This document shows positions 1 to 64,000 of a stretch of 64,000 nt of DNA, one piece after another. The notes beneath the pieces were generated by a model. It was not told the DNA's origin and did not search any database. It saw only the letters and a list, made by a program, of their open reading frames with translations. The DNA comes from Methanocaldococcus vulcanius M7 (GTDB lineage: Archaea; AGJL01; Methanococci; Methanococcales; Methanocaldococcaceae). Position 1 is the stretch's first letter; each line of letters opens with the position of its first letter. The position numbers and the translations under genes were made by a program. The stretch is taken from positions 372,001 to 436,000 of the forward strand of contig NC_013407.1 of assembly GCF_000024625.1 (NCBI RefSeq), in the 5' to 3' direction.

Positions 1-104
1 TGTAAATCTTATAATAATTAAATTAATAAAATTCAAAAAACTAACAACGATTAACTTATGATTATTATAATCTAATAAATAAGTTATATATTAAGTAAAC
101 TAAA

Positions 105-215
105 TGGTGGGGGTGCTGGGATTTGAACCCAGGTCCAGGGATTTCTCCTGCCGTGGTCCAGCGCCCTATAGGCAACTGGAGTCCCCGATGATAGACCTGG
201 CTACACCACACCCCC
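105..215 (-). tRNA. tRNA-Trp (CCA anticodon) with an intron
   Basis: Read on the minus strand the gene starts GGGGGTG at 215 and ends with the paired CACCCCC plus A73 and an encoded CCA (107-105). The T arm is CTGGG/CCCAG around TTCAAAT. The anticodon stem is GGGGA/TCCCT, and the CCA anticodon lies at 179-177. Between G37 (176) and A38 (142) an extra 33 nt (175-143) interrupts the anticodon loop at the canonical archaeal intron site, 3' of position 37. M. jannaschii tRNA-Trp is also known to be intron-bearing. Removal would need the bulge-helix-bulge endonuclease. The D stem has one mismatch (13-22). Confidence 0.95.
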
Positions 216-238
216 TCTTTAATAAAAATCAACGACAC

Positions 239-246
239 ATATAAAA
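239..246 (-). promoter_or_regulatory. TATA box of tRNA-Trp
   Basis: The minus strand reads TTTTATAT 24-31 nt upstream of the mature tRNA 5' end, which is the usual spacing for an archaeal TATA element. Confidence 0.65.
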
Positions 247-257
247 AGTAAAAGGGG

Positions 258-266
258 TTATATAAA
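258..266 (+). promoter_or_regulatory. TATA box of sucD
   Basis: TTATATAAA precedes sucD. A transcription start about 25 nt downstream would fall near 288-292, so an ATG at 285 would hardly be in the mRNA. This supports the ATG at 300 as the start. Confidence 0.6.
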
Positions 267-299
267 TTTTACGGTTCAACAGGAATGTGGAGGGATACG

Positions 300-1163
300 A
301 TGATTTTGTTGGATGAGAATACAAGAGCAGTAGTTCAAGGAATCACGGGAAAACAGGGAAGCTTCCATACAAAAAAAATGTTAGAATGCGGAACAAAAAT
401 AGTAGGAGGAATCACGCCAGGAAAAGGAGGAAAAGATGTTTATGGAGTTCCAGTATTTGATACAGTTAAAGAAGCAGTTAAAAAAACAGATGCAAACGCT
501 TCAGTTATTTTTGTTCCTGCCCCATTTGCCAAAGATGCTGTTTTTGAAGCAATGGATGCAGGATTAGATCTTATAGTAGTTATTACCGAACATATTCCAG
601 TACACGACACGATGGAATTTGTTAATTATGCAGAAGACCTCGGAATTAAGATAATTGGACCAAACACTCCAGGAATTGCTTCTCCAAAGGTTGGGAAATT
701 GGGGATAATCCCAATGGAAGTTTTAAAGGAAGGAAATATAGGAATGGTCTCAAGAAGCGGAACTCTAACATATGAGATAGCAAATCAAATAAAAAATGCG
801 GGTTTTGGTGTTTCAACATGTGTAGGGATTGGAGGAGACCCAATTGTTGGACTTAGATACGGAGAAATATTAGATCTGTTTGAAAAAGATAAAGAAACAG
901 AAGCAATTGTAATGATCGGAGAGATCGGTGGAGGAGCTGAAGAGGAGGCATCAAAATTTATAAAAAAGATGAAAAAACCAGTAATTGGATATATTGCAGG
1001 GCAATCAGCACCCGAAGGGAAAAGAATGGGACATGCAGGAGCAATAGTTGAAAAAGGAAGAGGAACAGCAGAAAGTAAAATGAGAGCATTAGAAGAGGCA
1101 GGGGCCTATGTGGCAAAAAATATATCAGATATACCGAAGATCCTAAAAGAGATTTTAAAATAA
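300..1163 (+). CDS. sucD: Succinyl-CoA synthetase (ADP-forming) alpha subunit
   Basis: This is the alpha subunit of succinate-CoA ligase, which works with SucB in the incomplete reductive TCA pathway of methanococci. The N-terminal CoA-binding Rossmann domain shows [10 protein letters not shown] near residue 16. The phosphohistidine motif [10 protein letters not shown] is near the C-terminus. At 287 aa it is a normal length. I chose the ATG at 300 because GGAGGG lies just upstream of it and the protein then begins MILLDENT as in relatives; the ATG at 285 overlaps that ribosome-binding site. No sucB is adjacent, and archaea often encode the two subunits apart. The TATA box and the divergent tRNA-Trp suggest a single-gene transcript. 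Confidence 0.95.
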
Positions 1164-1294
1164 CGAAAATCCAATAATAAATATGAATAAAAATATTGAA
1201 ACATACTAATGTAATGATAGAAATAAACGACTCAAAACAATTAGATAACCAAAAAGTGGCTAATTAAAATGAAAATGTAATAGTTGGTGAGAAG

Positions 1295-2944
1295 ATGCCA
1301 ACAATAAATGTAAAAAAAGCTGATTTAGAGAGATTAGTAAACATGCCCTTGGAAGATGAGTTTATTGAAGAAAAATTCCCCATGATGGGTGTTGAAGTTG
1401 AAGAGATCTTTGAGGAAGATGGAGAGAAGGTTATTCAATTTTCTATAAATCCAAATAGACCCGATTATTTAAGTGTTGAAGGTTTAGCGAGAGGTTTTAG
1501 AGGAATTATGGGAATAGAGATTGGATTAAAGAGATACGATATTGAAAGATCAGATGTAAAATTATATGTTGAAGATGTTAAAACAAGACCTTTTATAGTA
1601 ATGGCAATGGTTAAAGGAGTTATAATAGATGATTATGTTTTAGAGAGTATAATTAACCTCCAAGAAAAACTTCACTGGGTTATGGGAAGAGACAGGAAAA
1701 AAGTAGCGATAGGAATTCACGATGCAGATAAAGTTAAGCCCCCATTCTACTACAAAGAAGTTAGGGGAGATGAGATTAAATTCGTTCCACTAAACTCAGA
1801 GGAAGAGATGACTCCAAGAGAGATTTTAGAGAAACATGAAAAAGGAATAAAATACGCTCACTTAATTAGAGATGATAAGTTTCCAATAATATTGGATAGC
1901 GAAGGGAATGTTTTATCAATGCCACCAATAATTAACGGAGAACTAACAAGAGTTACAACAGAAACAAGAAATCTAATAATTGATGTCACTGGAACCGATA
2001 AATATGCAGTAGAAAAAACACTAAATATAATTATTACAGCATTAGCAGAGAGAAAATATGGAAAAATACACTCTGTTGAAGTAATTAAAAATGAAAATGA
2101 AAAAACACTTTACCCAAATTTAAAAGAAGATATTTTAGAAACAACACCTGATTATATAAATAAGGTTTTAGGGACAAATCTAACCCCTGGAGCAATAATA
2201 AACTACCTAAGAAGATGTAGATTAGATGCTCAATTTTTAGATAACAAAATAAAGGTTTATGTTCCAGCTTATAGGGTAGATATGTTTGGAGAAGTTGATA
2301 TTGCAGAAGAAGTGGCTATCGCTTACGGATATAACAAATTCTCTGGGGACTATCCAATCATCGGAACTATTGGAGAACTCAACAAATTAGAAAAGAAATG
2401 CGATTTTATAAGAGAAATCATGATTGGATTCGGATTCTATGAAGTTATAAACCTAATGCTCTCAAATGATGATGTTTTATTTAAAAAGATGCGTCTTGAA
2501 GACAACAACTACATAGAAGTTTTAAAACCGGCATCAATTGAACACAGAATCGTCAGAAAAAGCATTCTTCCATTATTAATGGAAACCCTACGCTTAAATA
2601 AACATAAAGAACTACCACAAAAAATATTTGAGATCGGAGATTGCGTTATAATAGATAAAAACGCTGAAACAAGATCAAGAGTGGTTAAAAAGATAGCGGG
2701 GGTTATTATAGACAATGAAACAAACTTTAACGAGATTAAAAGTTATGTTGAAGGTTTATTAAGGGAGATTAAAATTGATTATGAGCTTGACAACTTTGAG
2801 CACCATTCATTTATTAATGGAAGATGTGCTAAAATAATAAAAGATGGCAAAATTATTGGCTACTTTGGAGAGATCCATCCAGAAGTTATTATAAACTTTG
2901 AATTAGAATTTCCCGTAGTTGGATTTGAATTAGAAATTGAATAA
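1295..2944 (+). CDS. pheT: Phenylalanyl-tRNA synthetase beta subunit
   Basis: This is the beta subunit of the alpha2-beta2 PheRS that charges tRNA-Phe. The 549-aa length is the archaeal/eukaryotic type, much shorter than bacterial PheT. The N-terminal third carries a B1-like domain with [16 protein letters not shown]. The middle has the B3/B4 editing-type region, and residues about 280-345 form the B5 domain ([20 protein letters not shown]). A class II catalytic-like fold with EIGDCV follows. The start is well supported by GGTGAG three bases upstream of the ATG. PheS is not in the window. Confidence 0.95.
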
Positions 2945-3083
2945 CGATAAAAAATAAAGATAAAAGAATTATAATGAAATATTAGTATTAAAATAAGCTT
3001 TTATTAATTGATATTTTTATTAACAACCCTCATATAAATTTAATTATTTTTAAGTCATTATCTTAAAGTTTGTGGTGGTATCT

Positions 3084-3668
3084 GTGGAAAAAATAGAGGA
3101 GATTAGAAATATTGCTTTAAATGTGTTTATTATTATCTTGGCTATGTATATAGTTGTATTAATATACACTTATCTTCAAACCTATATTCCATATAACATG
3201 TACTATCTTGAGTATCATCTTAAACTTGTTGTGGAGATATTTGGAATAATTGTTGTTCTGTTGTATATTCCAAAATTAAAGGACATAACATACTCTTTCA
3301 TTAAAGAATTTTACAATATGTTTAAAAAACTATCAACTGGGCAGATTTTTGTAGTGTTGGCAATTTTGTTGCTCATTTATTCGGCAATCTCTTTGGCTTT
3401 TAATAGAGAAGATTACGCAAACGCAGTAGCAATTTTAAGTTATTATTTTTTAACATTTGGTGTTTTAAATGAGTTTTTTGATTATATTTTAGAAAAAAGG
3501 TTATATTATTTAACGAACACATTAAAAACATTCATTTCTTTGATTCTTATTGCAATAATGATCCATTACACTCCTAATATTAAAGAATATTTCTCACATT
3601 TAGATATATTAATTGCTTTTATAGCTGTTTTGTATTTAGCAGTAAAACTTAAAAAATTAATAAAATAG
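3084..3668 (+). CDS. Multi-spanning membrane protein, unknown function
   Basis: I do not recognise a family. The protein of about 194 aa has roughly six hydrophobic segments: two near residues 15-35 and 50-70, further ones near 90-110 and 120-140, and two near the C-terminus. Short charged loops separate them, and it ends in a basic tail (KLKKLIK). It has no cysteines and no obvious catalytic motif. I chose the GTG at 3084 because GGTGGT (3074-3079) sits four bases upstream; the frame is open from 3072, but GTGs there would overlap that site. It stands alone downstream of pheT. Confidence 0.7.
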   Translation: MEKIEEIRNIALNVFIIILAMYIVVLIYTYLQTYIPYNMYYLEYHLKLVVEIFGIIVVLLYIPKLKDITYSFIKEFYNMFKKLSTGQIFVVLAILLLIYSAISLAFNREDYANAVAILSYYFLTFGVLNEFFDYILEKRLYYLTNTLKTFISLILIAIMIHYTPNIKEYFSHLDILIAFIAVLYLAVKLKKLIK

Positions 3669-3695
3669 TTAAAAAAAGAAAAAAAAGTTTTTTAA

Positions 3696-4571
3696 TTAGC
3701 TATTTTTCTTGTCCATGTAGAAGTATGCTCCAGCAACTATTATTATTAGAATAATTATTCCGACAATTATTAACGTCCATGAACTGCCTCCTGATGTCTC
3801 TGTTGCAGTTGTTGTGTTCTCACTGCTTGTGGTTTTTTCACTTGTTGTTGCTGGTTGTTGAGATGTTGCTGCTGTATTTTCATTGCTTGTAGTTGGAGCT
3901 GTTGATTCAGTAGTTGTTGTATTTGTTATTATTGTTGTTGTGTTAGTTGTTTCATTTACTGTTGCGTTTTCTTCAGTTGGAACTGCTACTGCAAAGATAC
4001 TGAATCCTGGAGTGTATGCCTTATAATACACGTTCTCTGAGTCAGATATTGTTTTCTCTGTGTGTAGTTCTTCCCACTTGTAGTGGTATCTCAGCATTAC
4101 AACCTTATCAGGATCGTATCCATTGCTTTCAAGCCATTTTTTAGATACTACAAATTTGATCCAACCTTTTGGCTCAATAGGTTTTCCTGTAGTTTCGTCT
4201 ATAACTTTTATTTCAACTATATTGTAGAATTTGAATGAGTTTAGTGGTTCTACATTGCTTGGTAATTTTGAAAGTTTTTCTAATTCTACTTTTACTTTAA
4301 CTTTTTCGTTGTATTCTAACATTAATCCTAATATTCCTAATTTTTCAGCGTCATCTTCAGGTATTGGTATGTTTGTAACAGCTCCCGGTTGCAGTTGTGT
4401 CATTATTGACGATGATGCAACAACTATACTTGATGTTGATTCTGAAGATTTACTACCCCCTCCTGAATAAACGTATGATCCTCCTGAACTTGTTGATGAT
4501 GATGTTGATGAAACATAAACACTACTTTCCTTTGTGAATGTAACTTTACTTCCATCTGATTTAACAACAAC
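3696..4571 (-). pseudogene. 5'-truncated PGF-pre-PGF domain surface protein
   Basis: The C-terminal 235 codons from the first ATG (4403) contain a PGF-pre-PGF domain, including KWEELHTEK and YYKAYTPGFSIFAVAVP. A Thr/Asn/Ser-rich stalk and a terminal transmembrane segment (near residues 210-230) with a short basic tail follow. The same frame stays open upstream to 4571 and reads Ser/Gly-rich sequence (SSSTSSSGG-like) typical of the linker that precedes this domain. It then meets a stop at 4572-4574. No ATG, GTG or TTG and no ribosome-binding site occurs in that extension, and the ATG at 4403 lacks one too. The N-terminal ectodomain and signal peptide are therefore missing. The break coincides with the head of a truncated glycosyltransferase on the other strand. 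Confidence 0.75.
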
Positions 4572-5119
4572 TTATTTGTTTTGTTTCACGGCTAACTCCA
4601 ATGAAAAGGGTTGAGCATGCAATTAAGGCAATTTATTATGTTAAAAAAGAAATTCCTGATGTAAAGTTATGGATTTTAGGAAGTCCAAAGAAAGAAAGTT
4701 ATTTAAAGAAGTTAAAAAATTTAGTTAATAAATTAGGATTAAATGATAATGTTAAATTCTTTGGATATGTCTCTTTTGAAAAAAGAAATGAGATAATTAA
4801 AAAAAGTCAGGTTTTAGTTATTACTTCTGTTAAAGAAGGATGGGGATTAAATGTTATTGAAGCTAATGCCTTAGGAACCCCAGCTGTGGGTTATAGAGTT
4901 TCAGGATTGGTAGATTCCATTAAAGATGGACATAATGGTTTGTTGGTTGAAGAAGGAAATATTGAAGCATTGGCTGAAACTTTGATTGATCTATTAAGAG
5001 ATGACAACGTAAGGAAGAAGTTAAGTGAAAATGCTATTGAATGGGCTAAGCAGTTTAGTTGGGATAAGAGTGCTGAGGAATTCGAAAGATTTTTAGAGAT
5101 GGTAGTAAATAATGAATGA
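4571..5119 (+). pseudogene. 5'-truncated GT4 glycosyltransferase (C-terminal domain only)
   Basis: This is the C-terminal Rossmann domain of a GT-B family 4 glycosyltransferase. It shows the nucleotide-sugar site as EGWGLNVIEANALGTPAVGY and the closing segment VSGLVDSIKDGHNGLLV. Family members are about 350-400 aa, and only the last 172 codons follow the first ATG (4601). The frame continues upstream of that ATG as LICFVSRLTPMKR, the classic start of this domain (VGRLtp-K), and is cut at about 4571. No ribosome-binding site precedes 4601. It is probably a non-functional relic of a surface glycan gene. Its stop overlaps the next gene's start by 8 nt. Confidence 0.8.
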
Positions 5120-5555
5120 AAAAATGTTAAATAAAATCTTAAATGAGTTTTTAGAAAAATGTAGGCAAAAATTTGGAGATGATTTGATCTCAATTATTTT
5201 ATTTGGTTCTTATGCAAGAGGAACAGCAACAGAATATTCTGATATTGATTTGTTGGTTATTGTTAAAAACCTACCGGAAAGGAGGATTGACAGGCATAAA
5301 GTTTTGAGAGATGAGGTATTGTATTTTATTTTTAAATATGGTGTTAATATCTCTCCAATATTGATCAAGCCAACAGATTTATTACCTAAAGAAATAAATC
5401 CATCAATATATGGAATTTTAACTGGTTATAAAATAATTTATGATAAAAATGATTTTTGGAAGAATTATATTGAAAAAATAAAGCCAATTGTTAAAAGAAT
5501 GAGGCCAATATTTGTTGATGGGGAGAAAGAATGGAAAATCGCAGATTTAATATAA
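5112..5555 (+). CDS. MNT-type nucleotidyltransferase (putative HEPN antitoxin)
   Basis: The minimal nucleotidyltransferase signature GSYARG...DIDLLVIV sits at residues about 34-55, giving the Pol-beta-like G-S and D-x-D catalytic residues. At 147 aa it is a plausible full-length protein. MNT proteins are antitoxins of HEPN RNases and modify them by AMP transfer. The following HEPN gene overlaps it by 25 nt in another frame, the usual coupling of such pairs. That HEPN is truncated, so the antitoxin may be orphaned. The start overlaps the glycosyltransferase relic, and no strong ribosome-binding site is visible. Confidence 0.75.
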   Translation: MNEKMLNKILNEFLEKCRQKFGDDLISIILFGSYARGTATEYSDIDLLVIVKNLPERRIDRHKVLRDEVLYFIFKYGVNISPILIKPTDLLPKEINPSIYGILTGYKIIYDKNDFWKNYIEKIKPIVKRMRPIFVDGEKEWKIADLI

Positions 5556-5737
5556 AATATGCAAATTTATTTATAAAACGGGCTAAAGAGGATTTAGAAG
5601 TGGCAAAAGTTTTATTAGAAACAAATCATTATCCTGATGCTGTTTATCACTCTCAACAATGTGCTGAAAAAGCGATAAAAGCAGAAATTTTTTATCTGAA
5701 ATGGACATTAGGGGATCATGGAAAAGTAAATTGTTAA
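5531..5737 (+). pseudogene. Truncated HEPN domain protein
   Basis: Residues 5-45 have the N-terminal helices of a HEPN domain (LFIKRAKEDLEVAKVLLE, then DAVYHSQQCAEKAIKA). HEPN proteins of this class run to about 120-130 aa. Here the similarity ends after AEKAIKAE, and the frame stops at codon 69 after unrelated-looking residues. The C-terminal helices, where this class carries its RNase motif, are gone. Beyond the stop the same frame continues into a different protein (5738 onward), so this is a fusion or deletion point rather than a simple nonsense mutation. Confidence 0.7.
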
Positions 5738-6248
5738 ATAACAGTAAAAGATCTTTTATTAAAAAATACTAATGGGACAGTAGTTATGTATCCTTCAATT
5801 TCTACATATATAATGACTTCATGGGGATACCAAGGGTCTAATGGATTTTATCTGAATTATTTTGAACCTATTAAAGTTGTAGTTCCTGATTATTTTGGAA
5901 GTTATTCTCAATATTCTAAAAAATTTAAAATATATACAAACTTAACAATCCCTAAAATTACAATTATCACAAATAACAATAGTAAAATTACAATCTCGGG
6001 AAATAATTATAAACATATACAAATTAACTCAATAAATATACAAAATTGCTCGTTTTCCAATGATACAAAAAAATTATATGAAAAATATAATTATAAAATA
6101 TATTTTATTGGACAAATCTATTATAAATGGTAATCAAACTAAGCTACAATATTATGAAACAATACTAAATCTTTTAGAACAAGAGGGCAAAATAAAAGTA
6201 ATGTATAATGGAAAATACTTGGAGCTTTATAAAATATTAAAAAATTGA
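5738..6248 (+). pseudogene. Frameshifted fragment of a large membrane protein (extracytoplasmic part)
   Basis: The frame continuing directly after the HEPN stop is open from 5738 to 6133 and reads NGTVVMYPSISTYIMTSWGY... and PIKVVVPDYFG, with no start codon near its true beginning. At about 6110-6130 the reading moves to another frame, which carries on to 6248 and ends in KYLELYKILKN. The style resembles the outer C-terminal part of GT-C/YfhO-like membrane proteins such as the gene at 8700-10748 (LETKHLYVFKNERY). I infer a decayed homologue. No membrane segments remain in this piece. Confidence 0.5.
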
Positions 6249-6299
6249 TCTTTATATTTTTTTAATTATTTATTGTTATTGATTATAATAAATCATTAA

Positions 6300-6455
6300 A
6301 TATGTTATAGTTTAGCAATATCAACAATAACTTTCTTATCATGTATCATTTATCTAATCTATGATTGGAGAAGAGAGAAAGAAGATAAATGGGCAATAAA
6401 CTTAAACAGGAAACTAAATAATTTATTATCAAAAATAATGAAAGTGAAATTATGA
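6300..6455 (+). pseudogene. C-terminal transmembrane tail fragment
   Basis: An open frame without a start encodes a hydrophobic stretch (SLAISTITFLSCIIYLIYDW) followed by a basic, hydrophilic tail of about 27 residues. This is what a membrane protein's last transmembrane helix and cytoplasmic end look like. Its stop overlaps the next gene's ATG as ATGA, a typical operon junction. It could be the tail of the same decayed gene as 5738-6248. Confidence 0.45.
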
Positions 6456-6748
6456 AAACTCTTTCTGAAATAAAAGAAATCCTAAGGAAACATAAAAAAG
6501 AATTAAAAGAAAAATATAAAGTTAAGTCAATTGCTATATTTGGTAGTTATGCAAGAAATGAACAGACAGAAAAAAGCGATATTGATATATTAGTAGAATT
6601 TTATAAAACTCCTGACTACATCAAATTCTTTGAGTTGGAGGATTATTTATCTGATTTATTGGGAGTTAAAGTTGATTTGGTTATTAAAGGAGCAATAAAA
6701 AATCCATACATTAAAAAATCCATTGAGGAGGATTTAATTTATGTCTAA
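6452..6748 (+). CDS. MNT-type nucleotidyltransferase antitoxin
   Basis: This 98-aa protein has the signature GSYARNEQTEKSDIDILVEF at residues 32-51, with the paired catalytic aspartates. It matches the MntA antitoxin, which transfers AMP from ATP to the HepT toxin. The next gene starts 8 nt before its stop and encodes a HEPN toxin with an intact active site, so the pair looks functional. Its first 16 codons are duplicated as a relic at 7090. The start is coupled to the stop of the preceding fragment. Confidence 0.88.
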   Translation: MKTLSEIKEILRKHKKELKEKYKVKSIAIFGSYARNEQTEKSDIDILVEFYKTPDYIKFFELEDYLSDLLGVKVDLVIKGAIKNPYIKKSIEEDLIYV

Positions 6749-7106
6749 GAAAGATGTTAGGGCATTTTTATATGATATCTTAGAGAATATGAAAGATATT
6801 ATTGACTTCACCAAAGATATGGATTATGATGAGTTTTTAAAAGATAAAAAGACGCAAAAAGCAGTGATTAGAAGCTTAGAGGTTATTGGAGAGGCAGTTA
6901 AAAATCTTCCAGAGGATTTTATAAATAAATATCCGCAAGTTCCATGGAAAGGCATGGCAAGGTTGAGAGATAAGTTAATTCACCATTATTTTGGAATAAA
7001 TTATGAGATTATTTGGGATATTGTAATTAATAAAGTTCCAAATGATATAAAAGAGTTTGAAAAAATTATAAAAGACATTGAGGGAGAGGATGAAAACACT
7101 CTCTGA
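6741..7106 (+). CDS. HepT-like HEPN toxin (DUF86 RNase)
   Basis: This 121-aa all-helical HEPN/DUF86 protein has the toxin motif RDKLIHHY at residues about 76-83. It matches Rx4HxY, where Arg and His form the RNase site and Tyr is the residue that MntA-type antitoxins AMPylate. Residues 30-50 (KTQKAVIRSLEVIGEAVK) are the usual helix for this family. It overlaps the antitoxin gene by 8 nt. Its 3' end overlaps the ATG of a third, broken MNT copy, which suggests there was once a tandem array. Confidence 0.88.
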   Translation: MSKKDVRAFLYDILENMKDIIDFTKDMDYDEFLKDKKTQKAVIRSLEVIGEAVKNLPEDFINKYPQVPWKGMARLRDKLIHHYFGINYEIIWDIVINKVPNDIKEFEKIIKDIEGEDENTL

Positions 7107-7152
7107 GATTAAGGAGATATTGAGAAAGCATAAAAAACTTAGAATATATTAA
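7090..7152 (+). pseudogene. 20-codon relic of a second MNT gene
   Basis: ATG at 7090 inside the HepT 3' end starts MKTLSEIKEILRKHKK, the same first 16 residues as the MNT gene at 6452. It then diverges to LRIY and a stop at 7150. The DNA differs at synonymous positions (for example ACACTC against ACTCTT), so it is an older duplicate rather than a copy error. The rest of the gene is missing. Confidence 0.75.
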
Positions 7153-7476
7153 AGTTAAATTATTAAAGAGAGAAAGAAATATGAGAAATTTTCTCAATCA
7201 TTGAAGGAGAACCAAATTTAATTTATTTCATCTACAGCCCTATAAACTCAGGAAAACTACCCTAAATAATGAATATTTTATAAGAAATAGTTATTAATAC
7301 ATCAAAACTATTTAATTAAAGAAAACTAAGAAATTGAAGATACCATGATAAATAAGATTAGAGAATTTTTAGTTAAGAAAAATATCCTATTCTTAAATCC
7401 ACAAAAAGGAACTTTAAAGCCACAATCATTTTTGTTTAGAACATTATAAAAAAATAATTTAACAGGGAGAGATATT
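7153..7476 (+). other. Gap with decayed sequence and a 34-codon ORF
   Basis: No convincing gene. An ORF at 7345-7449 reads MINKIREFLVKKNILFLNPQ and on to a stop, with ATACC before its ATG. It has no family I recognise and may be the head of another lost gene. The stretch just after 7152 still looks like shifted MNT sequence. The flippase ribosome-binding site GGGAGAG lies at the right edge. Confidence 0.4.
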
Positions 7477-8709
7477 ATGGAGCAAAAATTGGCAAAACAT
7501 GGCATAATAATGATATTTTTTAGTTTATCAACAGCATTTTTTAACTATCTTTATCAACTTTTCATGGGTAGGTTGTTGATTCCAGAGGAGTATGGAATTT
7601 TATTTTCTTTAATAAATATTTTTTATATTTTTAGTGTTTTATCAGCGACAGTTCAAACTACGGTTACAAAATACTCCTCTCAATTAAAGGCAAAAAACCA
7701 ATTTAGCAAGATCTCTTACTTTTGGAGATACGCTCTAAAGAAATCTTTTATATTTGGATTGATAACAACAATTTTATTTTTTATAATAACCCCTCTCCTG
7801 TCAAATTATCTTCACTTTCCTTCACAAATGCCTGCATTGATATTATTCTCCTCTATATTATTTGCATACGCAATGCCCACAAACCAGGGCATACTAAGAG
7901 GATTACAAAGATTTATTCCATTGGGAATTACTCAAACACTTTGGTCGTTTTTAAAATTTATATTGGGAGTTTTATTGGTCTATTTTGGTTTTGGTGTTAG
8001 TGGAGCGTTAGTTCCATTTTTAATTGCTAATATTATTATTTTTTTGATTTCTTTCTACTTCTTAAAAGATTTAATAAAAATAAACCCAGAACCATTTAGG
8101 ATCACTAATCTTTACAAATATTCAACTTTAACATTGTTGGCGTTATTAACTTATACTACAAGTTTTTCAATAGATACGATCTTAGCAAAACACTATCTAA
8201 CTGATTTTTTAGCTGGAATTTATTCATCCGTCTCTGTCTTGGGAAAAATAATTTTGTTTGCCCCTGGTGGCATAGCAGTAGTATTATTCCCAAAAGCATC
8301 AGAATTAAAAGAAAAAGGACTTAATCATTTTAATTTATTTATAAAAGCACTAATATTGACTATTGTCTTAACAATACCTGCATTACTATTATTCAAACTA
8401 TTTCCAGAACTAACTATAAAAATTATATTTGGAGAGAAATACTTAAAAGCAATACCATATTTATTTAGATATAGTTTAGCAATGTTTTTCTTTGCAATTT
8501 CTGGGTTAATGATGAATTATCTTTTATCGTTGGGAATAACAAGAGTGGCTTATGCTCTAACTTTTAGTTTAGCAATTGAAATTCTGGGAATTATTATATT
8601 TCATCAAAATATAAATCAGATTGTAGATATTGTACTGCTCTCATCAATAATGTCATTAATAGTCCAGGTTCCATTTATTATAGAAGTCAGGGGGAGATTA
8701 TGCACATAA
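7477..8709 (+). CDS. Polysaccharide flippase (MOP/Wzx family)
   Basis: This 410-aa polytopic protein has about 12 membrane helices and opens with a MOP-type helix pair: GIIMIFFSLSTAFFNYLYQL, then GRLLIPEEYGILFSLINIFY. It is a family that flips lipid-linked oligosaccharides across the membrane. The central region has SIDTILAKHYL, typical of these flippases. GGGAGAG upstream of the ATG supports the start. The next gene starts inside its last codons (10-nt overlap), so the two are co-translated. It likely exports glycans for S-layer or archaellum glycosylation or for surface polysaccharide. Confidence 0.85.
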   Translation: MEQKLAKHGIIMIFFSLSTAFFNYLYQLFMGRLLIPEEYGILFSLINIFYIFSVLSATVQTTVTKYSSQLKAKNQFSKISYFWRYALKKSFIFGLITTILFFIITPLLSNYLHFPSQMPALILFSSILFAYAMPTNQGILRGLQRFIPLGITQTLWSFLKFILGVLLVYFGFGVSGALVPFLIANIIIFLISFYFLKDLIKINPEPFRITNLYKYSTLTLLALLTYTTSFSIDTILAKHYLTDFLAGIYSSVSVLGKIILFAPGGIAVVLFPKASELKEKGLNHFNLFIKALILTIVLTIPALLLFKLFPELTIKIIFGEKYLKAIPYLFRYSLAMFFFAISGLMMNYLLSLGITRVAYALTFSLAIEILGIIIFHQNINQIVDIVLLSSIMSLIVQVPFIIEVRGRLCT

Positions 8710-10748
8710 GTATATTAAAAAAGTATAGAATAGAAGTTATATATCTTATATTATCAATAATAATTCTAATCCCATTTTTTTCAGATAAGTATCTCTTTCT
8801 ACTAGATACCTTACCAAAGTTAAACGATCAGAGTTTGATTGACCAATTATATGGATTCATATCTCCCTCTTACGGGGGAACCCTGCCACTTAATATAATA
8901 AACGTCATAATTCCCGCATATATTTTTCAAAAACTACTGTTGTTATTTATCTTATTTTTCAGTGGGTATTCAGCTTATTCACTGGCAAAAAAATTAACAA
9001 ACTCAGAAATTGGAAGTTTTTATGCAGGGATTTTATATATGATCAATCCTTACACCTATATAAGAATAATTGTTGGGCATTGGTTTATTTTATTTGCATA
9101 CAGTTTATTACCATTAGGAGTTAAATATTTCATTGAATTGTTAGAAAACAAAGATAAAAAATCTATTATAAAAGCAACCTTGATAACTTCACTTATAGCT
9201 TTTAATGCACATACCTTATTTATGGCATTCATGGTTTATGGGATAATATTGACTTTGAAATTAATAAAGGAAAAATCTATAAGTTTATTAAAGCCAGTTA
9301 GTTTATTTGCATTATCATTTTCTATGATAAATGTTTATTGGTTAGTCCCTCTGTTGACTGCAAAGTCATCATCGTTAGTAAATTATATAACAATTCATGA
9401 TTTATACGTTTTTGCTCCAAAAGTTGATTCTTTCTCAGCATTATTTACATTAGCAAGTATGTATGGGTTTTGGAGACCTGCTTATACTTATGCGAAGGAT
9501 TATCTTCCATTTTGGGAAGTATTATTTGTTATAATCATATTCCTTTCAGTTCATGGATTTTTATCATACTACAAAAATAGAAAAATTGGAATTTATGTTA
9601 TATCTTTTGCTTTGATTTGGTTTGTTGGATTATTTTTTGCTACTGGAATAACAGGACCATTTAAAAGTATATTCCAATTTCTCTTTGATCACATATTTAT
9701 TTTAAAAGGAATGAGAGATACCCAAAAATTCGTTACTTTAATAGTTTTGTCTTACTCGATCTTGGGAGCTTTTGGTCTTAAAGAGATTGTTAAAAGTATA
9801 AACTCGAATAAAGCAAAAAAGATTATAGCGATTTTCTTTATTACAATTCCTTTAATCTACTCTTTCACATTCTTTAATGGTTTTGATAATCAAATTAAAT
9901 CAACTGATTATCCAAAAGATTGGTATCAAGTAAACAACTTTTTAAATAAAGATAAGGATAATTTTAACATCTTGTTTTTCCCATGGCATTTATATATGGA
10001 TGTTCACTGGGTCCCAAATAAAGATAAAAGAATAGCAAACCCTTCCCAAACATTCTTTGATAAATATGTTATATTTGCTAAAAATTTAGAAGTTCCAGGA
10101 ATATATACTGAAATTTATACACCTTACCAAAGTTATATCGCATATCTTCTACAAAATCGGGAGAAAATACACAATTTTGGTTCGTTGGTAGCTCCTCTTG
10201 GAGTTAAATATATTTTATTAACAAAAGAAGTTGATTATAAAAACTACAACTTTCTATTTAAACAGAAAGACATAAAATTAGTTTTAGAGACAAAACATCT
10301 TTATGTATTTAAAAATGAAAGGTATAAAGGAAAGATCTATTCAGTTGAAGGCGTTAAATATGTAAAAAACATTAATGATCTTATAAATTTGAGTAATAAA
10401 GAAGATATATCAAAAGAACTAATAATAATTGGAAGTGGAATTAATAAAACCTCAAATAAGTGGAAGCCATTACACTATAAAGAGATAAACCCCACAAAGT
10501 ATGTTATTGAAGATAAACCTTTAAAATATGTAATATTTACAAATGAATATTCAAAGGATTGGAAATTAGATGGAGAAAGCCCAATGGAAGCTTATGGTGT
10601 CGTTAACGCTTATAAAATAAAAGAAAAAAGGGATAAATACGTAATAACCTATGACAGGTTTTATAAGATATGCTTACCTTCTTATATAATTTCCCTAATA
10701 TCTTTAATAGTATGCATTACCTATTTAATTAAAGAAAAAATTAATTAA
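8700..10748 (+). CDS. Large GT-C/YfhO-like membrane protein
   Basis: Residues 1-400 of the 682 contain about ten or more transmembrane helices. A large extracytoplasmic region (about 400-650) follows, then one last helix near 655-675 and a short basic tail. The sequence YVIFTNEYSKDWKLDGE near the C-terminus matches YfhO-type proteins (a Trp-x3-DG pattern before the final helix). The fold class suggests a lipid-sugar-dependent glycosyltransferase, but I see no assignable acceptor. Overlap with the flippase gene argues for a shared glycan pathway. The substrate is unknown. Confidence 0.65.
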   Translation: MHISILKKYRIEVIYLILSIIILIPFFSDKYLFLLDTLPKLNDQSLIDQLYGFISPSYGGTLPLNIINVIIPAYIFQKLLLLFILFFSGYSAYSLAKKLTNSEIGSFYAGILYMINPYTYIRIIVGHWFILFAYSLLPLGVKYFIELLENKDKKSIIKATLITSLIAFNAHTLFMAFMVYGIILTLKLIKEKSISLLKPVSLFALSFSMINVYWLVPLLTAKSSSLVNYITIHDLYVFAPKVDSFSALFTLASMYGFWRPAYTYAKDYLPFWEVLFVIIIFLSVHGFLSYYKNRKIGIYVISFALIWFVGLFFATGITGPFKSIFQFLFDHIFILKGMRDTQKFVTLIVLSYSILGAFGLKEIVKSINSNKAKKIIAIFFITIPLIYSFTFFNGFDNQIKSTDYPKDWYQVNNFLNKDKDNFNILFFPWHLYMDVHWVPNKDKRIANPSQTFFDKYVIFAKNLEVPGIYTEIYTPYQSYIAYLLQNREKIHNFGSLVAPLGVKYILLTKEVDYKNYNFLFKQKDIKLVLETKHLYVFKNERYKGKIYSVEGVKYVKNINDLINLSNKEDISKELIIIGSGINKTSNKWKPLHYKEINPTKYVIEDKPLKYVIFTNEYSKDWKLDGESPMEAYGVVNAYKIKEKRDKYVITYDRFYKICLPSYIISLISLIVCITYLIKEKIN

Positions 10749-10759
10749 AAACTGAAACT

Positions 10760-12133
10760 TTATTTTCTTTTCCAATCGTCTTCGAATCTTACAATATCGT
10801 CCTCTTCTAAATACTCTCCAACTTGGATTTCTATAACTTCCAAAGGAATCTTTCCAGGATTCTCTAATCTATGTTTATAACCACTTCTTACAAAGATACT
10901 TTCTCCACTTCTAACAAACTTCTCTTCCCCTTCAATAATAACCCTTGCCATTCCTTTGACAATAACCCAATGCTCACTTCTATGATAATGAAGTTGATAA
11001 CTCAACTTCTTTCCTGGCAGAACAGTTATTTTTTTGACTTTGTAAAATCTTCCCTCTTCTAAAACCTCATAACATCCCCATGGTCTGTAAACCTTTTTGT
11101 GGAATAAAACCCTTTCATCACCTTTTTCTTTTAAGTTTTTAACAACATCTTTAACCTTTTGACTGTCCCCTTTATTGCAGATTAATAGCGTATCTTTCGT
11201 ATCAACGACAATTAGATCTTTAACTCCAATTAAAGATGCCAATTTTCCACTATGCGTATATATTAGATTATTTTTCGAATTTAATACAACATTTTCTCCA
11301 TAGATAATATTTCCATTTTCATCCTTGTCAAAAACGTCATATATGGCATCGAAACTTCCCAAATCACTCCATTTTATATTTAGAGGGATAACTGCTACTC
11401 TATCTGTCTTTTCCATAATTCCGTAATCGATTGAAATATCTGGAACTTTTTTATAAACTTCATTTATATCCTCTTCTTTAAATGCTTCATAAACCTCTGG
11501 GCAGTGTTTTCTAACCTCCTCTTCAAAAATATCTGTTCTGAATAAAAACATCCCGCTATTCCATAAATAACCATTTTTAATATATTTCTTAGCGGTCTCA
11601 AAGTCAGGTTTTTCTTTAAATTCCTCAACTTTATAACCAACATCCAACTTTTCTCCCGGCTTAATATAACCATAACCAGTATGGGGCTTATTTGGCTTTA
11701 TTCCAAAAGTTATTAAATAATTATTGGTTAATTTAACACCTTCTTTAACTGTTTTTGTAAATTTCGCCCCATCTTCGATTAAATGGTCAGAAGGAAAAAC
11801 AGCGACGGTGTCTTCCCCATCCCTCTCCTTTATAACCTTAACCCCATAATAAATCGCTGGAAGAGTATTTTTTCCTATCGGCTCTATTAATATATTATCC
11901 TCATTAAAATTATAACCCAACTCTTCAATCTGTCCCAAAACCAAAAACTTATGCTTTTCATTTGTTATTATGTAAATATCTTTTATATTTGATAACTTTA
12001 AAGTTCTTTCAAACGTTAATTGAAACAATGACTTTTCAAATGCTTTAAACTTTATAAACTGTTTTGGATAATACTCCCTACTTAAAGGGAATAACCTACT
12101 TCCCACACCACCTGCTAAGATTATGGACTTCAC
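10760..12133 (-). CDS. manC: Mannose-1-phosphate guanylyltransferase / mannose-6-phosphate isomerase
   Basis: This bifunctional enzyme supplies GDP-mannose. The N-terminal nucleotidyltransferase domain begins IILAGGVGSRLFPLSREYYP and has the FPSDHLI motif. The C-terminal cupin of the type II isomerase shows PGKKLSYQLHYHRSEHWVIV and a conserved GESIFVRSGYKHRLENPG. Length is about 458 aa. The GTG at 12133 is preferred: GGTGATC lies four bases upstream, and it gives MKSIILAGG. The GTG at 12142 is part of that ribosome-binding site. The gene converges on the glycan genes at 7.5-10.7 kb and fits the same surface-sugar function. Confidence 0.92.
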   Translation of the reverse strand: MKSIILAGGVGSRLFPLSREYYPKQFIKFKAFEKSLFQLTFERTLKLSNIKDIYIITNEKHKFLVLGQIEELGYNFNEDNILIEPIGKNTLPAIYYGVKVIKERDGEDTVAVFPSDHLIEDGAKFTKTVKEGVKLTNNYLITFGIKPNKPHTGYGYIKPGEKLDVGYKVEEFKEKPDFETAKKYIKNGYLWNSGMFLFRTDIFEEEVRKHCPEVYEAFKEEDINEVYKKVPDISIDYGIMEKTDRVAVIPLNIKWSDLGSFDAIYDVFDKDENGNIIYGENVVLNSKNNLIYTHSGKLASLIGVKDLIVVDTKDTLLICNKGDSQKVKDVVKNLKEKGDERVLFHKKVYRPWGCYEVLEEGRFYKVKKITVLPGKKLSYQLHYHRSEHWVIVKGMARVIIEGEEKFVRSGESIFVRSGYKHRLENPGKIPLEVIEIQVGEYLEEDDIVRFEDDWKRK

Positions 12134-12367
12134 ATTGATCACCCTTTTTATGTATTGTATGTTATTTTTATTATTATGATGTTAATTTAAATATGCTTAT
12201 TCGTTATCTTATATATAATATTTTAATAACAAGAATAAATTAATATTATAAAAAATTATAATAAAATTTAAACCCAAAATAATAAAATTAAATCAGTAAT
12301 GAAATAAGAATTTCTTTACCCTATATATCTGGATCAATTATGGGGCAGAATAATACGTTATAATATA

Positions 12368-12949
12368 TTGAATTATAATTATAATAGTGAAACTATGCTC
12401 AAAAATCTACTGTATAAAATTGAAAAATTAAGAAATGGAGAATTGGAAGGATTTAATGTTTTAAAAGAGCATATTCAAAGTTTGGATGAGTTTCAATATC
12501 AACAAATAATAGATAGGTTGAAATTTCAGATTGAGATCGTTGAAAAATACAACCCAAAGGTTAGGCCGGCAATAGATCCTGTTGTATCGACAGAACTCGG
12601 AATTTATAGGAGATTGGATGATTTTGAAGTTGGAAAGCTTTTAAATTATCCTGAGTGTTGTATAAAATCGTTTGTTGAGGAGGTTAGAATATCAATAGAT
12701 AGAGATCATTTAAAAGAAGTCGAAGAAATGAAAGATAATTTAAAAAATAAAGGAATTTATGCAATAGTTCTACCCTCTGGTTTTATTCCTTGCAGTTTAA
12801 GATGCGAAGAGGCAATAAAAAGGGGCTATATAGGATATTTAAATAAGGAGGAGTTTGATAAGATATTGAAACTTGAAAAGGAGTTAAAGGAAAAGATCAG
12901 GCATTGGCATTTTGGATATGAGGATTACTATGAAAAAATAATATTATAA
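12368..12949 (+). CDS. DUF483-like protein, cysteine-containing
   Basis: This is a soluble protein of about 193 aa. The core YPECCIKSFVEE followed by PSGFIPCSLRCEEAIKRGY matches what I recall of DUF483, a family without known function. Four cysteines in the pattern CC...C...C could bind a metal or cluster; that is my inference. The start is uncertain: an ATG at 12368 gives MNYNYNSE, and an ATG at 12395 lies behind a weak GTGA site. It is flanked by non-coding stretches of about 225 and 270 bp and looks monocistronic. Confidence 0.65.
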   Translation: MNYNYNSETMLKNLLYKIEKLRNGELEGFNVLKEHIQSLDEFQYQQIIDRLKFQIEIVEKYNPKVRPAIDPVVSTELGIYRRLDDFEVGKLLNYPECCIKSFVEEVRISIDRDHLKEVEEMKDNLKNKGIYAIVLPSGFIPCSLRCEEAIKRGYIGYLNKEEFDKILKLEKELKEKIRHWHFGYEDYYEKIIL

Positions 12950-13223
12950 AATAATTAAAAATAATATTAAATATTATAAGAGAATGTTTTTAACTTCTTT
13001 AATTTTTTTACGTTTTTAATTATATATTTTAATCAATTTTCACGACTTTTGTCAAAATCTACACGTTGGTAGAGGTCATATCCATGATATTTCCTAAACT
13101 TAATATATAAATTTATTATATATAAATTTATTGTAATTGTGGAATTAGAAAAGACATAAATAACACTGGGAAATAAAGAATGAGCAAAAACTAAAAAGTT
13201 GGTTAAGATTTTTGGTGTTGATT

Positions 13224-13880
13224 ATGTATATAATTATAGCAGGAATCGGAAGAGTTGGCTACACTTTGGCCAAATCGCTTTCTGAAAAAGGTCATGACAT
13301 TGTATTAATAGATTCCGATAGAGAGAAGTGTAAAAAGGCCTCTGCGGATATAGATGCACTTGTGATCAATGGGGACTGCACAAAAATAAAAACATTGGAA
13401 GATGCAGGAATAGAGGATGCAGATATGTATATAGCCGTTACTGGAAAGGAAGAGGTTAATTTAATGAGCACACTGTTAGCCAAGAGTTGTGGAGTAAAGA
13501 AAACGATAGCAAGGATTTCTGAAATTGATTATAAAGATGTATTTGAACGTTTAGGTGTGGATGTGGTTATCTCTCCTGAACTAATAGCTGCTAATTACAT
13601 AGAAAAACTAATCGAAAGGCCAGGAATATTGGATCTAACTATTGTAGGAAGAGGAGAAGCAGAGATATTGGAATTTATTATTCCAGAGAAAGCAAAAGTG
13701 GTAAATAAAAAAATTAAAGAGCTTGGAAGGCCAAAAGATTATTTGATAATTGCAGTTTATGATGGAGATGAATTAAAAATTCCAAGTGGAGATACAGAAC
13801 TTAAAGCAGGAGATCGAGTTTTGGTTTTAGTTAAAAAAGATGCTGCTGATGCAATAAGAAAGATGTTTTTAGAGGATTAA
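13224..13880 (+). CDS. trkA: TrkA-type K+ uptake regulator (RCK domain)
   Basis: This peripheral NAD(H)/ATP-binding subunit gates Trk/Ktr potassium transporters. Residues 1-130 are the RCK_N Rossmann fold with MYIIIAGIGRVGYTLAKSL (GxGxxG) and an acidic strand end LIDSD. Residues 135-215 are RCK_C. It is close to my memory of M. jannaschii MJ1105. The ATG at 13224 is chosen because GGTGTTG sits three bases upstream; the frame opens earlier at a TTG inside that site. No TrkH gene is nearby. A tandem TATATAAATTTATT upstream (about 13110-13135) offers promoter elements. Confidence 0.9.
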   Translation: MYIIIAGIGRVGYTLAKSLSEKGHDIVLIDSDREKCKKASADIDALVINGDCTKIKTLEDAGIEDADMYIAVTGKEEVNLMSTLLAKSCGVKKTIARISEIDYKDVFERLGVDVVISPELIAANYIEKLIERPGILDLTIVGRGEAEILEFIIPEKAKVVNKKIKELGRPKDYLIIAVYDGDELKIPSGDTELKAGDRVLVLVKKDAADAIRKMFLED

Positions 13881-13974
13881 GTTAAAAATAATTACAAATT
13901 AAGTTTTAGGCAAGATCAAGTTTAGATTAGTTATTGATAAGATGAAACATTGAAGTGAAAAAATAAAATTATAA

Positions 13975-14910
<936 letters not shown>

Positions 14911-14972
14911 TTTATAATTTAATTTAAGTAAATTAATGAAATTGAAATAGGAAGATAAAGAGGAGATGATGT

Positions 14973-16088
14973 ATGATCATTACAGAGGGAGAGATAACCT
15001 TTGAAATTCCGGATCATTTAACAATAACTAAAAAAGATGAAGTATTTTATAATCCAAAAATGAAAACATGTAGAGATATAAGTTTAGCGGTAATTCAGGC
15101 ATTTATAAACAAATATTATAAAGATAAAGAGATAAAAATAGCAGATGCCCTTTCTGGAACAGGAATCAGAGGATTAAGGTATGCAAAAGAACTTAACGCA
15201 AAAGTTAAAGTTTTTTTAAATGATATAAATCCAAATGCATATAGAAAGATCCTACAAAATGCTAAATTAAATGATATTTCAAATATAGAGGTTTCAAATG
15301 AAGATGCAAACACATTTCTCTCTCGACATTTTAGATTTTTTGATATTGTAGATATAGATCCCTTTGGTTCTCCATCTCCATATATAGATCAAGCAATAAG
15401 ATCTCTAAAAACAAAAAACGCGCTCTTATGTTTAACTGCAACAGACACATCCGCACTGTGTGGTAGGGCTAAAAAATCATGTTTAAGGAAATATCTCGCA
15501 GTTCCGTTGAGAAGTAAGGATTGTCATGAGTTTGCTTTGAGAATATTGGCTGGCTATGCTATGAGAATGGCCACAAAGTATGAACTCTTTTTAAAACCAA
15601 TTTTCTGTCATTCAACGGATCACTATGTTAGAGTTTATCTTATCACAGATAGAGGGGCTAAAAAAGCAGATAAAACATTTAAAATGCTCGGATATGTTAA
15701 GGATTATGATGGAATTAAAGAAGTAAGGAATTATGGAGGAGAGGGATTTTCGGGCCCTCTGTATATTGGCAATTTATATGATTCAGATATTGCAAAAGAG
15801 GCCTTAGAGATCGCAGAAAAGAGAGGATTTGAGAAAAGGGTCTTAAAGATTCTAAAATTAATATATGATGAATCAAAGTTAGGTCAGATAGGATGTTATG
15901 ACATTCATCAGATCAGTAAAGTTTTAAAAACGTCTCCTCCACCTATGAATGAGATACTTTCCACATTGGAAAATAACGGATTTTATGCAACTATTGCTCA
16001 TTACAATCCGAAAGGAATAAAAACTAATGCATCACTAAAAGATGTTATTGAGGTAATTTTGAAATATAATAACAGATTTGAGAGATAG
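14973..16088 (+). CDS. trm1: tRNA (guanine26-N2)-dimethyltransferase
   Basis: This SAM-dependent enzyme makes m2,2-G26 in tRNA. Motif I is ADALSGTGIRGLRYAKEL (residues about 50-67), and the catalytic motif IV is DIDPFGSPSPYIDQA (about 126-140). The Trm1-specific C-terminal domain includes ESKLGQIGCYDIHQIS and the late TSPPPMNEILSTL. Length is 371 aa, normal for archaea. GGAGATGAT precedes the ATG. The following lipoprotein frame overlaps its end, but that gene's true start is downstream. Confidence 0.95.
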   Translation: MIITEGEITFEIPDHLTITKKDEVFYNPKMKTCRDISLAVIQAFINKYYKDKEIKIADALSGTGIRGLRYAKELNAKVKVFLNDINPNAYRKILQNAKLNDISNIEVSNEDANTFLSRHFRFFDIVDIDPFGSPSPYIDQAIRSLKTKNALLCLTATDTSALCGRAKKSCLRKYLAVPLRSKDCHEFALRILAGYAMRMATKYELFLKPIFCHSTDHYVRVYLITDRGAKKADKTFKMLGYVKDYDGIKEVRNYGGEGFSGPLYIGNLYDSDIAKEALEIAEKRGFEKRVLKILKLIYDESKLGQIGCYDIHQISKVLKTSPPPMNEILSTLENNGFYATIAHYNPKGIKTNASLKDVIEVILKYNNRFER

Positions 16089-16155
16089 AATATACAGTGA
16101 TCATAATAATCTGATTTATAAAATTTTTGATATTCACCACAACAGGGGGAGCGGA

Positions 16156-16845
16156 ATGTTTAACGATAAGAGAATAAAAATAAAGGATAAAAATAATAAA
16201 AAAGATAATAAAAATAAAAAATATTTAAAGTTGATTTCACTTCTTATTATTCCAATGCTATATGTGGGGATCTGCGGTTGTTTAAATATAGTTCCTAAAT
16301 CCTTCTATGATGATTTTTCATCCTATCCAATTGGAAAAAAAGCACCATTTGGAGAGTGGAAAGTTAAAGAAGGAGGATTTAAAATTGAAGCTATATTAAG
16401 CGAAGATAAGAAAACCCTAAATAAGGTGGCAGTGCCAATAGACAACGGAATAATATATATCGATAAAAATTATACCGACTTTAAATTTTTGGTTGATATA
16501 AAAAGAATGGATATTTCTGCATCTCCAAAGATATATTTTAGATTAACAGATCACGCAAATGCAGGATACTTTATCGAGATAGAAGGATATGATAGAGGAT
16601 ATATTCTTTACAAGTTTAATGGAACCCGTGTGATAAAGTTGGCTGAATCATACGACTCAGCCCCAGCAGGAACAGATTTTTATAGATACGAGGTAGTGGC
16701 AAAGGGGAATAGAATAGTGTTTCTTGCGGGAGGGGTGGAGTATATCGACTATACAGATAATAACTCCCCTATCCTTAAAGGAGGAATAGGGATCGGTGGA
16801 GGAAGAGCTTACTTTGATAATGTGAAAGTTATTCCAATAGATTAG
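16156..16845 (+). CDS. Secreted lipoprotein with a concanavalin-like fold (inferred)
   Basis: A lysine-rich N-terminus, a hydrophobic segment (LISLLIIPMLYVGICGC) and a cysteine in an ICGC lipobox mark a lipoprotein or anchored exported protein. The mature part starts FYDDFSSYPIGKKAPFGEWKV and continues with strands like YFRLTDHANAGYFIEIEG and VVAKGNRIVFLAGGVEYIDY. This is the pattern of LamG/DUF1080-type jellyroll domains that bind glycans. I chose the ATG at 16156 behind GGGGAG; the frame opens at 16078 inside trm1. No catalytic residues can be named. Confidence 0.6.
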   Translation: MFNDKRIKIKDKNNKKDNKNKKYLKLISLLIIPMLYVGICGCLNIVPKSFYDDFSSYPIGKKAPFGEWKVKEGGFKIEAILSEDKKTLNKVAVPIDNGIIYIDKNYTDFKFLVDIKRMDISASPKIYFRLTDHANAGYFIEIEGYDRGYILYKFNGTRVIKLAESYDSAPAGTDFYRYEVVAKGNRIVFLAGGVEYIDYTDNNSPILKGGIGIGGGRAYFDNVKVIPID

Positions 16846-16888
16846 CCAAGTTATCACAATAAATATAAATTATTCGATTACCAAAAAC

Positions 16889-16897
16889 TATATATAT
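16889..16897 (+). promoter_or_regulatory. TATA box of tRNA-Ile
   Basis: CAAAAACTATATATATG upstream of tRNA-Ile resembles a BRE plus TATA. It implies a 5' leader of about 20 nt before the mature end. A near copy (CAAAAACTATATATCG) occurs at 17167-17182, just after the second tRNA 3' fragment. Confidence 0.6.
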
Positions 16898-16939
16898 GAG
16901 CTATTATTATTTAATTTTTGCTTTCGTTCGATAGGTTGA

Positions 16940-17014
16940 AGGGCGGTGGCTCAGCCTGGTTAGAGTGCTCGGCTGATAACCGAGTGGTCCGGGGTTCGAA
17001 TCCCCGCCGCCCTA
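16940..17014 (+). tRNA. tRNA-Ile (GAU anticodon)
   Basis: The cloverleaf is complete: acceptor AGGGCGG/CCGCCCT with A73, D arm GCTC/GAGT, anticodon arm CTCGG-CTGATAA-CCGAG with GAT, and T arm CGGGG-TTCGAAT-CCCCG. No intron is present and CCA is not encoded (TCA follows). The last part of the gene is repeated 114 bp downstream. Confidence 0.96.
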
Positions 17015-17026
17015 TCATAGTTTTCT
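16998..17026 (+). repeat. Direct repeat, copy 1 (tRNA-Ile 3' end plus flank)
   Basis: 29 nt beginning GAATCCCCGCCGCC, covering the last 17 nt of tRNA-Ile and 12 nt beyond. It is identical to 17112-17140. tRNA 3' ends duplicated in this way are typical attachment-site scars of integrases. Confidence 0.9.
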
Positions 17027-17086
17027 GTTTTCATATAGAAAATAGTTGGCTGTCAAGTAAAGTGGGACAAGGTATCCTGTTTTGAT

Positions 17087-17107
17087 GAACCTTTTACTAA
17101 AAGGTTC
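17087..17107 (+). repeat. Perfect hairpin between the tRNA-Ile repeats
   Basis: GAACCTTTT-ACT-AAAAGGTTC is a 9-bp perfect stem with a 3-nt loop. It sits just before the second tRNA fragment and could be a terminator-like or recombination element. Its role is unknown. Confidence 0.8.
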
Positions 17108-17111
17108 GTTT

Positions 17112-17140
17112 GAATCCCCGCCGCCCTATCATAGTTTTCT
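17112..17140 (+). repeat. Direct repeat, copy 2 (tRNA-Ile 3' fragment)
   Basis: An exact second copy of 16998-17026, not attached to a tRNA gene. The 85-nt segment between the copies has no ORF of note. Confidence 0.9.
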
Positions 17141-17201
17141 AATGTCTATAATCTTTTCTCTATTTTCAAAAACTATATATCGAAGAATTTAAAATTTTAG
17201 A

Positions 17202-18059
17202 TTATGTATTTTCAGCAATATCCACATGCACATAAGCCCTCTCAACATTGTTCAATCTTTCTAATCTTTTCTTCACTTCCACTTCCGTATCGTGCATTTC
17301 CCTTGCAGATATGTTTGGAGGAACTTCGACATGTAATTCAACATATATTCTCGGCCCAACATACTGAGCCCTTATGTCATGAACTCCAACTACTTTATCA
17401 ACTTTTAACGCTTCCTCTTTTATAAGATCGAAAAACTCCTTTGGAGGGGACTTTCCAGTTAAGTAATCAATACTTAACTTACATATATCAAAAGCTACTT
17501 TTGCAATCATTAACGCCACTATAAGCCCAGCAACCGCATCTCCATAATAAATTCCAAATTTTTGAAGGATCAATCCAATCAATACAACTATACTACTTAA
17601 AACATCACTTCTATGATGATAAGCATCTGCAATTAACACTTGATTATTTAATTTTTTCCCGATTAATAGGGAATATCTTGTCATTAACTCCTTAACTATT
17701 ATGGAAAAAATTGCCACCCCTACCATTATGGCATTTACCTCAATTGTTCCTCCGTTAACTATCCTATCCACTGCGAATTTTCCGATTTCAAACGCTGTAA
17801 GAAACAATGCCAATCCGATGAAAAATGAGAATAACGGTTCAAATCTTGAATGTCCGAATGGATGGGACTCATCTGGCGGTTTTGAGGCAATTCTCACACC
17901 GATAATTCCTATAACACTTGTTATGACATCAGATAATGAATGAATACCGTCAGAAATTAAAGATATACTTGAATACATATACCCAATTACAATTTTTATA
18001 ACTCCAAGGAGAATGTTTCCAACAATACTAACAACCATCGGTTTTTCGGCCTCGTTCAT
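17202..18059 (-). CDS. Cation diffusion facilitator (CDF) divalent metal transporter
   Basis: This 285-aa protein has six predicted membrane helices (residues about 10-185) and a C-terminal cytoplasmic CDF dimerisation domain (about 200-285). Metal-site motifs SLISDGIHSLSDV in helix 2 and ADAYHHRSDV in helix 5 give the D-x3-D/H-x3-D set of zinc/iron/manganese exporters. The motif HPFGHSRFEPL between helices 2 and 3 is also typical. GAGGTAG lies before the ATG. The metal cannot be read from the sequence alone. Confidence 0.92.
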   Translation of the reverse strand: MNEAEKPMVVSIVGNILLGVIKIVIGYMYSSISLISDGIHSLSDVITSVIGIIGVRIASKPPDESHPFGHSRFEPLFSFFIGLALFLTAFEIGKFAVDRIVNGGTIEVNAIMVGVAIFSIIVKELMTRYSLLIGKKLNNQVLIADAYHHRSDVLSSIVVLIGLILQKFGIYYGDAVAGLIVALMIAKVAFDICKLSIDYLTGKSPPKEFFDLIKEEALKVDKVVGVHDIRAQYVGPRIYVELHVEVPPNISAREMHDTEVEVKKRLERLNNVERAYVHVDIAENT

Positions 18060-18115
18060 GATCTACCTCTTTTCTGTTAGATCCAACTATTAAATGTTTA
18101 GAATGCACAAATCAT

Positions 18116-18886
18116 CTAAAAATTAATGACCTTTCCAACATGTCCGTAAACAAAATTTTTCAGTTGAGATAATTTTACACTTGCTTTGAATCCTGTGCAG
18201 TGCATTGGCATGATCCAAAACGGTTGGGATTTGAAGTAATTAACTACTTCGTTTAAATATGGTTCAGAAACCCCTCCTAAGTGAAAACCTCCTAAAACAC
18301 CTTCAATTTCACTTAATTTTTTTCCGTATTCAACTACATTGATAATTCCACTATGTGAACATCCAGTAATTAAAATTCCATTGGCAATTAAGAACATATC
18401 ATCTTTTAATTCGTCTTCTACTAATTTTCCATTTTTAATGCACATAAATCTTTCCATTTCATATGGAAAAGTCCTCGGAACTTCTCCAGAGACGATTATA
18501 TTTTTATCGATCTTATATGGTTTAGTTATCATCTCTAAATCAGCTTTTTTTAGAAGATAATTTCTTACTTCATCACTCATTCCAATATACCTTTTCCCAG
18601 CATATTTTTCTAAAAACGCATCCTTGTGAACTATAACCTTTCCATTGATCAGTTCGTTATCAATTATGTATTTTAATCCATCACAGTGATCATAATGTCC
18701 ATGAGATAATACCACATAGTCGAATCCTTCTTTTTCATCAAATAGTTTTAGATTTTCTTCAATAATTTTCGGATGTTGTCCTGCGTCAAATAGTATTCTC
18801 TTTCCTTTACTTTCAATAAGTGCTGAGAATCCATGCTGAGCAAAGAATTTCTTATAGGCAGTGTTATCTACCAGTATTTTAATCAA
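18116..18886 (-). CDS. MBL-fold metallohydrolase, dihydropterin-aminobenzene phosphate synthase-like
   Basis: A metallo-beta-lactamase fold with the metal motif LSHGHYDHCDG (residues about 64-74), ITGCSHSGIINVV and IMPMHCTGF. The nearest family I recall is the archaeal 7,8-dihydropterin-6-methyl-4-(ribofuranosyl)-aminobenzene 5'-phosphate synthase group, linked to methanopterin-type cofactors, but general MBL hydrolases look alike. I prefer the TTG at 18886 as start: GGTGAT lies three bases upstream and it gives MIKILVDNTAYK. The frame opens 12 codons earlier without such a site. Confidence 0.8.
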   Translation of the reverse strand: MIKILVDNTAYKKFFAQHGFSALIESKGKRILFDAGQHPKIIEENLKLFDEKEGFDYVVLSHGHYDHCDGLKYIIDNELINGKVIVHKDAFLEKYAGKRYIGMSDEVRNYLLKKADLEMITKPYKIDKNIIVSGEVPRTFPYEMERFMCIKNGKLVEDELKDDMFLIANGILITGCSHSGIINVVEYGKKLSEIEGVLGGFHLGGVSEPYLNEVVNYFKSQPFWIMPMHCTGFKASVKLSQLKNFVYGHVGKVINF

Positions 18887-19297
18887 GTTATCACCAAAAA
18901 GGTTTTTGAATGTGATAAACATTTTTCCACATATGTGGTAAATTATCTATTGAGGATAAATACTTTTCGCTCCACTTGTATTTGGGTTTTGAGTAGTTTT
19001 ATTTGTTAATATTTTATTATATTTTTTTCCTGTTTTTTGGTTATCGTTTAGTTGTTTGTTTAAGAAACAATAAAAACACAAAAATAAAGGGTTTATTTCA
19101 CTATCATATCTGATATAATTAAATTAATCAATTATAGAAAAGTTTTTATAGAACTTTATAAACATAGAAAAAATGAGAACTTTAATTTAATAAATAAGAA
19201 CAAATATATACTATTTAAGAATTGCATTAAAACATTAGAATAGAAAATAGAAAAAATAGATCAAAAATAAATCCTGTTAAAAAACTGGAGGGATAAA
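18887..19297. other. Intergenic region, about 410 bp
   Basis: No ORF or RNA gene recognised. It is very AT-rich. AAATATATAC near 19203-19212 could be the TATA element for the gene at 19298, and TTTATAAACATAG near 19157 is another. The minus-strand leader of the MBL gene is at the left edge. Confidence 0.5.
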
Positions 19298-19726
19298 ATG
19301 GACTTTGCAACGGTTCTTGCAATACTATCTGCCATTGGATTTTTGGTATTTTTTGCAATAGGAGGGCATATCCTTATGGGATATGAATTAATTAGAAAAA
19401 TAAGTAAAAGTTATGAGAAGGGAGAAGATACAAAGAAATTTGAAGATAAGATCGTTAACAAGAGCTATCTTACAAACGTTTTAGAAAAAATAACAACCTT
19501 TACATTAACTTCAATGTTTTTATTTGAGATAGAAAAGCAGAGATACGTCTTAGATGTTGGCTATATGGTTTTGTTTCTTATTACTTTAACGCTATACTTG
19601 GTTCCAAACTTAACCTTGCTTGTGTGGTCTACATTTTTCGGAGCAACGGTATTTATGATTATATTGTGGATATTTAGATTTTTAGCTTTAAAATCATTTA
19701 AAAAGGCATTTATTAACAATTTGTAA
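19298..19726 (+). CDS. Small membrane protein, unknown function
   Basis: This 142-aa protein has three or four hydrophobic segments: residues about 5-30, 62-75, 87-105 and 108-130. A charged loop (KSYEKGEDTKKFEDK) lies near residue 38. I know no family. TGGAGGGATAAA before the ATG supports the start. It precedes the DUF505-like gene on the same strand by about 150 bp. Confidence 0.65.
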   Translation: MDFATVLAILSAIGFLVFFAIGGHILMGYELIRKISKSYEKGEDTKKFEDKIVNKSYLTNVLEKITTFTLTSMFLFEIEKQRYVLDVGYMVLFLITLTLYLVPNLTLLVWSTFFGATVFMIILWIFRFLALKSFKKAFINNL

Positions 19727-19880
19727 TGAAACCAATTAGAATGAATAATACAATATATGGCCCATAATTATATGAAAAAGAGATACGAAAACACAAAAAA
19801 TTATTCAAAAATTATTTATATGCCTCATACATCAGATATATAGACCAAAGATAAAATAAAAAAAGATAAAAGGTGATACC

Positions 19881-21599
19881 GTGTTTTTGAAAAAGAGGCA
19901 TTTGGAAATTTTAAAAAAGATGAAAGAGACAGAAATGCAGAACGAAATTGAGAAATCATATCCAGAAGAGTTTAAAACAAGAGCATTAGAGTTGTTTATT
20001 TTAGGGTTTGTAGAGTTAGAAGGCAATTCAATAAAATTCACAGAAGCAGGGAAAAAGCTGATCAATATCATAGATGAATTAGATCTTGAAAAAATACCTG
20101 AGGTCTTTGTAGATTCTGAGATAATAAAAATTATGGAATTGTTAGATGAAACTGGGAAGATTCCTGATGAATGGATGGAATTATTAAAGGAAAGATTTTT
20201 AGCAGATGAGAACGGGTTAACATCTCTTGGTAAAAATATATTAAGCATATATAAAGAAACACATCCTGTTGTTTATCTAACTCCTGAAATATTGGCTTTC
20301 ATAAGAGACATGCCGAAGATCGGATTGTATGATGAGTTAATTACCTACAAAAATACCAAACCATATGGGGAAAATATAGTAAATGCCCTTCAAGCCATGA
20401 GGTTGTTATTAATTTCTCCAAAAACAGAAAGTAAGGCATTTTCAACCACTAAGGCAGTATCTCATGTCTTAAAAATAAGTTCAATGGTTCCAAAAATAAG
20501 TAGGGCGTTAATATTAAGAAAAGAGGACTTTGAAATGCTGAAAAGAGGAGAAACTACCGAAGAAATGACAGAAAGCGGTTTTTATGAAGAGGGAAAGGTT
20601 AGTGAATTAGGAAAAGCCATGATTGATACTTATGAAGATATGGGTAAGATAGAGGATAAAACGCTACCTATATATGTATTAGAAGATGAAATAAAAGTTT
20701 TGAAGGCAATAGAAGACATTAAAGAGAAGTATGAGACGAATCCAGAGATCATTCCAACGTACGATGAGATAAAAAAGAGAGTTGATATTGAAGATCTTGG
20801 GGCAGTTTTACACACCTTGGAATCAAAAGAGCTTATAAAAAGAGAAGTAGTAAAAAATAAAGATACCTACTGGATGACTGAGTTCGGAGAGAAGGTTAAG
20901 GACTTGGGAGAGGTTTCAACAGATGGGATGAAGGCAATAACCTATCCAGAAAGCGGGGATGTTCCAATAGCTGAGTGGGTAGTTAGTGGTAAGAACGAAG
21001 GAACTGTAAAGAGAGGAATAACTGAAAAAGGTAAATATTTAATAAAGATGTCAAAAACAATTAAAAGAAAGCCATATTTAACAAAATATGACGTTTCTGC
21101 GCTGGTAAAGATTCCAAGGAAGGAGTATATACACAGGGACGAACTTGTAGGTTTAATTAAGGATCACGTTGGTGGAGAAGAAAAAGAGATAATTAAAGCA
21201 CTTGGAGAGGCAGAATCAAAAGGATTTATTAAAGAACTCCAAAATAAAATGGTAAAATTAACAAAATTAGGAGAAGATGTAAAAGAATCCATAGAAATGG
21301 CAAAAGTTCAAGAATTACTGTCTACGAAGTTTGCTATAACACCAACAACATTCAATATTTTAAAAGCAATATATGATAATAGAGAAGAGTTCGATAAGGT
21401 CTGGAAAGAGAAGAGTGAAGGAAAAGAACATAAGGAGAATGAGATAATACTCCTTGCCAAACTTCTTCCGTTAACTCCTGAGGAGATAAAGAAAAACTTA
21501 GTTATACTTAAAAATGTTGGATTTATAGGTAAGAAGGGCCTTACTGATTCAGGAGTTAAATTAGTAGAGGCATATATAAGATTCCATAATGAGAATTAA
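19881..21599 (+). CDS. DUF505-like protein with repeated winged-helix-like units
   Basis: This 572-aa soluble protein is rich in Glu/Lys. Short units recur, each with a helix, a turn and a phrase such as FTEAGKKL, TESGFYEEGKVSELGKAM, MTEFGEKV, ITEKGKYL, LTKLGEDV or LTDSGVKLVEAY. These look like a string of winged-helix modules, each ending in an x-T-x-x-G-K-like wing. I recall the methanogen family DUF505 with this style; function is unknown. The GTG start is fixed by GGTGAT five bases upstream. The repeated wHTH fold suggests nucleic-acid or protein binding, which is inference. Confidence 0.65.
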   Translation: MFLKKRHLEILKKMKETEMQNEIEKSYPEEFKTRALELFILGFVELEGNSIKFTEAGKKLINIIDELDLEKIPEVFVDSEIIKIMELLDETGKIPDEWMELLKERFLADENGLTSLGKNILSIYKETHPVVYLTPEILAFIRDMPKIGLYDELITYKNTKPYGENIVNALQAMRLLLISPKTESKAFSTTKAVSHVLKISSMVPKISRALILRKEDFEMLKRGETTEEMTESGFYEEGKVSELGKAMIDTYEDMGKIEDKTLPIYVLEDEIKVLKAIEDIKEKYETNPEIIPTYDEIKKRVDIEDLGAVLHTLESKELIKREVVKNKDTYWMTEFGEKVKDLGEVSTDGMKAITYPESGDVPIAEWVVSGKNEGTVKRGITEKGKYLIKMSKTIKRKPYLTKYDVSALVKIPRKEYIHRDELVGLIKDHVGGEEKEIIKALGEAESKGFIKELQNKMVKLTKLGEDVKESIEMAKVQELLSTKFAITPTTFNILKAIYDNREEFDKVWKEKSEGKEHKENEIILLAKLLPLTPEEIKKNLVILKNVGFIGKKGLTDSGVKLVEAYIRFHNEN

Positions 21600-21774
21600 G
21601 TTTAAATACCACTTCTAAATCATTTTTAAGTAGGGAATTTGATTTTATTTTTTAAACCCCTATTCATACTAAATCTATAAATAATAATAAAAAATAATAT
21701 TCAAATGTAATATTTGGAAATATTATCATATTCAATATTGGCAATATAGTTAATAGAATGGGAGGTGATAATGT

Positions 21775-22344
21775 ATGAATGTGTCATTCGATAGCATATA
21801 TAACGAGATTATTGAAAATATGCATCATCTCGCATCAGAAGAGAAGGATTTTTCAAAATTGGCAAAATATAAGGATGTTATTAGTAAGACGATAGATGAA
21901 GTTGTAGAGGAAGTATTTAATGATATTTTTTCATATGAAAAAACAAAAGACATATTCGATGAAAGTAAAAGGAAAGAGATTGAAGAGGACTTCAAAAACT
22001 GGATAAAAGGTTTATTTGAAATATCAAATAATAGTCAATTGGAGGAATTTTATAAAGATACAGTGAAGAGAGGAATTAAGTATGTTGAAAAAGATTTCTT
22101 ACCCGAGTATTTAACTGCAATAATTATAAAAATTGAGGATAGGTTGAAAAACAAATTAAAAGAGGAATTAAAAGAGGACTCTCAGGAGATAATAAATATT
22201 CTCGACGATCTGTTAAAGAGAGTAATCTTGCTTAATGTGGCATCATATATGAACTTTGAAAATAAGGTTTTGGATTACATAGGAATTAATCAAAATCTAA
22301 AAAGAAATGCAGTAAAACTTGGAATAAAAAAGATGGGGTTGTAA
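21775..22344 (+). CDS. Helical protein, possibly a heme-less protoglobin-like fold
   Basis: This 189-aa all-helical protein has no family I can name firmly. The order of segments is reminiscent of sensor globins: a long helix ending FKNWIKGLFEISNN, then LEEFYKDTVKRGIKYVEKDF, LPEYLTAIIIKIEDRL, and finally ILLNVASYMNFENKVLDYIG. The proximal histidine expected in the GIKYVEKDF region is absent, so heme binding is doubtful. A full Shine-Dalgarno GGAGGTGAT precedes the ATG. It stands alone between the DUF505-like gene and the convergent K+ channel gene. Confidence 0.5.
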   Translation: MNVSFDSIYNEIIENMHHLASEEKDFSKLAKYKDVISKTIDEVVEEVFNDIFSYEKTKDIFDESKRKEIEEDFKNWIKGLFEISNNSQLEEFYKDTVKRGIKYVEKDFLPEYLTAIIIKIEDRLKNKLKEELKEDSQEIINILDDLLKRVILLNVASYMNFENKVLDYIGINQNLKRNAVKLGIKKMGL

Positions 22345-22383
22345 TTACTTTTTATTATTTTTATTATATACTCACTTTTTTAT

Positions 22384-23415
22384 TTATTTTTTCTTTTTCT
22401 TCTTTTTTACGAGATTTTCTAAATATTTGAGGTTTTCTTCAGTTCCAAAGGCATAGATTATATCCCCAGGTTTTAATATATATTCAGGATATGGGTTTAT
22501 GCAGAACTCTTTTCCTCTTCTTATTCCCAAGATTGTAGCTCCTGTTTTTCCTCTTATGTCTGCATCTTTTAAACTTTTATAAGCCAGCTCAGAGTCGTTT
22601 TCTATTACAAATTTTTTTAACTCGATATCCTCTTCATATTCGTTCTTTGCTATCTTCATAAACGTGCTTAAAAAGTCCAATATTCCCGGCCTAACAGAAA
22701 CCTCAGCCATTCTTAAACCGCCAATTAAGTAGGGAGAGACAATTCTATCTGCCCCAGCAATTTTTAATTTTTTTATCGCATCTTTTTCATCTGCCTTTGC
22801 AGTTATCAGTATGTTGGGATTTAACTCCCTTGCTGTAAGTGTTAAAAATACATTATCTGCGTCAGTTGGAAGTGTTGCTATAAGACCCTTTGCTTTTTCA
22901 ATCTTTGCCTTTTTTAAAACCTCATCCTTTTTTGCATCTCCAACTACATATAAAAATTTATCAGGATATTTTTCATACTCCTCTTTAAGAACATCCTCGT
23001 TTGTATCGATTGCTACAAATGGAACATTTTCTTCTATAAATTTTTCCCCCACAACCCTTCCTAATCGTCCATAACCACAAATTATATAATGGTCTTTTAT
23101 TGTTTTTATCTTGTTTTTCATCCTTTTCGACCTCACTAACTCTTCAAACTTACCCTCCACTATAAACTCTGTTATCAAACTAAAAAGATACATTACAATT
23201 CCAACACCAACGCATAGATATATTATTGTAAGCAACTTTCCTAAAAATGTTTTTGGAGTAAAGTCCCCATAGCCGGTGGTTGTTATTGTAACAACGCTAA
23301 AATATAGTGCTGTAAAATAACTAACACCTTCAATTACGCTTATTAGATAGGCGTAGGTTAGTATTAAAGTGATGGAAAGAACTGCAACCATTATAAGCTT
23401 TTTAGATGTTTCCAT
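22384..23415 (-). CDS. MthK-like calcium-gated potassium channel
   Basis: This is a two-helix pore with a cytoplasmic RCK ring. Helix 1 is at residues about 8-28. The pore loop has the K+ selectivity filter TTTGYGD at about 46-52, and helix 2 is at about 62-85. RCK_N begins HYIICGYGRLGRVVGEKF near 110 and RCK_C runs over about 255-335. The start METSKK at 23415 lies behind GGGGGAG, so the upstream codons MWGS are leader. An in-frame Met at 23121 (RMKNKIK) just before RCK_N has GTGAGG upstream, as for the internal start of MthK. The C-terminus is a run of lysines. Confidence 0.93.
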   Translation of the reverse strand: METSKKLIMVAVLSITLILTYAYLISVIEGVSYFTALYFSVVTITTTGYGDFTPKTFLGKLLTIIYLCVGVGIVMYLFSLITEFIVEGKFEELVRSKRMKNKIKTIKDHYIICGYGRLGRVVGEKFIEENVPFVAIDTNEDVLKEEYEKYPDKFLYVVGDAKKDEVLKKAKIEKAKGLIATLPTDADNVFLTLTARELNPNILITAKADEKDAIKKLKIAGADRIVSPYLIGGLRMAEVSVRPGILDFLSTFMKIAKNEYEEDIELKKFVIENDSELAYKSLKDADIRGKTGATILGIRRGKEFCINPYPEYILKPGDIIYAFGTEENLKYLENLVKKKKKKK

Positions 23416-23437
23416 GCTCCCCCACATTAAAGCGTTT

Positions 23438-25879
23438 TTATCGTCCCTTAAAATTTGGATTTTCTATCTTTTCTTTCAAAGTTTTAACTTTTTCAGCATA
23501 TTTTTTGTTAAATATGCTTGATATTCTTTCGATAGCATCTAATAAATTTAATAACTGCTCTAAATAGTAGTAAATATCTCCTGAATATGTCTGTATATTG
23601 AGATCTTCATGGAGTATTTTCGAAATCTGTCCTGGTGTTCTTCCCGCAGTTCTTAGATTTATTATCATCTCTAATATTTTTTCTTCGACTTCTACTCCTT
23701 CAAACTCCATAATTATAACTGTTAGATCCTCTTTCAATTTTTTGTCCTTTATTTTTTCCATACTCTCTTTTATAATCTCTAATGCATCAAAAAATCTTGA
23801 GGGAATGTTTATATTTAGTATTTTTGATAGTTTCGTTTTCAAATTGTTTGATAGATAAACGTTTTCAAAGGGCATGATCTCTGCTATTAACTTTATAATA
23901 TTTTTATTTTCTATTATTCCTTTTTTAATCTTTTCTGCTATCTTAGGATATAGAAATGAAATCGCCACTGCTTTTCCATAACTTGTTAGTTTTACTTTAT
24001 TACACTCTCTTTTATAGATCATTCCATACTTCTCCAAGTTTTTTAATATAGTTTGAAGTGAAAACGTTCTTCCAAGATAGGGCACTTTATCAATATCTTT
24101 AATATTATCAATTCCAGATGATACTGTTGCTAATATTTGTTCTTCTTCTTCATCTTCGCTGAATTCCACTAAAACATCCTCAGGAACTGCATTCAAGAGT
24201 TTAAATGCAATCTCATCTTCCGTGTTTTCCATTTTAGCATGATATTTTCTCCCTATTTCAACCAAGAGGTAAACCTTTCCAATCTCATGCATGCCTTTTC
24301 TTCCTGCCCTACCACACATCTGTTGAAACTCTGCAGGATTTAGCCAATCTGCACCCATCGCTAAACTCTCCAAGATAACGGTTGAAGCAGGAAAATCAAC
24401 ACCTGCTGAAAGTGCAGCGGTTGTAACTACGCACTGGATTTTCTGCTTTGCAAAGTCCTCCTCAACTTTTCTTCTTTTTAAATATTCCATTCCTCCATGA
24501 TAGAACTCAGCTTTAATTCCTTTCGATCTTAATGCTCTTGCCAATCTTTCAGCTCTTTTTCTTGAATATGTAAAGATTAAGCACTGTCCTCGATACCCAA
24601 ATTTCGAAATGTTCTGCCATTCTCTTCTAACAATGTCTTTTATAATGTTTATTTTAGAAAATTCGTTTTTACAGAAGATAATATGCCTTTCTAACGGAAC
24701 TGGTCTTCCACTATATAGAACTAACCTTGAATTCAACTCCTTAGCTAAAAATTTCGGATTTCCGATAGTTGCCGATAGATAGATCTTTTGAGCATTTTTA
24801 TGTAAAAATCGCAATCTTCCAATTAATCCGTCTAATCTTGCTCCTCTTTCTTCCAAGTTTAGAGAGTGGATCTCATCAATAACAACAGTCCCAACATCCT
24901 TCAACTTTCCAGTCCTTATTAGGTAATCTATCCCCTCATAGGTTCCAACTATAATATCTGCATCTATTGAAGTGTTTATATCTGGTTTTTTTCCTATTCT
25001 TCCTAATCCAACTCTTAAACTAACTTTAAAACCTAATTTTTCATATCTTTCTTTAAATTCGGCATACTTTTGATTTGCTAATGCGACTAATGGAACTAAG
25101 AAAATAAATTTTCCTTTACCCTCAATTAGATTTTTGATCCCTGCCAACTCTCCTATAAGGGTTTTCCCTGAGGATGTTGCAGAAACGACAAGTAGATCTC
25201 TGTTTTCGAGGAGACCTGCTTTAACAGATAGTGTTTGAACCGGTAGAAGTTCCTTAATTCCTCTGCTTTTTATTATATTTTTTAACTCTTCAGGGATGTT
25301 GAGATCATCGACTTTGTAGTTTTCAATGTTATCTTCTTCACTTCCCATAATTATATCGTATCTTGTTAATTCCGGATTATCAAGTGGGTTTTTAATCCTT
25401 AACAGCGAAAGGACTTTATCAACATCTTTAAATCTTTTTAAAAATTTTTTTATAAACTCATCATCGATTTTTACTTCCTGTTTTATTTCTTCAATACCGC
25501 ACTCTAAGCAGATCGTTAGATTTCCATAACGGCATTTGTTATTTTTTGTTAACCTTTTGTATACGCTTTTCAATAAACAGAAAGGACATAGCTCAATATA
25601 TTTGAATTTAAGGTTATTAGATTTTAAAACATCTTCTATATCTTTACTATCCTTTAATAAGAACAGATCCTCAGATCTTAGAAGATCTAATACCTTTGAT
25701 GGTTGTATGAGTTTATCTCCTATCCTACATCGATATAATTTGTATTTATCTCCTATTTTCTTGTAGTTTGCATATATCTTTTGATTACTTTTTATAGGAA
25801 TTCCTTCCTCAATCTCATCACTGATTTTAACAATTTCGATTTCATCCTTTTTCTTTTTTGGTTTTCTAAGTATTAGCAC
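23438..25879 (-). CDS. Ski2-like DEAD/H-box helicase with N-terminal zinc ribbon
   Basis: This superfamily 2 helicase of about 813 aa resembles archaeal proteins annotated as uncharacterised ATP-dependent helicases. N-terminal residues about 95-135 hold two Cys pairs (LCPFCLLKS and ICLECGIE), a probable zinc ribbon. Helicase motifs follow: Walker A SATSSGKT, VIDEIHSL, LSATIG, and QMCGRAGRKG as motif VI. A C-terminal helical Ski2-type tail is present. The GTG at 25879 is preferred because GGTGATCG precedes it; the GTG at 25888 is inside that site. It lies 22 nt upstream of the K+ channel gene's start, so the two form an operon. Confidence 0.88.
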   Translation of the reverse strand: MLILRKPKKKKDEIEIVKISDEIEEGIPIKSNQKIYANYKKIGDKYKLYRCRIGDKLIQPSKVLDLLRSEDLFLLKDSKDIEDVLKSNNLKFKYIELCPFCLLKSVYKRLTKNNKCRYGNLTICLECGIEEIKQEVKIDDEFIKKFLKRFKDVDKVLSLLRIKNPLDNPELTRYDIIMGSEEDNIENYKVDDLNIPEELKNIIKSRGIKELLPVQTLSVKAGLLENRDLLVVSATSSGKTLIGELAGIKNLIEGKGKFIFLVPLVALANQKYAEFKERYEKLGFKVSLRVGLGRIGKKPDINTSIDADIIVGTYEGIDYLIRTGKLKDVGTVVIDEIHSLNLEERGARLDGLIGRLRFLHKNAQKIYLSATIGNPKFLAKELNSRLVLYSGRPVPLERHIIFCKNEFSKINIIKDIVRREWQNISKFGYRGQCLIFTYSRKRAERLARALRSKGIKAEFYHGGMEYLKRRKVEEDFAKQKIQCVVTTAALSAGVDFPASTVILESLAMGADWLNPAEFQQMCGRAGRKGMHEIGKVYLLVEIGRKYHAKMENTEDEIAFKLLNAVPEDVLVEFSEDEEEEQILATVSSGIDNIKDIDKVPYLGRTFSLQTILKNLEKYGMIYKRECNKVKLTSYGKAVAISFLYPKIAEKIKKGIIENKNIIKLIAEIMPFENVYLSNNLKTKLSKILNINIPSRFFDALEIIKESMEKIKDKKLKEDLTVIIMEFEGVEVEEKILEMIINLRTAGRTPGQISKILHEDLNIQTYSGDIYYYLEQLLNLLDAIERISSIFNKKYAEKVKTLKEKIENPNFKGR

Positions 25880-26077
25880 ATCGATCACCGGATTTCAAAT
25901 ATTTTTATTAGATTTAATTTATTTTTCTTTTTTGATTTTTAATTTCTTTTAATTCCTTATTTGTGTTTACTCGCTTTTTTCAAGCGTTAAAATTAGATAA
26001 GCATAAATATATATAGTTTAAACGATATATAGAAGGTATTATATGTTAAAAAATGTAGAATCAGTGTGAGGGATACT

Positions 26078-26308
26078 ATGAAGAAAGATATTGTTTATAA
26101 AGCCATATTAAAATTATCAAAATCTATAAAGTCAGATAAAGGTCAGATCTCTTTAGAATTTTCTTTATTGGCAATGGTTGTAATTGTATCAGCAATTATT
26201 GTATCATATTATTTAATAAAGAGTGCAATCTACACTAAGGACACAAATATGGAAGTTATCAACCAGAGCTCTAATGTTGCTGAAAGTGTATTAACTAATG
26301 TATCATAA
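26078..26308 (+). CDS. Class III signal peptide pilin-like protein
   Basis: A small protein of 76 aa. The positively charged leader ends in DKGQISLEFSLLAMVVIV, the QxSxExxxL signature of archaeal type IV pilin-like substrates (DUF361), which are cut before the Gln by the prepilin peptidase EppA. The rest is one hydrophobic helix and a short tail. Such proteins form adhesive pili or minor pseudopilins. The ATG at 26078 follows GTGAGGG; the GTG at 26066 lies in that site. Divergent from the helicase gene. Confidence 0.88.
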   Translation: MKKDIVYKAILKLSKSIKSDKGQISLEFSLLAMVVIVSAIIVSYYLIKSAIYTKDTNMEVINQSSNVAESVLTNVS

Positions 26309-26361
26309 CACTCAAAAATTAAAAAAGTAATAAAACTATAAAAACAATTAGGTGCTAAAAT

Positions 26362-26955
26362 ATGCTGTTAATTGGGATAACAGGAATGCCCGGAGCGGGA
26401 AAGAGTTCTATATATGAGGTCGCTAAAAAATTTAACTTGCCCATAATCTCTATGGGGGATATTGTTAGATATGAAACAAAAAAGAGAGGTTTGGAGCTAA
26501 CTCCTGAAAATGTAGGAGATACTGCAATAAAATTGAGAGAAAAATTTGGGAATGAGGCAGTTGCAGTCCCCTGTTTAAAATATATTGAAGAAAATTTAAA
26601 GGATGAAGATGTTGTTATAATCGAAGGAATAAGAAGTTTATATGAAGTTAACTATTTTAGAAAGCATAAACCCCTTGTTTTGATTGCCATACATTCTTCT
26701 CCTTTAACAAGATTCCAGCGACTTAAAAAAAGAGGAAGGGAGGATGATTCAGAAAGTTGGGATATTTTCGTCGAGAGGGACTTGAGAGAGTTAGGTTTTA
26801 GTATAGGGCATGCTATCGCCTTGGCTGATTTTGTGGTAGTAAATGAAGGGGAGTTTAACAACTGTTTAAATCAGTTAGAAAATATTTTAAATAGGATTTT
26901 AAATAATTTAGATGAATTTAAAAAGTATAATTTTATTTATCAGTTGAAGAAGTAG
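26362..26955 (+). CDS. UPF0200 nucleotide kinase-like P-loop protein
   Basis: A 197-aa P-loop protein related to dephospho-CoA and adenylate kinases (UPF0200). Walker A is [12 protein letters not shown] at residues 5-16. LKKRGREDD resembles the lid region, and [11 protein letters not shown] matches the late part of this family. The substrate is unknown. GGTGCTAAAAT precedes the ATG. Its last 23 nt overlap, tail to tail, the end of the membrane regulator gene on the other strand. Confidence 0.85.
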
Positions 26956-28111
26956 ATTTATCAAAAAAAGATCTTGATATGTAGTATATTATTTTATTTC
27001 CTTCCTCTCTTGTTTCTACAATTCCAACGTTCTCCATCTTTTTTAAGTTGTATCTTACTGTCTCAACATTTAAGTTCAAATCTTTGGCGATCTTCCTAAG
27101 ATGGGCAGGGTTTTTTAAAAGATAATTGAATATCTTTTTTTGTGTCTCATTTCTTAAATAGAGTTTGGGAAGATCTTTTATATCCATCTCTACTGGGAGG
27201 TATATTATTTTATTTCCTAATCTCTCGCTTTTTATTAAATTTGCTTTCTCCAATATCCTTAAATGCCAAGTTATCGTTGATGTTGGCTTATTCAGATTTT
27301 TAGAAATTTCTCTTAGATGAGACCCTGGGTTTTCTAAGATATAGTTGTAAATCTCCTGTCGTGTTTTGTTAGAAAGAACTTTCTCTTCATCAAAAATATT
27401 TACTCTCGCTAAAATTGCAACCTTTAAAGATGCTAAGAAGGATATAACATCTAAAAATTTCTTTTTTAGAGCTTCTTGGAACGTCATCAAAAGTGATATT
27501 GTGGCAATTAAAATGACTAATAGAAGATAGTAGAAAGGAACACCCGATCTTCTAATTATTATTAAATAAATTAAATTGGCTAAAACATCTTCATTCGGCT
27601 TACATCCGACGTATATTTTGTTATCCACTCTTATGATAGCTGGCTTTCCATCGTCATATACTGCAATAACCTCTCCTGTCTTTGGAAAAGAATAAAAAGC
27701 ATAAACATTGGACTGTTTAATTTTCAATGGATCAACGACCCAAAAAATAGTAGCAGATCTATTTTCAACATTAGAACCGTTTATTGGCGAAAATATTATC
27801 GCTACTTTATTAGAGGGAGGGGTTATATCCTTATAAGTAATTATTATGTTGTAAGTTGAGTTGTTCAATTTAAATCCCAACTTTTTGATCATTGGAGCGA
27901 TGGTATCATCTGCTTTTATATATGGAGGGATTAGATAATATTCCTGCCGTTCTCCAATGTAAAAATGGGGAGTGTCATTTTTATAGGTTAAATATATTTT
28001 TTCATTGCCATAAAGATATTGATCAATGGTATCTAAGCTAAGATCAATTCCATAACTGTGGATCATAAAGATCAAGGTAAAAACAACCAAGATCGACTTA
28101 ACCACCCACAT
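26933..28111 (-). CDS. Transmembrane regulator with two cytoplasmic winged helices
   Basis: Start ATG 28111 gives a signal-type helix ([16 protein letters not shown]), then a predicted outer domain of about 165 residues with N-glycosylation-like sites. A transmembrane helix [19 protein letters not shown] lies near residues 193-211. Two tandem winged-helix domains follow, each with the phrase L-R-x-I-x-K-x-L: [20 protein letters not shown] and [20 protein letters not shown]. The wings are [10 protein letters not shown] and [10 protein letters not shown]. This looks like a one-component receptor that binds DNA directly from the membrane. Target and ligand are unknown. It is the last gene of an operon with the two following entries. 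Confidence 0.82.
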
Positions 28112-28119
28112 GTTCTCAC

Positions 28120-28365
28120 TCAATCCACGACTACTGGGGGGAGGTGTATTAACAGATACAACCCAACTGATAAGAAAATCAACGATATAAACAATAAAAG
28201 TAAGCCGATAATCTCGTTAATCTCAAAAATACCAACAAATATAAAAACTGCCAACTCAGAAAGAACAATAGATGTAGAAACTAAAAATGATCCGATTATT
28301 ATTCTCTTTCTTCTTGCCTTTCTAATCTTATCTAATTTCATTAAAAGGTCGTCATTTTCACTCAT
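28120..28365 (-). CDS. Small two-helix membrane protein
   Basis: About 81 aa: a basic N-terminal region (KLDKIRKARRKR), two membrane helices at residues about 22-44 and 50-72, and a short tail. I know no family. The ATG at 28365 is preferred, since GGTGA lies seven bases upstream; an ATG at 28371 would touch it. Its reading frame overlaps the end of the upstream surface protein by about 8 nt and lies 8 nt before the regulator, so all three are probably translated together. Confidence 0.7.
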   Translation of the reverse strand: MSENDDLLMKLDKIRKARRKRIIIGSFLVSTSIVLSELAVFIFVGIFEINEIIGLLLLFISLIFLSVGLYLLIHLPPVVVD

Positions 28366-29863
28366 TATCATTCACCTCACTATAATAAGCTTCAAGACCC
28401 ACTTTAACCGCGATCTCGCAAGCTTTTTTATTGCTTAGATATAGTTTTCCTCCATATTTAACTCCTATAACAATTGCCTTAGCAGAATTTAGTGGAATTT
28501 CATAGATCTCATGTAAATCTCTTGCGATTTCTTTTTCAGATTCAGAAAGTTGGACAATAGTGAGCCCTCCGGGGAGGATGTTTCCTAATTCACAACCTTC
28601 TGGAACATAAACAACGCCACATAAAAATTCAAGCTCATCAATGGAAAAAACTCCTTTATCTGCAATAAATGACCTCCTCCTGAATATAGGGGGGATCAAC
28701 ATCAAAGTTATAGATGTGGTTGTGATAGTAGCAACAGTTATAGCAGTTATTTTTGCTTTATCTTTTTTTATATTTTTTACAATTGCAGGATATTTCTTAA
28801 GATTGTGGGGAGGGGTTATTTCATTTGGATTTTCGGTTTTTTTATTTTCATTCTCTTTTTTTGGGACATTTTGATTATTTGAATTTTTTATTTCCTTATT
28901 TTTATTTTTATTATTTTCGATGATGTTATTGTTTTCCTCTTTATGGACTACAACTTCACTTTCTCCTCCATGATGTTGAGTATAGGGAATATTAAAACTT
29001 GCCTCTCCAACTTCTCCAATTCCTACAACATAAGCGTTTCCGACTTTAATTGCTGGCTTTATTTTTATTCTTTCTAAGACATCTCTCCACGCATAAAATT
29101 TTAAGTAAAAGGCAGGAACTGTCCCATTGTTTATAATAACAAAAGATTTTGAAATATTTTTTCCCGGTTCAAGAACAAACGAATAATTTCCAAAATTTAT
29201 TTTTTTATTATCCAAAACAGCCCAATAACTTGCATTTATGTTTAAAGATACATTTTTTGTGTTTCTTATGGTGTAAACAGCAATCCACTCAACAGAACCA
29301 TTATTTAACACTCTATTTGATTTTGTTATAGAAAATGGTATTGAAACAGAATATCGAAGTAATAACGTTGATGGAACTTCGAAACTGATATTGCTTTTTC
29401 CAAAATATAAAAAGTCGGAGTTCTGAATCTTAGAAAGCGTTATTATTTTATACGATCTTGCAGGAACTTCGACAGTGGAATTTTTTATGTTAAATCCGGA
29501 AGGGAAGGATATGTTAAATGAAATATTATAGGGATAGTTGTTAACGATCTTGTAGTATATAATATACTTATCAATACTTGCCCTATCTGCTGATATAATA
29601 ATAGATATATTAAATTTTTCAGGAGGTAGGTTAAATGTGCAATTTTCAGCATAGGGGAGATAAAATGTCTGATTTCTATAAAAGATATAGAGGTTAAACA
29701 TATCCGAATTTTCATAGTTAAAGGATAATTTAGATATGCTAATATTTTGAGATCCATTGGGATAAAAAACTACTCCTCTATACTCATAGATCTCTCCAAA
29801 ATTTAAAGATAAGAGCAAAATACACAATACCAAAGACCCAATTAACACACTGATTTTCATCAT
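28358..29863 (-). CDS. Exported membrane protein with a PIN-like cytoplasmic tail
   Basis: 501 aa with a signal peptide (VLIGSLVLCILLLSLNFG) and a beta-rich outer part with many N-x-S/T sites (about 25-300). A charged Asn/Lys-rich linker follows, then a membrane helix ITAITVATITTTSITLMLIP near 378-397 and RRR. The tail of about 100 residues reads VVYVPEGCEL, then LSESEKEIARDLHEIYEIP, AKAIVIGVKYGGKLYLSNKK and ACEIAVKVGL. That is the pattern of the second half of PIN/VapC RNase folds, with two of the four acidic positions replaced by Asn. The call of PIN-like is inference. It leads the operon of the regulator. Confidence 0.65.
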   Translation of the reverse strand: MMKISVLIGSLVLCILLLSLNFGEIYEYRGVVFYPNGSQNISISKLSFNYENSDMFNLYIFYRNQTFYLPYAENCTFNLPPEKFNISIIISADRASIDKYIIYYKIVNNYPYNISFNISFPSGFNIKNSTVEVPARSYKIITLSKIQNSDFLYFGKSNISFEVPSTLLLRYSVSIPFSITKSNRVLNNGSVEWIAVYTIRNTKNVSLNINASYWAVLDNKKINFGNYSFVLEPGKNISKSFVIINNGTVPAFYLKFYAWRDVLERIKIKPAIKVGNAYVVGIGEVGEASFNIPYTQHHGGESEVVVHKEENNNIIENNKNKNKEIKNSNNQNVPKKENENKKTENPNEITPPHNLKKYPAIVKNIKKDKAKITAITVATITTTSITLMLIPPIFRRRSFIADKGVFSIDELEFLCGVVYVPEGCELGNILPGGLTIVQLSESEKEIARDLHEIYEIPLNSAKAIVIGVKYGGKLYLSNKKACEIAVKVGLEAYYSEVNDNE

Positions 29864-29878
29864 AACATATCCACATTG

Positions 29879-32800
29879 TTAGGTTTTACTACTACTTAAC
29901 GGATCTACACCAACATTCAACCCTTCAATAGTTGTTATATTCGTGTCAATAATTATAACCTTCGTGTCATTTGGATAGAGAATATTAAATTTAAACCAGT
30001 AAGTATTTCCATTACTTCCATTTTGATCAAAATCTCCAGATATATTTAAGATCCCAACGTCGTTCGGTTTGATCCAATACACATAAACGTCTTTTGTAGT
30101 ATTTTGTGAATGAACTGTTATTACATACTTATCTGATAACATTGAAGTTGTTGCAGTTATATTGTAAAACGTTCTGATCAGCAAATAATCTCTTCCAAAT
30201 TCTGACGTTCCAATTCCAGGCATTGTCGCAGTTGCAGTTAGTAAACAGTTGTTTCCAACACCCTTTCCAGAGACATTTATTGTTCCACTGAAAAATCCAT
30301 TAGTATTGGCAATTAAACTTCCTAAATAGATCCACCCCTCTCCATAACTGTTATTCAAAACAACACCATTAGAGGAAATATTATTTCCAACTAAATTATC
30401 TCCACCGCTTGAATTCTTAACTAAATAAATCTCAACAACCGCGTTTGCAAAGTTTCCACTACCGGTTCCATTTCCAATATATCCACTTACCGTTAAACTA
30501 TCTCCCAATAAATTCGCTGATGTTATGATAGGATAATCAATACCATAATTTGCTTCATTGTAGTTCAACACTCCATCATTTGGAGTTATATTATCATCAT
30601 CTAAGTCAATTCCTAACAGAGAGTTGTTATAAATTGAATTTTTGGATATTATTATATTATAAGGAACAAAATCCCAGTTAGGGATAGTTATTCCTTTTTC
30701 ATTGTTAAAGATCGTGTTGTTAATTATACTGATGTCTTTACTTGCTCCAACTGAGATACCATAAGCGGAATTATTTGCTATAATGTTCTTTGAGATAGTA
30801 AAGTTAAGGTTGATCCAACTCTCATTTAACCCATAAATCTCAATTCCTCCAACCTTTCCACCATAATTTTGATTTGGACAGATATTATTATCAACGATCT
30901 TGTTTTCCTCAATTAATATTGATCCATTGTCTTGATTATAACCTCCATATGCTCCAACGGTTATTCCCGCTGTTATACTCCCAGTAGGAACAGTTAATCC
31001 GTTATATTGGATAGTGTTATTTATAACACTTATATTTGTTCCAATCCAATCCCAAGCGTTCCAGCCATTTGCCTCCTGAATCAAAATTCCCTGAGCATTG
31101 CTGTATTGTATTGTGTTATTTACTATGGATAAATTCTCAACCCTTCCTCCAATGTATATTCCATTTCCACTATTATTTTGGATACCATTATTTGAAATGA
31201 AGTTGTTATTAACTAATATGTCTTTTAAGATTTTGCTCCAAAGCCCCTCTAACGATATTCCATTTCCTAAATTGTATGAAATATTATTTTGTGAGATTAA
31301 AATCCCTCTTGTATAGTTTCCACTTATTTTTATACCACTTCCAGCTGGATCTCCTCCAATCAAACCGTTGTTAATTATTGAGTTGTTTATAATGTTTATT
31401 GAATTTACTCCATAGATGAAGATACCATCTCTATAAGAAGAATTTATCAATGAATTGTATATGAATATATTTGAAGCATTTCCTAATGAGTTAATAAACA
31501 ATCCATAACTTCCACTGTTTAAAATACTAACATTATAGAGTTTTAAATTATCTAAAAATCCACCAGATGGAATATCTATCCTTATACTGCTGTTTATCGA
31601 ACTGTTTAGTACTGAATTCACTATAACAAGATCTGACAAATTGCCATAAGATAAAACTGAATAATTGTTATTCCACAGCATTGAGTTTTCAACACTTACG
31701 TTGTCTCCATTAAATACTGCAATTCCATCCACACTCGAATTAAATATCTTTGATCTGTTTATATTTACATTTGAAGAATTAACAATCTCAATTCCGTAGT
31801 TATTATATGAAATGCTGGATTTTTGGATTGATGAGATATTGTTTTCTTTTAAATAGATCCCTATACTATTTTTTGTGAGATTTGCATTAAATATTAAAGA
31901 TGATGAATTTAACAGAGATAATCCTTCATATCTGTTTTTGAATATGAGAGAATTATTTATCAATAAACTTGAAATATTTGCATAAACCCCCACAGAGTTG
32001 TTTATTAGTGATGAATTAATTATTCCAAAGGTTGAGTTTTCAGCATAAATCCCTTCATAAATTGAGTTTTCAACTGTGGAATTCAACAACTTCATACCAT
32101 TTCCATTCTTATATAGAACTAACCCCTGATCACATGAGGTTATTGTAGAATTATACACAGTTATATTTCCAAAACCACCTGCCCAGTTTGCCCAATAAAC
32201 TCCAACTCCATTTTTTAAAGATATTTTTGAGGAAGAAATATTTGCCCAAATTTTATTTAGCATTAAAATTCCATAATCTCCAGAGGCGTTTATGGTTAAG
32301 TTATGTATCAATGATGGGAATGACTGCAAACTCCAATCATAATCAACTAACTTAATTCCTGCATTTAATATCCTTCCATAAATTCCACAATTCTTTACTG
32401 TTAAATTATTTAATCCCGTTTCATTCGCTAATATTCCAACACTTAAATTTTCAAATTCAATATTTCCAATGTATGTATTAGCCCCTAAATTGTCAATAAT
32501 TGTATTTGGAGATATTTCCTCAAGGTTTAAGAGATCATCTCCACTCTCTACATATATTGGTTTTACATACTGTAAGTTTTTCGCTCCTCCAGTTCCTCCT
32601 GTGAATCCGAAGTATGTTATGTTTCCTATAATTTGTGTTATGTCTTTATTCCATGTTAGTGTTAGATTCCCATCGAAATACACTTGGAGTGTTTTTGTTG
32701 TTGCATTCCATACGATTTTTACTAAGTGTTCTCTTCCATCTTCGATATTGCCCAAATCGTATGGTAGGGGTGTTAAATAGGTTATGTTGTTGTAGGTGTG

Positions 32801-35800
32801 ATTTACTTCTCCATTAACGTCTATTGCAGTGTGATCGGTTGTTGCTGGATCGTCAAAATCGTTATGCCACGTATCGAACTCAACAGCAACACTTGGAGAG
32901 ATTCCTTCATAGCCCAAAGCTCCCCCACTTCCTCCCAATTCATTAGTTCCCAATGGCTGTAAGGTAAAGGTTATCCCATCCGCTCCATTTGGATTATCAC
33001 CCAAATAAGCATAAAACTCAACAACAAAGTCATTTGATAGATTAATTGGTTTGTAATACCAGACACTTCCATGCTGATCATCAAGATCAGGAGTTAATAC
33101 AAGTGTCAAATTGCTATTTGAGTTATTTATATATGCGTTTCCATTAGTTATCCACTGCAATCCAGACAATACAACAGATCCATTTTCTTGAGTAGAGCCA
33201 TTTATAACTGTTAAATTATCCAATATTTTGTTTTCATTTGTGTAGATGAAATACCTCTCATCCTTTGCTTCAATACTTGGTATCTTGAAATAACTCTCAT
33301 CCTCTCCAGAAATTGCATTTGCATTTTTTATAAATTGGGAAAAACTTCCCTGTCCAGTAGATTTTGTATTTGTTATTACATCAAAACTAAATCCAAAAGT
33401 TATGTTTTCTCCATGATAGGAGTTTAAATCAACCATACAATAATGCTCATAATCTCCATTATTCCAGTTATCATCTTTGTCAGGATCTCTTCCTCCAAAC
33501 ATCTCAACTACTCCATATGTTGGGGCAATTACATAGTTGTTTCCATTTTTCACATATATTGGTTTTACATACTGTAAGTTTTTCGCTCCTCCAGTTCCTC
33601 CTGTGAATCCGAAGTATGTTATGTTTCCTATAATTTGTGTTATGTCTTTATTCCATGTTAGTGTTAGATTCCCATCGAAATACACTTGGAGTGTTTTTGT
33701 TGTTGCATTCCATACGATTTTTACTAAGTGTTCTCTTCCATCTTCGATATTGCCCAAATCGTATGGTAGGGGTGTTAAATAGGTTATGTTGTTGTAGGTG
33801 TGATTTACTTCTCCATTAACGTCTATTGCAGTGTGATCGGTTGTTGCTGGATCGTCAAAATCGTTATGCCACGTATCGAACTCAACAGCAACACTTGGAG
33901 AGATTCCTTCATAGCCCAAAGCTCCCCCACTTCCTCCCAATTCATTAGTTCCCAATGGCTGTAAGGTAAAGGTTATCCCATCCGCTCCATTTGGATTATC
34001 ACCCAAATAAGCATAAAACTCAACAACAAAGTCATTTGATAGATTAATTGGTTTGTAATACCAGACACTTCCCGCTTCGCTATAATCATCTGTTGTCAGT
34101 AGAAGTTTATCTGGGAATATTGAAGCGTTTCCGTTGGCAATCCATTGAGAGGAGTTTATTGGGCTATATTCTGTTTGATACGTTTCCTCAGCCCAAATAT
34201 CGTTTTTAGTATATCCAGGATTTAACGGTCTTGTAGTCCCCACAGTTTTTGAATTTACCACTACAAAGTAGGTTTTTGAAGTGTTATAAACTAAGAAGGA
34301 ATATCTTCCAAACACATCTGTTGTTGTTGAATTTATTATTTTATCTCCAATATCTGGAATACCATCATTGTTGCTGTCTTCAAGTAGGGATACATTGACA
34401 TCATATATTCCTTTATCCTCGCTATCTTCTTTCCCAAGAGTTCCAAAGTCCTCTTTTACATAGCCCTGAATCTCATATCCGCAGTATACTGTGTAATTTT
34501 TTTGTGAAATTACGCCATTGGATTCGATTCCTGTTATTGTAATGAGGTATTTTCCTGACTCTGGAAGTGTGAATGAGTAATTATATAGTTTCCAAAGTGA
34601 TGGGGAGTTGTTATCTATCTCTTGCAATAGCATTGATGAATTTATATATAAGCTACCATTTGGATAATATATGCTTATATTTGCCCCTTTTATATCATAG
34701 GAGCCAATAGGATCTGTGATATTTGCAAATATCGTTGCATTTTCATTTGGAAGATAAACGCTCTTATCTGAAAATATATTATGGACTTTGACATAAGTTG
34801 TTGTATTTAGCGTTATGTTAGATGGATATGTTATATTATGGTAGATGTTTATCGAGTCGAGAGATATTTGGTTCTCTATTCTTAAAACTAAATAGTAGTT
34901 TTTAGGTATTGTAATTATTGAATCTAAGGTTATGTTGAAGGTGTATGGAGTTATTGCATTACTTAACTGCAAATCTTCGGTATCACTTCCCAATGTAAAT
35001 GAATTAACCCCATCTGTGGCTATTAATGAGACAACAATTCTATGTGTCTCAGTTCCAGATGTAATATCTGGATCGTTCATATAAAGTGAAATTGGGATTT
35101 GTCCTAAAACTGTAAAATCATCTGCAAATCTTGGGGATTGTACCCAAGAAGCCAAGGAATTGCTATTAATTGTGGTATAGTTGTTAAGAGTTGTAGGTAT
35201 TGAGGTGTTTAGTGTTTTTAAAGTATCTCCATGCAGATAAAAGGTTTTTTGAACTGATGGAGGATATGGAGTTGATGTTTTGAATGTTGCCTCTCCGAAT
35301 ATTGAGGGATTATTTGTATTTACAAATTTTAAAGTGGTTGTATCAATCTCTCCTAATGGGGCTGTTGAAGGAATCGTCTTTGAGACGGTTAAGTTTATCT
35401 CACCAGTTGGCACATAAATATCTGGAAGATCGTTTGCATTTGTATCATAGTTTGGATTTATATAATCCCAAATTCCATCTCCATTGGTATCTTCAGCTAT
35501 TAAAATGGAGTTGTTATATATCTTTGTCATCCATCCCTTTGTTGAGTTGGTTATGTTAATATCAAACCTTCCCCCATTTCCAAAGTTATATAAGGTTATG
35601 TTGTAAAATATCTCTTCTCCAGCATTTCCTGTTTTTTCCTGATATTTTGGCTGGATTGAGAATGATGTTATATAGATTATAATGCTTTTTTCATCGTTTG
35701 ATGTATTTTGATCCTTTGGAAGATTTGTCTTTACTGTTATGTTGTATGCCCCATAAGGCATATTTGAAATGTTTATTGGAAATACAACATCTTTCTCTTC

Positions 35801-38566
35801 ATTATAAGGAACTGAGAGATTTATTAACGTTGAGTTTGTATATTTATAGGTTCCATTAATTTGAGTTATGTTGATGGATACATTTAGGTTGTATGCATCT
35901 ACCAAACCATACAAAGCAATTGTTGAATTTACATATATAATTTGAGTGATATTTGGATTAAAACTATCTCCATTATTTGGACTATTGATACTTTTAACTC
36001 CAGCATCGTATAACTGACTTAACCCCATGTTTATTTCATTCATCATGTCTGTGTAGTTATAACCCAATCCCCAAATTATTGGCACTACCCAAATATCATC
36101 CTGTTTTATATTAGATGTTCTCCATTCTAAAGCAGTTGCGGCATCTCCTGAGTAGTTTGATAAGTTGTTTAAACTACTTCTGTAAATATCTCCCCACATT
36201 CCAGAGGTTATGATACTACCACTTCCTGTTAATCTATCTGTAAAGTAATTAACATCATGGGCAGAACTGTTTAAAATGGACTTAAATCCTCCATATCTTA
36301 TATTGGTGGTTGTGATCGATGAGTTATCGTGTCCATACACTATGTCATCAGTTTGATTATAGTAACATTCATCATCTGAATAATTTCCATTGAAATTCCA
36401 ATCACATCCCTGAAAAAATCTTACATTTGAGATATTTCCAGCAACTGGTTTTATATAATAGATTGTAGCAAACCATTTATTATTTCCTCTAATGATTATT
36501 TTTTGAGTTATATTTACTTCTCCCCCTTCAGTTTTCATTTTTGTTAATATTGCACTTTCCAAAACACCATCTGGGACCGTATTTAAATAGATGTAGGTTG
36601 AATTTATCTGAGTTATGTTTCCATCAGCTCCAAGAGTTGAATATGTTGGTGCATAATTATTTTTTCCTTTATAATAGAAATATTCATTTCCATATTGATA
36701 ACTAACTCCATTTAAAGTAAAGTTTATAGCAAACTTTGTTCCAGCATCAATATCTATATTATTTCCAAAACCGTTATCTTCTGTCCTCCCCAAATGATCG
36801 TTACTTGCGTTATCTGTTCCGTTGTATGGAAATTCAATTGCTGAGATCTGTCCTCCACCTGCATAGGGACCATTATAGGCCACTTCAACAGCAATTGAGT
36901 TATTTGGGGCTGGAGGGATCAATGATATATCATATCCATAAATGGGGTCGTCATAGAAGTATAGTGTGTTATTTTCAATATACCATCTTACTTCTCCAAT
37001 AACCTCTCCTGTTAGTCGATTTATTGAAATATTATTATTTATTACTCTTCCGTCATCCCCAATAATTTCTTTAACCCTGTATCCTTTTGGAATCTTACAA
37101 CTGAATCTATACCAAACTCCATCTATTTTATTATTAACCTCAACTCTAATCTTGTTGTTGCTTATTTTTTTCACTATCTCTGTCGTATTTAAAATATTTT
37201 CAGAGAGGTTGTATTTTTTTAAAGTTTTTTCATCTGCTTTAAGTTTAATTTCTACAACACTAAAATTATGCAGACCCATTATTTTTGAGATTTTATATTT
37301 CTTTTTATTTTTATATTTTCTCAGTAGTTTTTTTATCTCCTTCTCATTGCCTTCAAGTTTTATAATTATCTCTTTATTCACTGGATCGTAAGCGATTAAC
37401 TTTCTGATCTCTTCCGTATTTTTGAGTTTAACTTTTATCTTCTCTTTTGCATTTCCACAAACTAAAATTATTTTTTTAACTTTTTCTGGTTTTGAGATGT
37501 TTAATTTTGCTATTAAGTAGTTCAATGGAATCTCAAAGGTTGCATTTATCAGAGAGATGTTTATTTCCTTTTTCTCTACAATGCAGGTTATAAACTTTGG
37601 CTCTTTAACATAATATGAAACATTCCCAACGATAACTCTATTGTCTATCACTTCTGCGTTGATCTTATAGTAATCCACTGCAAATTTTTTCTTAATTCCA
37701 TCAATAACTGCGGTATAATTACCTAAAATTACATCTTTATTTAATTTTTTGTATAATATGTAATATTGTCCTTTTTTCTTGATTTTCAATGTTATTATAT
37801 TGTTATTTGGGGTCATGATATATGCAGTGTTTGGCTTAAAGTTTGTTTTTATAACTATTTTTTCTGAGGGGAAGTAAATATCGTTCATAATAATGGTTTT
37901 ATTTGTTTTATTTTCTTTTGTTGTGTAATTTAAAAAGATTGTTTTATTTAGAGTTTCGTTTTTGAATTTTGCATAAATAATGATAGTTTGATTTAAAATT
38001 ATTGGATATGCAATATATTCTTCTTTTTTTATCTTTTTTATCTTAACTTTAATATTGAGATTTAAGTATTTGGCGTAGGGTTTTCCATTCGTTTTAATGA
38101 TTAGTTTAAAATCGTTGAATGATATGTTTAGATAATGTTTTTTAGCATTATTATGCTTTGATAATGTTTTATTTCTGTTTTTACTTATATTTAGGGATGT
38201 GTTTGAGGAATAGTTTAAAATTATTGTTTTGTTTAACGTTTTATTTTCAAATTTTGCATATATGCTTATCGGAACATTTAGGGGGATGGGGGAGAGGATG
38301 TATGTGTCATTCTTAATTTTTATAGGTGCTAATTTGGAATTATTTGCAAAGGCATATACCTTTCCATTACTTTTTATAAAAACTTTATATCCTTTAATAG
38401 ACACATTTAAATATACAGATTCAGAATGATTTTTGGATTTAGATGAGTTTTCTAAGTTAGAAGAGTTTATAATGGAAGTATTGCTTATATTTACTCCAAT
38501 TGCAACGTTTGAAAACAATAAAATAACCAAAGTAAATACTGCAAACTTTTTAAAAATGCTCGTCAT
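29879..38566 (-). CDS. Giant surface protein (adhesin-like; lectin and beta-helix domains)
   Basis: A 2895-aa exported protein. The start ATG 38566 has GTGGGATACT upstream and gives a clean signal peptide (VFTLVILLFSNVAIG). Residues about 40-230 hold two or three small repeats (SVYLNVSIKGYKVFIKSNGK type). A long beta-rich part follows, with a CARDB-like unit near 870-960 and an SdrD-like unit near 1365-1430 (DSNNDGIPDIGD, a calcium-loop phrase). Two almost identical L-type-lectin-like domains lie near 1475-1670 and 1800-2005 (FVVEFYAYLGDNPNGADGIT). A right-handed beta-helix of NosD type spans about 2020-2640. No C-terminal membrane anchor is seen. It probably acts in surface attachment or glycan binding. 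Confidence 0.8.
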   Translation of the reverse strand: MTSIFKKFAVFTLVILLFSNVAIGVNISNTSIINSSNLENSSKSKNHSESVYLNVSIKGYKVFIKSNGKVYAFANNSKLAPIKIKNDTYILSPIPLNVPISIYAKFENKTLNKTIILNYSSNTSLNISKNRNKTLSKHNNAKKHYLNISFNDFKLIIKTNGKPYAKYLNLNIKVKIKKIKKEEYIAYPIILNQTIIIYAKFKNETLNKTIFLNYTTKENKTNKTIIMNDIYFPSEKIVIKTNFKPNTAYIMTPNNNIITLKIKKKGQYYILYKKLNKDVILGNYTAVIDGIKKKFAVDYYKINAEVIDNRVIVGNVSYYVKEPKFITCIVEKKEINISLINATFEIPLNYLIAKLNISKPEKVKKIILVCGNAKEKIKVKLKNTEEIRKLIAYDPVNKEIIIKLEGNEKEIKKLLRKYKNKKKYKISKIMGLHNFSVVEIKLKADEKTLKKYNLSENILNTTEIVKKISNNKIRVEVNNKIDGVWYRFSCKIPKGYRVKEIIGDDGRVINNNISINRLTGEVIGEVRWYIENNTLYFYDDPIYGYDISLIPPAPNNSIAVEVAYNGPYAGGGQISAIEFPYNGTDNASNDHLGRTEDNGFGNNIDIDAGTKFAINFTLNGVSYQYGNEYFYYKGKNNYAPTYSTLGADGNITQINSTYIYLNTVPDGVLESAILTKMKTEGGEVNITQKIIIRGNNKWFATIYYIKPVAGNISNVRFFQGCDWNFNGNYSDDECYYNQTDDIVYGHDNSSITTTNIRYGGFKSILNSSAHDVNYFTDRLTGSGSIITSGMWGDIYRSSLNNLSNYSGDAATALEWRTSNIKQDDIWVVPIIWGLGYNYTDMMNEINMGLSQLYDAGVKSINSPNNGDSFNPNITQIIYVNSTIALYGLVDAYNLNVSINITQINGTYKYTNSTLINLSVPYNEEKDVVFPINISNMPYGAYNITVKTNLPKDQNTSNDEKSIIIYITSFSIQPKYQEKTGNAGEEIFYNITLYNFGNGGRFDINITNSTKGWMTKIYNNSILIAEDTNGDGIWDYINPNYDTNANDLPDIYVPTGEINLTVSKTIPSTAPLGEIDTTTLKFVNTNNPSIFGEATFKTSTPYPPSVQKTFYLHGDTLKTLNTSIPTTLNNYTTINSNSLASWVQSPRFADDFTVLGQIPISLYMNDPDITSGTETHRIVVSLIATDGVNSFTLGSDTEDLQLSNAITPYTFNITLDSIITIPKNYYLVLRIENQISLDSINIYHNITYPSNITLNTTTYVKVHNIFSDKSVYLPNENATIFANITDPIGSYDIKGANISIYYPNGSLYINSSMLLQEIDNNSPSLWKLYNYSFTLPESGKYLITITGIESNGVISQKNYTVYCGYEIQGYVKEDFGTLGKEDSEDKGIYDVNVSLLEDSNNDGIPDIGDKIINSTTTDVFGRYSFLVYNTSKTYFVVVNSKTVGTTRPLNPGYTKNDIWAEETYQTEYSPINSSQWIANGNASIFPDKLLLTTDDYSEAGSVWYYKPINLSNDFVVEFYAYLGDNPNGADGITFTLQPLGTNELGGSGGALGYEGISPSVAVEFDTWHNDFDDPATTDHTAIDVNGEVNHTYNNITYLTPLPYDLGNIEDGREHLVKIVWNATTKTLQVYFDGNLTLTWNKDITQIIGNITYFGFTGGTGGAKNLQYVKPIYVKNGNNYVIAPTYGVVEMFGGRDPDKDDNWNNGDYEHYCMVDLNSYHGENITFGFSFDVITNTKSTGQGSFSQFIKNANAISGEDESYFKIPSIEAKDERYFIYTNENKILDNLTVINGSTQENGSVVLSGLQWITNGNAYINNSNSNLTLVLTPDLDDQHGSVWYYKPINLSNDFVVEFYAYLGDNPNGADGITFTLQPLGTNELGGSGGALGYEGISPSVAVEFDTWHNDFDDPATTDHTAIDVNGEVNHTYNNITYLTPLPYDLGNIEDGREHLVKIVWNATTKTLQVYFDGNLTLTWNKDITQIIGNITYFGFTGGTGGAKNLQYVKPIYVESGDDLLNLEEISPNTIIDNLGANTYIGNIEFENLSVGILANETGLNNLTVKNCGIYGRILNAGIKLVDYDWSLQSFPSLIHNLTINASGDYGILMLNKIWANISSSKISLKNGVGVYWANWAGGFGNITVYNSTITSCDQGLVLYKNGNGMKLLNSTVENSIYEGIYAENSTFGIINSSLINNSVGVYANISSLLINNSLIFKNRYEGLSLLNSSSLIFNANLTKNSIGIYLKENNISSIQKSSISYNNYGIEIVNSSNVNINRSKIFNSSVDGIAVFNGDNVSVENSMLWNNNYSVLSYGNLSDLVIVNSVLNSSINSSIRIDIPSGGFLDNLKLYNVSILNSGSYGLFINSLGNASNIFIYNSLINSSYRDGIFIYGVNSINIINNSIINNGLIGGDPAGSGIKISGNYTRGILISQNNISYNLGNGISLEGLWSKILKDILVNNNFISNNGIQNNSGNGIYIGGRVENLSIVNNTIQYSNAQGILIQEANGWNAWDWIGTNISVINNTIQYNGLTVPTGSITAGITVGAYGGYNQDNGSILIEENKIVDNNICPNQNYGGKVGGIEIYGLNESWINLNFTISKNIIANNSAYGISVGASKDISIINNTIFNNEKGITIPNWDFVPYNIIISKNSIYNNSLLGIDLDDDNITPNDGVLNYNEANYGIDYPIITSANLLGDSLTVSGYIGNGTGSGNFANAVVEIYLVKNSSGGDNLVGNNISSNGVVLNNSYGEGWIYLGSLIANTNGFFSGTINVSGKGVGNNCLLTATATMPGIGTSEFGRDYLLIRTFYNITATTSMLSDKYVITVHSQNTTKDVYVYWIKPNDVGILNISGDFDQNGSNGNTYWFKFNILYPNDTKVIIIDTNITTIEGLNVGVDPLSSSKT
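32550..33070 (-). repeat. Internal 521-bp direct repeat, copy A
   Basis: By eye every base is the same as 33552-34072 (offset 1002). It encodes the C-terminal lectin-like domain of the giant protein. Identity extends over silent codon positions. Confidence 0.9.
33552..34072 (-). repeat. Internal 521-bp direct repeat, copy B
   Basis: The second copy of the lectin-like coding segment. Flanking sequence on both sides is unrelated between the copies, so the edges are sharp. Confidence 0.9.
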
Positions 38567-38675
38567 AGTATCCCACGCAAAAACTTTTAACAATTGAAGA
38601 TATTACTATCAAAAAGTAAAGTAATATAAAGTAGTATATAAAATTTATAGAACAAATTTTGGACAACTATTTCCG

Positions 38676-39407
38676 TCATTCTTTGGTGTTATATTTATCG
38701 TCCCTATTTTTTCGTCTTAATTCTGTATATACGAATATTAATATGACGATACACAGGAGTGTTAACCAGAATACCATATATCCATGAACTGGGAGTTTTG
38801 GTAAAGGTAGTGGGGAAAACTCAGCATTTATAATTAATAGAGTATTTTTTGGAATTTGAAAGTCATTCCCATCTGGATTTTGATACGTTAAATGATAGGG
38901 GGAGATGAACTCAATATGAAAGTGTCTTATGGTGAGATCTCCACCTACAGGAATCGATACGGTTTTAAATAGGATTCCATCGTCAACAATATCAGCATCG
39001 TATTCAATTATTAAGGTTATATTTTTACCTCCTTCAATAGGATCCCAAATCTGATAAGTTATAACAGAATAGTTTTCCTTATAAGAGACATTTATATCAA
39101 GTGGATATTTTTTTCCATTTAATATATAATATCCCTTTAAATTTTCAATTTTTATTGGCTTTTTTTCTTTTGTAAATGGAATCGGGATAAAAAATATTCT
39201 TTTTGATTCTTCTTTTTGTAATCTCAATTCTGCAAATCCTGGGATTAAAGGATACTTCACAAGGTTTTTTATTGTAATAACCTCAGTAATGTGGGCAGGA
39301 TTTTTTGTTAGGTCAACTGTCATATTGTAATTTGAAATTTCTTCAACATCTGCAAAGATTGGGCTTATTAGAGAAAAAAATATAAGAAAAATTGCAATTT
39401 TTTTCAT
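38676..39407 (-). CDS. Exported membrane-anchored protein, unknown function
   Basis: About 243 aa. The signal peptide is KKIAIFLIFFSLISPIFA. A beta-rich outer domain begins YNMTVDLTKNPAHITEVIT. One C-terminal helix (MVFWLTLLCIVILIFVYTEL, about 212-231) is followed by a basic tail. The outer domain has the look of a conserved archaeal surface-domain (I cannot name it). GGGGGAT precedes two adjacent ATGs; the second fits the spacing better. It lies about 110 nt upstream of the giant surface gene on the same strand. Confidence 0.7.
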   Translation of the reverse strand: MKKIAIFLIFFSLISPIFADVEEISNYNMTVDLTKNPAHITEVITIKNLVKYPLIPGFAELRLQKEESKRIFFIPIPFTKEKKPIKIENLKGYYILNGKKYPLDINVSYKENYSVITYQIWDPIEGGKNITLIIEYDADIVDDGILFKTVSIPVGGDLTIRHFHIEFISPYHLTYQNPDGNDFQIPKNTLLIINAEFSPLPLPKLPVHGYMVFWLTLLCIVILIFVYTELRRKNRDDKYNTKE

Positions 39408-39540
39408 CATATCCCCCTAATGGTTTTTTATCACTAACGTTGGTGTCGTTTTTGATCGTAGGATGTTTTATTTTGATCATTTAAATTGGTTTGTCTATAA
39501 TGCTTTAATTAGTTTTGATTTAATAATTTAATAATATAAT

Positions 39541-42483
39541 TTAAGTTAATCTTCTTATTATTAGTGTTAGTGTTGTTAGTAGGGTTGTTAGTGCGAGTAG
39601 TGGTTCTGTGTTGTTGTTTATGTCTCCTGTGACTGTTGTAATTTTTGGGGAGGTTGTTGGTAGGAGTGAGTTTGTAGGGTCGATTCCTACGATGAATGCG
39701 TCGCTTGGGTAGAATTCTCCGGTTCCGTTTAGTTTGTAGTGTATTACTACTGTTTGGTTGTTTTGTATTTCGTTCCAGTCAGTGTAGCTTCCATCTCCGT
39801 CAGCGCCTGGGTATATGGATTTTAAAGCCCACCACATGCTTAAATTGTATCTTGGATTTGACGTTAAAACTTTGGATCCATTAGCAATCAACATGGTTGA
39901 TCGATTAACCCACTCATCCGAGACAGTAAAGTTCTTTGGAATCAAATCATAAACATACACATAATTCGGCGTCTTCTCACTACCAATATTCTCCACCACA
40001 ATATACACATCATAACTTCCATCAGCATTCGGAACAATATGCTTAGTCACCTTAACCAAATAACTACCTACTACGTAGATTTCTTCTACAATAATATAAG
40101 AACTACCCATTTGAGAAGTTTCTTGGGTTATCGAGTATCCGTCTTTTGTTATTGAAAATGAGAAATTAGCCCAAACAATTGGAACACCGTTAAATGTGAA
40201 GTTGAATGTTGGGGAGTTCCAAACATCTCCTGCTGAGATAATCACATTAGGTTGTAGGGAATAGTTGCTTCCATTTATTAATATCGATGTGTTGAATGGA
40301 TCATAACATAGATCATAGGCAGATTTGTTAACTGCCCAAATTTTGAAACCTGTTATATTAAAGGAATACGATTTTGCAGTATTTTTAAATGAGGCGTTTT
40401 CAGTCCATACGTTGATCTCTCCAGTAATTCCGTGAGACGTTGAAATCATACAATTACCTGATGCATAAACCCCTTCTATTGAAGTGTTTGTATGAGTTCC
40501 ATTATAATTAAAAATTATTTTTGCAAATCCAAAATCTACTTTTGTTGTGCTTCTGTTGGCATAAGTAAAGTTTCCAGAGATATTGAATATCAAATTTGCA
40601 GAGCTTTTGCTCCAATTTAAACTTATGTTGCTCCAATTTAGAGCGGTTGGAATTGAAGTGTTATAATCTTTTTTGAAGTAGTCACCATCAAAGGTGTAAA
40701 CACTCCCCACACTTGGTTTTGTGGATGTTATTTTAAGATAACTCCAATTTTTATTCCCATAAAAGTTAAAGTTTTTTGAATCAACTTCTAAATCATCAAC
40801 GTAGTAGATATACCCTCCATGAACAACTACTCTATCAAATTTGTTATAGGTTGTATCAACTGTCGAGACAGTAGCAGCTAATGTGCCGTTTTGGTAGTAT
40901 GTTGAAAACGTTATCGTTCCGTTTGAATATATCTTTAATTCAAAGTAATACCACTGATCTTCTGGAGGATTCCAAAGGACTTCTTGACTTATTTCAGTAG
41001 GGTTTCCATTGGTTCTTCTGTCAATTGATATATAGTTTGAATAGTGGTTAACTTCAAAGGAATAACCATTAAAATTACTATCTTCTAAACCAATTCTATC
41101 TATTGGTCCTCCACCCCAATTGCTTGGTCTATAAATCCACCCTTTAACAATAACATCTCTCCCAATAACAGCAGGAAGCTTTTTATATCCTCCATTAGGG
41201 TCGTAATTTAAATATTTCTCTAATGAATAGTTTCCAGAATGGGAAACAGTAGATGACTGTTTAACTGCCCCTTTGGAATAGTTCATCCAACCTGTCCAAT
41301 TTTCAAAGTTATCATAAAACTGTCCATTGCTTAAATACTTTACAATATTGATATTAACGTTTGTTCCGTTCGGAATGATATTTTTGTTCAAGTAAACAGT
41401 CAAATTTACACTCCAATTTGATAATCTATTTGCGGGAATCTTGTTTTGATATGTTTCATTTATTAGAACTGGAATAACATCAGAAGCAGATATATCATAT
41501 GCTAACTCTACATAACTGTTGTTTGGAAGAACTGGAATAAACACATAGGTGTTTGCTTGTGGTAAGTTTGTATATGCAGGGGCTGAACTCTTGATAAAAA
41601 CTCCTTTTGGAGTTCCGTTGTAAATAACTCTTAAACCACTTGCATTATTTGTTAAGTTAATAGCAATCCAGACATTGTTTAACGTATCCTCAATATATGG
41701 GGCAGTGTTTTTAATTATAAAATGCCCAGTTAAGCTTGGATTATAGTTAGTTTTTCCAGATCCGTCAACTGTGGCGTTTATATTATACTCTTCTAAATAT
41801 TCAACTTTCAAAGGATGTAAATATTCAACTTCTAAATCATCAACATAGTAGATATACCCTCCATGAATAACTACTCTATCAAATTTGTTATAGGTTGTAT
41901 CAACTGTCGAGACGGTAGCTTCCAGGGCACCGCTTGCATTGTAAACTTCTAATCTTAATGTTCCATTTGACAATACATAGAATTTGAAATAATACCACTG
42001 ATTTTCAGGAGGATCCCAATTTGCAAGTGCTAAGGTAGAAACTGTTATTCCCCCAACTCTCTTTTCTATTGCAATTTTATTGTAATCGTGCTCAATCCTT
42101 ATTGAATAACCATCAAAATTGCTGTCTTCGATTCCAATTCGGTCCCATCGTCCACCAGTGTAGGGATAAACTCTATAAATCCATCCGCTGACAACGATGT
42201 CTCTACCTACGGGGTTGGAGAGATTTTTATATCCACCACTTGGATCGTTGTTTGATGTGGAATTTCCATATTTTTCTAAGGAATAGTTTCCGGAGTGAGA
42301 AACAGTGGATGATTGTTCAACAATACCATACGAATAATTTGCCCAACCTGTCCAATTCTCAAAATTGTCATAAAATACTGTTATATTATCAGCAGAAACA
42401 TTACTTATCATTAAGAGAAACATTATTAAAACTAAACATAAAGCAATACTCAAATTTACAGATTTAAAATTTACCTCTGCCAT
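39541..42483 (-). CDS. Surface protein with duplicated jellyroll domains
   Basis: 980 aa. After a signal peptide (SIALCLVLIMFLLMISNVSA) come two related LamG-like units, about 33-220 and 390-570, each starting YDNFENWTGW and ending YIYYVDDLEV. Beta-sandwich parts follow, then a DUF11-like domain near 790-860 (LVKVTKHIVPNADGSYDVYI). The C-terminus is GDINNNTEPLLALTTLLTTL plus LTLIIRRLT, a hydrophobic helix ending in arginines. The last ~190 residues are nearly identical to the next gene upstream. GGTGATTCATAG precedes the ATG. It is an S-layer-associated or sheath protein by style. Confidence 0.75.
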   Translation of the reverse strand: MAEVNFKSVNLSIALCLVLIMFLLMISNVSADNITVFYDNFENWTGWANYSYGIVEQSSTVSHSGNYSLEKYGNSTSNNDPSGGYKNLSNPVGRDIVVSGWIYRVYPYTGGRWDRIGIEDSNFDGYSIRIEHDYNKIAIEKRVGGITVSTLALANWDPPENQWYYFKFYVLSNGTLRLEVYNASGALEATVSTVDTTYNKFDRVVIHGGYIYYVDDLEVEYLHPLKVEYLEEYNINATVDGSGKTNYNPSLTGHFIIKNTAPYIEDTLNNVWIAINLTNNASGLRVIYNGTPKGVFIKSSAPAYTNLPQANTYVFIPVLPNNSYVELAYDISASDVIPVLINETYQNKIPANRLSNWSVNLTVYLNKNIIPNGTNVNINIVKYLSNGQFYDNFENWTGWMNYSKGAVKQSSTVSHSGNYSLEKYLNYDPNGGYKKLPAVIGRDVIVKGWIYRPSNWGGGPIDRIGLEDSNFNGYSFEVNHYSNYISIDRRTNGNPTEISQEVLWNPPEDQWYYFELKIYSNGTITFSTYYQNGTLAATVSTVDTTYNKFDRVVVHGGYIYYVDDLEVDSKNFNFYGNKNWSYLKITSTKPSVGSVYTFDGDYFKKDYNTSIPTALNWSNISLNWSKSSANLIFNISGNFTYANRSTTKVDFGFAKIIFNYNGTHTNTSIEGVYASGNCMISTSHGITGEINVWTENASFKNTAKSYSFNITGFKIWAVNKSAYDLCYDPFNTSILINGSNYSLQPNVIISAGDVWNSPTFNFTFNGVPIVWANFSFSITKDGYSITQETSQMGSSYIIVEEIYVVGSYLVKVTKHIVPNADGSYDVYIVVENIGSEKTPNYVYVYDLIPKNFTVSDEWVNRSTMLIANGSKVLTSNPRYNLSMWWALKSIYPGADGDGSYTDWNEIQNNQTVVIHYKLNGTGEFYPSDAFIVGIDPTNSLLPTTSPKITTVTGDINNNTEPLLALTTLLTTLTLIIRRLT
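39551..40126 (-). repeat. 576-bp shared C-terminal coding segment, copy A
   Basis: Nearly identical to 42607-43182 at constant offset 3056. I count only a handful of single-base differences, plus a small cluster of silent changes near 40068-40088. Confidence 0.9.
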
Positions 42484-42590
42484 CTATGAATCACCTTCTA
42501 TGAAGAAATATTATCAAAAACAAATATAAAGTGAGAATTTTGAAAAATAAAAAAATAAGAAATTACAAAGGACTCTCTAACTGTTTAGAT

Positions 42591-44417
42591 TTAGTTGTTC
42601 ATGGCCCTTCTTATTATTAGTGTTAGTGTTGTTAGTAGGGTTGTTAGTGCGAGTAGTGGTTCTGTGTTGTTGTTTATGTCTCCTGTGACTGTTGTGATTT
42701 TTGGGGAGGTTGTTGGTAGGAGTGAGTTTGTAGGGTCGATTCCTACGATGAATGCGTCGCTTGGGTAGAATTCTCCGGTTCCGTTTAGTTTGTAGTGTAT
42801 TACTACTGTTTGGTTGTTTTGTATTTCGTTCCAGTCAGTGTAGCTTCCATCTCCGTCAGCGCCTGGGTATATGGATTTTAAAGCCCACCACATGCTTAAA
42901 TTATATCTTGGATTTGACGTTAAAACTTTGGATCCATTAGCAATCAACATGGTTGATCGATTAACCCACTCATCCGAGACAGTAAAGTTCTTTGGAATCA
43001 AATCATAAACATACACATAATTCGGCGTCTTCTCACTACCAATATTCTCCACCACAATATACACATCATAACTTCCATCAGCATTCGGAACAATATGCTT
43101 AGTCACCTTAACCAAATAACTACCCACAACATAAATCTCCTCCACAATAATATAAGAACTACCCATTTGAGAAGTTTCTTGGACACTTCTATTTATTAAG
43201 GTTATGTTTTGATCTGCAACTTTGAAGATACCTCCTGCCCAGATAACTGGGACTCCATCAAATGTGAAGTTAAGTTTTGGGGACTGCCAACTTTCTCCTG
43301 GAGCTATAATCTGGTTTAAAGTGGTTGAGTAGTTATATATTGGACTAAGTGAGCTTGGATCTAATACTTGTATGTATTGAGTTCCGTTGTATGCTTTTAT
43401 AGAGACGTTTGTTAAGTTGAAGTAGTATTCTGATGCAGTATTTGAAACATTTGCACTTGTTTGCCATATTTCATACTTACCGCTTGATGCGTTTAAGAAT
43501 GGCCCTTCTTTGGTTGCACTTGCTCCGCAGTATCCGGTTGCATAAACTCCTTCAACTTTTGTTCCAGATCTTGTTCCATTAAATTCAAAGAAGATTACTG
43601 CAAAACCATATTTTTCTAATGTTGCGGTTCTATTTGCATAAGTGTTATTTCCAGTTATGTTAATTGAAATACTTGCGTTTTGAGTTGAGTTTAATATATT
43701 GCCTGTCCAAAGTAATGAATCGTTTGCATTTCCAGTAAAGTATGGGCCGTTATATGTTATAACGTTTCCTTGGTTTACTGTAAAGCCAGTTATGTTCAAA
43801 AGATTCCACGTATTGCTTCCGTAGTTGTTTGAGTCATTACTTAGATACTTTGCCATGCTAACTAAAACAGGCGTATTTGTTGAAGGTAGAGCTGAAATAT
43901 TTCTACTTATATTTATATAAACAACCCAGTTAGACGGTTTTCTTGAAGGTATTTTATTTGTGCTGTATGCTTCGCTAACTATTATTGGAATTCCTGTTAT
44001 TGATTTGTTTATGCTAAAATTGATTATTACATAACTGTTGTTTGGAAGAACTGGAATGTGTATGTAGGTGTTTGCTTGTGGTAAGTTTGTATATGTAGGA
44101 GCTGAACTCTCAATAAAGACAGGTTTTGGTGTGTTGTTTACTTGAACTGCTGGGGCGGTTGTGTTGTTAGAGATGTTAACTGCCACCCAAACATCTGAGA
44201 GTGTATCATTTATTGTTTTTCCAGTGTTGTTGATAATAATATATCCGGTTATTGAGTTTATTGTTGAATTTACAGTTCCATCTCCAAGAGTCTTTCCAGT
44301 TATGTTATATTTTTCATAGTATGATACATATAGGGGGCCGTTTTCTCCGTAAGCAGAAATTGCCCCGAGAAATAGAAACATAGATAAAATTGAAATTAAT
44401 AGTATGCTTTTTTTCAT
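42591..44417 (-). CDS. Surface protein, paralogue of the 980-aa neighbour
   Basis: 608 aa with a signal peptide (SILLISILSMFLFLGAISA) and a beta-rich body with many N-x-S/T sites. It has the same C-terminal DUF11-like domain and anchor-like tail (LTTLLTTLTLIIRR) as the gene at 39541. It lacks the two jellyroll units of the larger paralogue but shares its N-terminal phrase SSAPTYTNLPQANTY. GGTGAAGAT precedes the ATG. It is the first gene of the surface cluster, with a long upstream control region holding a 17-bp palindrome. Confidence 0.75.
   Translation of the reverse strand: MKKSILLISILSMFLFLGAISAYGENGPLYVSYYEKYNITGKTLGDGTVNSTINSITGYIIINNTGKTINDTLSDVWVAVNISNNTTAPAVQVNNTPKPVFIESSAPTYTNLPQANTYIHIPVLPNNSYVIINFSINKSITGIPIIVSEAYSTNKIPSRKPSNWVVYINISRNISALPSTNTPVLVSMAKYLSNDSNNYGSNTWNLLNITGFTVNQGNVITYNGPYFTGNANDSLLWTGNILNSTQNASISINITGNNTYANRTATLEKYGFAVIFFEFNGTRSGTKVEGVYATGYCGASATKEGPFLNASSGKYEIWQTSANVSNTASEYYFNLTNVSIKAYNGTQYIQVLDPSSLSPIYNYSTTLNQIIAPGESWQSPKLNFTFDGVPVIWAGGIFKVADQNITLINRSVQETSQMGSSYIIVEEIYVVGSYLVKVTKHIVPNADGSYDVYIVVENIGSEKTPNYVYVYDLIPKNFTVSDEWVNRSTMLIANGSKVLTSNPRYNLSMWWALKSIYPGADGDGSYTDWNEIQNNQTVVIHYKLNGTGEFYPSDAFIVGIDPTNSLLPTTSPKITTVTGDINNNTEPLLALTTLLTTLTLIIRRAMNN
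42607..43182 (-). repeat. 576-bp shared C-terminal coding segment, copy B
   Basis: Partner of 39551-40126. The tract ends in both copies at the TTTCTTGG shared before unrelated sequence. Confidence 0.9.
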
Positions 44418-44724
44418 ATCTTCACCTCTAAGCTGGTTGTGTATTTGTGGGGGAGGGGTGGTCTTTACATTAGTTTATTATACGATTGATAATATATATA
44501 GATTATAGAACATTTTTTAGACATGGGTTTTTAAATTGGTTTAATAAAATAGGTAATTTACCTATATGGTTATCAAATACTAACAACCAATATATAAACT
44601 TTTCGATATTAAGGTTATCAATACCCAATAAGATAAGTTAGTAATCGGATAATAGGGTGTAATATTACTTGATTATTAAAAAAAGAGAAAATATTTTAAA
44701 AAGTAGTAAAAATTTTATAAATTG
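44418..44724. other. Intergenic control region upstream of the surface gene
   Basis: No gene seen. It contains a minus-strand TATA-like CTATATATATTATC at about 44489-44502 for the surface gene and the palindrome listed separately. There are two direct GGTTATCAA repeats (44568-44576 and 44613-44621). TTTAAAAAG/T-rich stretches near 44690-44724 may end pyrG transcription. Confidence 0.6.
44549..44565. promoter_or_regulatory. Perfect 17-bp palindrome (candidate operator)
   Basis: ATAGGTAA-T-TTACCTAT reads the same on both strands around one central base. It lies about 47 bp upstream of the presumed TATA box of the surface gene at 44417, where archaeal activators or repressors can bind. Confidence 0.55.
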
Positions 44725-47480
<2,756 letters not shown>

Positions 47481-47747
47481 TAAATCACCAAAAAATTGTT
47501 AGTTTGGGATGTTATTTTAATGCTCAAACTATTTAATGTCTGACAGTTTAATAAAATTGTGGACATGTATTTAAATAATCGACTAATTGATAATATGAAA
47601 TTGATAATATGAATATGAATAAGCAATACACCTAACTAATAAAACCATTAATATTTAATAATATTTATCAAATAAAAATGATCAATCAAAAGAATATCCT
47701 AATAAAAATTAATAATTAAAACAAAAATATAAAATATAAAACAAGCA

Positions 47748-48341
47748 TTATTTTTTAATCTCCATTAAAACATTATAAAACCTATTAAGTGTCTTTCTTA
47801 AAACTCTTAATCCTTCTTCATCCTCCTCAACTCCTCTCTGTCCCTTATCCTTGGACCAAAATGTAGCTCCTAAATTAGCTCCAAAAGAACCTCCTCCCAC
47901 AGGAATCATTTCATTTATAATATAAAAATCATGAATCGTTCTTAAAGCAATTTCTTGCCCTCCATTTCTATCTCCTCCAATAGCAATGGCCATTCCAACT
48001 TTTCCTTGCAATATTTTTGGATCTTTTGCCAGTATAGCCCTACATCTATCCATCAATGTCTTTAACTGCCCTGTTATATTTCCCTGATAGACGGGAGTGC
48101 CAATTATAACTCCATCAGCCCAGATAAGATTTTCATAAACCTCTTCCATATCGTCCTTATGTATGCATCCTTCTTTCTTCTTTACGCAGTAATCACAGTG
48201 TAAGCAGAAGTTTATCTTCTTTTTGCTAACTGAAAAGTATCTTACCTCTACCCCTTTCTCTTTCAAATAATTTAAAGCATAATTTACTGCAAAATGAGTC
48301 CCTTGCAATCTTGGACTTCCGCTAATCCCAAAAATTTTCAT
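47748..48341 (-). CDS. Iron-sulfur flavoprotein (Isf family)
   Basis: 197-aa flavodoxin-like protein with FMN and an unusual compact cluster motif CLHCDYCVKKKEGC near residues 46-59 that ligates a [4Fe-4S]. The FMN loop is FGISGSPRLQGTH at the start. Archaeal Isf proteins accept electrons from ferredoxin and reduce O2 or H2O2. GGTGAAATT precedes the ATG. It is the first of a run of oxygen-defence genes on this strand, which fits that role. Confidence 0.9.
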   Translation of the reverse strand: MKIFGISGSPRLQGTHFAVNYALNYLKEKGVEVRYFSVSKKKINFCLHCDYCVKKKEGCIHKDDMEEVYENLIWADGVIIGTPVYQGNITGQLKTLMDRCRAILAKDPKILQGKVGMAIAIGGDRNGGQEIALRTIHDFYIINEMIPVGGGSFGANLGATFWSKDKGQRGVEEDEEGLRVLRKTLNRFYNVLMEIKK

Positions 48342-48509
48342 AATTTCACCATTATAAATTTAAACTGTTTATCTTATCTCCCTATAAAAAATAAAAATAA
48401 ATTTAAAAAGAAATATTTCATTAAATTTCATTTTTTCTATCTTTTTTATATATCTCTTTATATAAACACAATTAAGCAAAATTAAAAATAAAATAAATAA
48501 TGAAAATTA

Positions 48510-49682
48510 TTAAAAGTCAATATCTGCTAATCTTTTACCAAATTCGCAACACTTTTTAAGATCTTCCTCTTTTGGAGCAAATCTTACTGTTAAACATTCA
48601 TCCTCAACTACCTTAAAGCCCAAATTTTCAAATATATTTTTAATTTTTTCAGTTGCACACTCCATCCAACCGTAAGAGCCAAAAGCAACGCCGATCTTGT
48701 CGAGTGGTCTAATACAATCCATATATGCAAGGAATTTACCAACTTCTGGGTAGATATTTCTATTTACAGTAGGTGAGCCAATTAAAACATACTTTGCATC
48801 TAAAATTTCAGTCATTATTCTACTTAGAGAGGTTTCAGAAATTCTATAAATTTTTACTTCAACCCCTTTCTCCATCAATCCCTCAGCAATTGCATGAGCC
48901 ATCTTTTTGGTTGAGTTATACATTGTGTCATAAACGATAACTGCCTTGTTTTTTGTTTTATTCGTTGCCCAGTTGTTGTATTTTTCAATAATCTCGTTTA
49001 TATATTCTTTCCAAATTACACCATGAGAAGGGCATATAAGATCAATATCTAAGCTTTTAACGGCTTTTATTGCATCAGGAATAAGCATTTTGTAAGGCAT
49101 TAGTATGTTAGCAAAGTAATCCTTTGCATGTTCAAAAATTTCCTCTCCTATCTCGTAATCAAATCTCTCAGAACTTGCAAGATGTTGTCCAAATGCATCG
49201 TTTGAGAATAGTATCTTGTCCTCTTCACAGTAAGTTAGCATATTATCTGGCCAGTGGAGCATTGGAGTTCTTATGAACTTTAAAGTTCTGTCTCCTATGC
49301 TTATCTCATCTCCAGTATCTACAATAACAAAATCCCAATCTTTCGTATCATAGTAGAGAGATAAATGTTCTTTTCCCTTTTCGTTAGTTATTATGGTGGC
49401 ACTACTGATCTCAACCAATTTATCAACACAACCGCTGTGATCTTTTTCTACGTGATTAACTACAATATAATCGAGGTCTTTGGGATCTATGAGTTTTGAT
49501 ATGCCATAAATAAGTTCATTGAACATGTAATCCTTTGCAGTATCTATTAAAACATTCTTCTTATCTTTTATCAAATAAGAATTATAGGTTGATCCGTAAG
49601 GAGTTCCATAACCATGAAAATCCCTAATTTCCCAATCAATCACTCCAACCCAGTATATTCCATTTTTTATTTCTAATACCAT
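48510..49682 (-). CDS. fprA: F420H2 oxidase (A-type flavoprotein), copy 1
   Basis: Reduces O2 to water with F420H2 using a di-iron beta-lactamase-like domain and an FMN flavodoxin domain. The di-iron motif is NHVEKDHSG near residue 80, with further ligands in LHWPDNM and CPSHGVIW. The flavodoxin part starts [16 protein letters not shown] near 252. The ATG at 49682 lies behind GGTGATC and gives MVLEIKNGIYWVG; the GTG at 49691 lies in that site. A second paralogue lies at 58148. Confidence 0.93.
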   Translation of the reverse strand: MVLEIKNGIYWVGVIDWEIRDFHGYGTPYGSTYNSYLIKDKKNVLIDTAKDYMFNELIYGISKLIDPKDLDYIVVNHVEKDHSGCVDKLVEISSATIITNEKGKEHLSLYYDTKDWDFVIVDTGDEISIGDRTLKFIRTPMLHWPDNMLTYCEEDKILFSNDAFGQHLASSERFDYEIGEEIFEHAKDYFANILMPYKMLIPDAIKAVKSLDIDLICPSHGVIWKEYINEIIEKYNNWATNKTKNKAVIVYDTMYNSTKKMAHAIAEGLMEKGVEVKIYRISETSLSRIMTEILDAKYVLIGSPTVNRNIYPEVGKFLAYMDCIRPLDKIGVAFGSYGWMECATEKIKNIFENLGFKVVEDECLTVRFAPKEEDLKKCCEFGKRLADIDF

Positions 49683-49755
49683 TAAGATCACCTTAGTAGT
49701 GGTAAATAATGTAAAAATAAATATAGATGGGATAAATATAAAAACAAATTAGTAA

Positions 49756-50106
49756 TTAAAGCTCAATTATCCTATATCCACCATCTAAATATTTCTTTAA
49801 GCTTATATGTCCAAATAAATCATTTTCTAATTTTAATTTGTCTTTAATTTCTTCTTTAACATTAAACATACTCGCACAGGCCTCACATACGACAAAATCA
49901 TCTTTTACTTTTTCAAAGTGGCTTTTTAATGGATGGTTTTCACTTAACAGATCTTTTGCCCACAAAACTGCTTCTCCTTCCAATATAATTTTTACTTCAT
50001 CTCCCTTTTCTTTTAATTCATTTGCGAATAGCAATGTATGCATCATAACGGGCATATTTGGCTGATTTTTGTGAAAGTAAGAAAATATTAAGAAGGCAAC
50101 TTTCAT
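49756..50106 (-). CDS. DsrE-family small protein
   Basis: 116 aa with a DsrE/DsrF-like fold: KVAFLIFSYFHKNQP start, then MPVMMHTLLFANELKEKGDEVKIILEGEAV. One pair of cysteines (VCEACASMFNVK) sits near residue 72-80, where DsrE proteins carry a sulfur-transfer Cys. The ATG at 50106 is favoured by GGTGGGGG. It lies between rubrerythrin and fprA, so it may handle persulfide or thiol chemistry in the same response (inference). Confidence 0.78.
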   Translation of the reverse strand: MKVAFLIFSYFHKNQPNMPVMMHTLLFANELKEKGDEVKIILEGEAVLWAKDLLSENHPLKSHFEKVKDDFVVCEACASMFNVKEEIKDKLKLENDLFGHISLKKYLDGGYRIIEL

Positions 50107-50164
50107 AAACCCCCACCTCATTTATAATTTGTATAATTTGTTTAATTGATTAAATTAATTAAAT

Positions 50165-50752
50165 TTAATATTTTTCACATTTAACTTCAAAGTATTTCTT
50201 TGGATGACTGCATGAAGGGCATTCTTCTGGTGGTTCTTCTCCTAAATAAACAAAGCCGCATTTTCTACAAACCCATTCCACTGGCGTATCTTTCTTAAAT
50301 ACAGTTCCTTCCTCAACTTCCTTTAACAGTTTTTTAAATCTCTCTTCATGATGTTTTTCAGCAACTGCTATCGCTTTCAGTCGATCTGCTATCTCTTTAA
50401 GGCCCTCTTTCTCTGCAATCTCTGCAAATTTTGGATACATCTCTTTATGTTCGAAATGCTCTCCTTCAATCGATGCTTTTAAGTTTTCAGCAGTAGTTCC
50501 TAAAACTATTGGAACTTCTATCTCATTAACTTTTATTGAGCTATCATTGATGTTATATTTCTTTTTTAGTTCAGTTATTAAGTAATAAAGCCACTTGGCA
50601 TGCTCTCTCTCATTTTCAGCAGTTAATAAAAATATCTCAGCTATCTGCTCGTATCCTTCTTGCTTTGCAATTTTTGCATAGCAAGTATATCGATTTCGTG
50701 CTAAACTCTCTCCTATATATGCCTTAATTAAATTTTTTAGGGTCTCTTTCAT
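50165..50752 (-). CDS. rbr: Rubrerythrin
   Basis: NAD(P)H- or rubredoxin-linked peroxidase. The N-terminal ferritin-like four-helix domain has the di-iron ligands E-x2-H twice (ENEREHAKWL and AEKHHEERF) plus EHFEHKEMYPKFA. The C-terminal rubredoxin domain has CRKCGFVYLGEEPPEECPSC, with all four Fe ligands. About 195 aa. The ATG at 50752 follows GTGATAAAT. Neighbouring rubredoxin (50837) and fprA genes form the electron chain. Confidence 0.95.
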   Translation of the reverse strand: MKETLKNLIKAYIGESLARNRYTCYAKIAKQEGYEQIAEIFLLTAENEREHAKWLYYLITELKKKYNINDSSIKVNEIEVPIVLGTTAENLKASIEGEHFEHKEMYPKFAEIAEKEGLKEIADRLKAIAVAEKHHEERFKKLLKEVEEGTVFKKDTPVEWVCRKCGFVYLGEEPPEECPSCSHPKKYFEVKCEKY

Positions 50753-50836
50753 ATTTATCACAAAAAGAGTTGTTAATTAAATTAAAATTAAAATATTAGA
50801 CATGTTAAATATTGAATAGCGTATTTTTATCATTTT

Positions 50837-51079
50837 TTATTCGTCAAACTCTACCCATTCGTCTAATGGCTCGAATGATTCTTTTCCTACTTTACCTCTA
50901 CAAACTGGACATATCCATGTATCTGGAAGTTCCTCAAAAGGCGTTTTTGGAGGTATGTTTTGACTTGGATCTCCTTTTAGAGGATCATAAACCCATCCGC
51001 ATACTTTGCACTTGTATTTTCTATATCTTGGTTTTTCACAACTTCCATCTAATTTGCAGGCGATCTTTAACTCTACCAT
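50837..51079 (-). CDS. Rubredoxin with an N-terminal extension
   Basis: 80 aa. The rubredoxin core has [20 protein letters not shown] and WICPVCRGK, giving the Cys4 iron site. About 25 extra residues at the N-terminus carry two additional cysteines (CKLDGSC). It is the electron donor for rubrerythrin, superoxide reductase or F420H2 oxidase. GGTGGAACT precedes the ATG. Confidence 0.95.
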
Positions 51080-51155
51080 AGTTCCACCTCAAAGAATTAT
51101 GATTAATTAAAAGTATTTAAGTATTTATTGAAATATATTAATTCACTAAAAACTT

Positions 51156-51824
51156 TTACTCTAATTTTTTATAGCAGAACCACCAATCTAAACACTCGAT
51201 TTCTCCCTTTTCACAGGCCTCTTTTCTTTGCTTTATCTCCTCCACTGATGATGCAGGAGGGATGATAACTTTATCTCCAATTAAATCATTTTCAGGCCAA
51301 TTCGCTGGCATAGCTACTCCTTTTTCATCTGAAACTTGGAGGGCTTTAACTAATCTAACGATCTCATCCAAGTTTCTACCAACTTCTTGTGGATAGTAGA
51401 TAATAGCTCTAATTATTCCTTTATTATCCACAACAAAAACTGCTCTAACTGTATTGTCTCCTTTATATGGACTTATCATTCCCAATTTTTCTGCTAACTC
51501 TCCTCTATCATCTGCTATAATTGGAAACTCAATCTCCACACCCAATTTTTCTTTTATCCACTCAGTCCATTTTAAGTGGCTGAAAACTTGATCTATACTT
51601 AACCCAATTAACTCAGTATTTAGCTTTCTAAACTCATCGTATCTCTTTTGGAATCCAACAAACTCTGTTGTGCAGACAGGTGTGAAATCAGCAGGATGGC
51701 TGAATAAAACAAACCACTTTCCTTTCTCTACATAATAATCTGGCAACTTTATAACTCCATGGGTTGTTTTAACCTCTACTTCTGGAAATTTTTCTCCAAT
51801 AACTGGCATTTTTCCTTCGCACAT
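51156..51824 (-). CDS. prx: Peroxiredoxin (Prx6-type)
   Basis: 222-aa thiol peroxidase. The peroxidatic Cys is residue 51 in [13 protein letters not shown]. The conserved Arg region and the long C-terminal arm typical of archaeal Prx6 proteins are present, with two more cysteines in the arm ([15 protein letters not shown]). GGGGATAAAA precedes the ATG. Reduces H2O2 and alkyl peroxides, with thioredoxin- or rubredoxin-like donors. Confidence 0.95.
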
Positions 51825-51899
51825 TTTTATCCCCTTTTTTTATATTTTTTCATTTAATTTTATTTGTTCTTACTCAATAAAATTGTTATATTTAAATAT

Positions 51900-52085
51900 T
51901 CACATTTTGCTTTCTTGATTTGGAGTTCTCGCAACTAATTTTGGATCGTATCCTTTAAATCCACATTCTGGGGTGTAGCAAGAAACATCATAGAATGTGC
52001 ATTTTTCCCCACAATTTGGACATCTTTCTGGAGGTTTCTCTGCTTCAAAAACATAACCGCAATTTGAACATTTCCACCATGGCAT
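51900..52085 (-). CDS. Small rubredoxin-like/zinc-ribbon protein
   Basis: 61 aa with [20 protein letters not shown], which is the two CxxC knuckles of the rubredoxin-type domain found at the end of rubrerythrins, and additional cysteines ([12 protein letters not shown]). It may bind Fe or Zn and pass electrons. GGTGGAAAT precedes the ATG. It lies within the oxygen island next to the peroxiredoxin. Confidence 0.8.
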
Positions 52086-52138
52086 ATTTCCACCAAAAGT
52101 TCAATTGAATCATCAAAATTTATTTAATTTTTAAGTTA

Positions 52139-52408
52139 TTATTGCTTTATTGGACATTTGTTTGCCAATTTCATTGCCAAGTCCTCTGGGTCTTTTATCG
52201 GAAAATCATTGTCAGTTAATAATTTAACCAATTCTGCTGCTTCAATTTCCCCACATGGAAGTGAAATTCCACAGGGAAGGGCTTCTGCTAATTCAACTTT
52301 ATTTTTTATTGGAAAAACATTCTTATCTTTGAAATATTCTACTAATCTTAGTTTAAACTCCTGGATGTCTCTTAATGCTTCATATAATGGATGGTTTGTT
52401 GTTATCAT
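52139..52408 (-). CDS. MTH865-like small protein
   Basis: 89 aa with two similar halves: FPIKNKVELAEALPCG and FPIKDPEDLAMKLANKC. This is the pattern of the MTH865 family, whose structure is known but not its function. It has two cysteine pairs (PCGISLPCG) and a late Cys, so a redox link is possible. GGTGATTATCT precedes the ATG. Confidence 0.72.
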   Translation of the reverse strand: MITTNHPLYEALRDIQEFKLRLVEYFKDKNVFPIKNKVELAEALPCGISLPCGEIEAAELVKLLTDNDFPIKDPEDLAMKLANKCPIKQ

Positions 52409-52436
52409 AGATAATCACCTTTAATAAATTGATTTT

Positions 52437-52892
52437 TTAGTTATGGAGAGGTTTAGCAATAAATACGCAGGCATCATAACCCTGTGCTTGGCAATACATC
52501 TCTTTAACGAAATATTTTTTATTTTTTATTGATTCTAAGAACCCAGCAATCAATCCTGCTTCAAAATCACACATTGGTTCTTCTGACTTTTGAGTTCTAC
52601 AAAATATACAGTCCTTTACTTTTATTTCTACTTCCTCATTATCTTTTTCTTTAATCTCAATATAACCGATATTATTGGCCTCAAAAAACTTCTTCACATC
52701 CTCATAACTTTTTGGAGACACTAATCTTCCAACTTCATAGCCAATTTCATATAGGGTTGTGTCTGATCCAAGGTCTTTAACCTTCTGCATATACGCGTAT
52801 ATTAAAATCGCAAGTAAATCTGATGGAATTTCTCTACTTTTAAATTTATATTCTTCTGGATTGTAATTTATAACGTCTTTAACTGAGATCAT
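52437..52892 (-). CDS. Stand-alone V4R-domain protein, copy 1
   Basis: 151 aa, with the V4R (4-vinyl reductase-type) core at the C-terminal half: ECIFC-like KDCIFCRTQ, then [15 protein letters not shown] and [14 protein letters not shown]. Five cysteines are at places also conserved in the paralogue at 55929. No DNA-binding part is fused. In methanogens the regulator MsvR couples a V4R domain to redox sensing, so a sensor role is a reasonable guess. GGTGTAATTA precedes the ATG. Confidence 0.78.
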
Positions 52893-52964
52893 TAATTACA
52901 CCTTTACATGAACTTATTTGCACATTTACATATAAGTATATATTTTACATTCGCATTTATTTAA

Positions 52965-53123
52965 TTAATCGATTTTTCTGAAAGCGTTTTTTCCTAATCC
53001 GCACTGAGGACATCTGAATGTATCTGGAAGATCTTCAAATTTTGTTCCTGGTGGGATGTTTTGTGATGGTTCTCCTTTATCTTCATCATACACCCATCCA
53101 CACATGCATTGATACCTTGCCAT
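52965..53123 (-). CDS. Rubredoxin (52 aa)
   Basis: The frame encodes [20 protein letters not shown], then [14 protein letters not shown] and [13 protein letters not shown]. All four iron-ligand cysteines (C-x2-C ... C-x2-C) and the typical aromatic core are present, and 52 aa is the classic rubredoxin size. GGTGATAGAG lies just before the ATG at 53123. It is a second, minimal rubredoxin besides 50837. A TATA box lies about 53 bp upstream of the start, and a palindrome lies further out. Confidence 0.95.
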
Positions 53124-53173
53124 CTCTATCACCTTTGTGCTATTTTTGTCATTATTTATCTTAGTTAGTTAGA

Positions 53174-53183
53174 AGTATATATC
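53174..53183 (-). promoter_or_regulatory. TATA box of the 52-aa rubredoxin gene
   Basis: GATATATAC on the minus strand about 53 bp before the start codon. The CGA-N3-TCG palindrome begins 42 bp further upstream. Confidence 0.6.
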
Positions 53184-53224
53184 ATTAATCACTTAAATTT
53201 CGCATAATATTATGATGTTAAAGA

Positions 53225-53233
53225 CGATTATCG
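53225..53233. promoter_or_regulatory. CGA-N3-TCG palindrome (candidate operator 1)
   Basis: CGATTATCG, upstream of the TATA box of the small rubredoxin. It belongs to a set of four such sites in this island. Confidence 0.5.
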
Positions 53234-53312
53234 CATTTATGTTTTTTATGTATAATTTATTAGTTTTTTGTTAATTTTTAGTTTATTATTTTTTATTTAT
53301 AAAAATAAGATT

Positions 53313-53663
53313 TTATTCAAGCAGAATCTCTTTTTCGTATTCCCAGACCCCGTGAAGATTGCATCTCATTAATGCTCTTAATGTAAATTTCTCATGTTCC
53401 TTTGACGGGGCTTTTACCATCATCTTAACCTCTGGTTTCATAAATTGGGTAAAATCAACTCTTGCTAAATAAAGATCTCCCATATACAACTCGATCCAAT
53501 GAATAAAATGGGCATCTTCCATAGGATGTGGAATTCCAGTTGAAATTTTTACTTCAAAATAAGCATTTGCTTTAACTCTGTCTTTACACTCAATAAATGG
53601 AGTATGTTTCTTTTCAAAATCAGTTCCTTCTTTCATTCGGTTTATTCCGCAGTAGTGTGTCAT
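53313..53663 (-). CDS. Superoxide reductase (neelaredoxin type)
   Basis: Reduces superoxide to H2O2 without making O2. 116 aa with only the catalytic Fe(His)4Cys site: EKKHTPFIE, HPMEDAHFIHWIELY and CNLHGVWE supply the His, Cys and lysine. The extra desulforedoxin domain of two-iron forms is missing. It belongs to the oxygen island beside rubredoxin, its known electron donor. Confidence 0.95.
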   Translation of the reverse strand: MTHYCGINRMKEGTDFEKKHTPFIECKDRVKANAYFEVKISTGIPHPMEDAHFIHWIELYMGDLYLARVDFTQFMKPEVKMMVKAPSKEHEKFTLRALMRCNLHGVWEYEKEILLE

Positions 53664-53754
53664 ATTATCCCCACAATTTCTCTTATAAATAAATAATCAA
53701 ACTAAAAATGTAATTTAAATAAATAAATTAATAAATAAAAGATTATCTATAAGT

Positions 53755-54069
53755 TTAGAGTTTTTCTAATATTTTCATTGCTTTTGTGAAAGCAGGCATT
53801 CCACTTGTTAATAAAACAACTCTCAAAACATCTGCTATTTCTTCTTTTGTGATTCCAAGTTCTTTCATTGCACTTTTCATCTGTTTTTCTATCGCTACTT
53901 CATCACACTTTGAGGCAACGATTCCTATTGCAATCAATTTCTGAGTTTTATAATCCAATGTTTTTCCAGTAAAGACAGTATCATTCAACTTAACTATAAC
54001 ATCATAGAGATCTGGATATTTCTCTTTAACCACCTTCATTCCCTCCCCAAAAAATACTTCGTTCTTCAT
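53755..54069 (-). CDS. Carboxymuconolactone decarboxylase/AhpD-like protein
   Basis: 104 aa with the CMD fold: KLIAIGIVASKCDEVAIEKQ and LGITKEEIADVLRVVLLTSG. In AhpD the pattern is Cys-x2-Cys-x2-His; here only one Cys (SKC) is present at that place, so the peroxidase-reductase activity may differ. GGTGAGAAA precedes the ATG. It lies downstream of a good TATA (54159-54172). Confidence 0.8.
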   Translation of the reverse strand: MKNEVFFGEGMKVVKEKYPDLYDVIVKLNDTVFTGKTLDYKTQKLIAIGIVASKCDEVAIEKQMKSAMKELGITKEEIADVLRVVLLTSGMPAFTKAMKILEKL

Positions 54070-54158
54070 TTTCTCACCTTTTTATTTTTTAAGTTATTTT
54101 TAAAGGACTTTTTGATTATTTTGTCTAATTTCCTTATATTATATTTTTGATATTAGAC

Positions 54159-54172
54159 AGTATATATAACTT
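54159..54172 (-). promoter_or_regulatory. TATA box of the AhpD-like gene
   Basis: GTTATATATACTG on the minus strand, about 90 bp upstream of the ATG at 54069 and inside the short gap after hdrB. Confidence 0.55.
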
Positions 54173-54195
54173 TCTAAATTTTTTGAATAGAAATT

Positions 54196-55119
<924 letters not shown>

Positions 55120-55125
55120 TTATTT

Positions 55126-55710
55126 TTATTCTGACATGTCTTTCCATTCCATTGGTTTTAATTGCATTGTTTCCGTGCAGATTCCGACCATATCACAAAA
55201 TTTTAGATCTTTCATAATCCCTCTAACTACCTCTAAGGCATCAGGATACTTGTGAGTCGTTGGAGGAATTTCAGTTAAACCAATTTCTTTTCTTGCTTTT
55301 TTTATTTGGTCATTAATTGGGACAGCATGTCCTGTCTTAAAAACATATAAAGCAGTTTTTTTATGTGCCTCAGCCATTTTCCCTTCTCTTGCAGCAATAT
55401 TTCTTAAAACTTTTATTATATCCGTTATCTTAACTGTTCTTGGGCATCTTTCATAACATTCATAGCAGGTTGTGCACATCCATAGGTCTTCACTGTCTAT
55501 TATTGCAGATTTCATTCCAAATTGGGCATATCTTATTAATTTTCTTGTTCTAAAAGCAGTTATTCTCCCACTTGGACAGCTTCCTGTGCATGTTCCGCAT
55601 TGATAACATGCTTTAAAAGAGGAAACATGCCCTTCCCCAAGGATTTCCCCTGCCTTTATAATTTCTTCAATAAAATCATTGCTAATATCTTTTTGAGCAT
55701 AGATCACCAT
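55126..55710 (-). CDS. hdrC: Heterodisulfide reductase subunit C
   Basis: 194-aa electron-transfer subunit with two [4Fe-4S] motifs: [15 protein letters not shown] and [14 protein letters not shown]. It passes electrons between HdrA and HdrB. GGTGAAATAAA precedes the ATG. A TATA box lies 66-74 bp upstream and a CGA-N3-TCG palindrome 43 bp beyond that, so hdrCB seems to have its own promoter inside the oxygen island. Confidence 0.95.
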
Positions 55711-55775
55711 TTTATTTCACCTGATTGATTATCCAGTTAGGACTATTTTTGTCATTTTTATGTTTTTATTTGAAA

Positions 55776-55784
55776 CTATATATC
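55776..55784 (-). promoter_or_regulatory. TATA box of hdrCB
   Basis: GATATATAG on the minus strand; nearly the same word and the same distance to its palindrome as the small rubredoxin promoter. Confidence 0.6.
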
Positions 55785-55826
55785 GTTTTCCATTATACTT
55801 TATTACAATATTTTAAATGTAAAGTT

Positions 55827-55835
55827 CGATAATCG
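55827..55835. promoter_or_regulatory. CGA-N3-TCG palindrome (candidate operator 2)
   Basis: CGATAATCG within TTCGATAATCGTA, 43 bp upstream of the hdrC TATA box. Confidence 0.5.
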
Positions 55836-55928
55836 TATTATAGTATTTAAGTAAAATAATAAAATGGAGAGTGAAAAAGAAATAATGAGAAAGAGATATT
55901 TTCTCCGAAAATAGAAAGAAAATTTTGT

Positions 55929-56465
55929 TTATTTTACTACTTCAACTTTAAAATAGCAAGCATCATCTCCTCTTGCCATACATTTTATTTCATCAACAAC
56001 AACAGGTTTTTTTAAGATACATTCATAAGCTCCTGCTATTAAACCGGCATCAAAATAACATATTGGTTCTTCAAAACTTAGATCTTCACAAAAAGAACAG
56101 TTTTCAACTTTTAAAATCAATGGTTTTCTGCTATCCACTTTTAGAGTTCCTAAGTTATTTTCTTTAAAAAATTTTTTTAAATCGCTGTATTTTTTTGGAT
56201 TTAGGTGTTTTCCAAATTCATAACCAATGTCGTATAAGGTTATCTCGCTGTCTAATTCTTTGATCTTTTTCATCATTATCAGGACAATAGCTTTAAATAA
56301 ATCTAATGGAATTAATTTTTTCTTTTTTGTATTGTTTTCATATTTTTTCTTTAAATAATTTACTGTTTCATTTATTAATTTACTGTCATCAGTTATTATA
56401 AATTCACTTTCGCTGAATATTTTATAAAATTCCTTCATATCTTTTGTTTTAAGCTCAACTCGCAT
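55929..56465 (-). CDS. Stand-alone V4R-domain protein, copy 2
   Basis: About 178 aa. Its C-terminal half repeats the V4R core of the copy at 52437: NCSFCEDLSFEEPICYFDAG, then LIAGAYECILKKP and EIKCMARGDDACYFKV. The same cysteine pattern C-x2-C ... C ... C ... C is kept. N-terminal residues look like a separate helical region, not a clear HTH. The ATG at 56465 lies behind GGTGAAAAAT. It neighbours hdrC and the rubrerythrin-like gene. Confidence 0.78.
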   Translation of the reverse strand: MRVELKTKDMKEFYKIFSESEFIITDDSKLINETVNYLKKKYENNTKKKKLIPLDLFKAIVLIMMKKIKELDSEITLYDIGYEFGKHLNPKKYSDLKKFFKENNLGTLKVDSRKPLILKVENCSFCEDLSFEEPICYFDAGLIAGAYECILKKPVVVDEIKCMARGDDACYFKVEVVK

Positions 56466-56668
56466 ATTTTTCACCTTTTTTCGGCAAATAACAGTTTAAA
56501 CATAAAATCAACATCCTAAATATGCTGAGTAATAAATAAAACAAATTAAAAAATTAATAGATGCAAAACAATAAAAGTGAGTAATATTTTATATTCAAAA
56601 TCATCATTTAGTTATAATCTTCAATACAAAATTAAAAAATAAAAACTAAATAAAAAATTTTTTAAGAT

Positions 56669-57094
56669 TTATTTGAAGTATCTGTCTAAAATTCCTTTTA
56701 ACATTCTTGCATGTCTTGCTTCATCTCTACTTGATTCATCAAAGAAGTCATGAGCGGGGTCTATATCTAACTCTTTTGCTTTTTTAGCAGCTGCTTTTTT
56801 CTCTTTGTTTGCCATGCATTCTCCTTTTAACATCATTTCTATATTTTCTTTTAGATTTTCAGAAATTACTCCATTCATTTCAGCAAAGTGTGCAGCGTGT
56901 TCTGCTTCTTCCATTGCAATTCTTCTTAAGACCTCTGCAACTTCTGGAAGACCTTCTCTCTGTGCTTGTCTTGCCATTGCTAAGTAGATCCCCACTTCTT
57001 TACACTCCCCCTCAAAGTTTGCTTGAACTTCTTTCTCTAAATCTGTTCCTTTTGTAACTCCTATTTTGTGTTCATTTATTAACTCCAATTCCAT
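56669..57094 (-). CDS. Rubrerythrin-like ferritin-fold di-iron protein
   Basis: 141 aa without a rubredoxin domain. The four-helix bundle has Glu and E-x2-H ligands: [16 protein letters not shown] and [13 protein letters not shown], then [10 protein letters not shown] and [13 protein letters not shown]. Each half has a GEC phrase, so a Cys lies close to a ligand Glu in both halves, which is unusual. It is probably a peroxidase or O2-scavenging protein. GGTGAGATC precedes the ATG. Confidence 0.85.
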
Positions 57095-57296
57095 GATCTC
57101 ACCTTATTTATTTTTATTGTCTTTCAGTTTGGTTGATGTATTAATGTTTTTGTATTATTTTTTTATATATTGGTTTAGTTATATATACGTTTTGACAGTA
57201 TTTTTACAAGTATTTGATTTATTTTTATAATTTTAATTCTGTTTTTTTATTGACAGTTAATATAATAACAATTACGGTTATATATTGTTAATGGTT

Positions 57297-57305
57297 CGAA
57301 ATTCG
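57297..57305. promoter_or_regulatory. CGA-N3-TCG palindrome (candidate operator 3)
   Basis: CGAAATTCG in the long leader region of the rubrerythrin-like gene. Its spacing to a TATA element differs from sites 1 and 2, so it is a weaker case. Confidence 0.35.
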
Positions 57306-57333
57306 ATAAATTTAAGATTAATTAATTCAAAAT

Positions 57334-57780
57334 TTAGTCAATTTCAACGGCCTCATCCTCGATACTTATCCCTTTTTCTTTAAACCATTCTCCATACTTT
57401 TTGTCTGGCTTTGCTATGTGCATGGTAAGCCATCCGACTAAGAATGATAAAGCACTTCTAAAATCCTCCTCTGAACCTTCTTCTATCTTTGGAAGCAGTT
57501 TTTCAATAACTGTTTTTACAAAGATCTCATGAATTTTTTTATGTCTCTCTAAATCAGGATAGCCGTATTTTTCCATTATTTCTTCTTCATGCTTAAAATG
57601 TTTTGCAGCATAATTAACAACTCTTCTTTTTAAAAGTTCTTTTGCCTCGTCTCTTTTTCCTTCGTTTAGTAGGTTGTAAATATCGTTGAGTGTTTTAACA
57701 AGAAATTTATGTTCATCATCAAATGCTTTAATCCCCGTCTCAAAATCTTTACTCCATTTTATTATCTCCTTCCTCTCCAT
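57334..57780 (-). CDS. Bacteriohemerythrin-like O2-binding protein
   Basis: 148 aa four-helix protein with the hemerythrin ligand set: [38 protein letters not shown] and [15 protein letters not shown]. It would bind O2 at a di-iron site and may buffer or sense it, or deliver it to FprA next door. The ATG at 57780 (MERKEIIKW) has AGAGGGAT upstream; the frame opens ten codons earlier. Confidence 0.92.
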
Positions 57781-58147
57781 TTTTATCCCTCTGACGTTTT
57801 TATATTTCATGTTTTATTTTTTAATCTTCTGTATGTTTTCATTATATTTTTATTGGAGTATTAGTAATTACTCCTGCGAATATCGCAGTAGGTTATTTAA
57901 TACCTTCAAAGATTTACTATAAATTATATATATTATTTCGCATCTTTTAATCTTATTAATTGGGCAATAAGAAAAATTATAACTACATATTTACATAATA
58001 TAATGGATAGTAATGTGATATACATCCAGCAAAAATAGCATATTAAAAATTAAAAATAAGAATTTATAATAGTTCCAAATAAAAAATAAAAATAAATTAA
58101 AAAATTTGAAAAATAAATAAAATAATAGGAATGATCTGCCTCCAAAA
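57781..58147. other. Intergenic region between fprA2 and hemerythrin genes
   Basis: No gene found. It holds candidate operator 4 and TATA-like stretches near 57842-57850 and 57921-57933. The left part would be the leader of the hemerythrin transcript; the right part is the A-rich 3' region of fprA2. Confidence 0.55.
57877..57885. promoter_or_regulatory. CGA-N3-TCG palindrome (candidate operator 4)
   Basis: CGAATATCG inside the longer perfect dyad CTGCGA-ATA-TCGCAG, about 97 bp upstream of the hemerythrin start. Confidence 0.5.
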
Positions 58148-59389
58148 TTATTCTATTTTCATTTCTTTAATTTTTTTGGCTAATTCTTTACCCATGTTGT
58201 AGCAGTTTGTTAATTCATCCTCTGTTGGAACGTAGTAGAGTTCATACTGGTTTATAACTTCAAATCCGCAGTTTGCTAAGTCCTCAGCAATTTTAGCCAC
58301 AGCTCCTCCTTCTCCTCCCATTGAACCAAATGTAACTGCTAATCTCTTAAATCCAGTTCTGTTAAACTTTAATCCTCTTAGGTAGTAGATAATATCTCCA
58401 ATGGATGGATATGGCTCATCGTAGATCGTTGGAATTCCGAAGAGAACTGCCTTAGCATCTAAAATGTCTTTAACAATCTCACTTCTCTCATCGTAGTGTA
58501 AGAAATACATCACAACATCGATTCCCTCACTCATTAAACCCTCTGCAAATGCATGAGCCATCTTTTGTGTTGAGTAGTGCATTGTATCGTAAACGATAAC
58601 TGCTTTATCCTTAGCTGCTTTACCAGTAGCAAAGTCCTGATAGGATGTTATTGCTTTCATTGGGTCTGTCCATATTTGCCCGTGAGATGGAGCGATCATT
58701 TTGATCTTTTCCAATAATCCAAGTTCTATAACTTCTTTGAATTTTTTCAAGACGAGTTTTGAGAGTGGAGTTATTAAGTTTGCGTAGAATTTTTTGTTAG
58801 CGTCCATTAAAACATACTCTGGAATATCTGTATCAAATCTCTTGTGTGCTGGGAAGCAGAGATGTTGCCCAAATGCATCGTTTGAGAATAAAATTCCTCC
58901 TTCGTTGTAGAAGGTGAACATACTGTCTGGCCAGTGCAATAGAGGAGCTTCTAAGAATGTAAAGGTTTTACCTCCTAAGTCAACGGTATCTCCAGTGTGA
59001 ACAACTTTAAACGGAGCGTCTTTTAATGATGGGTAGTGCTTTTTAAGTCCTTCAACTGCTACCTCAGTGCAGTATATTGGTGCTTCTGGGAATTTTTTGT
59101 GTATTTCAGGTAAAGCTCCAGAGTGATCTTTTTCAACGTGGTTTTGAACGATTACATCAATTTTAAAGTCCCTTCCTTCTTTTTCAAAAGCGTCTTTTAT
59201 TCTTCCCCACATTTGAGCGGATGTTCCTGGATATGTGTTGTCTATTAAAGCAACTTTTTCATCTCCAAAGACCAAGTAAGCGTTGTATGTAGTTCCTTTT
59301 AATGTATATCCGTGATACATTCTTATATCCCAATCTAAGACCCCCACCCAATATACACCATCGGCTATTTTTACTGCATCTGCTTTCAT
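58148..59389 (-). CDS. fprA: F420H2 oxidase (A-type flavoprotein), copy 2
   Basis: 413-aa paralogue of 48510. The di-iron motif [22 protein letters not shown] and APSHGQIW are present, followed by the flavodoxin domain [17 protein letters not shown] and the FMN loop [11 protein letters not shown]2 to water with F420H2. GGTGAGAAG precedes the ATG. It is adjacent to the hemerythrin gene and has a 300-bp control region of its own. Confidence 0.95.
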
Positions 59390-59692
59390 CTTCTCACCTT
59401 TTTATCTTTATTTTTACAGATTTATTTAGGATTTTAAGTTTAATTTTTTATCAGTTTTTATTTATTCAAGTAGGATGTTATTAGTTTGACAAATTCGATA
59501 TTTATCTTATTTTATACCTTGTATAATAACTTAACCATTCGAATTTCAACGTTGTGTATATAAACACCCCTCCCAAATTTGACATCCCCACTACAACATA
59601 CACCACATTAATTACACTTTGTTTTAACAATATATATAAATTACTTTAATCTGTCAATTTACATATTTATCAATCCATCAATTTGTTTATAC
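59390..59692. other. Intergenic control region of fprA2
   Basis: No gene found. GTTTATATAC on the minus strand (59557-59567) and GGTATAAAAT (59508-59517) are candidate TATA boxes. ATTCGAATTTCAA near 59534 is a one-mismatch version of the CGA-N3-TCG palindrome. A/T-rich repeats of TTTGACA occur at 59489 and 59573. Confidence 0.5.
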
Positions 59693-60355
59693 TTATTTTT
59701 TGAAGATTGGGGTATAAGTTATTGCATTTTTTCTACAAGCACTTTTACATTCGAAGCATCTTATGCATTCTTTTTGGTCGATTTTTTCAGTTATTTTTAT
59801 TTGCATTGGGCACTTAAACTCACACAACCTACACTTAACACATTTCTCTTCATCAAGTTTTAATCTAAATATGGAAAAGTAAGAGAATATACTTAAAAGT
59901 GCCCCCACTGGACAGAAGTATCTACAAAAGAATCTTGGGTATATGAAGCTTAAAATTATAAATATAGTTAAAACTATAACTGCAATAGTTAATGTATGAT
60001 TTACTTTTATTCCAAGTGAGAATATTAAGATAACCACTAATAGAGAGATATATTTGAGATATATAAGTTTAGAATGTATCTTTTCATCTAATGTTGGAAG
60101 TTTTTTTAATTTGGAATATCTGACTCTTAAGCGATAAGAAAGTTCAAATAAATATCCGAATGGACAGATCCATCCACAAAAGACCCTTCCAAATAAAATG
60201 GCCAAGATCACCCCTATATATCTTAGCATGTAGTAAGCTCCTTTGCCAACTACAAAATTTAACACGAATGCAAGTATATTCAAATTGCCCAATATTAACG
60301 CTCTTATAAAAAAGATTGTTTGAGATATTTTTCTAAATGTTTGCAGTTTGTCCAT
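59693..60355 (-). CDS. NapH-like membrane polyferredoxin, copy 1
   Basis: 220 aa. About four membrane helices with the NapH-type motifs GRVFCGWICPFGYLFEL and RFFCRYFCPVGALLS, then two C-terminal [4Fe-4S] motifs (CVKCRLCEFKCPMQ and CIRCFECKSACRKN). It moves electrons from quinol-like or cytoplasmic donors to exported proteins in NapH families; donor and acceptor here are unknown. The ATG at 60355 is fixed by GGTGATTTT. It shares a 125-bp identical end with the next gene upstream. Confidence 0.88.
   Translation of the reverse strand: MDKLQTFRKISQTIFFIRALILGNLNILAFVLNFVVGKGAYYMLRYIGVILAILFGRVFCGWICPFGYLFELSYRLRVRYSKLKKLPTLDEKIHSKLIYLKYISLLVVILIFSLGIKVNHTLTIAVIVLTIFIILSFIYPRFFCRYFCPVGALLSIFSYFSIFRLKLDEEKCVKCRLCEFKCPMQIKITEKIDQKECIRCFECKSACRKNAITYTPIFKK
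59721..59845 (-). repeat. 125-bp identical ferredoxin-domain segment, copy A
   Basis: Same sequence as 60590-60714 by eye; encodes the two cluster motifs of the polyferredoxin. Confidence 0.9.
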
Positions 60356-60564
60356 AAAATCACCGCTGATTTTTTGTTTCAATTTTTTACATACTATAAT
60401 TTTTTCTGAGAGCGGATGTATAAATATATTTTTAACCAGATATTTAAGAAAGAGAAATATAAAAATTAAATTTCAATATAAGAGAAGTTTACATAATTTT
60501 TAATAAAAATTTCATATTTTTTAAGAATTTTTGTTCAAGAATAAATAAAGTAAAAAAGTAAGGA

Positions 60565-61272
60565 TTATTTTAAAGGAATCTTGAAAGAAATTGCATTTTT
60601 TCTACAAGCACTTTTACATTCGAAGCATCTTATGCATTCTTTTTGGTCGATTTTTTCAGTTATTTTTATTTGCATTGGGCACTTAAACTCACACAACCTA
60701 CACTTAACACATTTTTCGTTAGTTTTTAATTGAAATAGAGGTTTTATTGAAAATATGCTCAAAAAAGCTCCTAAAGGGCAAAAATATCTACAAAATGCCA
60801 TAGGATCAAAGAAAGATATTATTAAAAAAGTTATTAATATCATTAAAGATATTACTGTCCCATAGAGATTGGTTAAAAATCCTATTGGACAAATTTGACA
60901 GAATGCATAGGTGGAAAGGTAATAGGTTAAAATTAGAGAAAGCACTAAAACAACGTACTTAAAATAGAGTAATTTATTATGGATCTTTTCATTTATAGTT
61001 GGAAGTTTACGTTTTTTAGATATTTTCAGGCGTAATTTGTAAGATAATTCAAATAAAAATCCGAGAGGACACATCCATCCACAAAAGACCCTTCCAAATA
61101 GAAGTGTGAGAATTATAAATATTGCCAATTTAATGGCAAGGTCTCCTAAGCTTCCTTTTAATATAAATTTTTCTATTAACCCAAAGAAACATAAGCAAAA
61201 ACTTGTCAGAAATATAAAATATATAAAAAAGAAGATTTGTGATATTTTTCTTAGTACCTGTATTTTATCCAT
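60565..61272 (-). CDS. NapH-like membrane polyferredoxin, copy 2
   Basis: 235 aa, same architecture as the copy at 59693: GRVFCGWMCPLGFLFEL, an extra FCQICPIG motif in a middle helix, AFCRYFCPLGAFLS, and two C-terminal clusters. The extra Cys pair in copy 2 is absent in copy 1. The ATG at 61272 has GGTGGTTGTA upstream. Its start touches the end of the exported EF-hand-like gene, so these two are translated together. Confidence 0.88.
   Translation of the reverse strand: MDKIQVLRKISQIFFFIYFIFLTSFCLCFFGLIEKFILKGSLGDLAIKLAIFIILTLLFGRVFCGWMCPLGFLFELSYKLRLKISKKRKLPTINEKIHNKLLYFKYVVLVLSLILTYYLSTYAFCQICPIGFLTNLYGTVISLMILITFLIISFFDPMAFCRYFCPLGAFLSIFSIKPLFQLKTNEKCVKCRLCEFKCPMQIKITEKIDQKECIRCFECKSACRKNAISFKIPLK
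60590..60714 (-). repeat. 125-bp identical ferredoxin-domain segment, copy B
   Basis: Partner of 59721-59845. The rest of the two genes is clearly diverged. Confidence 0.9.
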
Positions 61273-61856
61273 TACAACCACCCAAACAGCAGATCTCTAA
61301 CATTTACTGTGGAGAATAGAAATGATATTATTTTATCCAACAACGTTTCAGGTTTTTTTTCATCGTCTATTTTAGAGGAGTTAATATTTTCAGATTTATC
61401 AATTTTTATTTTCCCTTCTTCTATCATACACTCCAATATTGCTTCTTTTGCTACTCCCGGTGTGATTCCGTATTTCTCTTTAAGTTCTTCGAATGTGGTA
61501 TCATCTGGGACATCTACATGAAGTTTTTCCTTTAAACACTCAGGATCTATATTATATTTCTTACAAACTTGTTCTATTGTCAGCGATTTTAGCTCTTTTC
61601 CAGATATGTCTATGTATTTGTCTACATCTTCCTCTTCAGTGTTATTTGTTGATGGGATTTCCGTTTCGGTTGTAGGAGGTGGCTCGCTGTGATCACAGAT
61701 TCCATCGTGATTGGTATCTATGTATCTTCCACATTCTCCAGGGTATGTGCAGTTAACTCTTCCATATGGGCAATCATTCCAAGCGAAAGATGTTGTAATA
61801 AGGAAAATAAAAATTAAAGAGAGAAAAAAGCCAGATAAAAATCTATCTCTATTCAT
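61272..61856 (-). CDS. Exported protein with an EF-hand-like calcium loop
   Basis: 194 aa. Signal peptide [17 protein letters not shown], then four cysteines around [14 protein letters not shown], the D-x-N-x-D-G-x-x-D loop of calcium-binding dockerin/EF-hand modules. A Thr/Glu-rich linker leads to a helical part with [15 protein letters not shown], then a C-terminal amphipathic end. This Cys-plus-loop unit also occurs fused to NapH-like proteins in other archaea (from memory), which supports a link to the overlapping polyferredoxin gene. Confidence 0.7.
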
Positions 61857-61908
61857 ATTACCACTTTAATATATTTTATTATTTTGATTTTGTATATCAT
61901 TTTTTGAG

Positions 61909-62643
61909 TTATTGTTGATTCATTCCTCTTTCTGTATTGCTGTTTATTATTTGTTCGAATTCTTCTTTACTTATATATTTTGGCGTGTAGTTTGCTCCGT
62001 ATCTATTTAACATTCTTACGAATGCTCTCATATGGTTTCTTGAACCTTTCATAAGATTTTCATAGACAAATTTTATATCTTCATTGTCAGTTTCGTTTAT
62101 CCATTTTTGAAGATCGGCAATATCTAAGTCCTCTATTGTAGCCCCCACAATTAGAGCATCAACTACTGATTTGTTTCCTTCTTCAACGAGTTTTTTATAA
62201 AGTTCTTCGAATTTTGGATTTGAAAACGCTCCTACACTATCATTTTTTACAGGATCTGGGATGTTATATTTTTCTAAGAGATATTTTATAGCGGTTGTGT
62301 GAGTTTCTTCACTTTCAGCAATATTTTTAAAGATAGGAAGTTTCCACTTTTCATATAAAGTTAAGTAAACATCTCTTGCTAATTTTTCTTCTTCTCTCAT
62401 TTCTATTAATCCTTCTTTTTCTTGTTCGCTTAATGGCTGTTTTGGCATTGATTTTATATATTCAAGCATTAGTGTGTCATTTATATTCCCATTGGAGTTG
62501 ACTAAGGTTCCTTTAAAATTTCCTTTTCCTGTTTCAGTTGTTATTGTATTTGTATTTGATGTAGTATTTTGACTTGTGCATCCGGATAATAGGACAGATG
62601 TTAGGATCAACGTTGCCAATGTTATTGCAATTAGTTTTTTCAT
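61909..62643 (-). CDS. DUF2202 ferritin-like lipoprotein
   Basis: 244 aa. A lipoprotein signal (ATLILTSVLLSGCTSQ) is followed by a Thr/Asn linker and a DUF2202 domain of about 150 residues. It has a possible di-iron set: MREEEKLARDVYLTLYEKW, IAESEETHTTAIKYL and VYENLMKGSRNHMRAF. It sits outside the cell and may handle O2, peroxide or metals there. The ATG at 62643 has GGTGATTAGA upstream. Confidence 0.85.
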   Translation of the reverse strand: MKKLIAITLATLILTSVLLSGCTSQNTTSNTNTITTETGKGNFKGTLVNSNGNINDTLMLEYIKSMPKQPLSEQEKEGLIEMREEEKLARDVYLTLYEKWKLPIFKNIAESEETHTTAIKYLLEKYNIPDPVKNDSVGAFSNPKFEELYKKLVEEGNKSVVDALIVGATIEDLDIADLQKWINETDNEDIKFVYENLMKGSRNHMRAFVRMLNRYGANYTPKYISKEEFEQIINSNTERGMNQQ

Positions 62644-62751
62644 TCTAATCACCTTATATGATGGTTGAGACATCTATATGCATAACCCCTCGCATTAAAA
62701 AATAATTAAAAATAAAAAGTAAAAAAAAAGTAGAAAGTAAAAAATTTTGCT

Positions 62752-63723
62752 TTATTGGTTTATTCTTGCCGTAGTTGTATTTATTCTTTGATGATGGCCA
62801 TTTTCTCCCATCTTACCAACTGGGTTTTCTGAGGAGTTGAGATTTTGGTGAGGACTTCCTCTTCTCATTTCTCCCCAGTTTGGATGCAAGTGTGTTTTAA
62901 CTTTTACCATCTGTTCTTCTTGGAGCTGGATCATTATTCTATATGCTTCTTGAAGTTTGTTCTGCTCCATTAATTGTTCTGCTTCTTTTAGTTTTTCTTC
63001 TAATTCTGTCGTATTAACACCCATTTTCTTTAACATCTCAATTTTTCTTTCCATTAATCTTATCCTATTTTGGAGCATTAATTTGACTCTTTCTTCTGAG
63101 ATCTGTTCAACTGATATGTTTATTCCATGTCTCTTTAACTGCATCATAACTTTTGAATAATTACAGAATGGACAGATTGGATTTTCTATGATCTCAACTT
63201 TGTTTATTCTCAGTTGTAGTTTTTGCGGTTCTACACTTAAATTGGTTCCATTTGTAAGTAGGAGTAAACAACTTCTATTTCTGACTTTTTGCATTGTCTC
63301 GTTTAATGCGATATCATCGAATCCATAACATACGCATGCTGTTGCGTTATCTCCAAACATGTGTTTGAACTGATTTTGGAAGGTTAGTGTTGCATTAGCG
63401 TTTGTTTCATACCTGTTGGTTCCTCCTATTCTCTCCACTGTTATTCCTGCGTTTTCTAATGCAATTGTGTAGTTTTCAACCACCGCTAATGGCCCTCCAA
63501 TTATTATAACCTTCTCTGGATTTAGGTTTTCGATCTCACTTACTAAACTTTCGTTATATATTCCCCAGGTTGTTGTGAAAACTGTTGCATTTAGAGCATC
63601 TGCCACTTCCAACGCTGTGCATTGATCTGCTGCATTATCACTTACTAAAACCACGTCTGTTGCAGATACAGATCCCACTAAAAATGCAACTGCCATTAGA
63701 AATAATAATAGCAGTTTTCTCAT
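62752..63723 (-). CDS. CWB2-repeat surface protein with a CPFC motif and coiled coil
   Basis: 323 aa. Signal peptide LLLLFLMAVAFLVGSVSA, then a cell-wall-binding-2 type region (VVLVSDNAADQCTALEVADAL, then VIIIGGPLAVV and RIGGTNRYETNA). Next IIENPICPFCNYSKVMMQLK resembles a thioredoxin/glutaredoxin active site. A Lys/Glu-rich coiled coil (about 225-270) and a His/Asn-rich C-terminus complete it. GGTGATAGG precedes the ATG. Surface-attached redox or metal role is an inference from neighbours. Confidence 0.72.
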   Translation of the reverse strand: MRKLLLLFLMAVAFLVGSVSATDVVLVSDNAADQCTALEVADALNATVFTTTWGIYNESLVSEIENLNPEKVIIIGGPLAVVENYTIALENAGITVERIGGTNRYETNANATLTFQNQFKHMFGDNATACVCYGFDDIALNETMQKVRNRSCLLLLTNGTNLSVEPQKLQLRINKVEIIENPICPFCNYSKVMMQLKRHGINISVEQISEERVKLMLQNRIRLMERKIEMLKKMGVNTTELEEKLKEAEQLMEQNKLQEAYRIMIQLQEEQMVKVKTHLHPNWGEMRRGSPHQNLNSSENPVGKMGENGHHQRINTTTARINQ

Positions 63724-63739
63724 CCTATCACCCCATATT

Positions 63740-63925
63740 TTATTTTTTATCAGTTGGGATATATACTTTTTCCTCTTTCTTAGTATTACCTTTTAATATT
63801 AATTTTATAACTGATAATACAATAATGATCGCAGTAAATACTATGATCATCCAGAATATTATCCAAAACATCCAAAAGAAAAATGGTATTGGAAAGAATG
63901 TGTAATTACAGCACCACATTGGCAT
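63740..63925 (-). CDS. Small Cys/aromatic-rich membrane protein
   Basis: 61 aa. The start MPMWCCNYTF has a Cys pair and the sequence then enters one long aromatic membrane helix (FFFWMFWIIFWMIIVFTAI). A basic tail (KGNTKKEEK) follows. GGTGATCTAT fixes the ATG at 63925, though the frame opens earlier. I know no family. The WCC pair next to the membrane may bind a metal. Confidence 0.6.
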   Translation of the reverse strand: MPMWCCNYTFFPIPFFFWMFWIIFWMIIVFTAIIIVLSVIKLILKGNTKKEEKVYIPTDKK

Positions 63926-63962
63926 ATAGATCACCGAAACGTTAATTTGTTTGATTTGTTTT

Positions 63963-64000
63963 TTATTGTTGATATTGCCAGCACATTCCACATCCGCAGT
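63963..64000 (-). CDS. C-terminal end of a Cys-rich protein (partial)
   Basis: The minus frame entering at the window edge reads CGCGMCWQYQQ and stops at 63965-63963. The cysteine-dense tail fits a metal-binding protein of the same cluster. The rest is outside the window. Confidence 0.45.
   Translation of the reverse strand, partial: CGCGMCWQYQQ

Follow-up and report, generated by a model that had tools for sequence, protein, structure and literature searches.

A candidate membrane-spanning regulator, its predicted promoter element and a PIN-like anchor in a giant-surface-protein gene cluster of Methanocaldococcus vulcanius and other Methanococcales

In the window (the whole 64,000-nt stretch of the Methanocaldococcus vulcanius M7 chromosome that was analysed, NC_013407.1 positions 372,001 to 436,000), three genes follow a very large one on the same strand, and an earlier note had read them as a unit that senses the state of the surface and controls surface genes by transcription and perhaps by RNA cleavage. 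The locus raises the question of which genes such a unit would control, through what site, and what part a PIN-like membrane protein would have in it. The tight coupling described there was borne out, with ORF overlaps of 4 nt (REG/TM2) and 14 nt (TM2/PINL) and a gap of 16 nt between PINL and GIANT. The cluster begins at about 44523, beyond the region delimited in that note, and takes in GIANT, three further surface genes and two promoter elements; its genes form two units (GIANT-PINL-TM2-REG and g42591-g39541-g38676):

26933..28123, minus strand: REG, 396 aa, with N-terminal signal/TM, outer domain, TM and two wHTH domains
28120..28371, minus strand: TM2, 83 aa, two predicted TM helices (one long hydrophobic block by hydropathy)
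28358..29863, minus strand: PINL, 501 aa, exported beta-rich anchor with a single TM and a cytoplasmic PIN-like tail
29879..38593, minus strand: GIANT, 2904 aa, exported, two L-type lectin domains and a beta-helix; heads the REG transcription unit
38676..39410, minus strand: g38676, conserved exported single-TM partner gene
39541..42483, minus strand: g39541, conserved surface protein, paralogue of g42591
42591..44417, minus strand: g42591, conserved surface protein, first in the upstream unit

The lectin domains of GIANT were matched in Pfam at 1.1e-102 (PF18483), as expected of an L-type lectin adhesin. Of the proposal that a giant adhesin gene lies alongside, the same-strand operon linkage stands, and the label adhesin is plausible from the two lectin domains and the beta-helix. 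GIANT also contains a 521-bp exact direct repeat (32550-33070 and 33552-34072), which is a recently duplicated lectin domain, and g39541 and g42591 have three exact blocks of 221, 206 and 89 bp in common at their 3' ends (39551-40068; 42607-43124), suggesting recent gene conversion. Convergent to REG, an ORF with a class III signal (pilin-like) and a gene for a UPF0200-type kinase (26066-26955) are kept beside the cluster genus-wide.

A total of 36 Methanococcales genomes were compared, in which the neighbourhood order g42591-g39541-g38676-GIANT-PINL-TM2-REG was conserved. PINL was found in 16 of them and the outer domain of REG in 8, every one with PINL; confident matches to that domain occurred nowhere without PINL. 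PINL and REG are adjacent in seven other genomes, in most with a recognisable TM2 gene between or beside them and in one with a split REG ORF, a degree of conservation above that expected by chance. The gene set is kept across three genera, and the conservation of the three genes with the giant gene was upheld. The split ORF (G012, L055:5619-6801) is broken between the outer domain and the wHTH part, through sequencing error, decay or a genuine split. REG has been lost from three cluster-bearing genomes (G005, G006 and G010). Another clade (G024, G025 and G030-G032) likewise has PINL without REG, in some cases on short contigs. PINL does not need REG, since the PINL core is the more widespread of the two. 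Overall, presence of the cluster is patchy, with repeated loss, and it resembles the archaeal surface/secretion 'dark matter' islands of lineage-specific membrane and secreted proteins described in methanococci (PMC4158269). In the literature searched, no published account was found of the cluster, its operator or a PIN-like transmembrane anchor with a giant-protein operon, nor any of the locus tags MJ1396-1398.

The predicted regulator comprises three domains besides its membrane segments:

27563..28054, minus strand: outer domain of REG, residues 24-187
27182..27382, minus strand: wHTH 1 of REG, residues 248-314, Pfam HTH_24/HTH_5
26978..27160, minus strand: wHTH 2 of REG, residues 322-382, second Pfam stretch

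The DNA-binding part consists of the two wHTH domains (HTH_24, 1.4e-17 over two stretches), the first of which matches PDB 5duk at 6.6e-13. In the alignment of REG homologues, the helix motif WHLRILEKA of wHTH 1 (invariant across 7 homologues) and the motif VETVRYNL of wHTH 2 are invariant. Hydropathy gave an N-terminal signal/TM, one main TM (residues 185-220, with the TM of the domain map set at about 195-220) and a shorter hydrophobic stretch (residues 223-244). The direct membrane-to-DNA architecture described earlier was thus recovered by Pfam and hydropathy, with outer domain and TM carried on one chain as in membrane-bound one-component transcription factors, and the predicted topology places the outer domain outside and the wHTH pair inside. 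AlphaFold gave no confident fold for the outer domain (pLDDT 54), and against Pfam the best match was a weak one to Glyco_hydro_42M (E 0.033), with no informative family. The genome-wide A2 scan returned few loci beyond the Methanococcales, those in Asgard archaea by wHTH similarity alone. A lone 157-aa wHTH pair, 71% identical to that of REG, adjoins UPF0200 in G001 (L069:6757-7230), at a locus from which the entire surface cluster is missing, and is possibly a soluble derivative of REG.

The DNA-binding fold is common to REG and ArsR/MarR-type wHTH proteins, with significant profile matches (HTH_5, HTH_24, HTH_HVO_0163_N; PDB 5duk, CzrA). The usual ArsR/MarR-type site is an inverted repeat, whereas REG has two tandem wHTH domains in one membrane-protein chain and a predicted 11-bp direct-repeat site. 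Membrane-bound regulators of surface genes are already known in archaea, namely the one-component proteins ArnR and ArnR1, which control the archaellum and pili of Sulfolobus (PMC6396743); what is new here is an 11-bp direct repeat plus TATA element specific to the cluster. Compared by description only, ArnR/ArnR1 and REG are alike as archaeal membrane-tethered HTH proteins tied to surface-structure genes, the control by REG being predicted. They differ in that the HTH motif of ArnR sits in the N-terminal region (PMC13286277) and its operons are type IV pilus-like, whereas REG has a C-terminal wHTH pair behind an outer domain and belongs to a giant-protein operon.

Two copies of the candidate site lie in the window:

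38635..38665, minus strand: promoter element at GIANT, 11-bp direct repeat plus TATA, 41 nt ahead of the GIANT ORF, matching the consensus with 0 mismatches
44493..44523, minus strand: second promoter element, 75 nt ahead of g42591, matching the consensus with 2 mismatches

Comparison of upstream regions gave a 31-bp consensus, TGTCYAADDWW-TGTTCYATAAAKWWTAWATA, in which an 11-bp direct repeat is fused to a TATA box; the half-sites (11 bp each, TGTCYAAAAAA / TGTTCTATAAA) are direct, one helical turn apart and at a fixed distance to the TATA. Scanning the 36 genomes at up to 3 mismatches, with the reversed consensus as control, produced 22 matches and 0 for the control, a count that is no independent discovery test, as the consensus was built from these same loci. 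Checked against gene starts, 21 of the 22 precede GIANT, g42591, PINL or REG of the cluster, and what supports the element is that it stands before unrelated genes across three genera and is absent elsewhere. The sole match elsewhere (G007:C1:943521), with hydrogenase genes on one side and a small gene on the other, was not accepted as a target. In G035, where REG is first in its unit, the element precedes REG. A leave-one-genome-out matrix scan scored sites of REG genomes at 30-44 bits at most promoters tested; lower scores came from sites with shifted spacing (11-12) in G022 and G035 and from a weak site in G029 (3.5), and at some cluster promoters, for example that of PINL in the window, the matrix scan found no element.

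The element was present within 3 mismatches in 8 of 9 genomes with REG (a weaker copy in the ninth) and in 2 of 8 with PINL but without REG (G005 and G006; absent from the other six). The association of element and REG reached a Fisher p of 0.015 among cluster carriers and 1e-5 over all 36 genomes, values not corrected for ancestry and with the draft genome G008, in which the REG end and GIANT lie on contig pieces, taken as a carrier. Another soluble regulator might read the element, or the element might be a strong shared core promoter, with REG acting on other genes. G005 and G006, which retain sites without REG, speak for these explanations and against REG as the reader, and so does the inclusion of the BRE/TATA position in the element. 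However, it tracks REG across genomes and is absent both from genomes without the cluster and from REG-less carriers of another clade, and its direct repeat reaches 11 bp past the core promoter, so that we regard this pair of explanations as rather unlikely. Of three related REG-less genomes, two retain the element before PINL, one retains it before g42591 and none before GIANT; the third genome has no copy.

We consider it fairly probable that REG is a membrane-spanning one-component regulator of its own giant-surface-protein cluster, acting through the promoter element, and that the products form a surface assembly with a PINL/TM2 adaptor. Because two tandem wHTH domains fit two direct 11-bp half-sites near the TATA, the pair in one REG chain could bind both; acting before GIANT-PINL-TM2-REG and g42591-g39541-g38676, REG would close an autoregulatory loop. 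Its outer domain would probably read the state of the envelope or of the assembly and alter DNA binding. Overlap of the element with the BRE/TATA position suggests repression, and the rigid spacing to the TATA suggests contact with initiation factors. We infer REG as the binder of the element, and likewise the sign of control, the state sensed and a contact between PINL, TM2 and REG. To our knowledge, targets are known for only a few of the transmembrane regulators of archaea; here the regulator is a predicted one, but its site is defined to 31 bp, the regulon is closed and genomes that gained or lost the parts can be compared, which makes the proposal directly testable and, if it is true, giant archaeal surface proteins would be tied to transcription.

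The part played by PINL would depend on its tail:

28361..28681, minus strand: PIN-like cytoplasmic tail of PINL, residues 395-501, catalytic set incomplete

Hydropathy of PINL gave a single TM (372-393) besides the N-terminal signal. The protein had no match in Pfam or NCBIfam, and the tail of the window protein, searched alone against Pfam, had none either. In AlphaFold modelling (14 tails), the tail reached a pLDDT of 84, with strands and helices alternating in PIN order, and its best Foldseek matches were nearly all PIN (best E 0.018, probability 0.99, TM 0.60). We take these matches, the unnamed entries among them included, to be the PIN domains of VapC4, Nob1, VapC complexes and archaeal structural-genomics PINs. 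The strongest PDB sequence matches, to dTor designed repeat proteins, were dropped as an artefact of 18 residues only. A profile of the tail independently recovered Pfam-called PIN proteins (HHalign P = 7e-11). The exported protein with a PIN-like inner tail that the earlier note described was found again, and models and profiles confirm the tail as a shortened PIN fold, homologous to the PIN superfamily by sequence and fold; of the two structure predictions the note called for, this one succeeded and that of the REG outer domain did not. The homology extends to PIN-domain RNases (VapC, Nob1; PF01850), from which the tail differs in its length (about 107 aa), its fusion to an exported membrane protein and catalytic acids that are not jointly conserved. 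A VapBC toxin-antitoxin assignment was rejected, as the tail belongs to a single-pass exported protein with TM2, GIANT and REG as neighbours; no antitoxin gene was seen beside PINL at the locus.

The catalytic positions of PINL in the window are D402 (placed via the fold), S460 and N478 (placed via the HHalign alignment), and the check concerned three acids, the fourth of true PINs falling in an unaligned segment. All three together were found in none of 14 homologues of the tail (S at the third position in 11 and D in 3, none of which has the first acid). Cleavage of RNA by the tail is unlikely, because the catalytic aspartates are jointly kept in none of the 14; control by RNA cleavage, the other arm of the original proposal, found no support, and membership among active PIN RNases was rejected on the same residues. 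That the tail nevertheless has RNase activity, possibly with TM2 or a partner PIN completing it in trans on the model of the composite SMG5-SMG6 PIN, has in its favour a true PIN fold, the known sharing of one active site by two PIN domains (PMC12923823) and, in family f9, a TM2 with an added C-terminal domain that is PIN-like in look (weak profile support, P = 0.025). This domain is absent from TM2 of Methanococcales, and with the residue counts above we judge such activity quite improbable. In the adaptor reading favoured here, the outer beta-domains of PINL would hold or accompany GIANT, PINL would reach the cytoplasm through its catalytically incomplete PIN-like domain, and this domain and TM2 would serve as adaptor or reporter; if so, a membrane-tethered PIN fold would have a non-nuclease role.

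Relatives beyond the Methanococcales bear on whether the tail signals at all, the core of anchor, 2-TM protein and giant extending to other archaeal phyla. In families f3, f9 and f99, relatives of the PINL outer domain adjoin relatives of GIANT; those of f3 and f99 are 798-aa proteins that keep the outer domain without a PIN tail and have instead CARDB/NEW3 domains, a TM and a short tail. These relatives, and the patchy presence with repeated loss, would suit an ordinary island of lineage-specific surface genes whose membrane regulator is autoregulated; PINL would then be a structural anchor only and its tail a non-signalling fossil. Against a fossil speak the conservation of the tail (mean column identity 55%), in which non-catalytic residues are invariant, and the retention of TM2 beside PINL across phyla; we hold that explanation to be possible, if doubtful. 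The TM2 end in most Methanococcales (28120-28140 in the window) is a hydrophobic strand with an acidic residue (PPVVVD), located where the f9 extra domain starts, and is possibly a remnant of that domain.

In the distant family f18, it is the GIANT relative that has a TM with PIN-like tail at its end (P = 2e-4 against the PINL tail, 3e-3 against true PIN), and the gene after it encodes a wHTH protein with two TM helices (HTH_24 in 5 of 5, best 1.3e-5); locus L128 additionally has a REG-like membrane regulator. This arrangement counts in favour of the reading of REG given above. Homology of TM2 to these 2-TM-wHTH proteins was too weak to accept (P = 0.03), leaving an analogy by gene order and topology only, and a match between the PINL outer domain and the C-terminal part of the f18 giant was likewise weak (P = 0.014). 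As a tentative extension, and one we think has a minor chance of being right, archaea of several phyla might share an outside-in signalling arrangement in which a giant or anchor with a single membrane pass and degenerate inner PIN acts together with winged helices tethered to the membrane and a 2-TM partner, coupling transcription of the cluster directly to the state of the surface protein that it encodes. An unrelated 1058-aa surface protein of G109 (L110:7805-10981; CARDB, cysteine-rich repeats) likewise ends in a TM and PIN-like tail, so that the architecture may have had more than one origin. In one f18 giant (L126:10182-10472), the PIN-like tail matches, below the cut-off (E 3e-4), Pfam TbsP_N, a haloarchaeal regulator domain.
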